Source: a virus. From it: a stretch of 64,000 nucleotides of DNA. How positions within the stretch are numbered: position 1 is the stretch's first letter; each line of letters starts with the position of its first letter. This document shows, piece after piece, positions 1-64,000 of the stretch. Under the pieces are notes generated by a model. That model worked only from the letters and a program-made list of their open reading frames with translations, searched no databases and had not been told where the DNA came from. Made by a program: the position numbers and the translations under genes. Where the stretch lies: positions 1 to 64,000 of the IMG/VR virus record IMGVR_UViG_3300017917_001958. The stretch is one strand, 5' to 3'.

Positions 1-237
1 GGTTGGAGTACTAGTTGGTGTTGGTGGTACCGGAGTTGAGGTTGGAGTTGGCGTTGGAGTACTAGTTGGTGTTGGTGGTATCGGTGTGCTAGTAGGTGTT
101 GGAGTTGGCGTTGGAGTACTAGTAGGTGATGGTGTTGGGGTTGGGGTTGGGGTACTAGTTGGAGTAGGAGTTGGCGTTGGGGTACTAGTAGGTGATGGTG
201 TTGGTGTTGGACTAGGAGTTGGTGTTGGGGTTGGTGG
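1..237 (-). repeat. Thr-Pro coding microsatellite-like repeat
   Basis: Short direct repeats of 6-30 nt read GGTGTTGG / GTACTAGTTGG on the plus strand and encode TPTPTSTP on the minus strand. They form the C-terminal part of the giant fibre protein and continue past the window start. The plus-strand frame reads Gly-Val repeats and is a shadow, not a gene. The same type of tract ends the gene at 52602-53729. Confidence 0.9.
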
Positions 238-3200
238 TATAAATTCCACATTACCAAATGGTTCACATGGTGTGGTGAAATTTCTTGTTAACGATTCTAT
301 GGTAGGTATCTCGGGACAATAAATTGGATCGGTATAATATTGTTGTAAATTAATATTTAAATCATTAAATTTCTTATATGTATGTTGTACCAATAATTTA
401 TGATTATTATTACCATTAAATAATATTAAATCGGTTGGTTGTGTTCCTGTTATATTAATATTATAATAAATGTCTGGCTCACAATAATTTAAATCAACTG
501 CAATGACTTCAATTAAATTACCGTCTTCGGTAATTAAATAATCTCCATTATCATGTAAAAATGGTTTATGATCGCAACAAAACTCATCTATTGGTGTTAA
601 TTTTATTTGTAAATGTTCAGGAGTTCTAACATCAAAAAAATATGTTTTGTTTGGTGTCATTGTACCATTTTGATCGTCCACCATTTTATTGGTATAAACT
701 CTTAATTTTGTTGTTGGTAAAAAATTAAAAATTTCAACATTATTATTTTTTGTGGTACCTGTTATTACACTATGTTTAACTGATCCCAAACATTCCATAT
801 CAGATATCGTAATGACTTTATATTGATAAGTAAATGAATAATTATCATTTCCTTGTGCAATTGTAAAATCAGAATTTAAAAATGTAGAAACTGGTAAATA
901 GTCTGCAGATAATAATTCAACCGTATTTCCGTTTGATATCAATTGAAATACTTCGTATACTGTTTTTACTAATATTTGTCCACTTAAAATATAAGAATTG
1001 ATATTTGAACCTGTTGTTTGATTATTAATAGTTGCACCACTAATAACCAATACCTTACTATCTTTTTTAATACCATAATTAAAACTGTTTCTATACTGTA
1101 TTTTTGGTACTATTGTATATCCGGTATAATTGTTACAATATGTTGTTCCTGTTTGTTGAGAAATTATATCTGTTAATGTTTCAATATTTTGATACGATAT
1201 AATTGTAAAATTTTGTTGATGACTTTTTGGTGGGTCATAAGGATCGAAAACTGACCTAATATCCAACCCTTCAATCTTAGCTTTAATATCACAATTAGAT
1301 GCATCAGTAAATAATAAATCTATCACACTATTTTCAGTAACACCTGTTAATAATAATGCACATTGATTTGGATCGTTTATTAATTCAATGGGTTTTAAAT
1401 AATTGTCAGTAATATATTGATTATTACCATCTTTACAATTAACATAAACATAAAGTGGCCAATCTTCAGAAATATTATTTTGAACTGTTGCACCAGTTAT
1501 CTTAATGTAAACATCACCATATAGTTGACAATTTTCAGTACCTCCGGAATAAACATCACAACTTAATGAGAATCCGACATCCAAACCACAATCCGTTGTT
1601 GTATCATATTCTGTATTAAAACGATAATCAAAATAGTCATCTACCGAACAATCATTTGTATCATATTTAACTGAGGTAAATTTAACTTTTTCTATACCAT
1701 CATTATCAACAAAAAAACTATATTTTATTTTTTGTTTATATTCGGTTGGGTGACTTTCACCCACAGTAGCTGCAAGATATGGTGCATAATTTTCATATCC
1801 GGCAGTATATCCAGTTAATGACATATTAACTACATTGTCAATTAAATTAGCCAATGCGGTTCTCCATAATGATTTTATTTTTTCAATATCGGGATTTATA
1901 TAATCTTTATAATCACATATTAATGCTAAATTAACTGGATCATTTGATTGAAAAATAGAATCACATCCTACCATTGGAAATGGGTCAAATAATTTTGCAC
2001 TATTTGTTGTATTTCCGGTTCCGCTAACAACAACTTTATATTGTGTATCGGTGTATATATCTCCATCAATTTCAATAACCGGATAATATGTTACATTTGT
2101 TAAATTAGTTAATCCTCTAAAATTATCTTCCTCACCAAGTAGAGTTTCTAAATCTTCTTCGATCGCAGTTTCAAAATCAGGATATAATGATTCAATAAAT
2201 TCTTTTGGTTGACAACCCAATTTATATTGATACTTTGGTCTACCGAAAATATTGTTTTCAATTAAATTACCTCCAGTCCATAGTGTTGTTGCGGGTATAA
2301 TTTGATCAAGTACTTGGGTCCAATATGGTCCCATTTTATTTATGAACTCATTTACATCATTAAAAATGTATGGTTTGAATTCAACACTTGAAACATAATC
2401 TTGGAAGATATCTTCTAATTTTATGTAATTTTTTTTGTATTTTATTACATGTGAATTTTTTATCTGTTCATGTAATAAATTATCGACATACTCTGCGAAA
2501 GTAACACCTGTTTGTGGTTCTAATGTATTTGATCCAAACGATAATAATAAATCTCTTGATTTTCTGTAAATATCATAATCAATTGCTTGTGATGATGATA
2601 AATAAATGTTTATATTTTTTCTATTTAAAACAAATGGATGATTAATATCATCTACTGAAGATTGTTTGTCTGCAACCTCAGGTGTTAATTCAAAACCAGT
2701 GTCAAGTCCGGGTAACGTTCTATACACATCAAAATAATCTTCACCATAAGTGTAACCTTTTGATTTTGTTTTAATAACTTTTGTTCTACCTGTTAATATA
2801 GAATTATCTGTATCTAATATGGTTGATGATCTATGATTTAATGTGATATCATACCATCCTGCTCCTTTTTGGAAAAAAATATCAGATGTGGTATCATATG
2901 CACTTCTAGGTAAACCATTTTCATCTACCGGATAACCATCTCTATTAAATGATGTTTTGCCTGTTAAAGTGATTTTTGTATATGTGTAACCGCTAGGTAT
3001 AAAATCTGCAGTGACATATGTTTTAGTTCCTTGTATAACATCATAAATGTCACTTTCTAAATCAAATGATTTTGGCATTGACGTTACACGATAAACATAT
3101 TCATCAATTTTAATCATCGGTTCTGGTGCACCAAGAAATTTTAAAAAGAATTCGATTGATGAACGTGTACCTTTTGATTTGTAAATGTATGCAAGATTAA

Positions 3201-4524
3201 CTAATAATCTTCTATAAAATTCATATTCGGCCTCAAATATTGTCTTACCATTTGATACACCTGAATATTGAGTATCTGTTCTTGTATAAAGTAGTTCGTT
3301 AATTGTTTTTTCATCAAATAAATTAATGGTATCTAAACCTAAAGTATTTGCTAAGTTTTTTAATAATACGTCAGGTAAATTGTTAATACCATCATATGTA
3401 ACATTACGCATATACGCAATATTATCGATGTATTTTTTTACTTGATCAAAACTTTGTCCGTATAATTGAAAAACAGATTCGGCTTTTTGATCCTGACTAT
3501 CAAATTCAAATAGTTGTGGAGATGCTAAAAATCTAACCATTAAATTAGATTTATAATCATCTATTTCATCTGCAATGTCACTTAAATCTGAAACATATTT
3601 ATCATACTCAAGACCAATTATTTTTAAATTCCAACCATCTCTATCTATTGGCCAATAATATTCAACGGTTGCTAATTCTGTTTTTGACTTATCAAAACTA
3701 TCTCTAGGAACTTTAAAAATTGCTCTATATTTTGGATTACTTTCTCTATCTAAAAGACTTTCTTCTAAATCATCAAGTGCATTAAAAAATTCTTCGGTTA
3801 GACCACTATTCGGTCTAATTATAAAATTAGAACTGTATGTGGTATTATCTCCAAATGGTTTACCGTTTACTTTTAAAACAATTTTATTTTGTGAATTAGG
3901 TTCGGTGTAATTTATTATATCATATGTTACACCACTTACCTCTATTACATATTTTTTATATGTGGAATAAAAATTTCTATATTCGTTATTTGACTCGGGC
4001 TTAATGTTTGATTCTGGTGTAACAAAAACAACACTATATGGATTATAAAACATAGATACTTCAACCTCAAATTGTGTTGTTTTTAAATTTATATCATATG
4101 TTATATTTGTTGCACTATTTGATCCCGAACTAATTGGTGAGTCAACATCAATTAAAACAGCAGCTGGAAATTTATTAATTATTCTAGTTAATGAAACTAA
4201 AATTCTACTTTTTAATGAACCGAATAATGATTTACCGGCATCATTTTTTGAACCTTTAAATCTTATATTTTTATTTGATTCGGTTGTGGTTTGTGTATTT
4301 GTTGTACCTGAAATGACTTCTTGATTTAAATCATCTAAAGTTAAAAAGTTAGAAAATGGATTTGTTCTAAAATTTTTACTATCTTTTTCAGGAATTACTT
4401 TATCTATAGCAAAGTTAGTATTAGTCAATTGACTACTACCATCGGTTATTTGTACACCGACAAGATTATCACTAAATGTTTCTGAACCGCTCGCTGCTTG
4501 ACTTGGAACTTTATACTTTGCCAT
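1..4524 (-). CDS. Giant tail/baseplate-fibre protein with Thr-Pro repeat tail (C-terminus outside window)
   Basis: The frame is open from the ATG at 4524 to the window edge (1508 codons, no stop), so the 3' end is missing. The start overlaps the upstream stop as TAATG, implying coupled translation. The body is an acidic, beta-rich virion-type protein. Around residues 435-465 is a segment reading [19 protein letters not shown], which looks like a tail-protein core. Many GTT/SGTT turns resemble those of phage fibres. From about residue 1430 the protein becomes almost pure Thr-Pro/Ser-Thr-Pro repeats, encoded by short ACTAGTACCCCAAC-like DNA repeats. As the last gene of the baseplate operon it may be a fibre or fibre-attachment protein. 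No specific family was recognised, so the function is inferred from position and composition. Confidence 0.75.
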
Positions 4525-5444
4525 TATATATTTGTAATTGTATCAAAATTTAAACTTTCATCAATATCTGTTCTTTTCTCTCTAACTTCATATAATGTTT
4601 CGTTAAAGTTATCTTTAACTTCATATAAGTTATATTGTTTATAGATATTGTTGTTATCATCATAAATGGTGTAAATTCCCGGTGACATTGCTTTGGTTTG
4701 ATTTCCATAAAGTGCAAGTGCCAATGTTGAAGAATCGTGTTCAACCATATCGATTTCAATTGTTGTTGGATTAAAAAAAGTATTTGTTAAAATTATTTTT
4801 TGTGATGGTTGTCCAATAAATGGAACTGTATTTGGTTTACTAGACGGTGCCGATGATGGTGTTACAGTTAAAAACATTAAATTGGTTGTAGTATCACTAT
4901 ATTGATATCTTATTGCTTTTTGTGTTGTACTTGTTAAATTTGAAACAATTGGTGTACAGAAAAAGGACGAAGTAACTATTCTGTAAAAATTAGGTATTTT
5001 TTTATTATCATCAGAATTAATATATTCAATTCTATAACCAACAAGACCCTGTGGTGTAAATTTATTTCTGTCTTCTGATGGTACATTACTTAAATCAATA
5101 ATAATTCCTCTTACTGACGGTAACGACGCTAAAACACCACAATCTGTTATTGTTGTTCTAATTTGCTTAGGTCTTAAATGAAGTGTATATATACCTAATT
5201 CAGAAAAATCATCCGATGTTAATTTTAAATTATATAATCCACCTAATATTTCAACATTTGGTGCATTAATATCATCAGTAGTATCTGCATTATGATATAC
5301 TGGTGTTAATATATCTTGAGAAGATAATTTTTTTAATGTAACCGGTGCAGTTGATGTTCTACCCGAAACGTAATGATAGAAAATATCAACGTCCGCTGGT
5401 GATACATCTGATGGTCTAATTATTCCGTAACTAGAAATTGCCAT
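4524..5444 (-). CDS. Baseplate/tail operon structural protein, 306 aa
   Basis: No family is recognised. It opens [20 protein letters not shown] and continues as a mixed beta-rich protein without membrane segments. The C-terminal half contains repeated extended strands and ends with a charged tail (about residues 280-306). The ATG follows directly on the stop of the HNH endonuclease gene (TAAATG), and the stop overlaps the next ATG as TAATG. It therefore sits inside the stop/start-coupled baseplate operon and is probably a virion component. Function is inferred from position only. Confidence 0.7.
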
Positions 5445-6374
5445 TTAATTTTCGTTTAAATTTTTTATACTTATAGAACATTTAGTTCTTTTTTTGATAT
5501 TATCTTCCCAAGGAATAAATTCTAAATTTTTAATATCACCAATTATTTTAGGTGAAATATTATTTTTAAATCCTTCTAATATTGAAAATTTGTGATCTAA
5601 ATGATATGCCCCATTAATACCGGCATTACCTCTTTTTTCAAAAAATGGTAAAATGTTTATTTTTTGTTTATTTGTAAATTTCATAACTTCCCTTTTATAT
5701 AATACATATTTCTCCGTATTTTCTAAATAAATATTATATGGTATTTTACTAAATTTTCGTACTTGACCTACAGAAGTCCCTTCACTTTTATTCCTTCTAT
5801 AACCTGTATTACTTAAAAATTTTTCAATAAAATGTTTATTTAAATTAAGATTGTTTGATATTTCCTTTGAATTTTTATATTCATTTAAATATAAATGTTT
5901 AATATTTTCTTTTTGTTCTTTAGTTAATTCAATTTTTTTACCATTACTTCCATTTTTTCTTAATATATTTTTTTCTTTAAAAATTCGTTTTAAAATTGAT
6001 TTAGATATATTAAATTCTTTTGATAAAATATCACAACCAATACCTTTTTTATATCTTTCAATTAGATTATCAATAACATCCTTATTAAATTCTTTTTTTC
6101 TTTTATCTCTCCCATCTATTAGGGTATTATTTTCAATTAAAATTCTTTTTATTATTCTTCTATGAATTCCAATATTATTGGAAATTTTTGTTACGGACAT
6201 CCCATTTTTATATAATTCAATAATATTATTTTCATTGACTATTTTTTTTTGGTGAGTTTTTGAACATATATTACAAACAGAATTAAACTTAATTGATCTT
6301 TGATAGGTAATTAAATTTTTATAAACTTGTGGTTGATTACAACTATGGCATTGTTTAATATATGTTTGTGTCAT
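5445..6374 (-). CDS. Free-standing HNH homing-type endonuclease with N-terminal zinc finger and HTH repeats
   Basis: The N-terminus has two CxxC pairs (C9/C12 and C34/C37), a likely zinc ribbon. Residues about 45-195 hold repeated helix-turn-helix-like units (ELYKNGMSVTKISNNIGI; ERYKKGIGCDILSKEFNI; LNEYKNSKEISNNLNL), typical DNA-recognition modules. The C-terminus has a phage HNH core around residues 250-300: YHLDHKFSI, then NLEFIPWEDNIKK and a final KCSI. The family nicks or cuts DNA to promote its own spread. The gene lies between tail genes that are otherwise joined by TAATG overlaps, which suggests insertion as a mobile gene. It carries its own TATTTATT motif 4 nt from the ATG. It is highly AT-rich and lysine/asparagine-rich compared with its neighbours. 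Confidence 0.85.
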   Translation of the reverse strand: MTQTYIKQCHSCNQPQVYKNLITYQRSIKFNSVCNICSKTHQKKIVNENNIIELYKNGMSVTKISNNIGIHRRIIKRILIENNTLIDGRDKRKKEFNKDVIDNLIERYKKGIGCDILSKEFNISKSILKRIFKEKNILRKNGSNGKKIELTKEQKENIKHLYLNEYKNSKEISNNLNLNKHFIEKFLSNTGYRRNKSEGTSVGQVRKFSKIPYNIYLENTEKYVLYKREVMKFTNKQKINILPFFEKRGNAGINGAYHLDHKFSILEGFKNNISPKIIGDIKNLEFIPWEDNIKKRTKCSISIKNLNEN

Positions 6375-6378
6375 ACTT

Positions 6379-6388
6379 AATAAATATA
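6379..6388 (-). promoter_or_regulatory. Candidate late promoter motif (TATTTATT) before HNH gene
   Basis: The minus strand reads TATATTTATT, then AAGT and the ATG at 6374. This matches the recurrent late-gene motif seen upstream of structural genes in this window, with a 4-nt gap to the start codon. Confidence 0.5.
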
Positions 6389-6392
6389 ATTT

Positions 6393-7325
6393 TTATTGTT
6401 TTTTTACTGTAAAATATCCATTTCCATAAACATCTAATTCTCCCATATTATCAATCTCACCTAACCTTAGATTTTTTTCCATTACACCTTGTTTACCTCG
6501 TTCAACAAAAACATCGGAATAAATTGTTGGTTCCTCTATAAAACCTAAAAAATGTTCATTCCTTGTTAATACTCGATTAAAAACTTCTTCTTTTGTGTAA
6601 CCCGATGTTGATCCCGTTATCATGGTATAACCGTTTTGAAAATCTCTATAGTTTAAACCATCAATAGTATATCCACTATAGTGTAAACCTTCAGATGTTG
6701 TACCGGTTGTAACTCCTACATATATATTTTCACCATATTTTTTTAATTCTGAAATTCTACTTCTACCTATTGACAAATATGTAAAAGTGGTATTTCCTGT
6801 ATGTCCCGTGGTGTAATCTAAATCATTTAAATAATTTTGAGTTTGGCCGGTTAAGTTAGTATATGATGGAATTGTCACCCCTGTAAATGTGCCCAATGGA
6901 TTAGATACTGTAATATTTTTTGGAATTGTAACAATTTTACTTAATTTTTGAATTGTCCATGGTGAATCTAACGTTATTGATATTGTATACTCGGAAGAAC
7001 TACCATATGTATGTGAAATGGTCGGTAAAGAAGTGTTAACTATTCCTTGATTTACCGTTAATCCAGAAACGTTTCCGTCTCCCCAATTTATTGTATATGT
7101 TTGTTCAATTATCTTTCTTAATTTATCAGGGTTTACGGTATTATATACTTGTATCGTTGAACCGGTTTGAGTATATGAAAAATTACATAATTGTTCTACC
7201 TGTTCGATATCACCGTCAAAACCAACCATGCCACCTAATTCATCTACAGTACTTTCTAAGTATATAGGTAAATTAAACGTTAACCCGGTGGAAGATTTTA
7301 ATATTTTATATTCGTTTTTTTCCAT
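6393..7325 (-). CDS. Tail/baseplate structural protein with PKD-like domain
   Basis: A 310-aa protein. Residues about 77-120 match the PKD/Ig-like pattern: YTINWGDG, then HTYGSSSEYTISITLDS, the usual WGDG turn followed by an HTY strand. PKD domains are beta-sandwich adhesion or spacer modules on virion surface proteins. The flanking sequence is rich in TG/GTT turns like the neighbouring tail proteins. The ATG overlaps the upstream stop (TAATG at 7325). A fibre or baseplate-decoration role is inferred; the PKD assignment is fairly firm. Confidence 0.75.
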   Translation of the reverse strand: MEKNEYKILKSSTGLTFNLPIYLESTVDELGGMVGFDGDIEQVEQLCNFSYTQTGSTIQVYNTVNPDKLRKIIEQTYTINWGDGNVSGLTVNQGIVNTSLPTISHTYGSSSEYTISITLDSPWTIQKLSKIVTIPKNITVSNPLGTFTGVTIPSYTNLTGQTQNYLNDLDYTTGHTGNTTFTYLSIGRSRISELKKYGENIYVGVTTGTTSEGLHYSGYTIDGLNYRDFQNGYTMITGSTSGYTKEEVFNRVLTRNEHFLGFIEEPTIYSDVFVERGKQGVMEKNLRLGEIDNMGELDVYGNGYFTVKKQ

Positions 7326-8119
7326 TATGTTCTTTTCTCATAAAATTTTATTGGTTGGTTACTAAACCCAACTCTACTACCTACTGTTCCATTATAATTA
7401 AAAACTTGATATGAATAATCAGTTTTATTAATAACGACTTTATAATACATATCTCTATATTCAACTACTTCTTGTACTGATGTTAAACCGGTTGTAGTGA
7501 AATCAATGACAGAGCCATCTTTAGCATTAAAAAATCTGGCAGACATCCAAAATGTATTACCAGTTAATGTAGTTTCATTAAATGCGGTTTCATCTTGGAA
7601 CCAAAACAAATACATGTTTTCTTTATTTCTATAGTTTGATCCTGTAAAAACGGGTAAATGAATATAATCATTTAATGTTGTGTAAAAATATTTTTCACCT
7701 AATGGTAATGATAAATTTTTAGCAAAAACCAAACGTCTATTTGTTCTATCAGGAACGTCGTCATTTGGTGTTTTATAAAACTCCAATCTAAAAAAACTTT
7801 CGGTTGATTGTTTTAACATTTTAGCATTTTCCTGTGATGTTATACCAACTAAATTGTAATCAATACCATTTGTGTATTGAGAAGTTCCATCTAAAAAATA
7901 AAAATAAAACCAAATATCAGATTGTTGAACATTATTATTTGATGTGTATGGTGAATGAATATATCTAACAGTTTCATAATTTTCAATCGGATTTATAATT
8001 TTTCCTAAAATTTCTTCTTCCAATTGATCCATATTTTCCTGCCATCCTGCATCGGTTTTAAAACTTTGTTCACCATTTATAATGAAAGTTCTATCTTCTA
8101 TATTTTTTAAAATTTCCAT
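7325..8119 (-). CDS. Baseplate/tail operon structural protein, 264 aa
   Basis: No family is recognised. I start it at the ATG at 8119, because this ATG overlaps the stop of the upstream gene as TAATG, exactly as at 9864, 7325 and 4524. A TTG two codons upstream is the alternative. The protein is aromatic-rich and beta-rich (for example IWFYFYFLDGT around residue 80) with no cysteine pairs or membrane segment. It is probably a virion protein of the baseplate periphery or fibre, by operon context alone. Confidence 0.7.
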   Translation of the reverse strand: MEILKNIEDRTFIINGEQSFKTDAGWQENMDQLEEEILGKIINPIENYETVRYIHSPYTSNNNVQQSDIWFYFYFLDGTSQYTNGIDYNLVGITSQENAKMLKQSTESFFRLEFYKTPNDDVPDRTNRRLVFAKNLSLPLGEKYFYTTLNDYIHLPVFTGSNYRNKENMYLFWFQDETAFNETTLTGNTFWMSARFFNAKDGSVIDFTTTGLTSVQEVVEYRDMYYKVVINKTDYSYQVFNYNGTVGSRVGFSNQPIKFYEKRT

Positions 8120-9864
8120 TAACAATCTATTTTTTTAATTTTACTTACTCCATCGGTTTTATTTGTGTAATTCTTTTCATTTCTTAACAAGAAATCTATA
8201 TTTGTTTTAACATAATGTGTATTATTCACAAATGGAAAATCTGTACCATTTCCATCAGGATCTATAAAACCATGATCGTATAAATCTCTCCATTTCCACA
8301 ATCCCTCATCTTCAAAATATTTTGTATTATCTGGTATATTATACACGTCATTTGTTTTTGAAGTTTCTATGTATGGTGACAATTCTCTTAATTTTACCCT
8401 ATAATGTGGTTGATAATATAAACCAATCATATTGTTAATTGAAGTTCCACTATAAACTAATGGATCGTCTTGTCCATAATTAAATATTGTTTTTGGTGAT
8501 GTAAATTTATGGAACGATTCGCTAATTATTCTTTCTTTCATTTCATGTTCATTATATTCCACGAATGCCCCTGTTAATGTTGTACCTATAGGTACTGTTG
8601 TTCCACTTGTAAATGTTATTCCTGAACGAGTAAATGTTCCACCAGATAAATTAGTTTCATTAGATGTGGTACCACTAAAATGATTATCCACCCATGAATT
8701 ATGAAAATGAAATTTATACCCTACTTTTGGTGGATAATTAAAATAACCGTTATTATTTTTAAGTATCATCGAAACATAAACCTCAGTTGGTGTATATCCC
8801 AAATTATTTGTTAATCCAGTTAAAACGAAATTTTCTTTGAAATCAAATAAAACAGATTCCATTCTATTTCTTTCAACAAGAACATCATTCACACCGGCAC
8901 TATTTTCAAAAACTAATTTTCTTTCTTCTTCAAAAATTGGTAATTCAAATCCAACTTTGTCCATAATATAATCATTAGAATTGGTCAATGTTTTATGTTT
9001 ATGAACATAATATTTTGATGTTGTCCCTGTTATATTATTAATATCTTTACATCTTTTTCCTATGATTACCGAACTTAATGTTGTTGAAGACGTAAATTGA
9101 TTTTTTAATAAATTAATTACATATTTTTCAGAATCATAAATTTCATCTCCAACACTTTCAATGTTAAATGTTCTTCCTGATGTTGGTACTGAATTTGTTA
9201 ATGTTCCTCCTGAAATTATTATATATTCTCCCGAAACCATTCCATGTTCCACAGGACTAGTTAATTTGTAATACTTTCCATTATCAGTAACTCTAAAAGG
9301 TATTCCGTCACCCGCAGTAAATGAATATGTTGTATTTCCAGATAATGTATATTTCATTGGAAATGTAGTATCTCCAGAATACACATAACTTAAATAAAGA
9401 TTCCAATTATGGTATGGTGCAGTTATCGATGTTATAGTTGTATGTGAAGTATTTCCAGTTAGTACAATATTTTGGGTAAATGTTCCTAAATTACTTCCGG
9501 ACGTAGGTAAATTTAATTCTCTCAATACATCATTTCTTAAAAAAGAAAATTCATTATAAGGTAAATAACCTGTGAAATCACCATTCGAACCATCCCCATT
9601 TAAATAAAGGCGTTCTTGTAAATATGAATATGGTGTTGATCCACTATACATATTTCTAAAAATCATTCTTAACTTACCATAAATTTTATAGTTCTTACTG
9701 TCGTTTCTTTCTTTATCATATAATTTTGCAATGTCTAATATGATATTTCTATCATTTTCACGAAGTAAATTTTGATTGACATCTAAATCCAATCTAATAT
9801 CAACATCCTCATCGGGTGCTTTAAAATATTTTTTATTTGGTAATAATATTTCTTTATTTTTCAT
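8119..9864 (-). CDS. Large baseplate/tail structural protein, 581 aa
   Basis: No firm family. The N-terminus is charged and helical (residues 1-75). A long section of SGT/TGNT-rich beta strands follows (about 75-450), then a conserved-looking C-terminal block rich in Trp/Tyr (around GLWKWRDLYDHGFIDPDGNG, residues about 520-545). The start overlaps the stop of the 1258-aa gene (TAATG). In T4 the genes after gp6 are the wedge proteins gp7 and gp8, and this gene holds the gp8-like position. That is positional inference, not a sequence match. Confidence 0.65.
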   Translation of the reverse strand: MKNKEILLPNKKYFKAPDEDVDIRLDLDVNQNLLRENDRNIILDIAKLYDKERNDSKNYKIYGKLRMIFRNMYSGSTPYSYLQERLYLNGDGSNGDFTGYLPYNEFSFLRNDVLRELNLPTSGSNLGTFTQNIVLTGNTSHTTITSITAPYHNWNLYLSYVYSGDTTFPMKYTLSGNTTYSFTAGDGIPFRVTDNGKYYKLTSPVEHGMVSGEYIIISGGTLTNSVPTSGRTFNIESVGDEIYDSEKYVINLLKNQFTSSTTLSSVIIGKRCKDINNITGTTSKYYVHKHKTLTNSNDYIMDKVGFELPIFEEERKLVFENSAGVNDVLVERNRMESVLFDFKENFVLTGLTNNLGYTPTEVYVSMILKNNNGYFNYPPKVGYKFHFHNSWVDNHFSGTTSNETNLSGGTFTRSGITFTSGTTVPIGTTLTGAFVEYNEHEMKERIISESFHKFTSPKTIFNYGQDDPLVYSGTSINNMIGLYYQPHYRVKLRELSPYIETSKTNDVYNIPDNTKYFEDEGLWKWRDLYDHGFIDPDGNGTDFPFVNNTHYVKTNIDFLLRNEKNYTNKTDGVSKIKKIDC

Positions 9865-12800
9865 TATTCTACAGGTGGGAACGCTCCTTTCGGTCCAAAT
9901 AATTGTATAAATTTATCAAGCCCAGTTTTTCCGGCTTTCAATCCAAAATAAAACATGAATGGTGTTGACAATATTTGTTTACTACCACTATAGTAATCTT
10001 CAGTTTTTCGAATAATAAAATCTTTAGTTGTATCCCATGGTTGACTATGCCATGTTCCTGCATGACTGTATCTAGTGTAAAGAGTACCTGCGGTAGGTTG
10101 TGCTAATGTACCGCTAGTAACTTCTAATACAGTAAATCCGGGATATTCACTATCATAATTAGTATGACTACTTCCACTTATTATTGCGTCAAATTCAACT
10201 AAATTTGTTGCATTTCCAGCGTTTATTGATATCCCACTAAACGTGTATGTTATAGGTAATAAAAGATATCTATCAGATGAATCGTCTTCTGGATTATTAA
10301 GATTATATCCATATGTCATACCTTGTAATGGTTGCACTTGAACAGATGTATAATCCCATGATTGGTCATCCGAACTATTTTCATCTATTCCACCAAAACC
10401 AGTGCCTTTTTTATCCCATAAAAAAAATGGTACTTTTTGTGACGATTCAGTTAATCTACCTTGTATTTGTGTTACACCATCATTTGCAATGTGTGTTGGT
10501 TCATTTAAACAAGCTCTGATTCTTTCGCCATCTTCGTCAAATTCAAAAGTTATCGGTACGGGTCCCCAATATCCATTTGGTTTAAAAACCTGTGGATATA
10601 AATCAGGATCTAATATTTGGTAAGAATAACCAAGATATTTTGGACTTTGTAAATCAAATTCTTCAATTCCAACTTCATTGTTTGTTGAAATTAATTGAAT
10701 TATATCCCCATCTAAAACTCTATTCGTGAATGTAAAACCAGTATTACTAAAAAAATCATTAATGTTAAATTCATTATTACTAACATCCATCCTATAATTA
10801 ATTGCCAATCCTAATAATTCACCAAAACTTTGAAAAGATGATGGACCAATTGATCTTGAAACCGAACAATTTGGATCTAATCCGGGATCAACACATATTT
10901 CTTTAATAAATTCATCTCTAGGTCCTAAGTCAACCATTGTTGTAGGTCTCCCGATTAATTTTTGATTATTATTCATTGTCCAATTATTAATCCCCCAAGA
11001 TGATTCATTATTATAAATTGCCGATCGATAATAATATCTATCTTCAGATGAAATATATTTTATAACGTCTTCACAAAACTTACCCTTTTTACTTTTAAAT
11101 TGAAAAAAATATAATGAACCCGATAACCAATTATCAATAAAAGAATAATTAACAATTCCTCCACAAAAAAGTTTACCGACTCTTTTTCTTCTATAATATT
11201 CTTTTAAGACATCAATTAATCTACCATTACTTTGTGATCCAGGTACAATGTAAAAAATTCCATTCGAAAATTCTGATTTTCCTGAACCTGTCGTTCTACT
11301 ATATGTATTGCCATTAAATGAAGGTGGTAACTCATAACCATCACCATCAGAAACATTTGTACCTATTATATCCATACCCGGGGTATAATTAATTGGTAAT
11401 ATTTCAGTTCTGGGCAATGTGGTTCCACTATAGTAAAGACTAATTAAACTTTCGTTATATGGAGTATCATATATATCACAACCGGTCTCAAGATTAACAG
11501 TAATATTAGATGATCCTGTTTCCGTGTTATTTAGATCAACAATATCTACCGTATATGTTCCGCTTTGGACAATTAAAATATTTTTTGAGTCTGAAAAATA
11601 ATCTTCCGATATCCCATCAACTAAATGTGTGCTTACAAAAAGACCATCTACAGTATTTTCAGGATCTAATTCAAAAAGATCACCATTTAAATTTCTTATA
11701 CCATAATTATTTTGTATTGATATAAAGTTACTTATTGATGTTGGTATTGTTATTGTTGAACATTCACCATTTGTTGGTTGTGTAAATGTCGCATTAGTGA
11801 TCTTGTTATAAAACAACGATCCGGGTAAATCTAAAACAGTATAAGTAAGTGTACCAACTATACAATAATTTACTTTTCCTCCTCCACCGGTTGACGTTAA
11901 AGTATTTTCACCGCTACATTCCTCACATTCAGGATAATTTATTAGACGTAATCCTTTTTGTCCGGTATCCATAATACTATAACCAATATTAACCATACTT
12001 CTACCTAATCCACCTAATGGACATACACCTAAAAAACACGTATCCATAAACGAATAACCTATTGAAATAAACAATTTAGAAATTACATTAAAAAATAGTA
12101 ATTTAACCATGTTTAATAAATGTTCAATAAATAAAAGGACTTCAGCAATTAATAATGGAAATGTAAAATTTTTTACACCAAAATTAACTGGAGGTGTTAC
12201 TACATCATTTGAACAATCTTCTTCTTCCGTAGGTAGAATTTCTTTAATCCCAAGATATTTGTCTCCTGAAAAAGTTTCACCTCTATAATTTAAATTCTGA
12301 AATGAAGAAACTGTATATACTTTATTGTATGTTAATCTATAAAAATAATCTCTAGGATAGTATTGACCATATTGATTATATAGTATACCTCTATTAGAAT
12401 CATTACTTACCGCACTTATTGGATAATCATCAAAATTTGTTGAGAACGCATATGATTTATCGGATTCCGTACCATTTGTTTGATAATCCCTGATATTAGG
12501 GACTAAGTATGATGCAGATTTTCTAACTCTAGCGTTTCCAGCATCATCTAAAGAAAATCTAAATCTATAACACGCAGATGTTGCAATACCTTTATTTGGG
12601 TCGTTAGTTATTTCATTTTCACCGAATTCATTAGTGAAAACATAATCCATATTCATAGGAACCGGAAAAACAAAAGAACCATCTTCAGGAATATCTTCAT
12701 GTAAATCAAATTTCTCTAAAATAGGTCTATTATTATCATCTTTAGTTGTTGTAAATCTAATAGCCTCAATTGTTCCTGTTTTAGTGTGTAAATCGCATTT

Positions 12801-13640
12801 TCTACCCATTTTTTGTCTGGGTTGACAATTTTTATTTAAAGAATTTTTATTGGTGTCCGTGTATGTACCTCCAATTAACATTGCCTTTGGTTCAATTTTA
12901 ACACCTCTATCCGATAAATCAAAATCACTTCTTGTAATACCAATTTCACATAATTCTTGATTACCCCAAAATGGATAAACTTCTATGGTTTTATCAAAAG
13001 AAACTATTTGAGGTAGTGCATTCAAATCTTCAGATGACTTAAATGAGTATGTATTTTTAAATTGGTCCAAACCAATTCCTTGTTTTATAAAATCATATGG
13101 TCTTAATGAAAAACAACCAATGTCAGATAAGTCAACATCAACATGTAAGGTTTGACTTCCAATTGGAACTCCCCAAATCATAAAATCACCCGCATCATTT
13201 GTTTTAACAGTATATGTATAATATTTTTCATAAACTTCTAAAACCTCTTCTCTATTTAAAATATCCGATTGATCAGGAAAGGTTCCTGTTGGTTCGTGTC
13301 CACCATGTTGTTTTCTTGATGGTAATAAATTGTATCGGTAATTTGTATCGTTTCTATCTGATGTCGATTTATATGGATATAAAGATGAAATAACCGGATC
13401 ATTTTCATCTTCAGCTGATAGTGGAACAAATATTGAAACTTTAGCATTTGGTATACCAAAACCATTATTTACTGAAATCCTACCACAAACAACCCCATAA
13501 TCGGCACAAAGAGAAGTGTACACATCTTTTTGTGTGAATTTTAAGGATAAAATTTCTAGTAAATCAAAATCTTGTTTTAATTCAACTTTGATTACTTGAT
13601 CTTTACCGACATTTGTAGATATTCTATGTTTTTGTATCAT
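9864..13640 (-). CDS. Very large baseplate-region protein (gp7 position) with Ig/CarboxypepD_reg-like N-terminus and internal hydrophobic segment
   Basis: A 1258-aa protein immediately after gp6, the position of wedge gp7 in T4. Residues about 50-175 look like a carboxypeptidase-regulatory-like beta sandwich (VCGRISVNNGFGIPNAKVSI ... TNDAGDFMIWGVPIG). About residues 490-530 form an unusual hydrophobic stretch (FPLLIAEVLLFIEHLLNMVK and onward). It is followed by cysteine pairs CFLGVC (about 535-540) and CEEC (about 572-575). The C-terminal half is a chain of beta-rich domains. A late-type motif lies 6 nt upstream of the ATG. A role as wedge or tail-fibre connector is inferred. The hydrophobic segment is odd for a soluble virion protein. 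Confidence 0.65.
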   Translation of the reverse strand: MIQKHRISTNVGKDQVIKVELKQDFDLLEILSLKFTQKDVYTSLCADYGVVCGRISVNNGFGIPNAKVSIFVPLSAEDENDPVISSLYPYKSTSDRNDTNYRYNLLPSRKQHGGHEPTGTFPDQSDILNREEVLEVYEKYYTYTVKTNDAGDFMIWGVPIGSQTLHVDVDLSDIGCFSLRPYDFIKQGIGLDQFKNTYSFKSSEDLNALPQIVSFDKTIEVYPFWGNQELCEIGITRSDFDLSDRGVKIEPKAMLIGGTYTDTNKNSLNKNCQPRQKMGRKCDLHTKTGTIEAIRFTTTKDDNNRPILEKFDLHEDIPEDGSFVFPVPMNMDYVFTNEFGENEITNDPNKGIATSACYRFRFSLDDAGNARVRKSASYLVPNIRDYQTNGTESDKSYAFSTNFDDYPISAVSNDSNRGILYNQYGQYYPRDYFYRLTYNKVYTVSSFQNLNYRGETFSGDKYLGIKEILPTEEEDCSNDVVTPPVNFGVKNFTFPLLIAEVLLFIEHLLNMVKLLFFNVISKLFISIGYSFMDTCFLGVCPLGGLGRSMVNIGYSIMDTGQKGLRLINYPECEECSGENTLTSTGGGGKVNYCIVGTLTYTVLDLPGSLFYNKITNATFTQPTNGECSTITIPTSISNFISIQNNYGIRNLNGDLFELDPENTVDGLFVSTHLVDGISEDYFSDSKNILIVQSGTYTVDIVDLNNTETGSSNITVNLETGCDIYDTPYNESLISLYYSGTTLPRTEILPINYTPGMDIIGTNVSDGDGYELPPSFNGNTYSRTTGSGKSEFSNGIFYIVPGSQSNGRLIDVLKEYYRRKRVGKLFCGGIVNYSFIDNWLSGSLYFFQFKSKKGKFCEDVIKYISSEDRYYYRSAIYNNESSWGINNWTMNNNQKLIGRPTTMVDLGPRDEFIKEICVDPGLDPNCSVSRSIGPSSFQSFGELLGLAINYRMDVSNNEFNINDFFSNTGFTFTNRVLDGDIIQLISTNNEVGIEEFDLQSPKYLGYSYQILDPDLYPQVFKPNGYWGPVPITFEFDEDGERIRACLNEPTHIANDGVTQIQGRLTESSQKVPFFLWDKKGTGFGGIDENSSDDQSWDYTSVQVQPLQGMTYGYNLNNPEDDSSDRYLLLPITYTFSGISINAGNATNLVEFDAIISGSSHTNYDSEYPGFTVLEVTSGTLAQPTAGTLYTRYSHAGTWHSQPWDTTKDFIIRKTEDYYSGSKQILSTPFMFYFGLKAGKTGLDKFIQLFGPKGAFPPVE

Positions 13641-13646
13641 TCTTAT

Positions 13647-13655
13647 AATAAATAG
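13647..13655 (-). promoter_or_regulatory. Candidate late promoter motif (CTATTTATT) before 1258-aa gene
   Basis: The minus strand reads CTATTTATT, then ATAAGA and ATG. The motif lies in one arm of an imperfect inverted repeat (13643-13658 / 13668-13682), which could also form an RNA hairpin between gp6 and this gene. Confidence 0.5.
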
Positions 13656-13694
13656 AAACTTATGAATTTTCTATTATTATAAACAAAAATCATT

Positions 13695-15527
13695 TTAAAA
13701 TGTAGTCGTACCTAAAGTTTTAACTCTAACTTTAATATCTTTATTTGGAAATCTAATCTGAAAAATTTGATTTGATTTCATATAAATAATCATGTCAGAT
13801 TGTTGTATCTCTTTAGTTATTGAATCAACATAGGATTGTGAAACTTCAGACGATGAGTATTCACCTCCGGTTAAACCATATACTCTAATATCAATAACAT
13901 TTACCACGCCTGATACGGTACCAATTATTCTATTTAAATCTCCAACAAATAATGGATCACCCATTTTTCTTTTTTCGATAGCAAAATAACTAACAACATC
14001 TTCAATTGTTGTTTTTATTATATCTGTTTGATTATAATTTTTATCAACAACTAAGTCAATTTCTAAACCCATGTCAATTACCTCACCGCTGTTTATGTCG
14101 ATATAGTCATTTATCATTCTATATTGAGAAAGATAATTTAAAATATTATTTTTTAATGTATTTGAAACAACATCAGTTAAATTACCTTTATCGTCATATG
14201 ATAAAAGTTTAATTCTAACTTTATTATCTTCTTCCATCACATTAACTTTAGCTGGTGCTCCGTATGTTGATGGCATCGTTTCGATTAAAGATTTATAATC
14301 ATTTAAAGTTACCGCTCTATTTTGTGCTGCAAAATTATATGAAATCATATTTCTTATTTCATCAATCGTTGGTTGATCCGCACCACCAATTGCCGGTGTA
14401 ATATTGGTAACTTTTAACGATTGGATAACTTGTGTGTTAATACCACTATTTGGACCATTTACATTGAATTCAACATCATCTACACTATTAATAACTCCTA
14501 CACCTATATTTGAATCTTTTCCGCCACCAACTCTATATTTTATGAATAAAGTTGTATTTGCTTTAGGTGTGGCACCTAAAGACAAGTTATTTAAATAAGA
14601 TGCAATATTAACTTTCAAATCGTTAGTGATGTAGTTATCTAAATTATCTAAAGGATTTACGGTTCCGGAACCAAATGTCACTGAAAAATAACCCTCCGGT
14701 GTGTATTCTGTTACAAATTTATTTGATACGTCAACATATTCACCCGCTTTGAAATTATCTCTATCAGAAACTGACGTACTATTTGGTACAAATACTTTAT
14801 CCTCTATCAATGATTTAACTTCATACCATTTATTTGTTGATGAATCAAACTCAGATGACGTTGGATTTGCACCGAAAGTAGTTCCTTCTTTATGTATTAT
14901 AGAGGTTATTCCTAAAACATTTTGTTCAGGTAAATATAATTTTAAAAATGGTTTTTGATCTATTTCTGTAATAACTCTTCTGAATATTCTTGTGGTACCA
15001 TTTGCAACCGCTTCTCTTTTTGTGATGGTATATGAAACCAATCTATTATTTCCATCAAAATTAGGTATTTTTAATCTATTCGGTTCTCCTCTACTGTTAA
15101 ATGGATTTGAAAAATCAATATCTTCAATTGTTTCAAATATTTGTCCTCCGCCAGATATTTGTGCACCTCCCTTTAAAAGACCCAAATATCTTTCATCTTC
15201 TTTATCACCCCTAACAGGTACATTTACTGAAAAATCACATAAAGCAACTGAAGGTCTTGTTCCCGGTATTTTCATACCATATGTCTTAGCGATATGAAAT
15301 AATGATTGTCTTTGTTGTGCAAAATCTAACATTGTTTCTTGCCAAACTCTATCAATATGGAAATGTAAATTATCTGCAACCGCAGCGTTTAAATCTAACA
15401 ACACTGAATATATTGAAGCGTCATTAGTATTTCCAACCAAATCAGGATAATATTCTTTTGTAAGATTAACTAATTCTTGTCTTAATCCAGCAAAATCTCT
15501 CGTTGCGTATGATATTTTTTTACTCAT
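13695..15527 (-). CDS. 6: Baseplate wedge protein, T4 gp6-like
   Basis: A 610-aa protein, close to T4 gp6 (660 aa). The N-terminus (ISYATRDFAGLRQELVNLTK ... DASIYSVLLDLNAAVADNLH) is the typical start of the gp6/Baseplate_J-type wedge protein. The central part has a J-like core, with TPAIGGADQPTIDEIRNMIS and NRAVTLNDYKSLIETMPSTYG (about residues 375-420). In T4, gp6 dimers link the baseplate wedges into a ring. The gene starts 1 nt after the gp25-like gene, the same gp25-gp6 pairing seen in contractile injection systems. Assignment is strong on motifs and synteny. Confidence 0.9.
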   Translation of the reverse strand: MSKKISYATRDFAGLRQELVNLTKEYYPDLVGNTNDASIYSVLLDLNAAVADNLHFHIDRVWQETMLDFAQQRQSLFHIAKTYGMKIPGTRPSVALCDFSVNVPVRGDKEDERYLGLLKGGAQISGGGQIFETIEDIDFSNPFNSRGEPNRLKIPNFDGNNRLVSYTITKREAVANGTTRIFRRVITEIDQKPFLKLYLPEQNVLGITSIIHKEGTTFGANPTSSEFDSSTNKWYEVKSLIEDKVFVPNSTSVSDRDNFKAGEYVDVSNKFVTEYTPEGYFSVTFGSGTVNPLDNLDNYITNDLKVNIASYLNNLSLGATPKANTTLFIKYRVGGGKDSNIGVGVINSVDDVEFNVNGPNSGINTQVIQSLKVTNITPAIGGADQPTIDEIRNMISYNFAAQNRAVTLNDYKSLIETMPSTYGAPAKVNVMEEDNKVRIKLLSYDDKGNLTDVVSNTLKNNILNYLSQYRMINDYIDINSGEVIDMGLEIDLVVDKNYNQTDIIKTTIEDVVSYFAIEKRKMGDPLFVGDLNRIIGTVSGVVNVIDIRVYGLTGGEYSSSEVSQSYVDSITKEIQQSDMIIYMKSNQIFQIRFPNKDIKVRVKTLGTTTF

Positions 15528-15528
15528 C

Positions 15529-15978
15529 TTATATGTTTATAATTATAAAATCTGAAGACGAAAACGCCCCATTATTAACTGTATAATCTATTTTAACTTT
15601 TGCGGTATATGGTTTAGATGAAGTATCTGAAACTCTAAATAATCTAGCATCTTCCTCTTCCGATACAGTTGTTTCAGTTGTTTCATTTTCGGCGGAAATA
15701 ATGTTTATTGAATTTATATCTAAATTAGGTATGTATTTTTTAACACTTTCTCTAATTTCTTCCTCAATTAAATTAAAAGTCACCATATCATTTTGGTCAA
15801 AAATATATTCATATATTCTGGTACCAAAATCAGGTAAATAATATCTACTACCTTTTTTTGTTAAAAGAAGATGTAAAAGATTTGCTCTAACTTCTCTTTC
15901 GGGGGTTTCTGTCATATTAAGAAATTGTCCCTTCTGACTGTCTCTAAATGGATAATCTATTCCGTATGTTTCTGCCAT
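15529..15978 (-). CDS. 25: Baseplate wedge subunit, T4 gp25-like (GPW_gp25 family)
   Basis: A 149-aa protein with the conserved gp25 core: REVRANLLHLLLTKKGSRYY, LPDFGTRIYEYIFD, then EEEIRESVKKYIPNLDI. This family forms the inner baseplate ring and contacts the first sheath layer, and it is conserved from T4 to type VI secretion (TssE). T4 gp25 is 132 aa, so length fits. It is the first gene of the baseplate operon. Its own late-type motif is 4 nt from the ATG, and a terminator after nrdA separates it from the replication genes. Confidence 0.95.
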   Translation of the reverse strand: MAETYGIDYPFRDSQKGQFLNMTETPEREVRANLLHLLLTKKGSRYYLPDFGTRIYEYIFDQNDMVTFNLIEEEIRESVKKYIPNLDINSINIISAENETTETTVSEEEDARLFRVSDTSSKPYTAKVKIDYTVNNGAFSSSDFIIINI

Positions 15979-15982
15979 ATGA

Positions 15983-15990
15983 AATAAATA
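15983..15990 (-). promoter_or_regulatory. Candidate late promoter motif (TATTTATT) before gp25
   Basis: The minus strand reads TATATTTATT, then TCAT and ATG. It heads the gp25-gp6 operon and lies just downstream of the nrdA terminator, as expected for the start of a separate late transcription unit. Confidence 0.55.
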
Positions 15991-16016
15991 TAAACAATAG
16001 TAAAATGGTAATAAAT

Positions 16017-16043
16017 AAAAAACCCAACCTAAGTTGGGTTTTT
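16017..16043 (-). terminator. Rho-independent terminator after nrdA
   Basis: AACCCAAC (16021-16028), a 4-nt loop and GTTGGGTT (16033-16040), flanked by A and T runs. On the minus strand the stem is followed by a T run. It ends the replication/nucleotide operon before gp25. Confidence 0.85.
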
Positions 16044-16071
16044 GATATTCATCTAATCTATTTCCTATATT

Positions 16072-18504
16072 TTATGATCCACATCCCTCACATTCGAATG
16101 GTGAACTTGATGGTTTTTCAAAAACCATTTCCATTTCTGGAGTTTGTTCACTAATTATCGAATTAGTTGTTGGTGTAGGTATTGTTTGAATATTTTGATC
16201 AACTGTTTTTACTGTTGTTGTATCGATTCCTAAACCTTTTAATGCATCAACTGCAGATCTGGTTCTTAAATAATACATACCGGTTTTTAATCCTAATTTC
16301 CAACCAAATAAATGTGCTGCCAATAATTTAGGTTTAGTTGCGTTATCCACAAATAAATTTAATGATTGTGACTGATCAATAAATACACTTCTATTTGCTG
16401 CCATTTGTAAAATTCTTTTTTGTGACATTTCCCAAACAGTTTTATAGATTTCTTTCATTTCAGTTGGGATTTCAGGAATATTTTGAACTGAACCATTTTC
16501 CATGATTAATTTATTTTTCATTCCTTCATTCCATAAACCTAATTTTAATAGATCTTTTACTAAATGTTTGTTAATAACAATAAATTCACCACCTAATGTT
16601 CTACGAGAATATAAATTTGTAGTAAATGGTTCGAACGCCTCATTGTTACCTAATATCTGAGCAGTTGATGCAGTTGGCATAGGTGCTACTAACAATGAAT
16701 TACGTACACCGTATTTTATAACTTCATCTCTCAATAAACTCCAATCCCAACGACCTGATAAATCATCGTCCTTTAAACCCCACATTTGATATTGGAATAT
16801 ACCTTTTTCTATTGGTGATCCTGTTATTGATTCATATGGACCAAATTCTTTAGCCATATCTTTAGATGATGTTAAAGCGGCAAAATAAATTGTTTCAAAT
16901 ATTTCTGTTTGTAATTTATCAGCATCTTCACTTTCAAATGGTAATCCTAACATACAGAACACGTCCGCTAAACCTTGAACACCAAGACCTACTGGACGAT
17001 GTTTAAAATTTGAAAGTTTAGTTTCTTCTGTAGGATAAAAATTTAAATCAATTACATTATTCAAGTTTTTAACGACTTGATAAGTCGCATCATATAATGT
17101 ATTATGATTAAATTTATCATACTCAATATATTTTGGTAACGCAATTGATGCTAGATTACAAACTGCCTGTTCTGTTGGTGATGAGTATTCAATAATTTCA
17201 GTACATAAATTTGAAGATTTAATTGTACCTAAATTCTTTTGATTTGATTTATAATTTGCAGGATCCTTATATAACATGTAAGGTGTTCCGGTTTCAATTT
17301 GAGCTGTTAAAATAGCATCCATTAATTTTCTTGCTTTAACCACTTTTCTCGCTCTACCCTCTTTCTCATATTTTTCATATAGTTCTGTGAAATTTTGAGT
17401 AAACGTATATGGATCATCATAAACATCAGATAAACCCGGTGCTTCGTCCGGTGAGAATAATGACCAATCACCATCTTGTTCAACACGCTTCATGAATAAA
17501 TCAGGTGTCCACATAGCTAAGAACAAATCTCTTGCTCTCATTTCTTCTTTACCTGTATTTTTTCTTAATTCAATAAATTCAAAAACATCAGCATGCCATG
17601 GTTCAAGATAAACCGCAAATGAACCTTTACGTTTACCGCCCTGATTAATCCAACGAGCAACTTCATTATATGTTTTCATCATTGGTACTAATCCATCAGA
17701 CTCACCTCCGGTACCTTTAATATATGCTCCTTTAGCTCTAACATCATGAACATGTAATCCGATACCACCAGCCCATTTAGATATTTTAGCAACATCTTTA
17801 ATTGTATCAAATAAACCATCAATATCGTCACCCTTATTTCCAATTAAAAAACAAGATGACATTTGTGGTCTACGAGTACCTGCATTGAATAACGTTGGGG
17901 TAGCGTGTGTATAAAAATGTATTGACAAATCATTATAGATACGTAATGCCATATTAACATCTCCTTTACAAATACCGGTAGCAACTCTCATGTACATGTA
18001 TTGTGGTCTTTCAACGATTCTTGAACCAATTTTTAAAAGATATGATCTTTCTAATGTTTTAAAACCAAAATAATCAAAATCAAAATCTCTTTCTAAGTTA
18101 ATAGCCTCGTCAATAACATCTTTATTTTCAATAATAAAATCGAATAATTCATCAGATATTAAAGATGATTCTTTATTTGTTTTTGGTTCAATAAAAGAAT
18201 GTAATTCTTTTATTGCTTGTGAGAATTTTTTAGGTGTTGTTTTATGTAAATTAGTAACCGCTAATCTACCGGCTAATTTAGCGTAATCCGGATGAGATGT
18301 CGTCATAGATGCAGCAGTTTCTGCTGCCAATACATCCAATTCTGACGTTGTAATACCGTCATAAATTCCTTGTGTTACCTTTAATGTAATAAATGTCGGA
18401 TCAACATATTCCATGTTAAGGTCATTACATAAAGCACTAATTCTTCTGGTGATTTTATCATATCTCATTTCCTCTAATTCACCATTTCTCTTTTTTACTT
18501 TCAT
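16072..18504 (-). CDS. nrdA: Ribonucleoside-diphosphate reductase large subunit (class I)
   Basis: An 810-aa class I RNR alpha subunit that reduces ribonucleoside diphosphates to deoxy forms for phage DNA synthesis. Residues 1-90 form an ATP-cone (KVKKRNGELEEMRYDKITRR). The active-site region includes SSNLCTEI near residue 430 and PMPTASTAQILG near 605. The loop WAGGIGLHVHDVRAKG is typical of the family. The C-terminus ends in CEGCGS, a swinging redox-cysteine tail. It lies 11 nt after nrdB in the same operon. There is no late-type motif upstream, consistent with early or middle expression. Confidence 0.96.
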   Translation of the reverse strand: MKVKKRNGELEEMRYDKITRRISALCNDLNMEYVDPTFITLKVTQGIYDGITTSELDVLAAETAASMTTSHPDYAKLAGRLAVTNLHKTTPKKFSQAIKELHSFIEPKTNKESSLISDELFDFIIENKDVIDEAINLERDFDFDYFGFKTLERSYLLKIGSRIVERPQYMYMRVATGICKGDVNMALRIYNDLSIHFYTHATPTLFNAGTRRPQMSSCFLIGNKGDDIDGLFDTIKDVAKISKWAGGIGLHVHDVRAKGAYIKGTGGESDGLVPMMKTYNEVARWINQGGKRKGSFAVYLEPWHADVFEFIELRKNTGKEEMRARDLFLAMWTPDLFMKRVEQDGDWSLFSPDEAPGLSDVYDDPYTFTQNFTELYEKYEKEGRARKVVKARKLMDAILTAQIETGTPYMLYKDPANYKSNQKNLGTIKSSNLCTEIIEYSSPTEQAVCNLASIALPKYIEYDKFNHNTLYDATYQVVKNLNNVIDLNFYPTEETKLSNFKHRPVGLGVQGLADVFCMLGLPFESEDADKLQTEIFETIYFAALTSSKDMAKEFGPYESITGSPIEKGIFQYQMWGLKDDDLSGRWDWSLLRDEVIKYGVRNSLLVAPMPTASTAQILGNNEAFEPFTTNLYSRRTLGGEFIVINKHLVKDLLKLGLWNEGMKNKLIMENGSVQNIPEIPTEMKEIYKTVWEMSQKRILQMAANRSVFIDQSQSLNLFVDNATKPKLLAAHLFGWKLGLKTGMYYLRTRSAVDALKGLGIDTTTVKTVDQNIQTIPTPTTNSIISEQTPEMEMVFEKPSSSPFECEGCGS

Positions 18505-18515
18505 ATTTAATAATT

Positions 18516-19487
18516 TTAAAAATCTAAATCACCAAATGCAGAATCTAAATCTTCAGATACGTTATGTACTCCTGCTTTTTGATATTCAGCAACTCTTTTT
18601 TCGAAAAAATTTGTTTTACCTTGTATTGCAATATTTTCCATAAAATCAAATGGATTTGTTGAATTATACACTTTTGGAACACCTAAAGACACTAATAATC
18701 TATCGGTAACAAACTCAAGATATTGTGACATTAATTCTGAATTCATACCAATTAAACGAACCGGTAACGCTTCAAGAATGAATTCTTTTTCAATTTCTAA
18801 TGCTCCACATATAATTTCTTTAATTCTTTCGTTTGAGATTTTGTTCTCAATGTGATTATTAAAAAGATGACAAGCAAAATCACAATGCATACCTTCGTCA
18901 CGAGAAATAAGTTCATTTGAGAATGTTAATCCTGGCATTAAACCACGTTTCTTAAGCCAAAAGATTGAACAAAATGATCCTGAAAAGAAAATTCCTTCAA
19001 CGGCAGCAAATGCAATTAATCTTTCAACAAATGATTCCGAACCAATCCATTTAACTGCCCATTCCGCTTTTTTCATAATTGCCGGAATTGTATCAATGGC
19101 ATGGAACAAACGTAATTGTTCTTCTTTATCTTTAATGTATGTATCAATCAATAATGAATACGTTTCACTATGAATATTTTCCATCATAATTTGAAACCCA
19201 TAAAACATTTTTGCTTCAGTATATTGTACCTCATTTACAAAATTTTGTGCAATGTTTTCATTTACTATACCATCCGATGCAGCAAAAAACGCCAATACAT
19301 GTTTGATAAAATGTTGTTCATCGGAATTTAATTTATTATCCCAATCACTAATATCTTGAGCTAAATCAATTTCTTCTGCGGTCCAAATACACGCTTCTTG
19401 TTGTTTATACAAACTCCAAATATCCGGATGTTCAATAGGGAATAGTACAAATCGATAGGGGTTTTCTACTAAAATTTTCTCTTTCAT
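18516..19487 (-). CDS. nrdB: Ribonucleotide reductase small subunit (class I, R2)
   Basis: A 323-aa diiron-tyrosyl radical subunit that partners NrdA. Metal-ligand helices are visible: [17 protein letters not shown], then [20 protein letters not shown] (the Tyr near residue 110 is the likely radical carrier), and [16 protein letters not shown]. The C-terminus ends in the acidic [10 protein letters not shown], the usual peptide that docks into R1. It is placed directly upstream of nrdA and 15 nt after the helicase gene. The leader is A-rich with no Shine-Dalgarno. Confidence 0.96.
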
Positions 19488-19502
19488 AGTTGTTTATTTT
19501 AT

Positions 19503-20879
19503 TTAATTTCTGTTTGCTTTTTCTTGTGTTCTAAGATATGCTTCTCTGGCTCTAACTTGTTTATCTTGTGCTTTTTGTTCTTCAAAACCAAGTAATGTGT
19601 TTTGGGAATCTGTATCAATTTCAAGATATTCATTGTTAAATTTACAATTTTGCCAAATAACCCCATCTTTTCCAATACGTGATTTAATCAATGTTAATGT
19701 TGCTAAATTATGTTCTTTTTGTTCTAAAGTTTTAGCAATAGAAAGTATTACGTGTGCAATTTGAGCCTTTTTTATTGAACCTCCCATTTGATCCCCGGTT
19801 ACAACTTCAGAAGAAATTGATTCACGATTACCTTGTGTTGCCGTCCATATTGCAATATCAAATTCACTTGTCATAGATTCTAAACTTCTCATTATTGAAC
19901 CTTCTCCTTTCCATTCTTCACCCATTGTTGATCTTTCAGGACTGATACAATCAACATAATCAATAATAAGCAAATCTACTTTAAATCCTTCAGAAATCAT
20001 CTTTCTTAGCTTATTTTTTATTTCTGAAATTGTGACATTATCACTAGGTAATTTTAAAAGTCTAATTCCACCATTTGATTTAGATTGTGCTTCCTTTACT
20101 TTTTCCAAAATTTCAACCGGATTTTCAACCTGATCATCGGGAGCAACTCCTGTCCAAACAGTATAATGTTTTCTTTTAATATTACTTGGATTGTCTTCAA
20201 AAAATATTTGAAGTACATTTAATCCCCAATTATACGCAGTGTTAGCAAATTTAGTTAATAATGTTGTTTTACCGGTACCTGTTGGAGCCAATACAACACC
20301 TAATTCACCACGACCTAATCCTCCTTTAAGCATTTGATCAACACCATTAATACCAGTCGGTATTGGATGTCTATGGTCTTTTTCTAACGCAGATTCAATA
20401 TCATGAAAAACATCAATTGCATCATCATCATGTACACCTACTTGGAGTGCTTTTTGTATAATTTGTTCAATCTTATTATATGATTCAAATTCACCGCTCT
20501 CAATAATATTTTGTACACTTTTTAACTCTCTTTTTAAATTTTGTTGTTTACAAAAATTAAGTGCTGTTACTTTTGGGTAATCAACATCGGAGGTACTTTC
20601 TTTAATAGCCTCCAAAGTGTCAATATGAATCATAGAAGATTCTTTGTTTCCACTTTCTACCCTAATTTTTTGTGCTAACGTATTATAATCAGGAATTTTA
20701 TTAAACGCTAAATATAATTCTTTTAAATTTTCCATAATATATCTAAAAGAATTATTATCAAAAAATCTACTCTCTAAAACATCAATTATATTTTGTCCGT
20801 ATTTTTTATCTTCAATAATTGCTTTTATTAAAGATTGTTGAAACGCAAATCCTAAGTACCCGAAATTTTTTTCTTCCAT
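19503..20879 (-). CDS. 41: Replicative DNA helicase, DnaB/T4 gp41-like
   Basis: A 458-aa ring helicase of the RecA-like DnaB family that unwinds the fork ahead of the phage polymerase. The N-terminal helical domain (about 1-150) is followed by the ATPase core. Walker A is APTGTGKTTLL near residue 200. A catalytic FFED lies near 222, and Walker B is LLIIDYVDCISP near 305. An EWKGEGSIMRSLESM segment and a WTATQGNRE switch follow. T4 gp41 is 475 aa. It sits between the FEN/unknown pair and nrdB in an all-replication operon. Confidence 0.92.
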   Translation of the reverse strand: MEEKNFGYLGFAFQQSLIKAIIEDKKYGQNIIDVLESRFFDNNSFRYIMENLKELYLAFNKIPDYNTLAQKIRVESGNKESSMIHIDTLEAIKESTSDVDYPKVTALNFCKQQNLKRELKSVQNIIESGEFESYNKIEQIIQKALQVGVHDDDAIDVFHDIESALEKDHRHPIPTGINGVDQMLKGGLGRGELGVVLAPTGTGKTTLLTKFANTAYNWGLNVLQIFFEDNPSNIKRKHYTVWTGVAPDDQVENPVEILEKVKEAQSKSNGGIRLLKLPSDNVTISEIKNKLRKMISEGFKVDLLIIDYVDCISPERSTMGEEWKGEGSIMRSLESMTSEFDIAIWTATQGNRESISSEVVTGDQMGGSIKKAQIAHVILSIAKTLEQKEHNLATLTLIKSRIGKDGVIWQNCKFNNEYLEIDTDSQNTLLGFEEQKAQDKQVRAREAYLRTQEKANRN

Positions 20880-20897
20880 TGTTTTTTTGTTTTTTTA

Positions 20898-21344
20898 TTA
20901 TAGTTCGTATTGTAAATACGTTGTTTCCAATTCTTCAGATGATAATATGTCAGTTAAATCTAACAAAAATCTTTTAAGATTTGGACGTATGTCCACCGTA
21001 TACCTAACCTTTGGATGGTAGTAATACGCTGGAAATATTCTTTGAATAAATACATCATCTCCTACCTTAATTTGTAGTAAGAAATGTTCTTTTTCTTTAT
21101 TCTCCGATTCTTCCACACTATCAGAAGATTGAAAATAATTTTGATTCTCACATAGAAAATCAGAACTTTTTATTTTTAAATCTTCTGAAATTTCGTTACA
21201 AATATTTTTTACATAGTAATGTAAATCCATAGATCTTCTTGATTCATATACGTGATCCTTTACATTAAAAAATCTTTGACAAATAATGTTACCTTCTAAA
21301 GTTAGAAGAAATTCAAATTTTGTGATGTCTTGTTGATTACTCAT
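20898..21344 (-). CDS. Conserved-looking unknown protein of the replication operon, 148 aa
   Basis: Function not recognised. It is a compact alpha/beta protein with a DITKFEFLLTLEGNIICQRF start. An acidic linker (SSDSVEESENKEKE, about residues 73-86) precedes a second half with a strand pair and a helical C-terminus (LKRFLLDLTDILSSEELETT). Its start overlaps the upstream nuclease gene by 8 nt and it ends 19 nt before the gp41 gene, so it is co-expressed with replication proteins. A role as a helicase accessory or loader is possible but not shown. Confidence 0.6.
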   Translation of the reverse strand: MSNQQDITKFEFLLTLEGNIICQRFFNVKDHVYESRRSMDLHYYVKNICNEISEDLKIKSSDFLCENQNYFQSSDSVEESENKEKEHFLLQIKVGDDVFIQRIFPAYYYHPKVRYTVDIRPNLKRFLLDLTDILSSEELETTYLQYEL

Positions 21345-22365
21345 AGTTTTTTACTTTAATAGTTTTTGATTTTGTTTTATTTTTTTCTTTTCTAGTTAAT
21401 CTGAGGAATGGGTTTAAAAATTTTATCCATCCATCATCTGATTTTGGCAGTATATTAAATATTCCATCTTCCAACATCATTTTCATGGTATTTTTATAAG
21501 ATCTGCCTTCGGGGTCTAAAGATTCACTTATTAATGAATCAATGTTTTCTTTTGCTTCGTCAGTTAAAAACGGTTCATCTAAACTAACAATTTTATTGTT
21601 TAAATAGTAAAACTCATCACCTAAAACACCATGTTTAGTAACACCTGTTAATACTTTTTGTATTAATTTGTTATTTTTATTTTCTTCAAAAATAATGTTA
21701 CTTCTTTCTTTAATGTAAGTTAAGTCAATAGGTTTTGTTCTTATTTCAGGGAATAAATCAAGTAGACTTTTAATTCCTAAACCTTTAATTCCGGCAATAC
21801 TATCTGAAGCATCACCACACATCATTTTAACTAATTTTACGTTTTCAATTAAAATATTTTCGTGTTCATAAACAATTAAATCTTTTTGATTATAAAGTTT
21901 ACCGTGACTTGGGTTATAAATTTTTGTAGTTTCTGAAACAAGTTGCGTTAGATCGCCATCGGACGAATAAATGATTTTATTCTCTACAGGAGAATGTTGA
22001 GTATAGTAAGCAATGCAATCATCGGTCTCACAATACTCATACTCTCCTTGTCTAACATATAATTCTTCAAGATATTGTTTTATTCTATCTCTTTGGTAAT
22101 TATATGAATTAAGTTCTTCTTCTGTTTTGATTCTTGTCCTTCTATTTTCTTTATAATGGCAGTAAATTTTTTTTCTACTTTGTGATCCATCTACTCCATC
22201 CCAAAAAACTACAATTTTATCTAAATGATATGTTTCAAATGATCTCCTAAGAGTATTGAGAAAATGATATATTCCCCCAATGTGTGTTCCTTTATAGAAA
22301 TAATTTTTAACACCATAAAACCCAATCGTGAGTAAATTATCACCATCAACTAATAAAACGGACAT
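21337..22365 (-). CDS. rnh: 5'-3' exonuclease / RNase H, FEN family (T4 Rnh-like)
   Basis: A 342-aa protein of the PIN/FEN fold that removes RNA primers and 5' flaps from lagging strands. Acidic metal-site residues are visible: LLVDGDNL at the N-terminus, VVFWDGVDGSQSRKK (about 50-64), ETDDCIAY (about 113-120), YSSDGDLTQL, and GDASDSIAGIKGLGIKS (about 183-200), the helix-hairpin-helix DNA-binding part. The C-terminus is very basic. T4 Rnh is 305 aa. It lies directly after uvsX, so recombination and primer-removal genes are linked. Confidence 0.9.
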   Translation of the reverse strand: MSVLLVDGDNLLTIGFYGVKNYFYKGTHIGGIYHFLNTLRRSFETYHLDKIVVFWDGVDGSQSRKKIYCHYKENRRTRIKTEEELNSYNYQRDRIKQYLEELYVRQGEYEYCETDDCIAYYTQHSPVENKIIYSSDGDLTQLVSETTKIYNPSHGKLYNQKDLIVYEHENILIENVKLVKMMCGDASDSIAGIKGLGIKSLLDLFPEIRTKPIDLTYIKERSNIIFEENKNNKLIQKVLTGVTKHGVLGDEFYYLNNKIVSLDEPFLTDEAKENIDSLISESLDPEGRSYKNTMKMMLEDGIFNILPKSDDGWIKFLNPFLRLTRKEKNKTKSKTIKVKNYE

Positions 22366-22379
22366 TTAATTTTTTTTTA

Positions 22380-23387
22380 TTATTCTTCAATACTTGGTTC
22401 GTCAAAATTTTCAACAAGTTCTAACTCTCCAGTGATTCCTAAAGTTTCTTTCCAAAGTGATGAATATTCTTTTTTATATTCGTCCAACGCTTCTTTAGTA
22501 TCATCAATATATCCGGTAGGTACCGCAATTACTTTTCCATCTTTATATTGTAGACCATTAACATGGTTCTTTAAAACAGAGATTTTTGTTCTAATTGCAA
22601 ACGCCACTTTTCTACCATCTTTAACCGCATCGATGTGATTAATTCCGGCTTTCTTTTGGTTACCAAATAAAAATACAAATGATGATGCTAACCATAATGC
22701 TTCACCACCTTTTGCTTTAATTTCAGGTTGACCAAATGGATTATCCGGTAGATCAACCCATGGTTGATTAACCACAACTAATGTACTGTATAATGGATTT
22801 TCTTTTGTTGGGTAATCTTCTTTTTTAGATTTAGAAATTCTTGAATGAAGACCCATTCCAATTTTATCTGCGAGAGCAGCTGCATTATGTTGCTTACCTC
22901 CCTTACCTTCAAATGTCATTTTACATGGAACCGAACCAACGGAATCCCATAAAAATAAAATTGATTGTGTGATGTCACCTTTTTCTTGTGCATCTAACAC
23001 TTCATGCATGAAATCTGTAATTTGTTCGATATATTCAAAACTATCGTTAAAAATAAAATCACCAATCCATTCACCATTTACATCTTTTTCCGCTTGTAAT
23101 CCTAATTGAATTGCATGTTCCCAATTCCATTTTTTTTCTGTGATAATAAAAACAGGTAAGTGACCTTTCTTTTGAGCGTCCGCAGCTGCTAAAATCATTG
23201 CCGTTGTTTTTGACGTATTAGAATGTCCTAATAACATATTAATACCACCCATAATTGGTCCGGGTAATCCCGTTGCCTTTAAAAAAGCTTCTCCGCAGTA
23301 ATAATAACTCGGATCTTTATATTTTGTAGTCGATGAAAATTTTTTCTTTATATCTGAATCAAATGTTTTTTTCTTAATTCCGGCCAT
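22380..23387 (-). CDS. uvsX: RecA-like recombinase, T4 UvsX-like
   Basis: A strand-exchange ATPase for recombination-dependent replication. Walker A is the T4-like variant GHSNTSKTT (about residues 50-58). Walker B-like ILFLWDSVGSVPCK follows (about 120-133), then TLVVVNQPWVDLPDNPFGQP, a RecA L2-like region. I start at the ATG at 23387 (335 aa, MAGIKKKTFDSD). The longer in-frame ATG at 23426 lies inside a hairpin that ends the gp32 transcript region. A C-terminal acidic tail (LELVENFDEPSIEE) is present. Confidence 0.9.
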   Translation of the reverse strand: MAGIKKKTFDSDIKKKFSSTTKYKDPSYYYCGEAFLKATGLPGPIMGGINMLLGHSNTSKTTAMILAAADAQKKGHLPVFIITEKKWNWEHAIQLGLQAEKDVNGEWIGDFIFNDSFEYIEQITDFMHEVLDAQEKGDITQSILFLWDSVGSVPCKMTFEGKGGKQHNAAALADKIGMGLHSRISKSKKEDYPTKENPLYSTLVVVNQPWVDLPDNPFGQPEIKAKGGEALWLASSFVFLFGNQKKAGINHIDAVKDGRKVAFAIRTKISVLKNHVNGLQYKDGKVIAVPTGYIDDTKEALDEYKKEYSSLWKETLGITGELELVENFDEPSIEE

Positions 23388-23407
23388 ATATTTAATTTTT
23401 TTAAGAA

Positions 23408-23448
23408 AAGAATCCCCAGTAAACAAACGCAGGAAACCGGGGATTCTT
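23408..23448 (-). terminator. Hairpin between gp32 and uvsX
   Basis: Perfect 10-bp arms AAGAATCCCC (23408-23417) and GGGGATTCTT (23439-23448) with a 21-nt loop. On the minus strand the stem is followed by a T-rich stretch (TTCTTTTCTT). It could be a partial terminator that lets gp32 be made in excess over the downstream genes. Confidence 0.65.
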
Positions 23449-23468
23449 AATATTATTTAATTTATTTA

Positions 23469-24305
23469 CTAAAATGGTAAGTCATCATCAACCTCACTAT
23501 CTTCCTGTGGGTCTACAATAGGTGTTGATGGTTTCGTGATTGTTTCGTCACTAGTACTGTTTGAAACATATTTCTTTAGGTCTGAGTCCCAACGTGGTAC
23601 CTCTCCTTTTGCTATTAATTCCAAATAATCCTCACTCTTTTTAGCATAAACATCAGACCAAACTAAACTATCTTCTAACCAAGATTTTGCAATATTTTCA
23701 TCAGTGTGTAATGGACTTGCATCTTCAGGGATAATTGAGTTAATAACCGTGTATTCACTACCTTTACCTGATTTAGATAATGTTAAAGATAAAATTAAAT
23801 CTCTACCATTTTCTGGATTGGTAATATCCCCTTTATTACGAAAGATTGGGAATATTTTATCTAAGGTACCATCACCTTTAGCATTATGTTTAAATCTCCA
23901 AAATTTTACTCCATCATTTTCTTTATCTCGATCGATAACTTTTACAATATAAAATTTACGGGATCTGTATTGACGAGCCAATTCTTTATCGGATTCATCT
24001 CCGGTTGACATTAATCCGTCATATACGTCATTTAAAGGTGAACGTTTTCCTTCTTGTTTTGGGTCGTATACTTTAACCCATTTACCATCCACTTGAACTT
24101 CGTGGAAATAAACCTCAACAAATGGTGATGAACCATCTTTTGTAGGTAAAATCCTAACTCTTCTTTCTTCTCCTTTAGAACCCTTAGGTAATAAAGTAGT
24201 GAAAAACTTTTTCATTCGATCCTCTTGAGGAACTTTGTTTCCATTGCCACCTGTGGCGTTTTTACTTTTCTCATACTGAGACATTACTGAATCATACGTT
24301 GACAT
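23469..24305 (-). CDS. 32: Single-stranded DNA-binding protein, T4 gp32-like, cysteine-free, with DDDLPF tip
   Basis: A 278-aa protein in the gp32 position, first of the uvsX/FEN/gp41 operon, and close to T4 gp32 (301 aa). The N-terminal basic arm and OB-type core (RRVRILPTKDGSSPFVEVYF ... RKFYIVKVIDRDKENDGVKFWRF) fit the family. The T4 protein has a zinc site built from cysteines, but this one contains no cysteine at all. It ends in an acidic tail with the tip DDDLPF, which resembles the C-terminal tip of cellular SSBs (DDDIPF). A terminator lies just upstream and a hairpin just downstream. No late motif precedes it. Confidence 0.85.
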   Translation of the reverse strand: MSTYDSVMSQYEKSKNATGGNGNKVPQEDRMKKFFTTLLPKGSKGEERRVRILPTKDGSSPFVEVYFHEVQVDGKWVKVYDPKQEGKRSPLNDVYDGLMSTGDESDKELARQYRSRKFYIVKVIDRDKENDGVKFWRFKHNAKGDGTLDKIFPIFRNKGDITNPENGRDLILSLTLSKSGKGSEYTVINSIIPEDASPLHTDENIAKSWLEDSLVWSDVYAKKSEDYLELIAKGEVPRWDSDLKKYVSNSTSDETITKPSTPIVDPQEDSEVDDDLPF

Positions 24306-24343
24306 GTTTTTAAAATTTAAATTGTTTATGTTAAAATATAGAT

Positions 24344-24372
24344 AAAAAAACCCGAATTAAAAAATCCGGGTT
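24344..24372 (-). terminator. Rho-independent terminator after the Dps-like gene
   Basis: Arms AACCCG (24349-24354) and CGGGTT (24367-24372), extended by AT pairs. On the minus strand a run of seven T follows. It separates the small late genes (25614-24393) from gp32. Confidence 0.8.
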
Positions 24373-24392
24373 AATTTTTTTTGAAATTTTTT

Positions 24393-24764
24393 TTATTCTA
24401 ATGTTAATAAGTAATTTAGTTTATAAAATAAACCTAACATTTCATCTCGAATATTTAATAAATTAGTATCTGTTTGATCTAATTCGTCCGTTAATTGTAT
24501 AAATGCATCACAAACGGTTTTAACCATTGCTTTTGTATCAATTTCTGATAAATTTGACAATTGGATTGTTTTTGTTTCTTCATCTAATATAAATCTACCA
24601 TACTTTCCCATTGCTTCTTCAACGTATGAATCTACTAAATCAAGTAATTCACCGAAAGTATCGTCAAACGCTTTATGTCTTGCATATCCTTTTGTTTGCC
24701 AATGTAAAATTTTAATTTGACACTGCAAACCAAGAAAAAAGTTTACGTTAGTACTTAAATTCAT
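24393..24764 (-). CDS. Small Dps/ferritin-like helical protein (DUF5856-type)
   Basis: A 123-aa all-helical protein. The segment KILHWQTKGYARHKAFDDTF, followed by LLDLVDSYVEEAMGKYG (residues about 18-56), closely recalls the Dps ferroxidase helix pattern HW...H...D...E, and a second helical pair fills the C-terminal half. Dps proteins oxidise and store iron and can bind DNA. This protein is shorter than a full Dps (about 160 aa), so activity is uncertain. It overlaps the upstream gene by 17 nt and ends at a terminator. It belongs to a late-type unit starting at 25614. Confidence 0.6.
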   Translation of the reverse strand: MNLSTNVNFFLGLQCQIKILHWQTKGYARHKAFDDTFGELLDLVDSYVEEAMGKYGRFILDEETKTIQLSNLSEIDTKAMVKTVCDAFIQLTDELDQTDTNLLNIRDEMLGLFYKLNYLLTLE

Positions 24765-25407
24765 CTTCTTGTTGTTCTGGGTTAAATGATGATCTTATGG
24801 TGTCTTTCGAATAATTTTGAATTTCGTCTTTTCTTAAAACGTATTCATTTTTACCGGATGCTTGCATCTCACCTTGTTTATGTGCAAAAAATTCTTGTGG
24901 TTTCTCGTTAAATGGATATGAATCTAATGAACGCATTTCTAATTTTTCTTGTGGTGTTTCTGGTTTCATTTTTTCAACCTGTTGACCTAAATTATCTATT
25001 TTATTCATAAGTGCGTCCATTTCACCAAGTTTTGCTTCCAAATCCGTTAGTTTAGTGAACACATCATCCATTTTAGCTATAACCGCACCATGATCTTGTT
25101 TATTGCTATCAATATCTTTTTTAATATTTTTAGTCATATTAACTAAATCGGTAATATCAATCTCTTCTGTGGTATCAGTATCCATTGGAGTTGTGCCCGC
25201 ATCTGTTATTGGTGGTACCTCTGCTGTTGCATTTGGATCAGTCGCTCCAGCATCTGGTGTTGGTGGTACCTCTGCTGTTGCATCCGGTGCCGGTACTTCT
25301 GTTTCTGGTGTCGGAGGTGGAACATCTTGTTCCATTATCATTTTTTTAGCGTATTTGTTAATAGCATTAAAACGTTTAACCTCTTCTAATAATTTTTTCT
25401 CTAACAT
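24748..25407 (-). CDS. Acidic, Pro/Ala-rich coiled-coil protein, candidate virion or prohead component
   Basis: A 219-aa protein. The N-terminal amphipathic helix (KKLLEEVKRFNAINKYAKKM, then IMEQ) resembles short helical tags seen in other proteins of this window. Residues about 28-75 are a low-complexity linker with a repeated DATAEVPPTPDAG / NATAEVPPITDAG unit. Residues about 80-150 are a predicted coiled coil (ITDLVNMTKNIKKDIDSN ... LTDLEAKLGEMDALMNKIDN). No enzyme motif is present. The ATG follows the 67-aa gene by 3 nt. An assembly or scaffold-like role is a guess from composition. Confidence 0.6.
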   Translation of the reverse strand: MLEKKLLEEVKRFNAINKYAKKMIMEQDVPPPTPETEVPAPDATAEVPPTPDAGATDPNATAEVPPITDAGTTPMDTDTTEEIDITDLVNMTKNIKKDIDSNKQDHGAVIAKMDDVFTKLTDLEAKLGEMDALMNKIDNLGQQVEKMKPETPQEKLEMRSLDSYPFNEKPQEFFAHKQGEMQASGKNEYVLRKDEIQNYSKDTIRSSFNPEQQEDEFKY

Positions 25408-25410
25408 GAT

Positions 25411-25614
25411 TTAATCTTGTAATAGTTGTCTACCATCATTTGTGATGTATTTTTTATTTATTCTTTCGACGATTCCGTCTTTTTCTCGAATTGTATAACA
25501 TTCTCCCGTTAACATATCACATTCTTCTCTTTCCATTCCATCGTTAGAAACTTTTCTAACTTGTTTTGGTTTTAAGAATTGATTAATAGTATTATTGATT
25601 TTTGAGTTTTCCAT
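25411..25614 (-). CDS. Small unknown protein, 67 aa, first gene of a late unit
   Basis: Function not recognised. It is a charged protein with a CDMLTGECYTIREKDG segment (two cysteines about 7 residues apart) followed by a basic region. It carries a clear GATATTTATA motif 9 nt before the ATG and is followed after 3 nt by the coiled-coil gene, so it is the first gene of the three-gene unit that ends at the terminator near 24350. Confidence 0.55.
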   Translation of the reverse strand: MENSKINNTINQFLKPKQVRKVSNDGMEREECDMLTGECYTIREKDGIVERINKKYITNDGRQLLQD

Positions 25615-25623
25615 ACTTTTTTA

Positions 25624-25633
25624 TATAAATATC
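25624..25633 (-). promoter_or_regulatory. Candidate late promoter motif (GATATTTATA) before 67-aa gene
   Basis: The minus strand reads AAGATATTTATA, then TAAAAAAGT and ATG (9-nt gap). It is an exact match to the consensus seen at 53735-53744 and 43174-43183. Confidence 0.6.
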
Positions 25634-25651
25634 TTAATTTTATTAATATTC

Positions 25652-28600
25652 TTATATTATATTAAAATATACTATATCACCTTCGAATAGTTTTAGTTTT
25701 TCCATTAAAGCTGGTGACATACCCATACCATAATTTGTTACTGTTGGACCTATATTTATCGGTCCTTGTACTTTTCTTTTTGGTGACGTGTCAGTATCTA
25801 ATAAATATTTTGATTCTAACATAAGACTTTTTTTATTTTGAGGGTTATAAAATTCAGTTTTAACCGTTGGTCCCATTATAATATCCGCAGTAACTTTTTT
25901 TGATAACTTGAATTTAGTTGAATAAAATAAGTAATCGGTATTTTTGATTTCTGACCATTTTAAATTCTTTGGTTTTACTGTATATGAACTTAACTGATTA
26001 ATTAAACTCATATCCATGTCGTCACTTACCGGATAATTTTCACCACCCATTCTAACAACACTCGCTCTTAACCATTCTTTATTATTTATTTTAATTTTTT
26101 GAATATATTGTTCGTTTTCCGCACCATTATATGGTATACCATACTTTGTTATACCGATATCTTTAATAAACATATCATTTTTCTCAGAATTCAATAATTT
26201 AATGATATCCGTGGTATAGCTTCCTGAAGAAGTGTTGATTGTTATAGTTGTTGGTGTAACTGTTTTATCCGTATTATTAACTTTTGCAATGGCTTTTTTA
26301 GCTATTGAATCAAACAATACTCTATAACTAGACGTAAACGAGTCTTTTGGATCCGGTAACGATGCATATGGTATTCTTGATCCTTTAAATGTTGTTGTTA
26401 TATTATTATTTCTAATATTATGAGTGACTTCCGTAATCCAATAAGACCCCCTAAACATTGGTACATTTTTTAAATAAAAAAACATTGTAGGTTGAATCAT
26501 AACATTTCCCATACATGTAACTTCACATGAATATGATGCTTGTCGATAATATTCAAATAAACCAATATCTACATTATATGCACCCGCACCTGATTCGGAT
26601 TTTGCAATATTTTCCAAAACCACAAAAGATTCTGATGTGTTTTTTAAAGATGATTGATTTAATTGTAACCCTTTAAATATACTTTGATTTTGATCACCAA
26701 AACTAACTTCAAAAGCAACAACTTTATTTGATTTAGCCAAATCACCAGTATTGAAAACTGCCGGTGTTGTAATCATCATTGGATTATTATTGTTATCGCC
26801 AATATAGTAACTGTCGTCATTATATTTAAATTTACTTCCCATATCTGTGGGATATTTTGAAACTGGACCTGTAAATTGTATAATGATTTTTGGCGAAGAA
26901 TCTTGATAATCAACATCTAAGAACGTCCCAAATAAATTTTCTGCAACCTTTTTAGAGGGTGTTATTTTAGATTGATTATTGAAATTAGTACCATAAAAAT
27001 TAACATATGCCGGTAACGGTCTCATATCAAATCCGGTACCCTGTATTAACATTGAAATTACACTATATAGATTTGTTTTTTCATTTTTAGGATCACCTAA
27101 CGATTTTAATCTTTGAATGTTAAGAAAAACTTTATCTCCAATATCTTTATTTGCTTTATCTAAGAATAAAAATTCTTCCAATAATAATCTTTGTCCGATA
27201 GAATTCCCACCAATCCATTTATCATTAAATGATTTGAAATAATTATATAATTCAATTTTAGTGTCTCTATTATTATATCCATCAATAATTGTTGTATTGT
27301 TTGTGGTTGTTTGATATTTTAAATCGTTAAATTTAGATGTTAAAATTGTTAAAAATAATGATAATCTATTTACAGAACCCGAAACTTCATTTTTTGAATT
27401 GTTTTTTAAAAATATATTATCATTTATATATTTTTGGAATGTTTTTTTATCTGATAATCCTCCTGATTTTCTATAACCCGCATAAATCAATATCAATGGT
27501 CTAAATTGAATTATGTTTGTTTCATTTAGTTCGACATCATTAGTTATAAAAAATTCATTATAATATGAATCAATGTCTTCACCAATATACAGTTTTATTA
27601 AATCTAAATTATTTTGAGTTGATTGAGATGGATCATATTCATTATAAGTAAACGGTATAAATTCATCATTTACATTTAATTCAGAAAAACCTTTAAATAC
27701 ATACGCATCGATTTCTTTAGGATTACCGATTGTTATTTTAATCCAATTATCAACTGACAACATATCGGTAGTTACATCTTTTAAGTTTTCTTCTTGTCTT
27801 TTTTTGATTGTGGTAATTAATTCATCAATATTTGTACTATCTGATTTTGTTTTTTTAACCGTTAAAATCCCTTTTAATATGTCCTGAAATTGATAATAAT
27901 ATACTTTTTCAAATCTTTTATATGGTGATTCTTCCTTTCCTTTTTCGGATGAAAATTGTAAAAACATGTCTTCAAATTCATCTAATATTTTTGGACTAAA
28001 TGTACCAATCAAATCGATTACTTTTCTATAGTTCTCAGATATTGAATATTTGTTATCATATAGTTCTCTTGTTGTTCCAGTAACAAAACTTCTATGATAT
28101 TGATCGTATGATGGAAATGTTTTACCACTAAATGTGTCATTAACATAATCATCATCCCATAGCACTCTAAAATTTGATTGTTCCTCAACTTCAAATGATT
28201 TATTCGAAGTATATGGGAAGTTAGGAAAAACACCTAATATTTTAGCGGTTTGTTCGTTGGTTACTATTTTTTTACCGATGGTACTATTATTTCCATCAGA
28301 CGGTAACAATGTATATCTTAAATCAGTATTATCAAATTTTGAATTATCTACAAATCCAGTCCAATAATTAATTTCGCTAGTAGAATCTTTACGTTTTCTT
28401 TCATTAATTGCTCCGGCATTTACATTTACATTAAAAGATGTGCTACCCGATGCAATGATATAGTGGTTATAACCATTTATGATTTCATGATATAATGCGT
28501 CATAATACGGATGAATACCGGTATCTTTATTATCACTATATGTTAAGTAATCGGTACCTATTTGAAATATATCGCCATCATTATCATCAAAAAACAAACT

Positions 28601-31438
28601 TCCATCAATATTAGTAGTGTTGTTACTATTATCTAAAAAACCACTTAATATATCAATACCTTCTAGTATGTATTTTTTATATCTATGGTATATGGATCCC
28701 CATTTGACAATTAAATGATATGGAACAAAATGTGATGCACCAACTTCTTTAAATAGGTTAGACATCCTAACATTAATGTTACTCGTTGCTGTCGAACCTT
28801 CGGTTATGGTTAAAAATCCTAACTCATCTTCAAGATCACGAAATGGTAATGAATTTAATAAAAGATATGCCGAACCTTTAAATTTTCCATATTGATTAGT
28901 TGTGATAAAATCATTATATAATTGTTTATGGAAATACGGTGTGTTTAATATGTGTATATTACTATTACCTATATTTAATTTATTTAAAAATAAATTTTCA
29001 GTAAATCCCGATTTAACCCAAGATATTCTATTTTGACCTGAACAAATAAATCCATCATTTAAATCTACTTTTAAGTTTTTACCAAATTTATTAATTTCAT
29101 ATTTTTCTTTATTAATATAAGAAAGATATAAATCAGAAGTAAATGGATATATTTTTTTTCTATATGATTCAACCGAATAATTTTGTAAAAAATTATTTAA
29201 ATTAACAAAAGAATTTAAATTTTTTGTTTCGGGTGATTTGTCAAGATATTGTTCTATTTTTATAGGATATTCCAACGAATCTTTAATATATGGTACCGTT
29301 GGTAATTCATCTTTATAATATGGGTATCTTTCAAAAGGAGAAAATGATTGTAATGAATTTCTTAAATCTTCTGCAGTTTTTATCCTATTATGTAATAATC
29401 CAATTAAATCATCATCTTCTTTTATTGATTCTTTTATATTTTCAAATTCAATTTCTGATAATTCTTTTAATGTTTCATTATCAAAAGAATCAATTAATGT
29501 ATAAAAATTAGATCTTTCCCAAATTTCATATAAAAAAGATGATAATGATTTATCTGTATATGGTAAAAAATCTGAAACTTCAGATAATGAACTTATTTTT
29601 GTAATTTTACTTTCATCTATATTAGTACCAAATGTAACATTATTATTTATATTTTCTTTATCACTTAACGTATCTATTTTATTTGTCGCAACCCCAATGT
29701 AATTTTCTAAAAATTCAACTTCAGGCCACAAACTCATATTGTTTGATTTTAATTTCTCCTGTAGTTCCGGTTCTGCCGGATATGCTATTACTTTTTGTTT
29801 TTCACCTGAAACGCTTTTTTTAATTTCAGGCCAAGGATAAATATTTTCACCAGTACTTTCATCAGAAAATCCTTCTATTAATTTTTTTCTTTCCTTTGAT
29901 GCATCAAATGCCCTTTGGTGAACATCTTTCATTAATCTGACATAAACTTCCGCATTTGCTAAGATTACCGCAAATATGTTTCTTACTGTTGGAGAAAAAC
30001 CAATTCCACCTCTACCGGTATCTTTAATAACATTATTCATCTCCTCTTCTACTTTCTTCTCCAAAATGTCTTTTTGTTCATTAAATGATTTTCTTATTTC
30101 GGATAATCGTTTAAATAACTCATCTTTAGCAACAACATACTGTCCATTTATTTTTGTAACATAATCATCTAACGAACCTAAATTTTTTGCTACTATTTTT
30201 TCTTTTTTAAAATTAGCGTTTGTTTTATTTAATAATGAATTGTTAAATAATTCATTTTCATTTAATGATTTTTTAGATGATTCAATTATATTTTCTAATG
30301 TTTTATTTGCTGTTGTTCCGGATATATTTACCGGATCTGTTTTATCCTTAGCGGATAATTCATAATAATTAACATTATTTTTAGGTGTAATATTATTAGT
30401 TAGGTACCTAACGCACCAAGAATTAATATTATTTTCAATACCATTTATTGTATCTTCAAAACTTTTTAGACCTGAAAATAATTTCATACTTACTACTTGA
30501 TCTAAAATTTGTTTTTCTAATATTTTATCTAACGTTTCTGCAACTACTAAAAGTTCTCTTAATGTTTTATTAGGAAAATCTTTCGGTAATAAACCTTTTT
30601 GTTTATATTCAGAATATACCGTTTTTAATATTTGATAACCCTTTGATGATTTTGATATTTTTTGTTCTGAATTGTTTGTTTTAGTATTTGTATTAGAATT
30701 TACATCCGTTCTATTTGGATACATGTATGGTGCATTTAACATACCTTTAAGTGGTATATCATTAAGCCAAGCAAATGTTGATCCAACAAATGTGGTTTCA
30801 ACTTCAAAATTACCATTAGTTTCATTATATTTTGTATTAAACTTAATAAGATGTAATCTATATTTTATTGCCTTACCATAAAATCCTTTTATTGTTAAGT
30901 AATATATTGGCCAAGGTATATGAAAAAATGCACTATAAGGTGAATTTTCAGGTGATTCAAACAAAGTTTTACCCCTTACATCAATAAAATTAATTTGTAC
31001 TTGTGGTATTGAATTAATTCCTTTTATTGAAATATTAATTGAATCTATCCCAAATGATTGTCCGGTTTTATCTGATTGATAAAAAACACCTGTACCTAAA
31101 GAATTACCGTTTTTATCTTTTTTTGTTTTTTGATCAAAATTTAAGTAGGTGTCAGTCCAAGTTGAATCGTAGTCACCTCCTTCTGCGTTTTTTAAAAAAT
31201 TTAATGTTCCTTGAGCTATTGAAGTTAATGTATTTTTATCATTTTCGGATGTTAATATTGATCTTGGAATAATATCAGCTTCTAAATTAACATACATCAC
31301 CAACTTTTCTTGTTCGATGTTTCTTGGTAATATAGTACCATCACTATGAATTACACTATTAGGATCGATATAAATTAAATTATTTTCATCAACCTTTACT
31401 AAAATGTTTTCGCTATTTGTTATTTTATTGTTCCCCAT
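25652..31438 (-). CDS. Giant baseplate hub / tail protein, 1928 aa
   Basis: One of the two largest complete tail genes here. The N-terminal part (about 130-240) has SINISIKGINSIPQVQINF and a PYSAFFHIPWPIYYLTIKGF segment that looks like a hub core. A second recognisable block lies near residues 1640-1720 (YSCEVTCMGNVMIQPTMFFY ... GSYWITEVTHNI, then TTTFKGSRIPYASLP). It resembles the C-terminal part of hub proteins of the gp27/late-control-D fold. Between these are long coiled and beta-rich stretches. I see no lysozyme motif. T4 gp27 has only 391 aa, so this is greatly enlarged. The start overlaps the LysM-like gene by 14 nt. The hub role rests on these blocks and on position. Confidence 0.65.
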   Translation of the reverse strand: MGNNKITNSENILVKVDENNLIYIDPNSVIHSDGTILPRNIEQEKLVMYVNLEADIIPRSILTSENDKNTLTSIAQGTLNFLKNAEGGDYDSTWTDTYLNFDQKTKKDKNGNSLGTGVFYQSDKTGQSFGIDSINISIKGINSIPQVQINFIDVRGKTLFESPENSPYSAFFHIPWPIYYLTIKGFYGKAIKYRLHLIKFNTKYNETNGNFEVETTFVGSTFAWLNDIPLKGMLNAPYMYPNRTDVNSNTNTKTNNSEQKISKSSKGYQILKTVYSEYKQKGLLPKDFPNKTLRELLVVAETLDKILEKQILDQVVSMKLFSGLKSFEDTINGIENNINSWCVRYLTNNITPKNNVNYYELSAKDKTDPVNISGTTANKTLENIIESSKKSLNENELFNNSLLNKTNANFKKEKIVAKNLGSLDDYVTKINGQYVVAKDELFKRLSEIRKSFNEQKDILEKKVEEEMNNVIKDTGRGGIGFSPTVRNIFAVILANAEVYVRLMKDVHQRAFDASKERKKLIEGFSDESTGENIYPWPEIKKSVSGEKQKVIAYPAEPELQEKLKSNNMSLWPEVEFLENYIGVATNKIDTLSDKENINNNVTFGTNIDESKITKISSLSEVSDFLPYTDKSLSSFLYEIWERSNFYTLIDSFDNETLKELSEIEFENIKESIKEDDDLIGLLHNRIKTAEDLRNSLQSFSPFERYPYYKDELPTVPYIKDSLEYPIKIEQYLDKSPETKNLNSFVNLNNFLQNYSVESYRKKIYPFTSDLYLSYINKEKYEINKFGKNLKVDLNDGFICSGQNRISWVKSGFTENLFLNKLNIGNSNIHILNTPYFHKQLYNDFITTNQYGKFKGSAYLLLNSLPFRDLEDELGFLTITEGSTATSNINVRMSNLFKEVGASHFVPYHLIVKWGSIYHRYKKYILEGIDILSGFLDNSNNTTNIDGSLFFDDNDGDIFQIGTDYLTYSDNKDTGIHPYYDALYHEIINGYNHYIIASGSTSFNVNVNAGAINERKRKDSTSEINYWTGFVDNSKFDNTDLRYTLLPSDGNNSTIGKKIVTNEQTAKILGVFPNFPYTSNKSFEVEEQSNFRVLWDDDYVNDTFSGKTFPSYDQYHRSFVTGTTRELYDNKYSISENYRKVIDLIGTFSPKILDEFEDMFLQFSSEKGKEESPYKRFEKVYYYQFQDILKGILTVKKTKSDSTNIDELITTIKKRQEENLKDVTTDMLSVDNWIKITIGNPKEIDAYVFKGFSELNVNDEFIPFTYNEYDPSQSTQNNLDLIKLYIGEDIDSYYNEFFITNDVELNETNIIQFRPLILIYAGYRKSGGLSDKKTFQKYINDNIFLKNNSKNEVSGSVNRLSLFLTILTSKFNDLKYQTTTNNTTIIDGYNNRDTKIELYNYFKSFNDKWIGGNSIGQRLLLEEFLFLDKANKDIGDKVFLNIQRLKSLGDPKNEKTNLYSVISMLIQGTGFDMRPLPAYVNFYGTNFNNQSKITPSKKVAENLFGTFLDVDYQDSSPKIIIQFTGPVSKYPTDMGSKFKYNDDSYYIGDNNNNPMMITTPAVFNTGDLAKSNKVVAFEVSFGDQNQSIFKGLQLNQSSLKNTSESFVVLENIAKSESGAGAYNVDIGLFEYYRQASYSCEVTCMGNVMIQPTMFFYLKNVPMFRGSYWITEVTHNIRNNNITTTFKGSRIPYASLPDPKDSFTSSYRVLFDSIAKKAIAKVNNTDKTVTPTTITINTSSGSYTTDIIKLLNSEKNDMFIKDIGITKYGIPYNGAENEQYIQKIKINNKEWLRASVVRMGGENYPVSDDMDMSLINQLSSYTVKPKNLKWSEIKNTDYLFYSTKFKLSKKVTADIIMGPTVKTEFYNPQNKKSLMLESKYLLDTDTSPKRKVQGPINIGPTVTNYGMGMSPALMEKLKLFEGDIVYFNII

Positions 31439-31751
31439 AATATAAGTTATACAATTCTACGCCTCTTTTGTAATCTTGTAAAGTAGTTATTAAAGGAAAT
31501 GGTATTCTGATCATAAAGTTATCAGGAATTTCAAATTCAACACTTCCGGCTAATGGATTCGCTAATAGTATTAACCAACCAAATGTCGGTGAACTATAAA
31601 AAGTGTCTGATAACTTATCCAACCTATCTTTCCCTTTTTTAAATTGAATGTATTTGTCAGTTCCTTTTATAGGTATTTCAATACCCGGAACAATTCTGAA
31701 TTTACCGTCATCTATGAAAAATTGATACCTATCAAAATAATCTCTACTCAT
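31425..31751 (-). CDS. 53: Small baseplate protein with LysM-like domain, T4 gp53-like
   Basis: A 108-aa protein. The core YIQFKKGKDRLDKLSDTFYS, then PTFGWLILLANP and a FEIPDNFMIRIPFP strand (about residues 35-90), has the LysM pattern found in the small baseplate proteins of contractile phages, including T4 gp53 and P2 gpX-like proteins. Such proteins sit between hub and wedge. It overlaps the neighbouring giant genes by 4 and 14 nt, so the three are translated as a coupled unit. The family is fairly clear; the exact T4 equivalence is inferred. Confidence 0.7.
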   Translation of the reverse strand: MSRDYFDRYQFFIDDGKFRIVPGIEIPIKGTDKYIQFKKGKDRLDKLSDTFYSSPTFGWLILLANPLAGSVEFEIPDNFMIRIPFPLITTLQDYKRGVELYNLYYGEQ

Positions 31752-34700
31752 TTTTTATAATAATTTAATTTATTTATTACAGAAACTTTAGTTGAAAAAA
31801 GTTTTTTAGTTTCATCTAAAATATTTTGATCTGTTATCTCCGTTTCATTTGATATCGTAAACTTAACATCATTGTTGTTTTTTCTTTTAATAAATTTACT
31901 AAATTTAAACACCTTTTCTTTTGGTGTTACAAAAAAATTATCTAATCTTTTTGATAATCTTGTGGTTGTATTTTCATCAAAAATTATTGAATCTCCTTTT
32001 TTAAGAATTTCAATAATTTTTTCTTTACTATCATTTAATAAAACAGTTAATATGTCACTTAATGTTGGGGTATCGATTGTCGGATTATTAAAATTTATTG
32101 TACCGTCTAAATCATTATAAAATTTAGATGTATTTGTTTTTATATAATCGATACATGTACTATATTCATTATATATTAAATCATATGTAAATCCTGATAA
32201 GTTTGATTGTACTGTCTTTTTATCGTCAATCACTTTTGCATCTTTACCATATTTTACCAAATAATTAACTTTATCCAATGAAGTTATTAATTTATTTGTG
32301 TTTTCCTCAAATGATAAAACAGTAGTATCAGTGACTATTCCATCTAACTTTTCATTTACTATTTTTTTGATTTCAGGTGTTAATAATTCATTAGCTTTAT
32401 TTTGTTTAGGTAATGTTAATTCTTTATCAAAACCAAATATTTGACATAGATTTGAATTTGTTATTGATAAATCCATAGCCATTTTAACTCCTCTATTTAA
32501 AATTGGTAACTCTTTTGTTTTTGTGTACAAACCAAATAAATCAATTGTTGTTCCGGGTGTGTTACTTGTTGTGGTATAAACATCGTATGTTTTAATTGTT
32601 CTATACGTTGGTGAAATTATCATATCTAATAATTTTGTACCGTATTTTTTATTTAAACCATTATATAAAATAGGATATTGTGTAAAATATGATTCCGTTT
32701 TTGTAAACACATCTTCAATTACATTTTTATAGTTTAATTCTGTGGTACCTTCACCAATGTTTTTACCTTTATCAATTTCATTTAATTTTTCGTCAGTTGA
32801 CGGTTGAGGTGTTTTATTATAATCTTCTTGTAGTTTTTCTAAGAATGATTTGGTAAATCCAGATGACTCTTGTCCATTAATCGATGTATTTGTTGAAATT
32901 GATCTTTCATCATACATTTCAGTATTCGCATAGAAATTAGAAGTTAACGCATTTTGTAATCTTTCTACCGGTTTTTCAAGTCCTTGACCACCAATAAAAT
33001 TAATTTGTAATGTTACATTTGCAATCATTGGTTGAACTCCGATTCCTTCCGGATTTAAATCCCATACACCATCTTCAAATGTTATACCAACGTCTCTAAT
33101 TACAATTTTAGAATGATAAAAATCACCCACTCTTAATATACAGATTGGTGGTGGTCCGAAAGTAGTGTTTCTAGCACCTATATCACTATTATCAGAAATA
33201 CCTTTAATTGGAATAGTATCTCCCGGTCTTAAACATTGATGAATAAATGTTAATCTAGCATTTAAACCTTCAGGTGTTGTTGAATGAAACGCCGGATGAA
33301 AATATCTTAATTTTTCGGTTAATGATTTAAATGCAATTGGTGAGTCTTCTTCTAATTTTTTGAAATAAAAACATTCCGATAATGTTTTCATGATAATTCT
33401 TTTCATGACATCAATCGGTGGTTTTTTTACTTTATTAGGTACAGTTACAACACCATCTTCTATTATACTTGTTTTTGGTAATTCGTTTTTTGGTTCCGGA
33501 TTAATTGGTTTTTGAGGTTCAGGTGTTTTATCATATTTAAAATTAACCTTAACATTTCTACACCAAAAAGCAACTGGTGAATATTTTTTTAATCCCGGAA
33601 CCGCAACAAAATCTTGATTTTTACAATTCACATCATCATCACTATTACCTGTAAATGTTTCACCATAATTGGTACTTACAACTGTTAATTTTCCGGGATT
33701 ATCCCAACCAAAATCTTGTTTTAAATCATATTCTTTTGTTATAATAATACCGCCACTTTTATTTACGGTTATCCCATCCTTATTATATCCATCAACTAAG
33801 TTTGAAGAATCAATCCATTTAGGTGTTGGTCCTTTACCGTCTTTTGAAATTCTTGAAAATAAATCTTTTAATACACTATGACTTCTTCTTAATGACAATT
33901 TTTCATTATATAAATTACTAGCAACGGAAGAAGTTGATGACGATATTTCTATTTTTATATTTTGTACCGTTTTTCCTGATATATCATTTTTTAATGTTTC
34001 AGTTTTTCCTGTGTAATCATTAAATTTAGAATCCATATTATCAAAATATTTTACCATTTTTGATAATTGATCATTTATTAAAGTTGCACCTACCGGATTT
34101 TCAGTTCCAAAAATTTGTTTTTTCTCTTTTTTTACTTGTTTTGTGTTTTGTGAATCAACATAACTTAATAATGTTACTAAATCATTTTGTAAATGACCAG
34201 TATATGTTAATTTTTGAGTTTTATATTTTAAATATAAATCAGTGTAATTTGATGATGATGTAACATTTCTTGTATTTGGATCCGGTACATCATTTTCAAA
34301 ATTTAAAATGACATGTAATGTTTGTGAGTTAGATGATGCCACTGGTGTTGGTTCCTGTGGATTTGTTTTAACATTGGGGTCTATAACTGTTTTATATTTA
34401 TTAATTACTTTTGTGTCTCCGCCAGTATTAAGATAATCTTTAATTAAATCAATATCACTTTTATCTAAAGTCGTATATCTTCTAATAAGACCATAAAAAT
34501 CTAATTCTTCACATCCAGCAAAAAATGCATTAATATAATTGTCTGCTTCTTCATCAGACATTCCTTTAAAATGTTCTCTAACCAATAAGTTCAATATACT
34601 TGGATGATCAACAACAACTTTAAATGAAATTTGTCCTGATCTTTCTGTGTTTTGATATGTGTAAATTGGTTCGGGTCTACCTAAAAAATTATTTGTTTCC

Positions 34701-36523
34701 CATTTAGCACTATTTTGTTCAGATACTTTTAAATCATATGGCGGAAACCACATAACACGACCTCCGTTTGGTCCTCTTTCACAAAATGGTAAATCTAAAA
34801 CCGTAAATCCGGGTAACGTAGATGTTTTCCACGCAAGATTTTCAATTGAAAACATATATTTTTTAGCATAAAAACTTTTACCGTCTTTGTCTGCTCCAAA
34901 TTTATAACCGTTAAAAATGTTTGTTGATCCGTCAAATCCTTTATTACCGTTTGACATTGGACCGATATTTAAATTCCATGGTCTACTTTGACCACCCATT
35001 ACACTACCATCAAATTTTCTAATGTTATCTGTTCTTTTCATGGTATCAGAATAATTCATATATGAACGATCTTTTGTCCATACACGACAGTATTCAACAC
35101 CACTTTCTTCACCGGTGAATTTATCAACATATTTAATTGCTGAACCCCTCGACATCATATTGTCACCCTCTCTAAAAACTCTACTTGTTTGGTCAATAAC
35201 GTTTGCTACATGTGAACGTGCGGCACCTCCATCTGTTGGTAATGTATTTAAAAGTTCTTGTGTTTGACCTAAAATAGAATCAAATCTAAATCCATATTTT
35301 GTTGATAATGAATCTTCTAAATTTGAGGATTCGTCATTATATTCTTTGTTATTAACACCAAGTTTATTTTTTGAATTTTTACTAATCCAAGTTAAATTAC
35401 CACCGATATGTCCACCTTCAGTAATATTTTTACTTCTTTGAAATAATTTAGCTTGAACTTCATCAAACATTAAACTTAAAAAATAACTACTTCTAACAGG
35501 TCTATCATTGAAATCGCTCATTGCGTATTTCACATCGTTACCTCTATCATCACCAATATATGCTTCACCTTTTGGTGCTTCCGCACCTAATAAACTTTTA
35601 ATACCTTGTGCTGTTCTGTCTATAAAATTGAATACTTTCGAAGAATTTTGTGACCTTGCAGTTGTAGTATAATTTGGTGCATATTTTGAATATGATAATA
35701 AATCATATAAATTATTTCTTTGACCTTCTCCCATGTATTCTATGAATAAATCGGATGGTTTTCTTGATAATTTTGGTCTTCTTTGTATCCCAATTAAAGA
35801 TCCTAAAACACCTGTTACATCTTGTACTATTTTACCGAATTCGGTACTTGGTGTTGGTCGATAATTTATAGGATTTCTAGGGTCTGATAAATAACTACCC
35901 GGTATTTCAGTAAATGGAAATTGTAATCCAGATACTGTTTGTAAAAAATCAACACCCTTTCCTAATAATGTTTTAGCAACAGTAATTTTATAGTTTGATT
36001 CAACTAATGGTTCTCTACCTGTTATTATATTTGAAGCGGTTGCGGTGTTACCATTTAAAGCATCAATTAATCTTACTCGACCAACTGTAGATGCTTCTAA
36101 ATTTTGTGCTAATCTTGATAATACAGGACCACCTTTATCATTTTTAATATAATTTGCAGCAAATTTAAATAATTCTGATTCAGTATTATATGTACTGTTT
36201 GATGTCATAATACCTATTAAATTATGGTTACTTGCAACAAAGTATGGGTACAATGATAAATTTGCTCTTCTTGGTAAAACGTCAATAGTATCTTTTACAA
36301 AATATTGTAAAGGTTTATATATGTTAGAATTTTGTGATTGTAATAATTCATCTGCAACATTATTGTCTACCGTTCCCGGATCAACATTTGACATATTACT
36401 CAAATTCTGATAATCATATAAATTATTTGTAAAAGTTTGAGGACCATTAGGTTGTTGGAGAGTCTTACCTAAAATAAAATCTCTAAATCTTTTGGTCGAA
36501 TCAAAATCTAAGTAACTTGGCAT
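31748..36523 (-). CDS. Giant tail/baseplate protein, 1591 aa, tube-initiator-like core
   Basis: A large virion protein. Around residues 585-645 is FPPYDLKVSEQNSAKWETNN, followed by FLGRPEPIYTYQNTERSG and FKVVVDHPSILN. This recalls the tail-tube-initiator/tube fold (T4 gp48 and gp54). A second block near residues 1160-1210 (PMIANVTLQINFIGGQGLEK, PVERLQNALTSNFYANT) is typical of large tail proteins in this phage type. A long Thr/Ser/Lys-rich linker joins them. T4 gp48 and gp54 are 364 and 320 aa, so this would be a much enlarged or fused form. A late-type motif lies 17 nt upstream. Confidence in a tail role is high; the exact role is uncertain. Confidence 0.65.
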   Translation of the reverse strand: MPSYLDFDSTKRFRDFILGKTLQQPNGPQTFTNNLYDYQNLSNMSNVDPGTVDNNVADELLQSQNSNIYKPLQYFVKDTIDVLPRRANLSLYPYFVASNHNLIGIMTSNSTYNTESELFKFAANYIKNDKGGPVLSRLAQNLEASTVGRVRLIDALNGNTATASNIITGREPLVESNYKITVAKTLLGKGVDFLQTVSGLQFPFTEIPGSYLSDPRNPINYRPTPSTEFGKIVQDVTGVLGSLIGIQRRPKLSRKPSDLFIEYMGEGQRNNLYDLLSYSKYAPNYTTTARSQNSSKVFNFIDRTAQGIKSLLGAEAPKGEAYIGDDRGNDVKYAMSDFNDRPVRSSYFLSLMFDEVQAKLFQRSKNITEGGHIGGNLTWISKNSKNKLGVNNKEYNDESSNLEDSLSTKYGFRFDSILGQTQELLNTLPTDGGAARSHVANVIDQTSRVFREGDNMMSRGSAIKYVDKFTGEESGVEYCRVWTKDRSYMNYSDTMKRTDNIRKFDGSVMGGQSRPWNLNIGPMSNGNKGFDGSTNIFNGYKFGADKDGKSFYAKKYMFSIENLAWKTSTLPGFTVLDLPFCERGPNGGRVMWFPPYDLKVSEQNSAKWETNNFLGRPEPIYTYQNTERSGQISFKVVVDHPSILNLLVREHFKGMSDEEADNYINAFFAGCEELDFYGLIRRYTTLDKSDIDLIKDYLNTGGDTKVINKYKTVIDPNVKTNPQEPTPVASSNSQTLHVILNFENDVPDPNTRNVTSSSNYTDLYLKYKTQKLTYTGHLQNDLVTLLSYVDSQNTKQVKKEKKQIFGTENPVGATLINDQLSKMVKYFDNMDSKFNDYTGKTETLKNDISGKTVQNIKIEISSSTSSVASNLYNEKLSLRRSHSVLKDLFSRISKDGKGPTPKWIDSSNLVDGYNKDGITVNKSGGIIITKEYDLKQDFGWDNPGKLTVVSTNYGETFTGNSDDDVNCKNQDFVAVPGLKKYSPVAFWCRNVKVNFKYDKTPEPQKPINPEPKNELPKTSIIEDGVVTVPNKVKKPPIDVMKRIIMKTLSECFYFKKLEEDSPIAFKSLTEKLRYFHPAFHSTTPEGLNARLTFIHQCLRPGDTIPIKGISDNSDIGARNTTFGPPPICILRVGDFYHSKIVIRDVGITFEDGVWDLNPEGIGVQPMIANVTLQINFIGGQGLEKPVERLQNALTSNFYANTEMYDERSISTNTSINGQESSGFTKSFLEKLQEDYNKTPQPSTDEKLNEIDKGKNIGEGTTELNYKNVIEDVFTKTESYFTQYPILYNGLNKKYGTKLLDMIISPTYRTIKTYDVYTTTSNTPGTTIDLFGLYTKTKELPILNRGVKMAMDLSITNSNLCQIFGFDKELTLPKQNKANELLTPEIKKIVNEKLDGIVTDTTVLSFEENTNKLITSLDKVNYLVKYGKDAKVIDDKKTVQSNLSGFTYDLIYNEYSTCIDYIKTNTSKFYNDLDGTINFNNPTIDTPTLSDILTVLLNDSKEKIIEILKKGDSIIFDENTTTRLSKRLDNFFVTPKEKVFKFSKFIKRKNNNDVKFTISNETEITDQNILDETKKLFSTKVSVINKLNYYKK

Positions 36524-36540
36524 TATATTTTTATTTTATT

Positions 36541-36549
36541 TATAAATAG
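36541..36549 (-). promoter_or_regulatory. Candidate late promoter motif (CTATTTATA) before 1591-aa gene
   Basis: The minus strand reads CTATTTATA, then a 17-nt A/T-only leader and ATG. It heads the hub operon 36523-25652. Confidence 0.55.
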
Positions 36550-36569
36550 AGAAAATTATAAAAGTATAG

Positions 36570-38435
36570 TTATGGCATCAAATATGAATTTTTATGTTCA
36601 ATAGTTACCGGTACCGGTCCATGTACTGTTGTGTCTAATTTAATATTTAAAATTGGATTTTGATTATTATTTGTTGATTGTTGTACTATTTGTGTATTTT
36701 GTTTATTTTTATTTTCTAATTCTTTTTGTCTTTCTAACGACATATTACTTTTTGTTTCGTCAAATCTAACATCTGTCGTTTTCATGTTAAGGTCAATATT
36801 AAATTTCTTTTTTACAATTGATTCGATTTCACTTAACCATTCAACACCTTTTTTAGATAATTCTTGGGTATCCTTTGCAACACTTTTTAAATCAAATCCT
36901 GCAATATTTCCTGCTGCTTCTACTGCCCTACCCCCTTGTAGTCTCAAATATGCTGCAATAAAATTAGCATCTCTTTTAATATTTTCAATATTTGTGGCTT
37001 GATTTCTAACAATATCATTTTCACTAAGTTGTTTAAACTCGTCTTGATATTTTAACAATAGATTAGCTTGATTTTGATCTAAATCTTTTAAAGCAATTTC
37101 ATTTTTACCAAATTTTTCTTTTAAAAATTCACTTTGTAATTCAATGGTCATTTGACCACCTTTCATTTGTGCTAAATTTGTGATAAATCTTTGTTGGTCA
37201 TCGTCTAAACTCAATCCTCTTGAAAATAAATCTGCAGCCGCTGAACTTCTTTCTGCAGCTGCAATTGCACCTTTTGATAGTTCTTGATAACTTATACCTA
37301 AAGAATCCGCCATTGCTTTTGCTCTTCTTAAATTAACACCCGTAATTTCAAATCTTTTTTGTTCATTATTATATGTTGTTAAACCAGCAGCCGCACCATT
37401 TAATGCGTCCTGTAATCCCTCAACATTATTAGTTGCCATATACATAAGCTTAAGAGGATCATTAAAATCACCAATTGCACCACCTAAAACCTGTAAATTA
37501 GCCGATAAATCAATTGCACCTTCAGGATTCATTACTTTATCTGCAATTTTAAATGTTTCATCCATACTCATTCTAAATTCGGTAGCCTTTCTAGTCATGT
37601 CAGAAAGACCATTTATTCCGTTTTTAAAACCATATTCATTTAATTTACCTATATTTTTAGAAAGTTCTGATGTTGTTGTTTTTGCACGTAACCCTAACTG
37701 CAATGAACGACTACCTGCTTCAGATATTTTTTCTTGAGCATCCGCAGCACCCACACCAATTTTTTCAAATTCGGGGTACATTTCAACTAAATCTCGTAAA
37801 TTACCAACAAATGCTGCGGCAACTTCACCGGCTCTTTCAAATGTTTCTCGATTAATTAATGCAAATCTACCTGTTTGTGTTACTAATCTTGATGCAGAAT
37901 CTGCCAAATCTCCAAAACTTATACCTAATTGTAATAATCTTGGATTAGCTTTTGTTATTTCTTCTCTAAAATCTTTCGATAATTGACCCGTTAAACCTGC
38001 TTCAATATTTACTTTTTCAAGTAATGCTGTTTGTTGTTCAAAATATTGTACCAAACTTTTTCCAAGTACATCGACTAAATTTCCAGCAATCGTTTTTAAA
38101 CCTTTTAATTGACGAGAAGAACTATCATAAAAAACATTAAACACATCTTGAACACCGATCATTTCACCCTGTAATGTAGAAAAAGATTTTTCAGCTTCTT
38201 GTGTTTTTAATATATCTTGTAAATTTCCAATACCTTTTTCAAAAATATTTCCACCTCCAGTTATTGTGTTTGTATTATAACTAGTGGTACTTCTTTTGGT
38301 ATTTTGAAAACCTTTGTATAATTCCTCAAGTTTAGCCTGATCTATATTTTTATCTTTTTCATATGCGAATTTAAAATCCTTTAAAGATATATTCGGATTT
38401 TTTTCCAACCATTCTCTAGGTGATATTTGTGCCAT
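36570..38435 (-). CDS. Tail tape measure protein (T4 gp29 analogue)
   Basis: A 621-aa, mostly helical protein. It has Ala/Gly-rich helices (AAAGLTTYNNEQKRFEI, GAIAAAERSSAAADLFSRGL), a central hydrophobic stretch (TIAGNLVDVLGKSLVQYFEQ, about 115-135) and a C-terminal QN-rich linker. It lies just downstream of an overlapping chaperone-like gene pair, the usual place for a tape measure gene. Tape measure proteins span the tube lumen and set tail length. At roughly 0.15 nm per residue this predicts a tail of about 90 nm, close to T4 (gp29, 590 aa). A late-type motif ends 3 nt from the ATG. Confidence 0.85.
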   Translation of the reverse strand: MAQISPREWLEKNPNISLKDFKFAYEKDKNIDQAKLEELYKGFQNTKRSTTSYNTNTITGGGNIFEKGIGNLQDILKTQEAEKSFSTLQGEMIGVQDVFNVFYDSSSRQLKGLKTIAGNLVDVLGKSLVQYFEQQTALLEKVNIEAGLTGQLSKDFREEITKANPRLLQLGISFGDLADSASRLVTQTGRFALINRETFERAGEVAAAFVGNLRDLVEMYPEFEKIGVGAADAQEKISEAGSRSLQLGLRAKTTTSELSKNIGKLNEYGFKNGINGLSDMTRKATEFRMSMDETFKIADKVMNPEGAIDLSANLQVLGGAIGDFNDPLKLMYMATNNVEGLQDALNGAAAGLTTYNNEQKRFEITGVNLRRAKAMADSLGISYQELSKGAIAAAERSSAAADLFSRGLSLDDDQQRFITNLAQMKGGQMTIELQSEFLKEKFGKNEIALKDLDQNQANLLLKYQDEFKQLSENDIVRNQATNIENIKRDANFIAAYLRLQGGRAVEAAGNIAGFDLKSVAKDTQELSKKGVEWLSEIESIVKKKFNIDLNMKTTDVRFDETKSNMSLERQKELENKNKQNTQIVQQSTNNNQNPILNIKLDTTVHGPVPVTIEHKNSYLMP

Positions 38436-38438
38436 ACA

Positions 38439-38447
38439 TATAAATAG
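38439..38447 (-). promoter_or_regulatory. Candidate late promoter motif (CTATTTATA) before tape measure gene
   Basis: The minus strand reads TCTATTTATA, then TGT and ATG. A 3-nt gap between motif and start codon leaves no room for a normal 5' leader if this is a -10-type element. Confidence 0.55.
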
Positions 38448-38449
38448 AT

Positions 38450-38638
38450 TTATTTAGTGTTTTCTAGCTCAACTATGGTTTCAATATAATATCTTCTTAT
38501 ATAAACAGGCATTGATAAAATATCACTATATGAAAAACCTTTTCGAACTAAAAATAACATTTCCAATAGTTGATTTTTTTTATAATCCGTAGAAAGGGCG
38601 AAAAAATTCAACCCCGAATCCAATATAAAATTGGACAT
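38450..38638 (-). CDS. Small tail-chaperone-like frame overlapping the gp26-like gene
   Basis: A 62-aa frame, helical (KKNQLLEMLFLVRKGFSYSD), located between the gp26-like chaperone and the tape measure gene. It overlaps the 3' end of the upstream gene by 59 nt in the +1 frame. This mirrors the G/GT arrangement of tail-assembly chaperones, in which the second frame is reached by ribosomal frameshifting. The overlap contains T-rich GAA TTT TTT CGC (near 38602), where a +1 slip on the Phe codon would enter this frame. It also has its own ATG (38638), so independent initiation is equally possible. Confidence 0.6.
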   Translation of the reverse strand: MSNFILDSGLNFFALSTDYKKNQLLEMLFLVRKGFSYSDILSMPVYIRRYYIETIVELENTK

Positions 38639-39329
38639 CTTCTCCTGACGGGGCTTTTACTGTTCTCATTAAATCTAATCCTGGTTTATTATCGTTTACA
38701 TATTTTCTAAAGTTTTGAGAGTCTATGATTGGTAAATTTTGTACAAAATTATGAATATTCATCATTTCTCTATTTCCTTGAACCGATTTAATCATTGTCT
38801 CTAAACGTTTTGTTATGATCGGTGCGATACCAATTCCATTCCAAGATTTTTCAATTTCTTTTAAATCATTTTCTTGTTTTTGATTTAAAAATTTAAAGGT
38901 AATTTCAATCTTACTTTTTTCCATGAAATATTTATATTCTCCATTTGAATCAGGATTAAGATTAAATTCTTTAAAATTTAAATCCGAAATATCTATAGTT
39001 GTATTAAACTCTTTATTTGTTTTTGGGTCTGTTAGTGTAACACTATATTCGGATCCAAATGCGGTATTTCTTAAAAAAATTAAAATAGATTGTCTATCTT
39101 CATCAACCAAATCATCAATATTAATATCTTTATCTAAAACTTTACGTTTTAATAATTCACTAACAATTTGATTTGTTTGTACAATATTTGGGGATGCTAA
39201 AATGTTTTCATCCGCAGCAGTTAGGTACGCAACTTTAACTGATTTCTTATTATTTGGGTAATGAATACCTCTACTTGGTAACACTACTACGTCATACGCA
39301 ATATTTGGGTCTATTACAAATTGTTCCAT
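38580..39329 (-). CDS. 26: Baseplate hub/tail assembly chaperone, T4 gp26-like
   Basis: A 249-aa protein with the conserved pattern of this family: VVLPSRGIHYPNNKKSVKVA, then YLTAADENILASPNIVQ, SELLKRKVLDKDINIDDL and DRQSILIFLRNTAFGSEYSV (residues about 15-115). Related proteins in T4-like phages are annotated as gp26 baseplate hub assembly proteins and resemble tail assembly chaperones. The gene sits upstream of the tape measure gene with an overlapping second frame, consistent with chaperoning that protein. A terminator separates it from the tail tube gene. A degenerate AATTTATC lies 2 nt before the ATG. Confidence 0.8.
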   Translation of the reverse strand: MEQFVIDPNIAYDVVVLPSRGIHYPNNKKSVKVAYLTAADENILASPNIVQTNQIVSELLKRKVLDKDINIDDLVDEDRQSILIFLRNTAFGSEYSVTLTDPKTNKEFNTTIDISDLNFKEFNLNPDSNGEYKYFMEKSKIEITFKFLNQKQENDLKEIEKSWNGIGIAPIITKRLETMIKSVQGNREMMNIHNFVQNLPIIDSQNFRKYVNDNKPGLDLMRTVKAPSGEDVQFYIGFGVEFFRPFYGL

Positions 39330-39380
39330 AAGATAAATTTAAAGAATAATTATTATAAAGTAAAGTTTGTTAAAAACATA

Positions 39381-39413
39381 AAACCGATACCCCTTAATTT
39401 GAGATATCGGTTT
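39381..39413 (-). terminator. Rho-independent terminator after tail tube gene
   Basis: Arms AAACCGATA (39381-39389) and TATCGGTTT (39405-39413) are perfectly complementary. On the minus strand the stem is followed by TTTTATGTTTTT. It isolates the highly expressed tube gene from the chaperone gene. Confidence 0.8.
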
Positions 39414-39434
39414 AATATTAAAATTTTTAATAAA

Positions 39435-39923
39435 TTAATATACTTGAATACAACGATCCATTCTTAATGAAGCGTCAATTGTAGCTAATTCATCTTGAGA
39501 ATAGTTCAAATCTCCGAAATTTAAGTTTGTTAGAAAACATCCTTGAAGTATCCATTTTTCAACAACAACACCTGTTGGATCTAACATCTCCAATTCAACA
39601 TCTTTTTTATACCCAGCGGCATATCCCATTCTACCAGTAACTGATTCTGCATGTAAACGGAACCATTCCATTAAAGCTTGGGATGCTGAAGGTCCAATTG
39701 GATCTTTAAATTGAACTTTTATCTCGTCCCAATCAAATCTACCGGCAACGTAAGTTGAAGTATTTAAAAATGGAATTTCTACCGATTTAATTTTAGCAGT
39801 TGGTCTCGAAGTTGAGAAAACATACCATTCATTTATACCTAAAGATGATGGAAATCTCAAGATAAATCTATTTTTACGTTTCGGTTCATATGGAACCGGC
39901 ATTTTCATTAATAAATCTGCCAT
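39435..39923 (-). CDS. 19: Tail tube protein, T4 gp19-like
   Basis: A 162-aa protein, matching T4 gp19 (163 aa). The family pattern is clear: KRKNRFILRFPSSLGINEWY, FDWDEIKVQFKDPIGPSASQ, ALMEWFRLHAESVTGRMGYA, and the C-terminal LTNLNFGDLNYSQDELATID. Hexameric rings of this protein stack into the rigid inner tail tube. It is a single-gene unit, with its own late-type motif, a 38-nt A-rich leader and a terminator, as expected for a major virion protein made in large amounts. Confidence 0.95.
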   Translation of the reverse strand: MADLLMKMPVPYEPKRKNRFILRFPSSLGINEWYVFSTSRPTAKIKSVEIPFLNTSTYVAGRFDWDEIKVQFKDPIGPSASQALMEWFRLHAESVTGRMGYAAGYKKDVELEMLDPTGVVVEKWILQGCFLTNLNFGDLNYSQDELATIDASLRMDRCIQVY

Positions 39924-39961
39924 TTTCTATTTGTTAAAATTTTTTAAGTTATTTACTTTCT

Positions 39962-39969
39962 TATAAATA
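39962..39969 (-). promoter_or_regulatory. Candidate late promoter motif (TATTTATA) of tail tube gene
   Basis: The minus strand reads GATATATTTATA, then a 38-nt A-rich leader ending AACAAATAGAAA before ATG. It is one of only two copies here with a long leader; the other belongs to the sheath gene. Confidence 0.6.
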
Positions 39970-40053
39970 TATCAGTATTGAAAAAATATTTTTTTTTGAA
40001 TTAATTATCGTTTTTACTTGATATTATCAATTATTTTTCTTATTTTTTATTAG

Positions 40054-40162
40054 TACCCAGTATAACTAGTTCCAGTAATTAATATATCTAGTATCTAGTG
40101 TAATTTAAATATTATTAAAAAAAATAATAAAATAAAAAAAACTAGTTCCAGTATACTGGGTA
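40054..40162. repeat. Composite element: 11-bp inverted repeat plus 14-bp direct repeat
   Basis: TACCCAGTATA (40054-40064) is perfectly inverted as TATACTGGGTA (40152-40162). AACTAGTTCCAGTA occurs directly at 40064-40077 and 40140-40153. CCAGTATACTGG (40148-40159) is a 12-bp palindrome. The 62 nt between the direct repeats are almost pure A/T apart from a short CTAGTATCTAGTG motif. Function unknown; protein-binding site, replication origin or recombination site are all possible. Confidence 0.8.
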
Positions 40163-40191
40163 ATATAAAAATATAATTATTATAAAATATG

Positions 40192-40205
40192 GTTCCATGT
40201 GGAAC
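40192..40205. repeat. Small inverted repeat GTTCC-ATGT-GGAAC
   Basis: A short perfect hairpin next to the sheath terminator. It repeats the GTTCC sequence of the adjacent composite element. It may be part of the same regulatory region or of a double terminator. Confidence 0.5.
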
Positions 40206-40209
40206 ATAA

Positions 40210-40237
40210 AAAAAGGATGTGAAAACACATCCTTTTT
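40210..40237 (-). terminator. Strong rho-independent terminator after tail sheath gene
   Basis: A perfect 12-bp stem, AAAAAGGATGTG / CACATCCTTTTT, with an AAAA loop (TTTT on the minus strand) and T run. It lies 19 nt after the sheath stop codon. The A/T flanks would let it act in both directions. Confidence 0.92.
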
Positions 40238-40256
40238 ATTTTAATACTTATTTAGA

Positions 40257-43136
40257 TTAAATATTCTCAAATGAAGCACCTGTTGGGGTAATTATAAATT
40301 CTAAATCAATAAATTCTAGAGATCTAGTTGGTTTTATATAAATTTTACCTCTCAACGTATTTGCATCTATATCTTCTGGGTCATTTGATACCGTTACACG
40401 GAAATCATATAATCCTCTTTCTTTCTTAATAGATTCAAGAATTGGATTAGTTAATCTCAAGAACTCTTGTCTTACTTGATCATCATTCTGCTCAAATAAT
40501 AATCTTACAGCAACTGCAGATATTAATTTTCTTGCTCTCAATAATAATCTTCTTACATTAATTCTATCTAGTGCTGATTCTCTTACTTGAAGAGTTTTGT
40601 TACCCCAAATAATTGTACCAGTGTCAGAAAATGTTGCAATTGGATTAATTCTATTTTTATAAAGATTATCTCTTTCGTCTAGAGTTAATTTTTTAGTTGC
40701 TTTAATTGCGTTTACCAATCCTCTTGAATAACCAGCGACTGCGAACCAAGGATAAGATACATTATCTGTCAAAGCAATATTTTTAACAACTTCACCTGTC
40801 GGTGGAATATATAATTGTGTTGAATTGTCAGTATCTCTTACTTGAATCCAAGGCCAGTAAGTTGCTGAATAGTTACTATCCAATGCAATTGCATCCAATT
40901 GGTCTACAACTTCGTCTGAAGTTGAAACGTTTGGTGATGAAATAATATAAAGTGAATCCGCTCTTTCATTTTCAATCATATCTACCGCCTGAGTGGTTAA
41001 TGAACTATGATCATAGAAATTAATACCCGGAGTTGCGAAAACATTTATATCAACCGCTTCTGGATTTGAGAATGTTTGAATACCTTGTAGAAACGCATAA
41101 TAATCTGAATTACCTGTTGTTGTACTAAATACCCCACCATTTGTAGTGTAATTTGCAATATAATTGTTTTTACCAAAAATATAACCATCACTATATGTTC
41201 TAACATTTCTGTAGATATCCCAACCATCATATCCACCAAATACTGCAAATGTAAATTTACGGTAATTGATATTAGTTAATTTATTGTCGGTACCTGTTTG
41301 TCCTTCAAGATCATAAGGTGTTGTTTTGTAGATTGGATCACCGTTTGTATCAAGTATTGTAGATGCGTTTGTAGACATATGGAAACCATATGTTGAACCA
41401 TTTGCACTGAAACCTTTCCATTTTAGTAAATCCATATCAAATTGAGATCCATTTTGAGATGAAAGACCCAATGATACTTTTTTAAATTTATCACCATTTG
41501 ATTGTACTGGTGTACCATCTGTTTGATAATACATTGTATCACCTGCATCAAAGTATTCTGTCTTATATATAACACTACCTAATGTTTTACCTGAAAATGA
41601 TTCATTATTGGTAAATCCTTTAAATCCTGCCGGAAACGCATCTGTAGGTGCGTTACTTGACATATTTAACATGATATATTTTGAATTTAAAGTAAATTCA
41701 CCATCGGAGGTACCTACTTTTCTTGCAACATATCCCGGTAATTCCGGATTCATTGTACATCTCGAGAATTTCTCGATAATTGCAGGATTTTCATCAGTAT
41801 CATTAAAATCACGAATAAGAATATCAAATTCACCGCTATCTAAGTTAATGTTAACTATCGATACTTTAATTTGATAGTTTGCTGAATCACCATCTGAAAT
41901 AGTTATTACTTCAAATAAATCATGAACAACTCCACCACGAACTTCAGAAACAACCATTGGTGAGATTGTTGTATCCCAAGAATGTAAGAAATTGTCACCT
42001 TCTAAATTATATACCTCTTCTAAACTTAGACCTCTAATTAATCCTTTTTGATAACCGTTTAATACTAAATTAGGATATGATTCATAAACATATAAAGGTG
42101 TATCACTATATGATTTATCATAAACATCAGAACCCAATACTTTTTTAATATATTTTGATGATGTTGTATCTAATGTACATGTGAATGATTTTGCACCACC
42201 AGTATGTCCGGTTACATTAATTGTGAATTCACCTAATGGATTTGTTTCAATACCTGTAACATCGGTTAATGAATAACTTGTATTACCTGTTACTTCTAAA
42301 ATTAAAGTGTTACCACTATAACGACCTCTTGATCTTAATGCTGCAACTACAACATCATGATAATCACTATTTAAGGTTGCTGGATATTTGTATCTTGTAA
42401 CATCAAATCTTGATGTACCACTTGAATAAACAAATAAATAACCATAAACCCCATCTATTGTAGAATCGGTTACACCTGATTTATTGTAAAGAACGTTATA
42501 CCATTCTTTTTCATTATTATTATCTACATTGATTTTTCCTGTAAGTGGTGAAACTACTTCTTCACCTGTTAAACCCGTTACATCATTGTCATTAACTTTA
42601 CCTAAAACAAACCATAAACCGTTGTCGGTTGATGTTAGTCCACTATAGTTAGATACAATGTAATCAGTTATTGATGTTCCATCAATTGATGTTTTACCGG
42701 AAAGTTCTGCGTAAATAGGACTACTTGTTATATTAACAGTAGTTGCAGATAATGTAAAACCTGTTGAAGTGTATGATGTAGTATCTACATTTACACCACC
42801 TAAAGTTTTAATACCGAAAGTTTTGTAAGGTTTATATCCCGTCAAACCAAGAATTCTTGTTACGAATAATTGATTTGATTCTTGTAAATAAGACTTAGCA
42901 ACATAAGGTAATTCATACTTAGGGTTGTTAGCACCATCTTTTAATGGTGTTGTACCTCCAAAATATGTTTTGAATTCATCGAAATTTGTAATTAAAATTG
43001 GTTCAAAAGCGGGACCTTGTAAAGTCTCACCAACTAAACCAAGAGTAGTTACACCGACACTTTGTGCTACGAATGTTAGATCCTTTTCAGATGTATAGAC
43101 ACCTGGAGAAACGAATACTCTGTTTGAATTTGCCAT
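40257..43136 (-). CDS. 18: Tail sheath protein, T4 gp18-like (enlarged)
   Basis: The contractile sheath subunit, 959 aa against 659 aa in T4. The N-terminus VFVSPGVYTSEKDLTFVAQS, then TTLGLVGETLQGPAFEPILI and EFKTYFGG is the conserved sheath start. The C-terminal part contains LDRINVRRLLLRARKLISAV, FEQNDDQVRQEFLRL and GRLYDFRVTVS-like strands, the domain that makes the intersubunit mesh. The extra length is in the central, surface-exposed insertion (about residues 130-620), rich in Thr/Gly turns. It is expressed alone: late-type motif, 37-nt A-rich leader, strong terminator. Confidence 0.95.
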   Translation of the reverse strand: MANSNRVFVSPGVYTSEKDLTFVAQSVGVTTLGLVGETLQGPAFEPILITNFDEFKTYFGGTTPLKDGANNPKYELPYVAKSYLQESNQLFVTRILGLTGYKPYKTFGIKTLGGVNVDTTSYTSTGFTLSATTVNITSSPIYAELSGKTSIDGTSITDYIVSNYSGLTSTDNGLWFVLGKVNDNDVTGLTGEEVVSPLTGKINVDNNNEKEWYNVLYNKSGVTDSTIDGVYGYLFVYSSGTSRFDVTRYKYPATLNSDYHDVVVAALRSRGRYSGNTLILEVTGNTSYSLTDVTGIETNPLGEFTINVTGHTGGAKSFTCTLDTTSSKYIKKVLGSDVYDKSYSDTPLYVYESYPNLVLNGYQKGLIRGLSLEEVYNLEGDNFLHSWDTTISPMVVSEVRGGVVHDLFEVITISDGDSANYQIKVSIVNINLDSGEFDILIRDFNDTDENPAIIEKFSRCTMNPELPGYVARKVGTSDGEFTLNSKYIMLNMSSNAPTDAFPAGFKGFTNNESFSGKTLGSVIYKTEYFDAGDTMYYQTDGTPVQSNGDKFKKVSLGLSSQNGSQFDMDLLKWKGFSANGSTYGFHMSTNASTILDTNGDPIYKTTPYDLEGQTGTDNKLTNINYRKFTFAVFGGYDGWDIYRNVRTYSDGYIFGKNNYIANYTTNGGVFSTTTGNSDYYAFLQGIQTFSNPEAVDINVFATPGINFYDHSSLTTQAVDMIENERADSLYIISSPNVSTSDEVVDQLDAIALDSNYSATYWPWIQVRDTDNSTQLYIPPTGEVVKNIALTDNVSYPWFAVAGYSRGLVNAIKATKKLTLDERDNLYKNRINPIATFSDTGTIIWGNKTLQVRESALDRINVRRLLLRARKLISAVAVRLLFEQNDDQVRQEFLRLTNPILESIKKERGLYDFRVTVSNDPEDIDANTLRGKIYIKPTRSLEFIDLEFIITPTGASFENI

Positions 43137-43173
43137 TGATTTTTATTTGGTTAAATATTTTTATTACTTATAC

Positions 43174-43183
43174 TATAAATATC
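43174..43183 (-). promoter_or_regulatory. Candidate late promoter motif (GATATTTATA) of sheath gene
   Basis: The minus strand reads AAAGATATTTATA followed by a 37-nt leader ending CCAAATAAAAATCA before ATG. Read on the plus strand the same bases are TATAAATA, the T4 late consensus, so a T4-trained scan could call it in the wrong direction. Confidence 0.6.
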
Positions 43184-43220
43184 TTTGTTTTTACCAAAGA
43201 TTTCCGTATATTTTAATAAA

Positions 43221-43260
43221 AGATATTTAATTATCTTAATTTATCTTAATTTATCTTTAT
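43221..43260 (+). promoter_or_regulatory. Three 10-bp direct repeats abutting the RHH gene start (candidate operator)
   Basis: TTATCTTAAT at 43231-43240 and 43241-43250, then TTATCTTTAT at 43251-43260, ending exactly at the ATG. AGATA/TATCT (43221-43236) adds an inverted copy. Such a spacing is typical for sites bound by ribbon-helix-helix dimers that repress their own gene. Confidence 0.6.
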
Positions 43261-43446
43261 ATGGGTTTAGAATCAGTAAACAAAACTAAAAACATAAAAA
43301 TCAGTGAAAATCATCACAAAATTTTAAAATTGTATTGTGATAAAAATGGTTTAAAAATTTATAAAGTTTTAGAAAAATGGATTGACGAACATTGTTCATC
43401 AAAAAAGAAAGATTCTACAAAAGATTTGTATGGAGATGATAATTAG
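43261..43446 (+). CDS. Small ribbon-helix-helix-like DNA-binding protein
   Basis: A 61-aa protein. KNIKISENHHKILKLYCDKN, then GLKIYKVLEKWIDEHC (residues about 10-46) has the RHH/CopG-like pattern: a short strand (IKIS), a helix, a turn at NG, and a second helix ending in a Trp. The rest is a charged tail. It is the only plus-strand gene inside the 40-45 kb minus-strand structural block. Its 3' end overlaps the end of the gp15-like gene by 4 nt. The repeats right before its ATG suggest self-repression. Confidence 0.65.
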   Translation: MGLESVNKTKNIKISENHHKILKLYCDKNGLKIYKVLEKWIDEHCSSKKKDSTKDLYGDDN

Positions 43447-44681
43447 AAAACATATGTTATACCAATTTTAGATCCTATAACAGGTGAATATTGTAATGTC
43501 ACTTCATTTTTACCGGATACCTCATACCCGTTTGGTCCTTCATCTTCCACAAGACCGTTAATATCTAAGGTAACAACACTATTGATAGCATTTAATAAAG
43601 TAAAAGTTAAATTATTTCCATCGTATATAAAGTATTCAGTTGTTACTTGAAGCGGTTTACCATAGGTGTCAAGAAAAACACTATTTTTTCCTCTGTAATA
43701 TGTTATTGTAATTATACTTCCTTCAAGGGGAGGTGTCGTAAAGGTTATTTTTGATGTTCCCGCCACATGATAATAATGAACATCTCTTATTTGTAATAAA
43801 CCATTTATACCAACATTAAATAAAATCCCAATACTTTCACCCACACTAAATGAAGTCTGCATACCATCTGCTGTAAATGTAACGATAGTAATATCGATGT
43901 TTTTACTGATGTATTTTTTTTGATAATTATTACTTTGTATAAATTCATTCAAAAGAAAAAATCTACTGATGGCAGGTTTTACTTCAAATTCCTCACTATC
44001 AATTAAGAAACCTAACATTGTGAATTTATAATTTTGAATATAAAATCTACGACCATCTAATGTTTCCATTGGTGTAGTATCTTCAATAGAATCTAAGACT
44101 ATAGGTATGTAATGTCCCTTAACCATCGTGTAATCTTGCCTTGATGCAAAATGTTGTAGTACTATCTTATTAAAACGATTTAAATCTCTAAATTTTGTAC
44201 AAATAATAGTCACTTCATATGATATATCAACCGGTACAGGTTGTGGTATTTTGTAAATATCTGCGCCCATTGAGTTACCATCCCAAGTTGGTACCGATGC
44301 ATAATAGAATTGATGTCTATCGGGAACCGTTCTTTGAACAGATGGATTTGTACCCGGTTGAACATCAGGTTTTCTTATTGTTGAAATAAAAGGTAATTGA
44401 ATATTTCTATCATCATCAGTAAATTCCCAATTATTTGTAAATTCCGCCCATCTTTGTATGGTCAAAATTTTATCTATCACTGGTATTTTTTTACCGTCTG
44501 AAACAACAACGAATTTATCTTTAACATAATCCAACATACCTTTATCTAAATCATCATGTAATATTGAATCCGGTAAATAAGAATCTGATTTTGTTATTTT
44601 ATCTAACAACTCCTGTCTTCTTTCCAATAATTGTTTCTCCGTATAAACTGAGATATTAGTTTTTCTTTTTGGGTATGCCAT
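43443..44681 (-). CDS. 15: Tail sheath stabiliser/completion protein, T4 gp15-like, with extra C-terminal repeats
   Basis: I start at the ATG at 44681 (412 aa, MAYPKRKTNISVY), 1 nt after the upstream stop; an ATG 13 codons earlier overlaps the previous gene. Residues about 150-245 (VPVDISYEVTIICTKFRDLN, FASRQDYTMVKGHYIPIVLD, DGRRFYIQNYKFTMLGFLID) match the gp15 pattern; in T4, gp15 caps the contracted or extended sheath. T4 gp15 is 272 aa. The surplus C-terminal 150 aa contains two similar beta repeats (VGINGLLQIRD / DINGLVEDEG with following GSIITITYYRG / GSKIGITYVF). The gene follows the gp14-like gene. Confidence 0.75.
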   Translation of the reverse strand: MAYPKRKTNISVYTEKQLLERRQELLDKITKSDSYLPDSILHDDLDKGMLDYVKDKFVVVSDGKKIPVIDKILTIQRWAEFTNNWEFTDDDRNIQLPFISTIRKPDVQPGTNPSVQRTVPDRHQFYYASVPTWDGNSMGADIYKIPQPVPVDISYEVTIICTKFRDLNRFNKIVLQHFASRQDYTMVKGHYIPIVLDSIEDTTPMETLDGRRFYIQNYKFTMLGFLIDSEEFEVKPAISRFFLLNEFIQSNNYQKKYISKNIDITIVTFTADGMQTSFSVGESIGILFNVGINGLLQIRDVHYYHVAGTSKITFTTPPLEGSIITITYYRGKNSVFLDTYGKPLQVTTEYFIYDGNNLTFTLLNAINSVVTLDINGLVEDEGPNGYEVSGKNEVTLQYSPVIGSKIGITYVF

Positions 44682-44682
44682 T

Positions 44683-45195
44683 TTATACTCCTCTAAATTG
44701 TGCGTCTTGAACCGCTGCACATGTTATTGTTCTATAATATGGTTTGTAACCAAACATATTATGTTTATTATCAGATGTTACTTTACCATCATTTGTTACG
44801 GTGTAATATCTTGTTCTTGTTTCCGACTCAGGATATCCAATATAATCACCATATTTTACATCTATCTTTAACTCATCTAAATGTTTAATATAAACAGATA
44901 GGGTCATGTTACCGGGTTCATTATAACGAACAAGACCATTTTTATATGAATTATTTTTTGGTTCTTCAATTTTAACCAACGCATTAAATTCTACGGGCGG
45001 GTAAAACTTAATTTGATCTGAACCAACCTCACCATAAATAGAATCGACTTCAGTTTTTTGACCGTCAACACGATAAAGAACTAATTTCATGTTTAAATCT
45101 CCATGAAGATATTCAGAACCAATTTGAATATGAAGATCAAAATCGTCCTGTGAAAAAAACTTGGAACCTCTCGTAATTGGTATTTTATTATCCAT
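44683..45195 (-). CDS. 14: Neck protein, T4 gp14-like
   Basis: A 170-aa beta-rich protein (T4 gp14 has 256 aa). DSIYGEVGSDQIKFYPPVEF, then GNMTLSVYIKHLDELKIDVK and GDYIGYPESETRTRYYTVTN fit the neck-protein pattern known from T4-like phages. It sits directly before the gp15-like gene, the T4 order 14-15. Neck proteins bridge portal and tail. A late-type motif ends 5 nt from the ATG, in a divergent intergenic region shared with the SNF2 gene. Assignment is by pattern and synteny, not a full alignment. Confidence 0.65.
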   Translation of the reverse strand: MDNKIPITRGSKFFSQDDFDLHIQIGSEYLHGDLNMKLVLYRVDGQKTEVDSIYGEVGSDQIKFYPPVEFNALVKIEEPKNNSYKNGLVRYNEPGNMTLSVYIKHLDELKIDVKYGDYIGYPESETRTRYYTVTNDGKVTSDNKHNMFGYKPYYRTITCAAVQDAQFRGV

Positions 45196-45200
45196 ATTGT

Positions 45201-45209
45201 TATAAATAG
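45201..45209 (-). promoter_or_regulatory. Candidate late promoter motif (CTATTTATA) before gp14-like gene
   Basis: The minus strand reads ACTATTTATA, then ACAAT and ATG (5-nt gap). It is divergent from the copy at 45224-45231. Confidence 0.55.
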
Positions 45210-45223
45210 TTTAAAATTACAAT

Positions 45224-45231
45224 CTATTTAT
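45224..45231 (+). promoter_or_regulatory. Candidate late promoter motif (CTATTTAT) before SNF2 helicase gene
   Basis: The plus strand reads ATCTATTTATG followed by 14 nt and the ATG at 45247. Together with the minus-strand copy at 45201 it makes a back-to-back promoter pair in a 51-nt gap. Confidence 0.5.
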
Positions 45232-45246
45232 GTATATTTTAAATGT

Positions 45247-46998
45247 ATGGAAATAAAAATCCCCGAAATAGACGCAAAAAATATTTTATTAAAATATGAA
45301 GGTGCCAATAATCAATTATTGGAATGGAAAAGAAAATTTATTGAAGTTAAAAATTTTAAACTAACCAGAACACAATCGGAGTACGTACAAAAATATCATG
45401 AAATATCACCTAAAATAGCAAAAAAATATATAACAATAGTAGCTAGTTTTGGTGAAAAAATAATGGAAGATAGACTTTTAACCAAACCACCTGAAAAAAT
45501 TTGGTGTGAAAAATTATTATGTGAATCCGAAAAGGCATATCATATTTGGGGTAAAATTTTAGATTCTGAAAAAAATTATGCGTTTTGGTTACCAAAAGCA
45601 TCAATACAACAAGAAGAAAAAAAATTAAATAGGGTTATTGATTATTCTAAATATAAATCAAGACCACCCATGGAACATCAAAAGATTGCAATTGAAAAAT
45701 TATTAGCAAATAATAAATTTATTTTAGCTGACGACATGGGTTTAGGGAAAACAACATCGGCAGTTATAGCATCTATAGAAAGTGGCGCTAGAAAAATTTT
45801 AATTGTTTGTCCAGCATCTTTAAAAATTAATTGGGAAAGAGAAATTAAAAATTATTGTGATAAAAAAATTTTAATTGTTGAAGGTCGTAAATGGGGTCAC
45901 ACTTTTGATTATTATATCATTAATTACGATATTATAAAAAATTACCATACAACAGATAAAAGTGAAGATAGTGATGATTATAAATTATTGGTTAATACTA
46001 ATTTTGATTTGGCTATAGTTGATGAAGCACATTATATTTCAAATGCTGCTGCAAATAGAACAAAATTATTAAACGACGTATTAGAAACAATACCAAAAGT
46101 GTGGTTACTAACCGGGACACCAATGACATCAAGACCAATAAATTATTTTAATTTATTAAAAATTGTCGAATCACCATTGACATTGAATTGGCAATCATAT
46201 GTTCGTAGATATTGTAAAGGATTTCAATTTAAAGTTGGAAATAGGAAAATTTGGAATACAAGTGGTGCAAGTAATTTAGATGAATTAAGAGAAAGAACAA
46301 AGAATATCGTTCTTCGTAGAATGAAAACGGATATCCTTGATCTACCTGAAAAAATAGTTACTCCGGTTTTTCTTGAATTAACAAGTAAAATGTACGATGA
46401 AGAGTTGGAAGAATTTACACGTATTAGTAATGATAAAAAAAATGATGAAACAATAAGTGTAACAATAAATCGTTTAATGAAAATTCGTCAATTAATATCA
46501 TATGAAAAAATTCCATGTACTTGTGAACTTATTGATAAATGTATTGAACAAGGTAAGAAAGTTATTGTACTAACTAATTTTACTATGACTCTCGATATGT
46601 TACATGAAAAATATAAGAAAAATTCGGTAACACTTGATGGTCGTATGAATAAAGATAAAAGACAAGAAAATGTTGATAGATTTCAAAATGACGATAAAAT
46701 AAAAGTGTTTATTGGTAACATTAAAGCTGCCGGTGTTGGTATTACGTTAACAGCAGCAGAAGTGGTTATCATGAATGACTTATCATTTGTTCCTGCCGAT
46801 CATTCTCAAGGAGAAGATAGAGCTTATAGATATGGACAAAAAAATAGTGTTCTCGTTTATTATCCGGTATTTGAGAACACTATAGAAAAAATTATATATA
46901 ATATTTTACAAAAAAAGAAAAATGTTATTGACCAAGTTATGGGTGATGGAGAATATTCTGAATCTTTTAGTAAAGATTTATTAAAGAGTATTCTTTAA
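45247..46998 (+). CDS. SNF2-family DNA helicase/translocase (SMARCAL1-like, UvsW-type role)
   Basis: A 583-aa superfamily 2 ATPase. Q-motif region RPPMEHQKIAIEKLL; Walker A ADDMGLGKTTSA near residue 162; motif Ia ILIVCPASLKINWERE; DEAH box IVDEAHYIS near 258; motif III LLTGTPMTSRP near 292; C-terminal lobe with VIVLTNFTMTLDMLHEKY, FIGNIKAAGVGITLTAA, and arginine motif GEDRAYRYGQ near 521. Such enzymes anneal or reverse branched DNA. In T4 the SF2 helicase UvsW fills this niche. The N-terminal 130 aa may hold a substrate-recognition part. It is on the opposite strand to the neck/tail genes and its 3' end overlaps the nuclease gene by 18 nt. Confidence 0.9.
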   Translation: MEIKIPEIDAKNILLKYEGANNQLLEWKRKFIEVKNFKLTRTQSEYVQKYHEISPKIAKKYITIVASFGEKIMEDRLLTKPPEKIWCEKLLCESEKAYHIWGKILDSEKNYAFWLPKASIQQEEKKLNRVIDYSKYKSRPPMEHQKIAIEKLLANNKFILADDMGLGKTTSAVIASIESGARKILIVCPASLKINWEREIKNYCDKKILIVEGRKWGHTFDYYIINYDIIKNYHTTDKSEDSDDYKLLVNTNFDLAIVDEAHYISNAAANRTKLLNDVLETIPKVWLLTGTPMTSRPINYFNLLKIVESPLTLNWQSYVRRYCKGFQFKVGNRKIWNTSGASNLDELRERTKNIVLRRMKTDILDLPEKIVTPVFLELTSKMYDEELEEFTRISNDKKNDETISVTINRLMKIRQLISYEKIPCTCELIDKCIEQGKKVIVLTNFTMTLDMLHEKYKKNSVTLDGRMNKDKRQENVDRFQNDDKIKVFIGNIKAAGVGITLTAAEVVIMNDLSFVPADHSQGEDRAYRYGQKNSVLVYYPVFENTIEKIIYNILQKKKNVIDQVMGDGEYSESFSKDLLKSIL

Positions 46999-47970
46999 GT
47001 CCTCAAATTTTTCAGTTAAATATTTTTCTAAATTTTCATCTTTAAAATTACCAATTGTTATTGTAACTATTTTTTCGGGTTCGGAAACCCATGTAATGTT
47101 ATTTGTCTCTTCTGGTTTATTTTTTAAATCAAAAACAATTTTATTCTTTGCACAATGAGTTAACATTTCATGTAAAATTTGTGGTATTGGCATATTCTTT
47201 ATAATTACTTTATTTTCTAATAGTTCTTCTGGAAAAAAGTATGTTTCTCCCATCCTACTAATTTTTTCTTTTTGATTTTTAAACACAATAATTCTTGTTT
47301 GATTATTTTCTATGTCAACAAAACAATAATGTGTTGCAGGAGACTTTAAATCGTTAACTGAACTTGTTAATGAAAATGAATTTAAATTTTTTTGAAATTT
47401 TCCACTCTTTACTTGTATTGTAAATACTTCTCCTGTTGTTGTGTATAATCTAATATCTATACCATTAAAATCATCCAAATCACCTCTATCTAAAGAAAAA
47501 TGAATTTTTTTAAATTCATAACCTTCAAATATTTCTCTAAAAATATATAAAAAGGCTATTGTGGTGATTTGACCATTTGACCAAGACTTATTAGTTCTTA
47601 ATAATAATTGATAATAATATTTTGTTTCAATATTATCAGTAAAAAATAATTCCCATTTACTTTCTAAAAAAATCCATAATTTTTTGATGTTGTTAAACCA
47701 TTGACCACTATTAGAAAAGTCTAATTCTTTCATACCTAACTTTACCGCCCAATTATAAAGATCACAAAAACAATATGGATGTGTGTTTATTGAATTTCTC
47801 CAACACCACCGTAAATCATTATCTTTAAGACCAAATATTCCATTTATTTCATGTTTTACCCAATGATTAAATTCTAATCCCTTTCTTTCCATAACATCAT
47901 TACAAACTTTCTTGTAACATTCTTTAAAATAAGAATTATTCATTAATATTTTAGCTTCATCATATATCAT
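46981..47970 (-). CDS. Putative PD-(D/E)XK-fold nuclease
   Basis: I use the ATG at 47970 (329 aa, MIYDEAKILMNNS). A longer frame to 48039 would run into the gp13 start. Residues about 155-190 carry FKKIHFSLDRGDLDDFNGID, then IRLYTTTGEVFTIQVKSGKF. This is a conserved D (in GIDIRL) followed after about 15 residues by QVK, the Q-x-K variant of the PD-(D/E)XK core seen in Mrr-like and other restriction-type enzymes. The N-terminal half is helical and Trp/Asn-rich, possibly DNA-binding. It is convergent with the SNF2 gene and divergent from gp13. It could be a mobile nuclease or a repair partner of the helicase. Confidence 0.6.
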   Translation of the reverse strand: MIYDEAKILMNNSYFKECYKKVCNDVMERKGLEFNHWVKHEINGIFGLKDNDLRWCWRNSINTHPYCFCDLYNWAVKLGMKELDFSNSGQWFNNIKKLWIFLESKWELFFTDNIETKYYYQLLLRTNKSWSNGQITTIAFLYIFREIFEGYEFKKIHFSLDRGDLDDFNGIDIRLYTTTGEVFTIQVKSGKFQKNLNSFSLTSSVNDLKSPATHYCFVDIENNQTRIIVFKNQKEKISRMGETYFFPEELLENKVIIKNMPIPQILHEMLTHCAKNKIVFDLKNKPEETNNITWVSEPEKIVTITIGNFKDENLEKYLTEKFEDLKNTL

Positions 47971-48017
47971 AATGAAAAATATAACTAATATTTTTGGAAA
48001 ATCATAACAAAATACCA

Positions 48018-48026
48018 GATATTTAT
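48018..48026 (+). promoter_or_regulatory. Candidate late promoter motif (GATATTTAT) before gp13-like gene
   Basis: The plus strand reads CAGATATTTATC, then AAAT and the ATG at 48032 (4-nt gap). Confidence 0.55.
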
Positions 48027-48031
48027 CAAAT

Positions 48032-49150
48032 ATGAGCACAACAATTATAACCCAAGATCAAAAAGAAAAATTATATACTCAAGTTTTTCACTTATTAGGT
48101 ATGCCGGTTCGTGGTATTGAACTTACTGAAGAACAAATGGATACTTTTTTAGAATTATCGATATCAGAATATGAACAATATGTTAGTGATTGGTTAATAG
48201 AATCTCAATGGTCAGCATTAGCCGGGTTAGATATTGATACACAATCTTTAACAAGAGCGTTTACAACAAGAAGTTTAGATTATGAAACACAATATTCATA
48301 TTCGTATTCTAAAATTGTTGGATTACAAGCTGGTGGTCCTCATGAATTAAAAAAGGATTTTTTTGAACTAACTAAAGGTCAACAGGTTTATGAATTACCG
48401 GCAGGACGTGAAATAAATGAATTATTATGGTTCACACGTGCAACATTAACAGATTCAATTGTTGACCCATTTTTAGGTGGTTTTGGTGGTCTTGGTGGTG
48501 TTGGTTTTGGTGGTGTTGGTGGTTTTGCTCAAGTAGGTTCATCCGGATCATATTTTATGTTACCGGCATTTGATCTTTTATTAAGAATGGGTGATAGAAA
48601 TATTAAAAACAGATTAATAGGTGGTGAATTAACATATAGAATTACTGCAGGACCCAACGGAACAAAACATGTTCATTTATATAATGTTCCGGGTGGAAAA
48701 TTTGATTTTGGTTCAATAACAAATAATAATTTTAAGGTATGGTATTGGTATTATGAAACTACCGATCGAGATACGTGTCTTGATAAGAATAAGGATATTG
48801 TAAAATTACCATCTGATGTCGATACTGAAGAGTTAACATGGGATAAATTAAATAAACCAGCACAGAATTGGGCTAGAAAATATTTGATTGCTTACGCAAA
48901 AGAAGGTTTGGCTAGAATTTGGGGTAAATTTTCCGGTGATTTACAGGTACCTGATAGTCAGATTAAATTGGATTATAATTCATTGTTAACTGAAGCAAAA
49001 GATGAAAAATCTAAATTAGTTGAGGAACTTATGCAAAGATTAGAAAGACTCCGCCCCGAAAAAATTCTTGAAAGAAAAGGTAACGAGGCGGAAAATCTTA
49101 ATAAATCATTGAAATACAGACCAATGGTATCACCGTTTAATGTAATATAA
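48032..49150 (+). CDS. 13: Head-tail neck protein, T4 gp13-like
   Basis: A 372-aa protein (T4 gp13: 309 aa). The N-terminus is helical (ITQDQKEKLYTQVFHLLGMP ... ELSISEYEQYVSDWLIE). Then comes QQVYELPAGREINELLWFTR (about 130-148), a Gly-rich loop GGFGGLGGVGFGGVGG (about 149-165), a beta region and a long C-terminal helix (WARKYLIAYAKEGLARIWGK). This follows the pattern of gp13 neck proteins that close the filled head and receive the tail. It lies on the plus strand, separated from gp14/gp15 by the helicase and nuclease genes, and meets the polymerase gene end-to-end. Confidence 0.7.
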   Translation: MSTTIITQDQKEKLYTQVFHLLGMPVRGIELTEEQMDTFLELSISEYEQYVSDWLIESQWSALAGLDIDTQSLTRAFTTRSLDYETQYSYSYSKIVGLQAGGPHELKKDFFELTKGQQVYELPAGREINELLWFTRATLTDSIVDPFLGGFGGLGGVGFGGVGGFAQVGSSGSYFMLPAFDLLLRMGDRNIKNRLIGGELTYRITAGPNGTKHVHLYNVPGGKFDFGSITNNNFKVWYWYYETTDRDTCLDKNKDIVKLPSDVDTEELTWDKLNKPAQNWARKYLIAYAKEGLARIWGKFSGDLQVPDSQIKLDYNSLLTEAKDEKSKLVEELMQRLERLRPEKILERKGNEAENLNKSLKYRPMVSPFNVI

Positions 49151-52054
49151 TTAACTTTCTATTGCATGATAAGCGAAATCATTACCATTGGTTTCTATGA
49201 TTTCATCTTCATTACTTTTTACACTTTCAGCTTGTAATGATAAAACTTTTCTGTTAAAATCGATCCAGTTTTTATCTACCAATTCTAAACTATTTTCAAC
49301 ATACATGAAGTATGGGTCACGTTGTACTCTATTCCAAAAAATAACTTCACTATCTGATAAGGTCATGACTTCATCAAACTTGTCTTGACCTTCTTCTTTT
49401 AACGGATGACCATTAATAAGTTCACATTGTATTTTAGTAAAATACTGTCTATCTTTTGGATCGTCAATTAAAATATCTTCACGAATTTCCGGTTTAAAAA
49501 CAACCAATAATGGTTCAACTCTTTTATTGAAGTTATTTAGATATCTAGCAACATTATATTCACCTTTTAAATCTGGATTGTTAGTGATTTCCTTTTCATC
49601 AATCATATAACAATTTACATTAAGAACCCAATAATTGGGTGGCATTTGTTTACCATTATTAATGTAATATTCATCTTGTTCTTTTTTTGTCCATTTAGCC
49701 TTTCTCTCTACGTCACCTGATGATTTTTTATTTCCATTATTAACATAATAAATTGTGTCACCTAAACCCGCAGGATAATCATTTTGAATAATTAATTCCA
49801 TATGTGCTTGTCTAGACATTAATGCACCTGATTTAGTTGTTTTTTTAATGTGTTTTTTATAATCATTTATAGATTGTTTAACACGTGCCTTATTTGCTAT
49901 TTTTGATAATGGTATTTCTTTGTTGTAAATTTTCTCAACATAATCATAATACAATTCCACAAAAGATAAACCATCACCATTTAGTAGATATTTTAATCCT
50001 TCATCTAAAAATTCAACAATATATGTTTGTAATTTTTTAGATTTAATTGTGTTACCGGTTAATTTAATTTTTTCTTTTCCTTTCTTCAACATTTTAATGA
50101 TATAATTTTTTCTTGAAACGTTAATACAAGCGGGAGCAATATAATCAATATCCAATCCCATTTCACCTCTCATAAAAATATCATTAAATTCTGCGGTATC
50201 GGCTTCAATTCCTTTATATTCTTTTCCTTTCTTAACCAATTCGTTAAGGCCTAAACCAATATAAACCGTATCGTTAACGTTTTCGGGTGTTTCAAAGTTC
50301 ACACCATCCGTATCCATAACCAATGGTTTATATCCTTTTTTGATAAAAAACATAATCATCATTCTAAGACATTGACGACCCACACATGTAATTGTTTCAC
50401 CTTTATTCATGTCACCCCATGGAAATACTTGAGGTGCTGATAAACTACCAAAATAAGCATTAATAAAAATTTTAATCGGTAATTGTTTACGATCATACAT
50501 TTCTGCCAATACAGGATCCTTATCTTTTAATTCACCGGCCAAATGTTTATATTTAATACGTATATCACGAAAGTACTTTAACATTGATTTCTGTACACCC
50601 ATAACATCACATTCAGGAAACACATCATATACAAGCTGTATTGATGGATAAAGTGATGCATAGTCAAACTTAACAATGTTCTTTGAATAACCAACATTTA
50701 ACAATCTTGATAAACCTCCTGTAATTGCACGTTTCTCATCTTTTGCAGGAATTGCTAAATTATTTTCATAAGACCATGCTAACATTATTATTTTCCATAA
50801 CGTTGCGGTACCCATGGTGGCAATTCTTTCATAAGTAGTTGGTACCAATTTAGAAAGTAAAAATGTCGATTGGGAGAATGAATCATCTACAATCATTGTC
50901 TCATATAAGTCATCGTCAAGATATTGTTCGACGATTTTTTCACCCGTCCATATTTCATATTTACCTGGATATTTTTCAGTTAACCCATCAGTTCCGGGTT
51001 CACCAATTTTTTTATATTTTCCTGTTTTTGGGTTAACATAATAATAATCATTATCTAAATATATTTTAGATATTTGCGAACCCTCAACATAAACACGATT
51101 TTCTTTTTCTTTTTCTAAATACTTTGTTATATATTTTAATCCCCAACTTTTAATTTCAGAATTAATTGCCTGAGCTCTTCTAACGGAATGTGCAATATCA
51201 ATTATATTAAATCCCCAAATCACATGTTGGGTATATGGTTCAACTTCATTCGCTAATTTTAACATACCTTCCTTTTCCTTCATTCCTTGGGATGTGAAGA
51301 TTTGTGTTAAACCACTAACATTAACCCCCAATATTTCTGCTCTTTTTAATATAAACGGCCAGTCAAAGAATGCAGAGTTATATCCACCAATAATCGTTGG
51401 TTTTAATTCTCTAATATACCCGAAAAATTTTTCTATACATTTTTTTTCACCATCTTCACCAAATGCGGATATCGTTTTTTGTAAACCACGATTATCTTTG
51501 ATACCTATAAGAATTATGTTGTTCGTTTCCGGTTCTAAACCAGTTGTCTCAATATCGAATACAAATCTATAAACATCATTATATTCATTAATACCTTTAA
51601 AAAGACGTTTCTTTTTTTGTATTAAATATTGTTCTACCGGAGATAAAATTGTAAAATGTTGTTTTGTTTCTTCTTTCCATGGATCCAATCCTCCAAACCT
51701 AAAAAAATTAATTAAATCGGTATAACTTTTAATACTTTTTACTAAATGTGTCATACCATTTTCAAGTCGTTCATTACCATGGGTATCTAATTTTTCAATA
51801 ATAATCCCAAATTCACCCATTTTCTTTTTCTGTAATGATTTTGATCCACCATAGAAATTTAATCCGGATAAATCACTTACCCACATAAAAGGGGTAAACG
51901 TATCCGTTTTAATAATTTTTCCCTTTTCGGGGTCTTGAATAATTTTTGAGATTTTGTTAGTAGAGTAATCGTACTCGACACCGACGATATACATTTCATC
52001 GTCACCACCGTTCAGGAATTTTTCAATAACTTCCTGAGAAATAAATTCTTTCAT
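49151..52054 (-). CDS. 43: DNA polymerase, family B (T4 gp43-like)
   Basis: A 967-aa replicative polymerase with 3'-5' proofreading (T4 gp43: 898 aa). Exo I FDIETTGLEPE near residue 164, Exo II GGYNSAFFDWPFI near 222. Polymerase motif A is DYASLYPSI (near 463), motif B KIFINAYFGSLSAPQVF (near 520). Motif C is VMDTDGVNF (near 580), where most family B enzymes have DTDS. An inserted beta region (about 330-370, KIYLDNDYYYVNPKTGKYKK) is seen. No late motif upstream. A 15-bp palindrome lies 32-46 nt before the ATG. The C-terminus has a charged linker and an ENSLELVDKNWIDFNRKV end. Confidence 0.96.
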   Translation of the reverse strand: MKEFISQEVIEKFLNGGDDEMYIVGVEYDYSTNKISKIIQDPEKGKIIKTDTFTPFMWVSDLSGLNFYGGSKSLQKKKMGEFGIIIEKLDTHGNERLENGMTHLVKSIKSYTDLINFFRFGGLDPWKEETKQHFTILSPVEQYLIQKKKRLFKGINEYNDVYRFVFDIETTGLEPETNNIILIGIKDNRGLQKTISAFGEDGEKKCIEKFFGYIRELKPTIIGGYNSAFFDWPFILKRAEILGVNVSGLTQIFTSQGMKEKEGMLKLANEVEPYTQHVIWGFNIIDIAHSVRRAQAINSEIKSWGLKYITKYLEKEKENRVYVEGSQISKIYLDNDYYYVNPKTGKYKKIGEPGTDGLTEKYPGKYEIWTGEKIVEQYLDDDLYETMIVDDSFSQSTFLLSKLVPTTYERIATMGTATLWKIIMLAWSYENNLAIPAKDEKRAITGGLSRLLNVGYSKNIVKFDYASLYPSIQLVYDVFPECDVMGVQKSMLKYFRDIRIKYKHLAGELKDKDPVLAEMYDRKQLPIKIFINAYFGSLSAPQVFPWGDMNKGETITCVGRQCLRMMIMFFIKKGYKPLVMDTDGVNFETPENVNDTVYIGLGLNELVKKGKEYKGIEADTAEFNDIFMRGEMGLDIDYIAPACINVSRKNYIIKMLKKGKEKIKLTGNTIKSKKLQTYIVEFLDEGLKYLLNGDGLSFVELYYDYVEKIYNKEIPLSKIANKARVKQSINDYKKHIKKTTKSGALMSRQAHMELIIQNDYPAGLGDTIYYVNNGNKKSSGDVERKAKWTKKEQDEYYINNGKQMPPNYWVLNVNCYMIDEKEITNNPDLKGEYNVARYLNNFNKRVEPLLVVFKPEIREDILIDDPKDRQYFTKIQCELINGHPLKEEGQDKFDEVMTLSDSEVIFWNRVQRDPYFMYVENSLELVDKNWIDFNRKVLSLQAESVKSNEDEIIETNGNDFAYHAIES

Positions 52055-52085
52055 ATTTTAAAATTTTAAATGTGACACATTATCT

Positions 52086-52100
52086 TGTGATTAAATCACA
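52086..52100. promoter_or_regulatory. 15-bp palindrome TGTGATTAAATCACA upstream of polymerase gene
   Basis: A perfect dyad, with TGTGATT and AATCACA around a central A, located 32-46 nt upstream of the polymerase ATG. It could be a transcription-factor operator, or an mRNA hairpin like the one through which T4 gp43 represses its own translation. Both are guesses. Confidence 0.5.
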
Positions 52101-52144
52101 GTTTGTCTTAATTACATTTAAAATTATAACGAAAAAAACCGGTA

Positions 52145-52513
52145 TTAAAAAATATTGATAAATAATTTTTCTTTTACCGGTAATATTAACTTATTAGTCG
52201 GATTCTGATTAGTATCTAAAAATTGTATGGTTATTTTACCTTCATATTTACCAATTTCTGATGTTTGATTTTCAGTAAATCTATATACAATATAATATTC
52301 ATCGGTTGTTTGGTGATATTTTTTTGTTCTTGTGGTAATTTGACATTGACCGTTTAATATTACGGGATCACCGGTTTTAAATTCGAACATTTCAAAAGTG
52401 ATACTTGAATTTTCTAATAGATCATTAAATGATGATTTATCATTTTTACCATCATCAATCATTTTCATCTTTAATATTGGGTCAGACGCACCTTGTCTAA
52501 TAAAAAATTCCAT
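52145..52513 (-). CDS. Small virion-type protein with BppU-like/Ig-like fold, 122 aa
   Basis: A beta-sandwich-like small protein: DPILKMKMIDDGK ... ITFEMFEFKTGDPVILNGQC, then KYHQTTDEYYIVYRF, and GKYEGKITIQFLD. The pattern resembles N-terminal Ig-like domains of baseplate upper proteins. A late-type motif lies 19 nt upstream. It sits next to the Thr-Pro-tailed protein, and a role as a small fibre or baseplate accessory is inferred. The match is at fold-pattern level only. Confidence 0.55.
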   Translation of the reverse strand: MEFFIRQGASDPILKMKMIDDGKNDKSSFNDLLENSSITFEMFEFKTGDPVILNGQCQITTRTKKYHQTTDEYYIVYRFTENQTSEIGKYEGKITIQFLDTNQNPTNKLILPVKEKLFINIF

Positions 52514-52532
52514 TATTTTTAATTTTATATAT

Positions 52533-52542
52533 GATAAATATC
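52533..52542 (-). promoter_or_regulatory. Candidate late promoter motif (GATATTTATC) before 122-aa gene
   Basis: The minus strand reads AAAGATATTTATC, then a 19-nt A/T-only leader and the ATG at 52513. Confidence 0.5.
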
Positions 52543-52545
52543 TTT

Positions 52546-52710
52546 ATGGACAGAATTATTGATCAGTTATCGAAATTCATATTTGCTCAAACAGGTAAAG
52601 ATTATGGTGTTGGTGTTGGTGTTGGTGTTGGTGTACTAGTAGGTGGTAAAGTTGGAGGAGGTTCTGGTGTACTAGTGGGTGTACTAGTTGGTGTACTAGT
52701 TGGTACCTGA
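52546..52710 (+). pseudogene. Truncated copy of the 53784 gene 5' end, running into a Gly-Val frame
   Basis: A 54-codon frame begins MDRIIDQLSKFIFAQTGKDY, then continues as Gly-Val repeats that are merely the reverse of the Thr-Pro tract of the opposite gene, and stops at TGA 52708. Its first 20 residues resemble the start of the plus-strand protein at 53784 (MNNFIKQV ... RFFYAQAGKGG). The DNA shows GCTCAAACAGGTAAAG against GCTCAAGCAGGTAAAG. It is probably the remains of a gene overrun by the repeat tract, and may be untranslated. Confidence 0.45.
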
Positions 52711-53729
52711 GTTTCATTTGGTGTTGGTGTTGGAGTTGGTGTTGGTGGATTAAACCCTATTGGTAGATCAACACAATCAGAAACACATTCATTTATAAAA
52801 TAATATGGTTTTAATGAAACCAAATAATGATGATAAACATGTATATAGTCTAACGGTTCTTCAATATATTGAACTCTTTTTAATAAAAATTGTGTGGTAC
52901 CTGTATGAATATTATTGCACCCACTTGTTCCCCCGCCCCAAACTTGAACCATAGGATTTACCGAACTTCTTTTCGACGGGATTACCTCCTCCCAATCTTT
53001 TAATTTATAAATTGGATTTCCGTTTAAATATATTTTAAGAGTCCCCAACCTACTTTCTTTCTCGTCAGCCCATTTTTTATTTAAATCTTCGGTAATTCCG
53101 CCGGAATTTGATATTAAATCATTCCATCCACCCTCATTTTCGATATCACAATCAGTTAAATATTTATTTCTATCAAAAGTTATAGTGATATTAAAATCGT
53201 TACTTGTACCACCAGAACATAAAGTTGGTGTTTGACCTGATGATATATATGAAGATTCAATGTATCCTGAATTACAATAACCGGAATATCTAAATGATTT
53301 CCATAAAATTCTACCATCGTTAGTAAATGAAAATGATAAATTATTATCTAAATAATTTCTTGGGTCAATTTCATTTTTAATACCTAAATAATAAAAAGTA
53401 CTACCACTAACCCATGGTAAATTTTGTTTATTAAACACAAAATTAAGTGTCCAACCTTTTTCAGTTCTTCTTTTTACTATAAAATCACAAGAATTAAATG
53501 TATATCCTGTATTAACTTCAATTTCCCATGGAATAATTTCATTTAATGGGAAAATTGCACATTGTGAATCGATAATTAATGTCGAATATATTATTGGTGT
53601 TGTTAAATCTAATATATCTGTATTATAATCACCTTCGACTTTAGATATTTCATAATCATAAAGTTCTGAAAAATCTATCTTTAAATCAAGTTTAGACCCA
53701 TAAAAGTTTAAAATATTTTGACTGCTCAT
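52602..53729 (-). CDS. Virion-type protein with C-terminal Thr-Pro repeat tail, 375 aa
   Basis: Function not recognised. Residues 1-320 form a beta-rich protein with an inner segment SCDFIVKRRTEKGWTLNFVF and aromatic strands (LDYIHVYHHYLVSLKPYYFI). Residues about 328-375 are Thr-Pro/Ser-Thr-Pro repeats broken by NETQV and EPPPTLPP. The protein ends within the repeat (TPTP then TAA). The tail uses the same short DNA repeats as the giant fibre gene at the window start. A late-type motif lies 5 nt upstream. Probably a fibre or decoration protein with an extended, flexible tip. Confidence 0.65.
   Translation of the reverse strand: MSSQNILNFYGSKLDLKIDFSELYDYEISKVEGDYNTDILDLTTPIIYSTLIIDSQCAIFPLNEIIPWEIEVNTGYTFNSCDFIVKRRTEKGWTLNFVFNKQNLPWVSGSTFYYLGIKNEIDPRNYLDNNLSFSFTNDGRILWKSFRYSGYCNSGYIESSYISSGQTPTLCSGGTSNDFNITITFDRNKYLTDCDIENEGGWNDLISNSGGITEDLNKKWADEKESRLGTLKIYLNGNPIYKLKDWEEVIPSKRSSVNPMVQVWGGGTSGCNNIHTGTTQFLLKRVQYIEEPLDYIHVYHHYLVSLKPYYFINECVSDCVDLPIGFNPPTPTPTPTPNETQVPTSTPTSTPTSTPEPPPTLPPTSTPTPTPTPTP
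52605..52749 (-). repeat. Second Thr-Pro coding repeat tract
   Basis: GGTGTTGG and GTACTAGTTGG repeats on the plus strand encode TPTP/TSTP on the minus strand. It is equivalent to the tract at 1-237 although the two genes share no other visible similarity. Confidence 0.85.
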
Positions 53730-53734
53730 GTTTA

Positions 53735-53744
53735 TATAAATATC
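53735..53744 (-). promoter_or_regulatory. Candidate late promoter motif (GATATTTATA) before the Thr-Pro-tailed protein
   Basis: The minus strand reads AAAGATATTTATA, then TAAAC and ATG at 53729 (5-nt gap). Confidence 0.6.
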
Positions 53745-53757
53745 TTTACTAAGATTT

Positions 53758-53767
53758 GATATTTATA
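53758..53767 (+). promoter_or_regulatory. Candidate late promoter motif (GATATTTATA) before 246-aa gene
   Basis: The plus strand reads GATATTTATA followed by 16 nt and the ATG at 53784. It forms a divergent pair with the minus-strand copy 13 nt away. Confidence 0.6.
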
Positions 53768-53783
53768 TAAAAAGTGTATCTAC

Positions 53784-54524
53784 ATGAATAATTTTATAAA
53801 ACAGGTAATTGAAGAAAAATTTGCATCGAAAGCACAACAAAGGTTTTTTTATGCTCAAGCAGGTAAAGGCGGAAAAAAAGGTAAAAAATGGGGTAAATGG
53901 GCTAAAGAATTTTCAGATAAGACTGATTTTAGTAAACTTCCGGAAAAATCCGAAGAAAAAGAAGTTGATGAAATAGTCGATAAAAATGGTAACATTATAA
54001 CAGGTAAAAAATCAACAAATTTCAATTCTAAAGGAGTTACTGATGATTGGACTGCAGATGAAGTGGTTAAAGCTGGTGCAGGGTCCATGGGAACACATGG
54101 AGTTCATGGTACCCATACATCTCTAAGATATTGGGCTGAATCGGATATGAGTAAAGCGTTAGGATATAATGATACTTTAGCGAAAGATGTCGATTATGAA
54201 GATGCTGAAGAACATTTTAAAGATGATTTAGGAATTGATGATTCTGAAACCGAAGAAAGATTATCACAAATGGGTTATGATAAAAAATTACCTGAAGATA
54301 AGGTAAGATTAGTTGAAAATCCAAAAAAATTCATGGAAGAATACATTGAAAGTATTATAAATAAAAAAAGTAAAGAAAATGATATTATTTCAAAAGATAA
54401 TCAAATTGATGAAAAAGAAATAAATCCTATAATTATTAAGCAAATTAAATCATTAAAAAATACAATGAGTAGTCATAATTTAACTCTTAATGACATTATT
54501 AAACACCTAAAAGATAATGAATAA
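53784..54524 (+). CDS. Candidate prohead/virion protein with SKAQQRFF N-terminal motif, 246 aa
   Basis: The N-terminus (NFIKQVIEEKFASKAQQRFF, then YAQAGKGGKKGKKWGKW) carries the SKAQQRF motif common at the starts of small phage virion or capsid-region proteins. The Lys/Gly-rich stretch that follows could bind DNA or be processed. The central part is acidic (DVDYEDAEEHFKDDLGIDDS) and the C-terminus is a Lys/Asn-rich helix. No enzyme motif. It begins a plus-strand late unit and overlaps the next gene by 8 nt (ATGAATAA). An internal head or scaffold role is plausible but inferred. Confidence 0.6.
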   Translation: MNNFIKQVIEEKFASKAQQRFFYAQAGKGGKKGKKWGKWAKEFSDKTDFSKLPEKSEEKEVDEIVDKNGNIITGKKSTNFNSKGVTDDWTADEVVKAGAGSMGTHGVHGTHTSLRYWAESDMSKALGYNDTLAKDVDYEDAEEHFKDDLGIDDSETEERLSQMGYDKKLPEDKVRLVENPKKFMEEYIESIINKKSKENDIISKDNQIDEKEINPIIIKQIKSLKNTMSSHNLTLNDIIKHLKDNE

Positions 54525-55011
54525 AGAATTAAAAGGTAGAATTTTTGATGTACCGAGAAATATTTTAGATAAGATTAATCACACTGTAATTGGTTTAAAT
54601 GGTATTCATGCACAAGGTCTTCAAAGAGCTAAAAAGATATTATCGGATAAAAAAGTAAAGTATGGTCAATTAAAAAGGATAATACATGATTTACAAAACA
54701 TGGATTCGGGTAAAGAAAAAATGAAATACGATTTGGCTGGAGGTGACTTGATGTTAAAATGGGGAATGACTCACTTACAAGGAGAAAGAGATTTGATTAG
54801 TAATAGAAAAGATTCTAAAAAAAGATCTGATGAAATTGGTGGAATTACCGGAGAGAGAAAAAATAGTCATTTAAAAAAACATTCAAAAAAACCTGATTTT
54901 TTACCACCATTAAATTTAATAAAAAGTAATTCACATAAATCATCAATATCACCAATCACATCACTTGGTTTATTTGAAGAAATTAAAAAAATAAAAAAAT
55001 TAATGTTATAA
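54517..55011 (+). CDS. Basic unknown protein ending in IKKIKKLML, 164 aa
   Basis: Function not recognised. It is a strongly basic, helical protein (RIFDVPRNILDKINHTVIGL ... LQRAKKILSDKKVKYGQLKR) with a Ser/Lys-rich linker (about 110-140). The C-terminal amphipathic peptide LFEEIKKIKKLML is nearly repeated at the end of the WYL-like protein two genes downstream. Start and stop overlap or abut the neighbours (8 nt; 1-nt gap), so the unit is co-translated. Possibly a head-internal or assembly protein. Confidence 0.6.
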   Translation: MNKELKGRIFDVPRNILDKINHTVIGLNGIHAQGLQRAKKILSDKKVKYGQLKRIIHDLQNMDSGKEKMKYDLAGGDLMLKWGMTHLQGERDLISNRKDSKKRSDEIGGITGERKNSHLKKHSKKPDFLPPLNLIKSNSHKSSISPITSLGLFEEIKKIKKLML

Positions 55012-55012
55012 A

Positions 55013-55687
55013 ATGGCAACTCAATTAGAAATATTAGCAGATAAGTTCAGACAAGAAAATATTGTAAGAAATTCATATAACACCGATACGAATGGATATT
55101 CTTCAAATAATGTAAACGCATTATCTGATGGTGATGAAAAAGGTAAAGGAGAATTACAAGGTAAAATAGGATCCTCTGTTGATATTCAAAACAGAATAGA
55201 TAATCTCGGTAGAAATAGATATTCTCCAAATAATGGGTATTCGTTAGTTAATCCTGACGCAATCTCCGATGGAGATGAATTCGGTAAGGGTGAAAATAAT
55301 GGACAAATTGGATCCTCTGTTGATATTCAAAACAGAATTGACAACGTTGCCAGAAATAGATATAACAATAATAATGGGTATTCGTTAGTTAATCCTGACG
55401 CAATCTCCGATGGAGATGAATTCGGTAAAGGTGAAAATAATGGGCAAGTTGGTTCATCCATAGATATTCAGAATAGAATAGACAATGTTGGTAGAAATAG
55501 ATATTCTCCAAATAATGGATATTCTTCAACAAATATAGATGCAATCTCCGATGGAGATGAATTCGGTAAAGGTGAAAATAATGGGCAAGTTGGTTCATCC
55601 ATAGATATTCAGAATAGAATATCATCAATTGCTAGAAATAAATTTGGTGAGACAAATAAATACCCTGATTTCTATGCAAATGACTAA
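55013..55687 (+). CDS. Tandem-repeat protein: four 47-48-residue repeats
   Basis: A 224-aa protein. After a short N-terminal helix (residues 1-19), residues 20-208 are four copies of a 47-48-residue unit: NRYSPNNGYS, DAISDGDEFGKGENNGQ and (I/V)GSS(V/I)DIQNRIDN. The C-terminus reads NKFGETNKYPDFYAND. The acidic DGDE/GKGE segment repeats in each unit. No known fold is recognised. The third and fourth units share long identical DNA, so copy number probably changes by recombination. A structural, surface or DNA-spacer role is possible. Confidence 0.7.
   Translation: MATQLEILADKFRQENIVRNSYNTDTNGYSSNNVNALSDGDEKGKGELQGKIGSSVDIQNRIDNLGRNRYSPNNGYSLVNPDAISDGDEFGKGENNGQIGSSVDIQNRIDNVARNRYNNNNGYSLVNPDAISDGDEFGKGENNGQVGSSIDIQNRIDNVGRNRYSPNNGYSSTNIDAISDGDEFGKGENNGQVGSSIDIQNRISSIARNKFGETNKYPDFYAND
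55070..55636 (+). repeat. Coding tandem repeat, 141-nt unit (first 144 nt), four copies
   Basis: Units at 55070-55213, 55214-55354, 55355-55495 and 55496-55636. The last two share a run of about 80 identical nt (from GCAATCTCCGATGGAGATGA onward). The EcoRI-type GAATTC occurs in units two to four. Confidence 0.9.
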
Positions 55688-56465
55688 CAAAGTATTATTA
55701 ATAATTCTTGAAGAATTAAATATTCTTAAAACAAGTAAAACAAAACCAATTGTAGACGCTATTAAAAATAGAAACCCTGTAACGTTCTATTATTCTGGAC
55801 AATACAAACCAAAAAAAGATAGTGTTAAACGAGGTACTCGTGTTCGTGCTGAAGTGGTTGCTTTAGGTTTAAGTAAAAAAGGTAATCTTGTTATGAGAGC
55901 ATGGGTTCAGCCACCATCAGTTTCTAAAAAAGGGTTCTCTAAACATGGGTGGAGAACTTTCATGTTATCAAGAATGAGCAACGTTGTAATTTTAGATAAC
56001 GAAACATTTGATAGTAAAAGACCTCAGTATAAAGAAGGTAATGATAAATCTATGAGTGTTACCTATGTGACTACAGATTGGACCAAAACACCTAAAACTA
56101 AAAAAATAACAAAACCGGAAAAAACTGTAGAACCTGAGAAACCGGAAATATCCGGTAAACGAACCAAACCAAAACAACCGGAAATTGAACCTAAAAAAAC
56201 TGTGGAACCTGAGAAACCGGAAATATCCGGTAAACAAACTAAACCGGAAGTTAAACCTACAGAAAATAAACCGGAAGAGTTACCACAACCCAAACCAAAG
56301 GAAAAACCCGAAAAAACACCTTCTGTTGAAAAAACACCGGAAGAAAAACCCGAGGATTTACCACAACCCAAACCAGAAGAAAAACCAGATAAAAATCCTG
56401 AGGAGGAAAATGATGAAACATTAAAAGAAAGTATTAAAAAAATTAAACGTTTAATGTTTTTATAA
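55680..56465 (+). CDS. WYL-like domain protein with Pro-Glu-Lys repeat tail
   Basis: I start at the ATG at 55680 (261 aa), which makes the 8-nt overlap ATGACTAA with the upstream stop, as at 54517 and 61207; ATG 55674 is the alternative. Residues about 15-110 (KPIVDAIKNRNPVTFYYSGQ, GTRVRAEVVALGLSKKGNLV, MRAWVQPPSV, WRTFMLSRMSNVVILD) look like a WYL-type ligand-binding beta fold. The second half is a long linker with PEKPEISGK (twice) and LPQPKPxEKP (twice) units. The end ETLKESIKKIKRLMFL matches the end of the 54517 gene. WYL domains usually sense nucleotides or act as regulators, but in this context it may be a virion protein. Confidence 0.6.
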   Translation: MTNKVLLIILEELNILKTSKTKPIVDAIKNRNPVTFYYSGQYKPKKDSVKRGTRVRAEVVALGLSKKGNLVMRAWVQPPSVSKKGFSKHGWRTFMLSRMSNVVILDNETFDSKRPQYKEGNDKSMSVTYVTTDWTKTPKTKKITKPEKTVEPEKPEISGKRTKPKQPEIEPKKTVEPEKPEISGKQTKPEVKPTENKPEELPQPKPKEKPEKTPSVEKTPEEKPEDLPQPKPEEKPDKNPEEENDETLKESIKKIKRLMFL

Positions 56466-56475
56466 AAATACTTAT

Positions 56476-56483
56476 TATTTATA
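56476..56483 (+). promoter_or_regulatory. Candidate late promoter motif (TATTTATA) before 192-aa gene
   Basis: The plus strand reads TTATTATTTATA, then 18 A/T-only nt and the ATG at 56502. Confidence 0.5.
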
Positions 56484-56501
56484 ATAAAAAAAAATATTAA
56501 T

Positions 56502-57080
56502 ATGTCACAAGGTCAAGGAACAATATCTTCAAATGATTTAATGAAAAAGTTAGTTCAAGCAAAAAAAGTAATGAATAAAGTTGAAGGTGGTAATTATGAA
56601 AAAGGTCATGTAAATGAAGAAATACTAAGATCATCACCTGAAGATGTTATGAACAATTCACAGTATCAACCAAATCCAACTAACAGGACTAATAATACCG
56701 TTAGTGTAGATAAAATACAACAATCTAAATTACCCGAAGCAATTAAAAAAGCAATGATAGAAAATCCTATACCACAAATTTCTTTAAATGATACATTAGA
56801 TATGGACTTTATTAAAGGTGCAAAAAGACTAATGGAACAAGAAGGTGTATCCACTAAGAAAACACAAACACAACAAAAATTACCAACAAATACCGGAAGT
56901 AATATTGACATGAACTCAATAGCAATATTAATTGAAAACACGGTACGTAAGGTAATGGATGAAAAATTAAATCAAATATTAACCGCACAACAAACATCAA
57001 CAATAAATGAAAATTTAGTTTTAAAAGTGGGTGATTCTATATTTAAAGGTAAAATTACCGGAGTAAATAAATCTAAATAA
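56502..57080 (+). CDS. Acidic/Gln-rich unknown protein, 192 aa, candidate virion or assembly protein
   Basis: Function not recognised. The N-terminus is Gln/Gly/Lys-rich. A middle region (DTLDMDFIKGAKRLMEQEGV, about residues 98-115) carries the hxKxLMxxE-like short helix also seen in neighbouring proteins. A helical part follows (IAILIENTVRKVMDEKLNQI), and a small C-terminal beta unit VLKVGDSIFKGKITGV ends the protein. A late-type motif precedes it, so it is probably expressed with the structural genes. Confidence 0.55.
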   Translation: MSQGQGTISSNDLMKKLVQAKKVMNKVEGGNYEKGHVNEEILRSSPEDVMNNSQYQPNPTNRTNNTVSVDKIQQSKLPEAIKKAMIENPIPQISLNDTLDMDFIKGAKRLMEQEGVSTKKTQTQQKLPTNTGSNIDMNSIAILIENTVRKVMDEKLNQILTAQQTSTINENLVLKVGDSIFKGKITGVNKSK

Positions 57081-57132
57081 ATTTTGTTTTTTTGTTTTTT
57101 TTTCTTATTATTTAGACATATAATATTAAATA

Positions 57133-58359
57133 ATGTCAAAAATAAGAATTTTAGCTATATCCCCCGACATATATGGTGTCGGTAAATTTAGGATTCTCGA
57201 TCCATACAAATATATCGGAGAAAATTATAATAATGATGTTCATGTGGACATCACGTTTAACGCAGAAATGGACGATGAGTTTTTTAAAAACTATGATATT
57301 GTCGTCTTCCACGGATTTATTCATCAACTAAGTCACGAAATAAATGTAGAAAGAGTTAAGTGGTTGAAATTAAACGGTATTAAAGTCGTTATGGACATTG
57401 ATGATATGTGGTTTGTTGATCAAAGACATCCGATGTATCATCAAATAAAAGAAAGTAAAATTGGTGAAAATAAAGTTGAATTACTTAAATTATCTGATTA
57501 TGTTACCACAACAACACCAATTTTTTCAAATACAATAAAGACAAGATTAGGTATTAAAAATGTTGAAATTTTTCCAAATGCGATAAATGAAGAGGAATCA
57601 CAATTTAAACCAAACCCAATGAAATCAGAAAAAGTTCGATTTGGTTGGTTAGGTGGTTCATCACATATGTATGATTTAGAATTATTAAAAAATGGTATAT
57701 CATCTATACACAATGAATTTAAAGATAAAGTACAATTTATTTTATGCGGATTTGATTTAAGAGGTACCGTTACCGAAATTGACGCTAAAACTGGTAAAAG
57801 AAATAAAAGAGATATTAAACCAACAGAAACGGTTTGGTATCAGTATGAGAAGTTTTTTACTGATGATTACAAATGTTTAAATGAAAATTACAAGAATTAT
57901 CTTTTAAAATTTTCACAAGAATTACCATTTGATGACTCTAACGAAAATTATATTAGAAGATGGACACAAGATGTGAATATCTATGCAAATAATTATAACT
58001 ATTTTGATGTATCTTTGGCACCATTAGTTGAATCAATATTTAACGGTAATAAATCACAATTAAAAATTATTGAGGCTGGTTTCCATAAAAAAGCAGTTAT
58101 TGCAAGTGAAACTGACCCATATACATTAGATTTAATTTCTGCAGTTGATAATGGTTCATTTAATAATAAGGGTAATGCTTTATTAGTTAACACAAAAAGA
58201 AATCATAAAGATTGGACAAAACATATGAAACGATTAATTCAAAATCCCAATATGATTGAAGATTTAGGTAACCGTTTATATGAAACCGTTAAAGACAAAT
58301 ATTCATTAAAAAAAGTCTCTAAAGATAGAGTTGAATTTTTCAAATCGATTTTAAAATAA
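57133..58359 (+). CDS. Glycosyltransferase, GT-B fold (GT4/GT1-like)
   Basis: A 408-aa two-domain protein. The N-terminal Rossmann-like half has KIRILAISPDIYGVGKFRIL, DIVVFHGFIHQ and VVMDIDDMWFV. The C-terminal half carries the donor-site pattern FDVSLAPLVESIFNGNKSQL, then KIIEAGFHKKAVIASET (about residues 290-330). It probably transfers a sugar to a phage or host glycan; T4 uses related folds for DNA glucosylation, but no substrate is evident. It is followed by small genes, dUTPase and PhoH, and two further glycosyltransferases lie 3-5 kb downstream. Confidence 0.8.
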   Translation: MSKIRILAISPDIYGVGKFRILDPYKYIGENYNNDVHVDITFNAEMDDEFFKNYDIVVFHGFIHQLSHEINVERVKWLKLNGIKVVMDIDDMWFVDQRHPMYHQIKESKIGENKVELLKLSDYVTTTTPIFSNTIKTRLGIKNVEIFPNAINEEESQFKPNPMKSEKVRFGWLGGSSHMYDLELLKNGISSIHNEFKDKVQFILCGFDLRGTVTEIDAKTGKRNKRDIKPTETVWYQYEKFFTDDYKCLNENYKNYLLKFSQELPFDDSNENYIRRWTQDVNIYANNYNYFDVSLAPLVESIFNGNKSQLKIIEAGFHKKAVIASETDPYTLDLISAVDNGSFNNKGNALLVNTKRNHKDWTKHMKRLIQNPNMIEDLGNRLYETVKDKYSLKKVSKDRVEFFKSILK

Positions 58360-58390
58360 TATTTACAATAACAATTAAAAAACAAAAAAC

Positions 58391-58624
58391 ATGCATTATT
58401 TAGTTACAATTGGTTACGAAACAGAACAAATGGATAGAGAAGGAAATCCCCGTATTAAAAAGTATAAATACATTATTGAAGCTGATTCAGTTGAAGAAGC
58501 GACTATAGTTGCATCAAAATACAGATCGGGAGATACTCGTTCAAGTGAAAGTCTTTCGGTTACTAAGATGGCAATCGAATGTATTATTGATCAAAAAAAT
58601 ACTCCGGAATATTACAAAGGATAA
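58391..58624 (+). CDS. Small DUF4494-like protein, 77 aa
   Basis: The segment YLVTIGYETEQMDREGNPRI, then KKYKYIIEADSVEEATIVAS has the pattern of DUF4494-type proteins, a small family found mainly in Bacteroidetes and their phages. Function is unknown. It is preceded by an A-rich leader (AACAAAAAAC before ATG) with no Shine-Dalgarno and no late motif. The family assignment is tentative. Confidence 0.5.
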   Translation: MHYLVTIGYETEQMDREGNPRIKKYKYIIEADSVEEATIVASKYRSGDTRSSESLSVTKMAIECIIDQKNTPEYYKG

Positions 58625-58641
58625 TTTAAAAATAAATTAAT

Positions 58642-58854
58642 ATGGAATTTTATAGTCGTGAAATACAAATTATGCGTCAATCACAAAGTAAGATGGCGTT
58701 AGAGTACGTTCAATCAGTAGGTGTGACAGTAACTGTAGAAGAATTAGTAAGAATAACAGATTTATTTGTTGAGATATGTTTAAGACCACAGGATGAGGAT
58801 CTTAAAAAAAGAATAAAAGCATTAGATAAATGGATTGAAGAAAAAAAACGATAA
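58642..58854 (+). CDS. Small helical unknown protein, 70 aa
   Basis: Function not recognised. It is a mostly helical protein (VTVTVEELVRITDLFVEICL ... LKKRIKALDKWIEEKKR). It follows the 77-aa gene by 17 nt and precedes dut by 4 nt, so it belongs to a small-gene run with the nucleotide enzyme. Confidence 0.55.
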   Translation: MEFYSREIQIMRQSQSKMALEYVQSVGVTVTVEELVRITDLFVEICLRPQDEDLKKRIKALDKWIEEKKR

Positions 58855-58858
58855 TAAA

Positions 58859-59452
58859 ATGAAAAAAAAAGATATTGAAGATTATATTCAAAAATTAAAA
58901 GAGTTAGAAAAAGAATTAAGTGATGACTCTTCGGATGAAATTAATAAATTAAATGAAATTGATTCTTTATTGAGTAATTTAAATGATGATATTTTAAGAA
59001 CACAAAAAGTTTCACCAATTAAAGTTAAAATTAAAAAGTTAAACGAAAATGCTGTTATTCCGACATATTCAAAAGATGGAGATGCAGGAATGGATTTAAC
59101 AATAACTTCAATAATCTCTGAAACAACAACTGATGTATCATACGGATTTGGAGTTGCTATGGAAATTCCTATAGGTTTTGTTGGATTAATTTTTCCAAGA
59201 TCATCGGTAAGAAAATACGATTTAAGTTTAACTAATGCTGTTGGGGTAATTGACAGTGGTTATCGAGGAGAACTTCAAGCCACTTTTAAAAAAACAAATT
59301 GGTTAAAGGGTGATAACTCAGAAAAGTACAAAATTGGGGATAGAGGTGCTCAAATAATAATTATCCCGTACCCTCAAATTCAATTTATTGAGAGTGATGA
59401 ACTTTCAAATAGTGATAGAGGTACAGGTGGATTTGGTAGTACCGGTTCTTAA
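58859..59452 (+). CDS. dut: dUTP diphosphatase (trimeric dUTPase)
   Basis: The enzyme hydrolyses dUTP to dUMP and PPi, keeping uracil out of phage DNA. All five motifs are visible: DAGMDL near residue 74, PRSS near 112, GVIDSGYRGELQ near 129, RGAQIIII near 160 and the C-terminal RGTGGFGSTG near 187. I start at the ATG at 58859 (197 aa), directly after the previous stop; an upstream in-frame TTG at 58835 would overlap that gene. The N-terminal 50 aa are a Lys/Glu/Asp-rich extension not needed for the core fold. Confidence 0.95.
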   Translation: MKKKDIEDYIQKLKELEKELSDDSSDEINKLNEIDSLLSNLNDDILRTQKVSPIKVKIKKLNENAVIPTYSKDGDAGMDLTITSIISETTTDVSYGFGVAMEIPIGFVGLIFPRSSVRKYDLSLTNAVGVIDSGYRGELQATFKKTNWLKGDNSEKYKIGDRGAQIIIIPYPQIQFIESDELSNSDRGTGGFGSTGS

Positions 59453-59470
59453 ATTTAGGTAAATTATCTA

Positions 59471-59478
59471 TATTTATA
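59471..59478 (+). promoter_or_regulatory. Possible late promoter motif (TATTTATA) before PhoH gene
   Basis: The plus strand reads TATATTTATA at 59469-59478, 33 nt before the TTG start of the PhoH-like gene. The gap is longer than for most copies, so assignment is weaker. Confidence 0.4.
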
Positions 59479-59511
59479 TTAAAATAAATTGATAAATTAA
59501 AAACAAACATT

Positions 59512-60237
59512 TTGGCTCCAAAACCTAAAGTCGGTAAAAACTATCCCGTTATAGTTGAAGAAAAAAAAGTACAAAATAAACAAAGGATTCGAGAAATCAT
59601 AAAAAAACCAAAAGAAAAGTTTCTAACAAAAAATCAAGAAGAGTATTGGAAAATACTTGGGGACAATCAAATTACATTATGTTTTGGTCCGGCCGGTGTA
59701 GGTAAATCGTATATTGCAATGAAGAGGGCTGTGGATTTATTGTATGATGATTCTAACAAGTACGAGAAGATTATAATTGTTAGACCGGCAGTAGAAGCAG
59801 AAGAAAAATTAGGTTCTCTTCCCGGTGGTCTAGAAGAAAAATTAGATCCGTACATTTACCCATCTTATTATTTATTAAATAAAATTATCGGTAAAGAAGC
59901 TCGAGAACAATTAAAAGACGAAGGATTTATTGAAGTTGCTGCACTTGCATATATGAGAGGATGGAATGTCGATAATACCATTCTTGTTTTTGAAGAAGCA
60001 CAAAATGCAACTCCGGCACAAATTAAATTATTGTTAACTCGTATTGGATTTAATTCTAAGTTTTTTTTATCAGGTGATCTTGAACAATCGGATAAATTTA
60101 AAGATAAAACAAAATCAGGTTTATACGATGCAAAAAAAAGACTTGGTGATGTAAAAGGTATCGGTGTTTTTGAATTTAATAATGAAGATATTGTTAGAAA
60201 TCCAATTATATCTGAAATATTAGATAGATACCAATAA
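59512..60237 (+). CDS. phoH: PhoH-like ATPase
   Basis: A 241-aa P-loop ATPase of the PhoH family, very common in large phages and implicated in RNA metabolism or phosphate response. Walker A is GPAGVGKS (about 58-65), then VRPAVEAEEKLGSLPGGLEE, GFIEVAALAYMRGWN, Walker B ILVFEEAQN (near 160) and FFLSGDLEQSD. The start is a TTG (TTGGCTCCA), as no ATG is available nearby. A plus-strand terminator lies downstream. Confidence 0.93.
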   Translation: MAPKPKVGKNYPVIVEEKKVQNKQRIREIIKKPKEKFLTKNQEEYWKILGDNQITLCFGPAGVGKSYIAMKRAVDLLYDDSNKYEKIIIVRPAVEAEEKLGSLPGGLEEKLDPYIYPSYYLLNKIIGKEAREQLKDEGFIEVAALAYMRGWNVDNTILVFEEAQNATPAQIKLLLTRIGFNSKFFLSGDLEQSDKFKDKTKSGLYDAKKRLGDVKGIGVFEFNNEDIVRNPIISEILDRYQ

Positions 60238-60258
60238 AAAAAATTAATAATTTTAATT

Positions 60259-60295
60259 AAACCTATCTCATTAAATAAATGGGATAGGTTTTTTT
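60259..60295 (+). terminator. Rho-independent terminator after phoH
   Basis: Arms AAACCTATC (60259-60267) and GATAGGTTT (60283-60291), with further CATT/AATG pairing, followed by TTTTT. It ends the glycosyltransferase-dut-phoH unit. Confidence 0.85.
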
Positions 60296-60330
60296 ATTTA
60301 CTTATAACAATTATTTAATTATATTTTAAT

Positions 60331-60984
60331 ATGGAAATTTTTATTAGTATTGATGGTGTTATAAGAAACACCATACAAAAATTTGATTATCATTATAAAG
60401 ATGCGTACATAAATTCTGAATTTGAAAATGAAAATAATTTTGAATATGGTATAATTGAACCAATTCAAAATGATAATTTATTAAATTATTATAAATTTCA
60501 ATCAAAAGAAGAATTTGAATTTTTTTTATTTATTGAATATCCAATAGAAATTTTTGGACATGCGGGATTAAGTTATTCAACTACGTTTACCGATTTACAT
60601 AAAATAATTTATGATAATAAAGAACATAATTTTACATTAATTGGTTTGGATGAGTTTGGTAAATCTAAACCTGCCACTTTATTTTTTCTTTCCAAGAATG
60701 GTTTTTTAGGTGACAATATAAAATTTATCAAAAGTGAAGATATTCAAAATATGTGGGATAAATGTGATTGTTGGATAACAGATAATAAAAAGATACTTGA
60801 CCTATGTCCAGAAGATAAAATAAAAATAAAATTTAATACGACATATAATCAACACTTTACAAATATTAAAGAAATTAATAAATTAACTGAAATTAATGAA
60901 TCATGGTTAACATCTTCGGAAAAAACTACTACATTGATATCGATGGAATCACCGAAAAATGTAGAACAACACAACAAATTATAG
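60331..60984 (+). CDS. Unknown protein with N-terminal SIDGV motif, 217 aa
   Basis: The N-terminus MEIFISIDGVIRNTIQKF resembles the first motif of HAD-like phosphatases (hhhhDxDGhh), but the first Asp of the DxD pair is Ser here, so activity is doubtful. Later WITDNKKILDLCPEDKIKIKFN (near residue 145-170) could be the tail of such a fold. It is Asn/Glu/Lys-rich. Its 3' end overlaps the next gene by 82 nt. A HAD-like fold is a weak suggestion. Confidence 0.5.
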   Translation: MEIFISIDGVIRNTIQKFDYHYKDAYINSEFENENNFEYGIIEPIQNDNLLNYYKFQSKEEFEFFLFIEYPIEIFGHAGLSYSTTFTDLHKIIYDNKEHNFTLIGLDEFGKSKPATLFFLSKNGFLGDNIKFIKSEDIQNMWDKCDCWITDNKKILDLCPEDKIKIKFNTTYNQHFTNIKEINKLTEINESWLTSSEKTTTLISMESPKNVEQHNKL

Positions 60985-61214
60985 AAACTGACGGAACCGA
61001 TGAATCCGATGCAACTGAAGAATCAGACGGGTCAATCGAAATAAACATTTTTAAATATGAAATTATAAAAATGTGTTTAGAAAGACTCTTAAATGATGTT
61101 CAAGAAATCGATGAGGAAATGGGGGTATTTGCACAAAACGATACCAGTATTTCGTTTAAAATAGCATTTAACACTTTAATAAAAAATCAAATATTAATCG
61201 AAGACGATGAGTAA
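60903..61214 (+). CDS. Unknown small acidic protein, 103 aa
   Basis: Function not recognised. It opens MVNIFGKNYYIDIDGITEKC, again with a DIDG motif, then a very acidic Thr/Asp/Glu run (TDGTDESDATEESDG), then a helical part (NIFKYEIIKMCLERLLNDVQ). The ATG lies inside the previous gene (82-nt overlap); I keep this start because the NYYIDIDG region looks protein-like. The stop overlaps the next ATG as ATGAGTAA. Confidence 0.55.
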   Translation: MVNIFGKNYYIDIDGITEKCRTTQQIIETDGTDESDATEESDGSIEINIFKYEIIKMCLERLLNDVQEIDEEMGVFAQNDTSISFKIAFNTLIKNQILIEDDE

Positions 61215-62274
61215 TAACAAAGAAAACATTGAAAAACTTGAATCTGCATTAGATAGATTAGAATCTAACAAAAATGTCGTGTATTTTTTAACATACGACA
61301 CAAAAAATAATCCTAGAGCATCGGTAAAACATATTTATGATTTAGCTTTAACATTGAATAAAAATGGAATACTTTCTAAAATTTTAGTTGAAGATAAAAC
61401 ATATGTTGGTATTGAATCGTGGCTAGGTGACACATATAAAGAATTGGAAGTGGTATCAATCAAGGACGATAAAGTAGTGATCCAAGTCGATGATACAATT
61501 GTCGTTCCCGAGTATTATTCAAACGCATTACAACAATTATCTAACATTAAATGTGTTAAAATAATGTTAATCCAACAAAAGGATTACATTTTTGAAACTT
61601 TACCAATTGGTAGTAGATGGTCTGATTATGGATTTGATAAAGTTATAACAACAACCGAAAGTGCAAAAAAATATATTTTGGATTATTTTCCGGAATCGAT
61701 TGTTTATATCATCCCACCAATTATAGGTGAACAATTTAAACCAATTACATTACCGTTAAAACCATATGTTGCTATTAGTTGTAGAGATAGGGGTGTTCAT
61801 AGAAGATTAATTTCTGAATTTTATTTGAAATATCCTCACCTTAGATGGATAACCTTTAAAGATATGGTTAACATGAATTATGACGAGTTCGCACATAATT
61901 TAAAAGAATGTATGGTTTCTTTATGGGTAGATGATGAATCAACATTTGGTACATTTCCATTAGAATCAATGAAATGTGGGGTACCTGTTGTTGGTAAAAT
62001 ACCTGATACAGAACCAGATTGGTTGAAAGAAAATGGTATGTGGACATATGATATTAATAAATTGGTTGAGATTTTAGCAACATACATTTTAGCTTGGATC
62101 GAAGGTGTTGAATTAACTGATGAGGTTAAAAACAATATGAAAGATACATTACTACCTTATACAACATCGGTAACAGAAAATAACATTATATCTATTTTCA
62201 CATCTTTTAAAAATAAAAGAATTGAAAATATTCAAACAGCATTAGAAAAAATAAAAAAAGAAGAAACGAAATAA
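61207..62274 (+). CDS. Glycosyltransferase-like protein, GT-B fold, 355 aa
   Basis: Two Rossmann-like halves: NVVYFLTYDTKNNPRASVKH with IYDLALTLNKNGILSKIL, then PYVAISCRDRGVHRRLISEF and a donor-site motif VDDESTFGTFPLESMKCGVP with VVGKIPDTEPDWL (about residues 240-275). This ES-x-(A/K)-CGxP pattern is typical of GT4-type enzymes. It is linked by 1 nt to a GT2-like gene, so the pair may build one glycan. The start overlaps the previous stop by 8 nt. Confidence 0.75.
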   Translation: MSNNKENIEKLESALDRLESNKNVVYFLTYDTKNNPRASVKHIYDLALTLNKNGILSKILVEDKTYVGIESWLGDTYKELEVVSIKDDKVVIQVDDTIVVPEYYSNALQQLSNIKCVKIMLIQQKDYIFETLPIGSRWSDYGFDKVITTTESAKKYILDYFPESIVYIIPPIIGEQFKPITLPLKPYVAISCRDRGVHRRLISEFYLKYPHLRWITFKDMVNMNYDEFAHNLKECMVSLWVDDESTFGTFPLESMKCGVPVVGKIPDTEPDWLKENGMWTYDINKLVEILATYILAWIEGVELTDEVKNNMKDTLLPYTTSVTENNIISIFTSFKNKRIENIQTALEKIKKEETK

Positions 62275-62275
62275 T

Positions 62276-63070
62276 ATGAAAGAAATTTTATTTACAGTAA
62301 TTTTACCGGTACACACGTTAGATGGTATATATGAAGATATGTTAAAAAATGCAGTTAGTTCTGTTGAAGATTTTCATAATGATGTGAATCTTATGATTGT
62401 CTATCCAAATGCATTAGATGAAAAAATAAAAACAATTCCACTAAGTGATAAATTAAACATTTTATATACATCTCATAATTTACCTGTTGGGGATTTTTGT
62501 TCTCAAGTAAATTTTGGTATTGAAAAATGTGAAACAACTTGGTTTTCTATTTTGGAAATTGACGATCAATATAAACCAATTTGGTTAAAATCAATGAATG
62601 AATATCTTAACACTTATAAAGATGTTGATGTATTTTTACCAATAGTTAAAGACATTAACGTAGAGGGAAATTTTATAAGTTTTACTAATGAATCGGCATG
62701 GGCATATGGTTTTACCGAAAGACAAGGATTCATCGATAATGAAGTTTTACTTGAGTTTCAAAATTATCAAATAAGTGGTGGTTTATACAAAACCAAAACA
62801 ATCAAAGATAACGGTTCATTAAAAGAAAATATTAAATTAACATTTGGATATGAGTTTTTACTAAGATTAACACATAATGGAGTTAAAATAATGACAGTTC
62901 CTCATATTGGATATGAACATCTTAATTTAAGAGAAGATTCGTTGTTTTGGAGTTATAAAAATGATGAAAAAAATAAATTAAGTCAGGATGAAGTTAAATT
63001 TTGGTTAGACACAGCAAAAAAAGAATTTTTCTTTAAAAATAAACGTGATGTAAATTATGTGAAAGTGTAA
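62276..63070 (+). CDS. Glycosyltransferase, family 2-like (GT-A fold)
   Basis: A 264-aa protein. The N-terminal strand-turn FTVILPVHTLDGIYEDMLKN, followed by NFGIEKCETTWFSILEIDDQ, then YKPIWLKSMNEY. EIDD at about residues 98-101 serves as the DXD-like metal/nucleotide-sugar site. The C-terminal GGLYKTKTIKDNGSLKENIK and FGYEFLLRLTHNGVK fit the acceptor part. It starts 1 nt after the GT-B gene and ends directly before the sigma factor gene. It probably acts on the same glycan as its neighbour. Confidence 0.75.
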   Translation: MKEILFTVILPVHTLDGIYEDMLKNAVSSVEDFHNDVNLMIVYPNALDEKIKTIPLSDKLNILYTSHNLPVGDFCSQVNFGIEKCETTWFSILEIDDQYKPIWLKSMNEYLNTYKDVDVFLPIVKDINVEGNFISFTNESAWAYGFTERQGFIDNEVLLEFQNYQISGGLYKTKTIKDNGSLKENIKLTFGYEFLLRLTHNGVKIMTVPHIGYEHLNLREDSLFWSYKNDEKNKLSQDEVKFWLDTAKKEFFFKNKRDVNYVKV

Positions 63071-63769
63071 ATGCCGAGAAAAAGAACCCAAAAAATATAT
63101 TTTGGGGAGGATCAAGAAAAGGCGGTAGTCAATTACTTAGAAAGTACTGACGAAACAGAAAGAAATAAGATATTCAACGAATATTTACGTGAACCCCTAA
63201 TTATAATGGTCGAATCAATTATTCGACGTTATAAACTTTACAGAAAAGACTATGAGTATGACGATATACATACGGATACCATGTCTTTTCTTATTACAAA
63301 AATCAATAAGTTTGATCACACGAAGAATCATAAAGCATATTCGTATTTCGGTACAATTTGTAAAAACTATCTCATGGGTGCAATACAAAAAGACTCAAAA
63401 GAAAGTAATCGAAGTGTGTCATATGATGATATATCATCTGATATTGAAGAAAATTCAGAATTAACATATAGTTTAGATGACTATGTGATAGATTATCGAG
63501 ATGTTATTATAAAACTGACAATGTCATTAGAAGAATTTGTTGAAAATGAAACCCTTACTGAAAATGAACAAAAATTAGGGTACGCATTACTTGAGATTTT
63601 TAGTAATTTTGACAAAATATTTCAGGTTGGTGAAGGTAATAAGTTTAATAAAAATCTAATACTACTTTCATTAAGAGAAATGACATCTTTATCAACTAAA
63701 GAAATCAGAATTTCACTAAAAAGGTTCAAAAAAATATACGATGGTGTTCTCGGTGGATTTTTAGAATAA
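63071..63769 (+). CDS. 55: Late-transcription sigma factor, T4 gp55-like
   Basis: A 232-aa protein (T4 gp55: 185 aa). YLREPLIIMVESIIRRYKLY, then DDIHTDTMSFLITKINKFD and KNHKAYSYFGTICKNYLMGA (about residues 35-105) form a sigma region 2, the part that binds core RNA polymerase and melts the promoter -10 region. A charged linker follows, then a helical C-terminus (LREMTSLSTKEIRISLKRFK) that could be a reduced region 4. It would direct host polymerase to the late motif described here. It is placed directly after the GT2-like gene without a gap. Confidence 0.85.
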   Translation: MPRKRTQKIYFGEDQEKAVVNYLESTDETERNKIFNEYLREPLIIMVESIIRRYKLYRKDYEYDDIHTDTMSFLITKINKFDHTKNHKAYSYFGTICKNYLMGAIQKDSKESNRSVSYDDISSDIEENSELTYSLDDYVIDYRDVIIKLTMSLEEFVENETLTENEQKLGYALLEIFSNFDKIFQVGEGNKFNKNLILLSLREMTSLSTKEIRISLKRFKKIYDGVLGGFLE

Positions 63770-63771
63770 AT

Positions 63772-63780
63772 CTATTTATA
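63772..63780 (+). promoter_or_regulatory. Candidate late promoter motif (CTATTTATA) before the last gene
   Basis: The plus strand reads TCTATTTATA, then GTT and ATG at 63784 (3-nt gap), one of the two shortest spacings in the window. Confidence 0.55.
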
Positions 63781-63783
63781 GTT

Positions 63784-64000
63784 ATGAGAGAAAGAAAAAA
63801 TAACATTACACTAGATGTTGATTCAGCATTATCTTTAATGCAAGAAATTTACAATGATGTTGTTGAAAACAGAAATACCGCATCTATTATCATGAAGAAA
63901 ATGCTTTCATTTATGAAAGATGCTGAAGATATGAGTACAATCGGTCCTGTTATTAAAGAACAACAAAAAATATTAAACGAGTGTACCGAAAAGAAAATTT
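63784..64000 (+). CDS. Helical protein, 5' part only
   Basis: The first 72 codons are visible and the gene leaves the window. The protein opens MRERKNNITLDVDSALSLMQ and continues as two amphipathic helices (EIYNDVVENRNTASIIMKKM, LSFMKDAEDMSTIGPVIKEQ). It could be a small terminase or other DNA-packaging helper by its helical character and its position behind a late motif, but this is a guess. Confidence 0.5.
   Translation, partial: MRERKNNITLDVDSALSLMQEIYNDVVENRNTASIIMKKMLSFMKDAEDMSTIGPVIKEQQKILNECTEKKI

Follow-up and report, generated by a model that had tools for sequence, protein, structure and literature searches.

A bacterial SSB-type C-terminal tip on the gp32-family protein of a large group of uncultured phages

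The sequences analyzed here indicate that a large group of uncultured phages carries an SSB-type tip at the C terminus of gp32, a protein known from textbooks and usually pictured with a tail that docks partners from the phage. One such protein is encoded in the window, that is, the whole 64,000-nucleotide stretch under analysis (positions 1 to 64,000 of the 75,910-base IMG/VR virus record IMGVR_UViG_3300017917_001958), and the observation made on it in an earlier note now extends to a whole clade, leaving the proposed docking function well motivated. Our search of the open-access literature returned no description of a gp32 with an SSB-like tip, although absence there proves little.

The window gene occupies positions 23469 to 24305 on the minus strand and encodes a 278-amino-acid single-stranded DNA (ssDNA)-binding protein with an ATG start. 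Its translation confirmed both features that the earlier note had singled out, as the protein contains no cysteine and ends in EVDDDLPF. Membership in the gp32 family was indicated by a Pfam match to PF08804 (59.3 bits, with a cutoff of 26.8) and by the PHROGs, with Pfam returning gp32 alone and no SSB-family OB domain (PF00436); nor was there a match to bacterial-type SSB (PF00436) anywhere in the window's record. At the sequence level phmmer matched the protein to none of the solved gp32 structures, but a fold search succeeded. The AlphaFold2 model (mean pLDDT of 76.7) had as its best Foldseek matches the RB69 and T4 gp32 cores (2a1k and 1gpc), with E values of 2e-10 to 2e-9, a probability of 1.00, and TM scores by target of 0.62 to 0.65, which identifies a gp32 core fold. 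This OB-fold core, also matched by 8gme, spans residues 30 to 240 approximately (positions 23586 to 24218, minus strand), with pLDDT values mostly between 80 and 94 in the blocks from residue 31 to 240. It is followed by a tail predicted to be disordered (residues 251 to 278; positions 23472 to 23555, minus strand; pLDDT below 50), at the end of which lies the SSB-Ct-like tip DDDLPF (residues 273 to 278; positions 23472 to 23489, minus strand).

Relatives were gathered by three scans of viral contigs and one of genomes, and their identity to the window protein ranged from 81% down to about 30%. Among the window protein and its 173 complete relatives, the ending was LPF in 169 of 174 and MPF in the other 5. 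The close group G1 (L001 to L080) had LPF in 80/80, the set composed of G2 and the group of contig L087 (L092 to L171) had 73 LPF and 5 MPF endings among 78 complete proteins, and the zinc-bearing group G3 (L172 to L184) had LPF in 13/13; contigs L087 and L088 both encode a C terminus reading DDLPF. Whether relatives keep the tip was a question raised by the earlier note, and the answer is clear: Pro and Phe are invariant in 173/173 complete clade relatives. Across 110 distinct aligned G1 and G2 proteins, these two residues had zero entropy and the preceding position was Leu in 105 and Met in 5, set against a mean entropy of 1.81 bits in the linker (residues 241 to 272), and position -5 of the clade tip is occupied by Gly, Ser, Thr, Glu, or Asp. 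Several synonymous codons are used for Leu, Pro, and Phe among the G1 and G2 proteins, arguing that the protein sequence has been kept, rather than that the DNA is of recent common origin. The clade tip is under strong purifying selection. An [LIVM]PF ending was found in 0/981 other mechanically called open reading frames of at least 90 amino acids in the same loci, and we regard the tip as a clade-wide trait beyond chance: a conserved acidic end closing on hydrophobic-Pro-Phe-COOH, carried on a linker predicted to be disordered.

The otherwise variable linker contains a second conserved element, D265-P266-Q267 (positions 23505 to 23513, minus strand). Its Asp is present in 110/110 distinct G1 and G2 proteins and DPQ lies within the last 40 amino acids of 147/154 proteins of these groups, while the motif was found neither in G3 tails nor in the sampled host SSBs. 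This distribution hints at a further clade-specific contact.

The SSB-type tip is confined to this clade among the lineages sampled. Scans seeded with the gp32s of S-CAM1, T4, Stenotrophomonas phage Yut3, Microcystis phage Mel-JY01, and Lysinibacillus phage LysYB1 yielded 78, 78, 77, 77, and 14 complete proteins, respectively, and a PF ending was absent from all of these approximately 324 gp32s, a count that is not de-duplicated and in which the scans may overlap. Most outgroup tails are LAEE/LAND-like, LL(N/A)GL-like, or LFN-like, the T4-type ending being LLNDL. Within L215 to L374 and L396 to L569, every gp32 lineage conserves a C-terminal end particular to it (LAEE/LAND, LLNDL-like, or LFN). 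These lineage-specific ends suggest lineage-specific partners. In a tree of 76 gp32 proteins from which the tail ends were omitted, all SSB-tipped proteins fell on one side of a branch with an SH-aLRT value of 97, so that a single change explains the tip; the long branches leave the exact placement of the outgroups uncertain. Among cultured phages, the nearest gp32s reach at most 36% identity over a portion of the sequence, and the clade includes none of the cultured phages in the collection searched.

The earlier note had further noted that the T4 zinc site is missing, which held, and had set this loss beside the tip. In an alignment read by eye, T4 ligands H64, C77, C87, and C90 correspond to H68, D81, S89, and N92 of the window protein, so that the His is kept, three of four ligands are lost, and no H-C-C-C site as in T4 is left (positions 24030 to 24104, minus strand); a scripted mapping of the columns was shifted by one position at the first Cys. 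T4-type H-C-C-C ligands are intact in L088, L095, and G3, the zinc-bearing members used in this alignment. Since G3 carries both the ligands and the tip, zinc loss is independent of the tip; linked traits can be ruled out, as zinc-bearing sisters share the tip and many zinc-less gp32s elsewhere lack it. Among representatives, 13/31 of the cyanophage type and 24/39 of the T4 set have likewise lost the site. Such repeated loss means that the H-C-C-C site does not define the family, and zinc loss is an ordinary trait among gp32s.

The hosts of the clade are probably Bacteroidota, although each line of evidence is indirect. Shine-Dalgarno sequences are nearly absent (1/48 in the window, 3/406 in G1, and 13/332 in G2, compared with 71/139 in cyanophage loci), and gene leaders in the window, G1, and G2 are A-rich. 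In G782, a 150-kb relative from G1 and not the window phage itself, all four recognizable cleaved signal peptides, with sites read by eye, have Gln after the site (SYS|Q, SFG|Q, VLG|Q, and VNG|Q), as in the Bacteroidetes-specific Q-rule, by which Gln directly follows the cleavage site (PMC5837995). Furthermore, the L088 contig was binned in a Bacteroidales metagenome-assembled genome (MAG). The Bacteroides-type promoter motif was not enriched, being rarer than in shuffled sequences, and was dropped as host evidence; gp32 carriage in 1/395 Bacteroidota and 1/386 Cyanobacteriota genomes is uninformative on the host, as each count represents solely the seed genome. L087 is a phage contig from a Prochlorococcus single-cell genome, and its gp32 is 44 to 45% identical to that of the window. 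We doubt that Prochlorococcus is its host, given that the L087 group has no Shine-Dalgarno sequences and that the one psbA detected in this genome lies on another contig; it may be a co-sorted Bacteroidota phage.

Comparison with host SSBs, which the earlier note had called for, revealed the same tip on both sides. When top-scoring SSBs were taken from 30 Bacteroidota genomes, together with two from the Bacteroidales MAG, 31/32 ended in LPF and 1/32 in IPF, while Cyanobacteriota endings are mixed. Firmicutes SSBs also end in LPF, so that the match fits Bacteroidota yet is not unique to them.

The clade-invariant tip residues are those needed for SSB-Ct binding in Escherichia coli, where binding is weakened or abolished when the Phe is lost or the Pro is replaced by Ser; SSB tips dock by burial of the terminal Phe, anchoring of its carboxylate, and Asp pairing (PMC10164576). 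Docking of host SSB partners by the clade gp32 is thus plausible, and we consider it an evenly balanced possibility that the window gp32 is a T4-type protein with a functioning SSB-Ct-type tip whose partners include host SSB-binding enzymes. In such a mechanism, the protein would coat phage ssDNA with its tail left unbound, and SSB-interacting proteins would take up into their conserved pocket the acidic residues together with the terminal Phe and its carboxylate. Less certainly, the docked proteins would include host enzymes such as RecO, PriA, and RecG, to which phage ssDNA would then look like DNA coated with host SSB. PriA was present in 3/3 and RecO in 2/3 of the Bacteroidota genomes checked.

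Not every conserved tail need imply host docking, as other gp32 lineages have conserved tails too. It could be imagined that the tail regulates gp32 itself, with an acidic, Phe-ended arm that vies with ssDNA for binding in the OB groove and sets cooperativity in the absence of any partner. The window tail is indeed acidic and the SSB-Ct is reported to contact the SSB OB domain (PMC10164576), but acidity by itself would not fix Pro and Phe while position -5 varies, and PF is missing from the acidic tails of other gp32 lineages, making this explanation very improbable. Alternatively, the tip may act against the host, titrating SSB-interacting proteins away from host SSB, so that the host replicates and repairs its DNA more slowly while infected. 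This proposal draws on the same docking evidence as host-enzyme use, and gp32-type proteins are produced in large amounts; the evidence, however, does not separate sequestering partners from using them, and we consider titration unlikely.

The main rival to host docking is that the tip binds a phage-encoded partner, with the neighboring RecA/UvsX-like recombinase as first candidate (others being the SNF2 helicase, the DnaB-type helicase, and the primase), and that the likeness to host SSB reflects convergence on the same chemistry. The recombinase gene (positions 22380 to 23387, minus strand, with an ATG start taken; PHROG 97, UvsX-like, E value of 1.5e-14; Pfam RecA match weak and below the cutoff) is the next gene to gp32 in the window, L087, and L088, and in phage HK620 the SSB uses its six C-terminal residues, NDYPPF, to bind the RecA-core protein Sak4, encoded next to it (PMC5928155). 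A search that recovers the T4 mediator UvsY in T4, Yut3, and S-CAM1 gave no match in 11 clade records, and a direct contact between gp32 and the recombinase could replace UvsY. Nevertheless, convergence would have to reach the phylum's own SSB tip, Leu included, and neither RecO nor PriA was found encoded by the clade phages. A phage-encoded partner is a real possibility that we nonetheless rate as improbable on balance, and the tip may dock both host partners and the phage recombinase. Known SSB-binding enzymes were likewise not found among 20 further G782 proteins, save for a weak primase-like match.

Docking of host enzymes, if it occurs, would substitute for UvsY and gp59, the partners of the T4 type. 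The latter was recovered from T4 and Yut3 but from none of the 11 clade records; as the search also missed S-CAM1, its sensitivity is limited and the absence of gp59 is weak evidence. It is conceivable, if somewhat short of an even chance, that the clade exchanged the T4 tail partners for the SSB docking tip of its hosts and that its gp32 sets the host interactome for repair and replication restart to work on phage DNA.

Three other proteins of the window deserve mention. The genes for the 5'-3' exonuclease and the DnaB-type helicase flank that of a 148-amino-acid protein (positions 20898 to 21344, minus strand) that has no match in Pfam or PHROG; it seemingly consists of two related halves, with similar halves in L088, and its place is kept in L087. 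Among the structural genes, a 309-amino-acid protein (positions 5445 to 6374, minus strand) whose repeats resemble helix-turn-helix motifs and whose end is HNH-like may, by eye, be a homing endonuclease. A 224-amino-acid protein (positions 55013 to 55687, plus strand) is composed mostly of near-identical repeats (SSVDIQNRIDNVARNRY...NPDAISDGDEFGKGENNGQ).

A large gp32 lineage thus bears the bacterial SSB tip, invariant at the residues that matter for bacterial SSB, and the C-terminal end of gp32 can be read as a lineage marker. Should host docking be true, a short peptide would tie the T4-type replisome of these phages into host repair.

With the gp32s of T4 and RB69, the window protein has in common the family (PF08804), the core fold, a replication and recombination neighborhood, and an acidic disordered tail. 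T4 gp32 differs in its DDLLNDL tail and H-C-C-C zinc site, and T4 has both UvsY, which contacts the gp32 tail (PMC5928155), and gp59, neither of which was detected in the clade. Bacterial SSB (PF00436) shares with the clade gp32 a disordered linker and an acidic [DE]LPF tip, but it belongs to another protein family, and position -5 is freer in the clade. T7 gp2.5, a phage SSB whose tail recruits replication proteins and serves phage enzymes, is similar in that this tail is acidic and Phe-ended, and likewise differs in family. Like the window gp32, the HK620 SSB is a phage protein with an SSB-like tip encoded beside a RecA-like recombinase; it is, however, described as a tetrameric distant homolog of SSB rather than a gp32, and its tip, which has another sequence, serves a partner that the phage itself encodes (PMC5928155).
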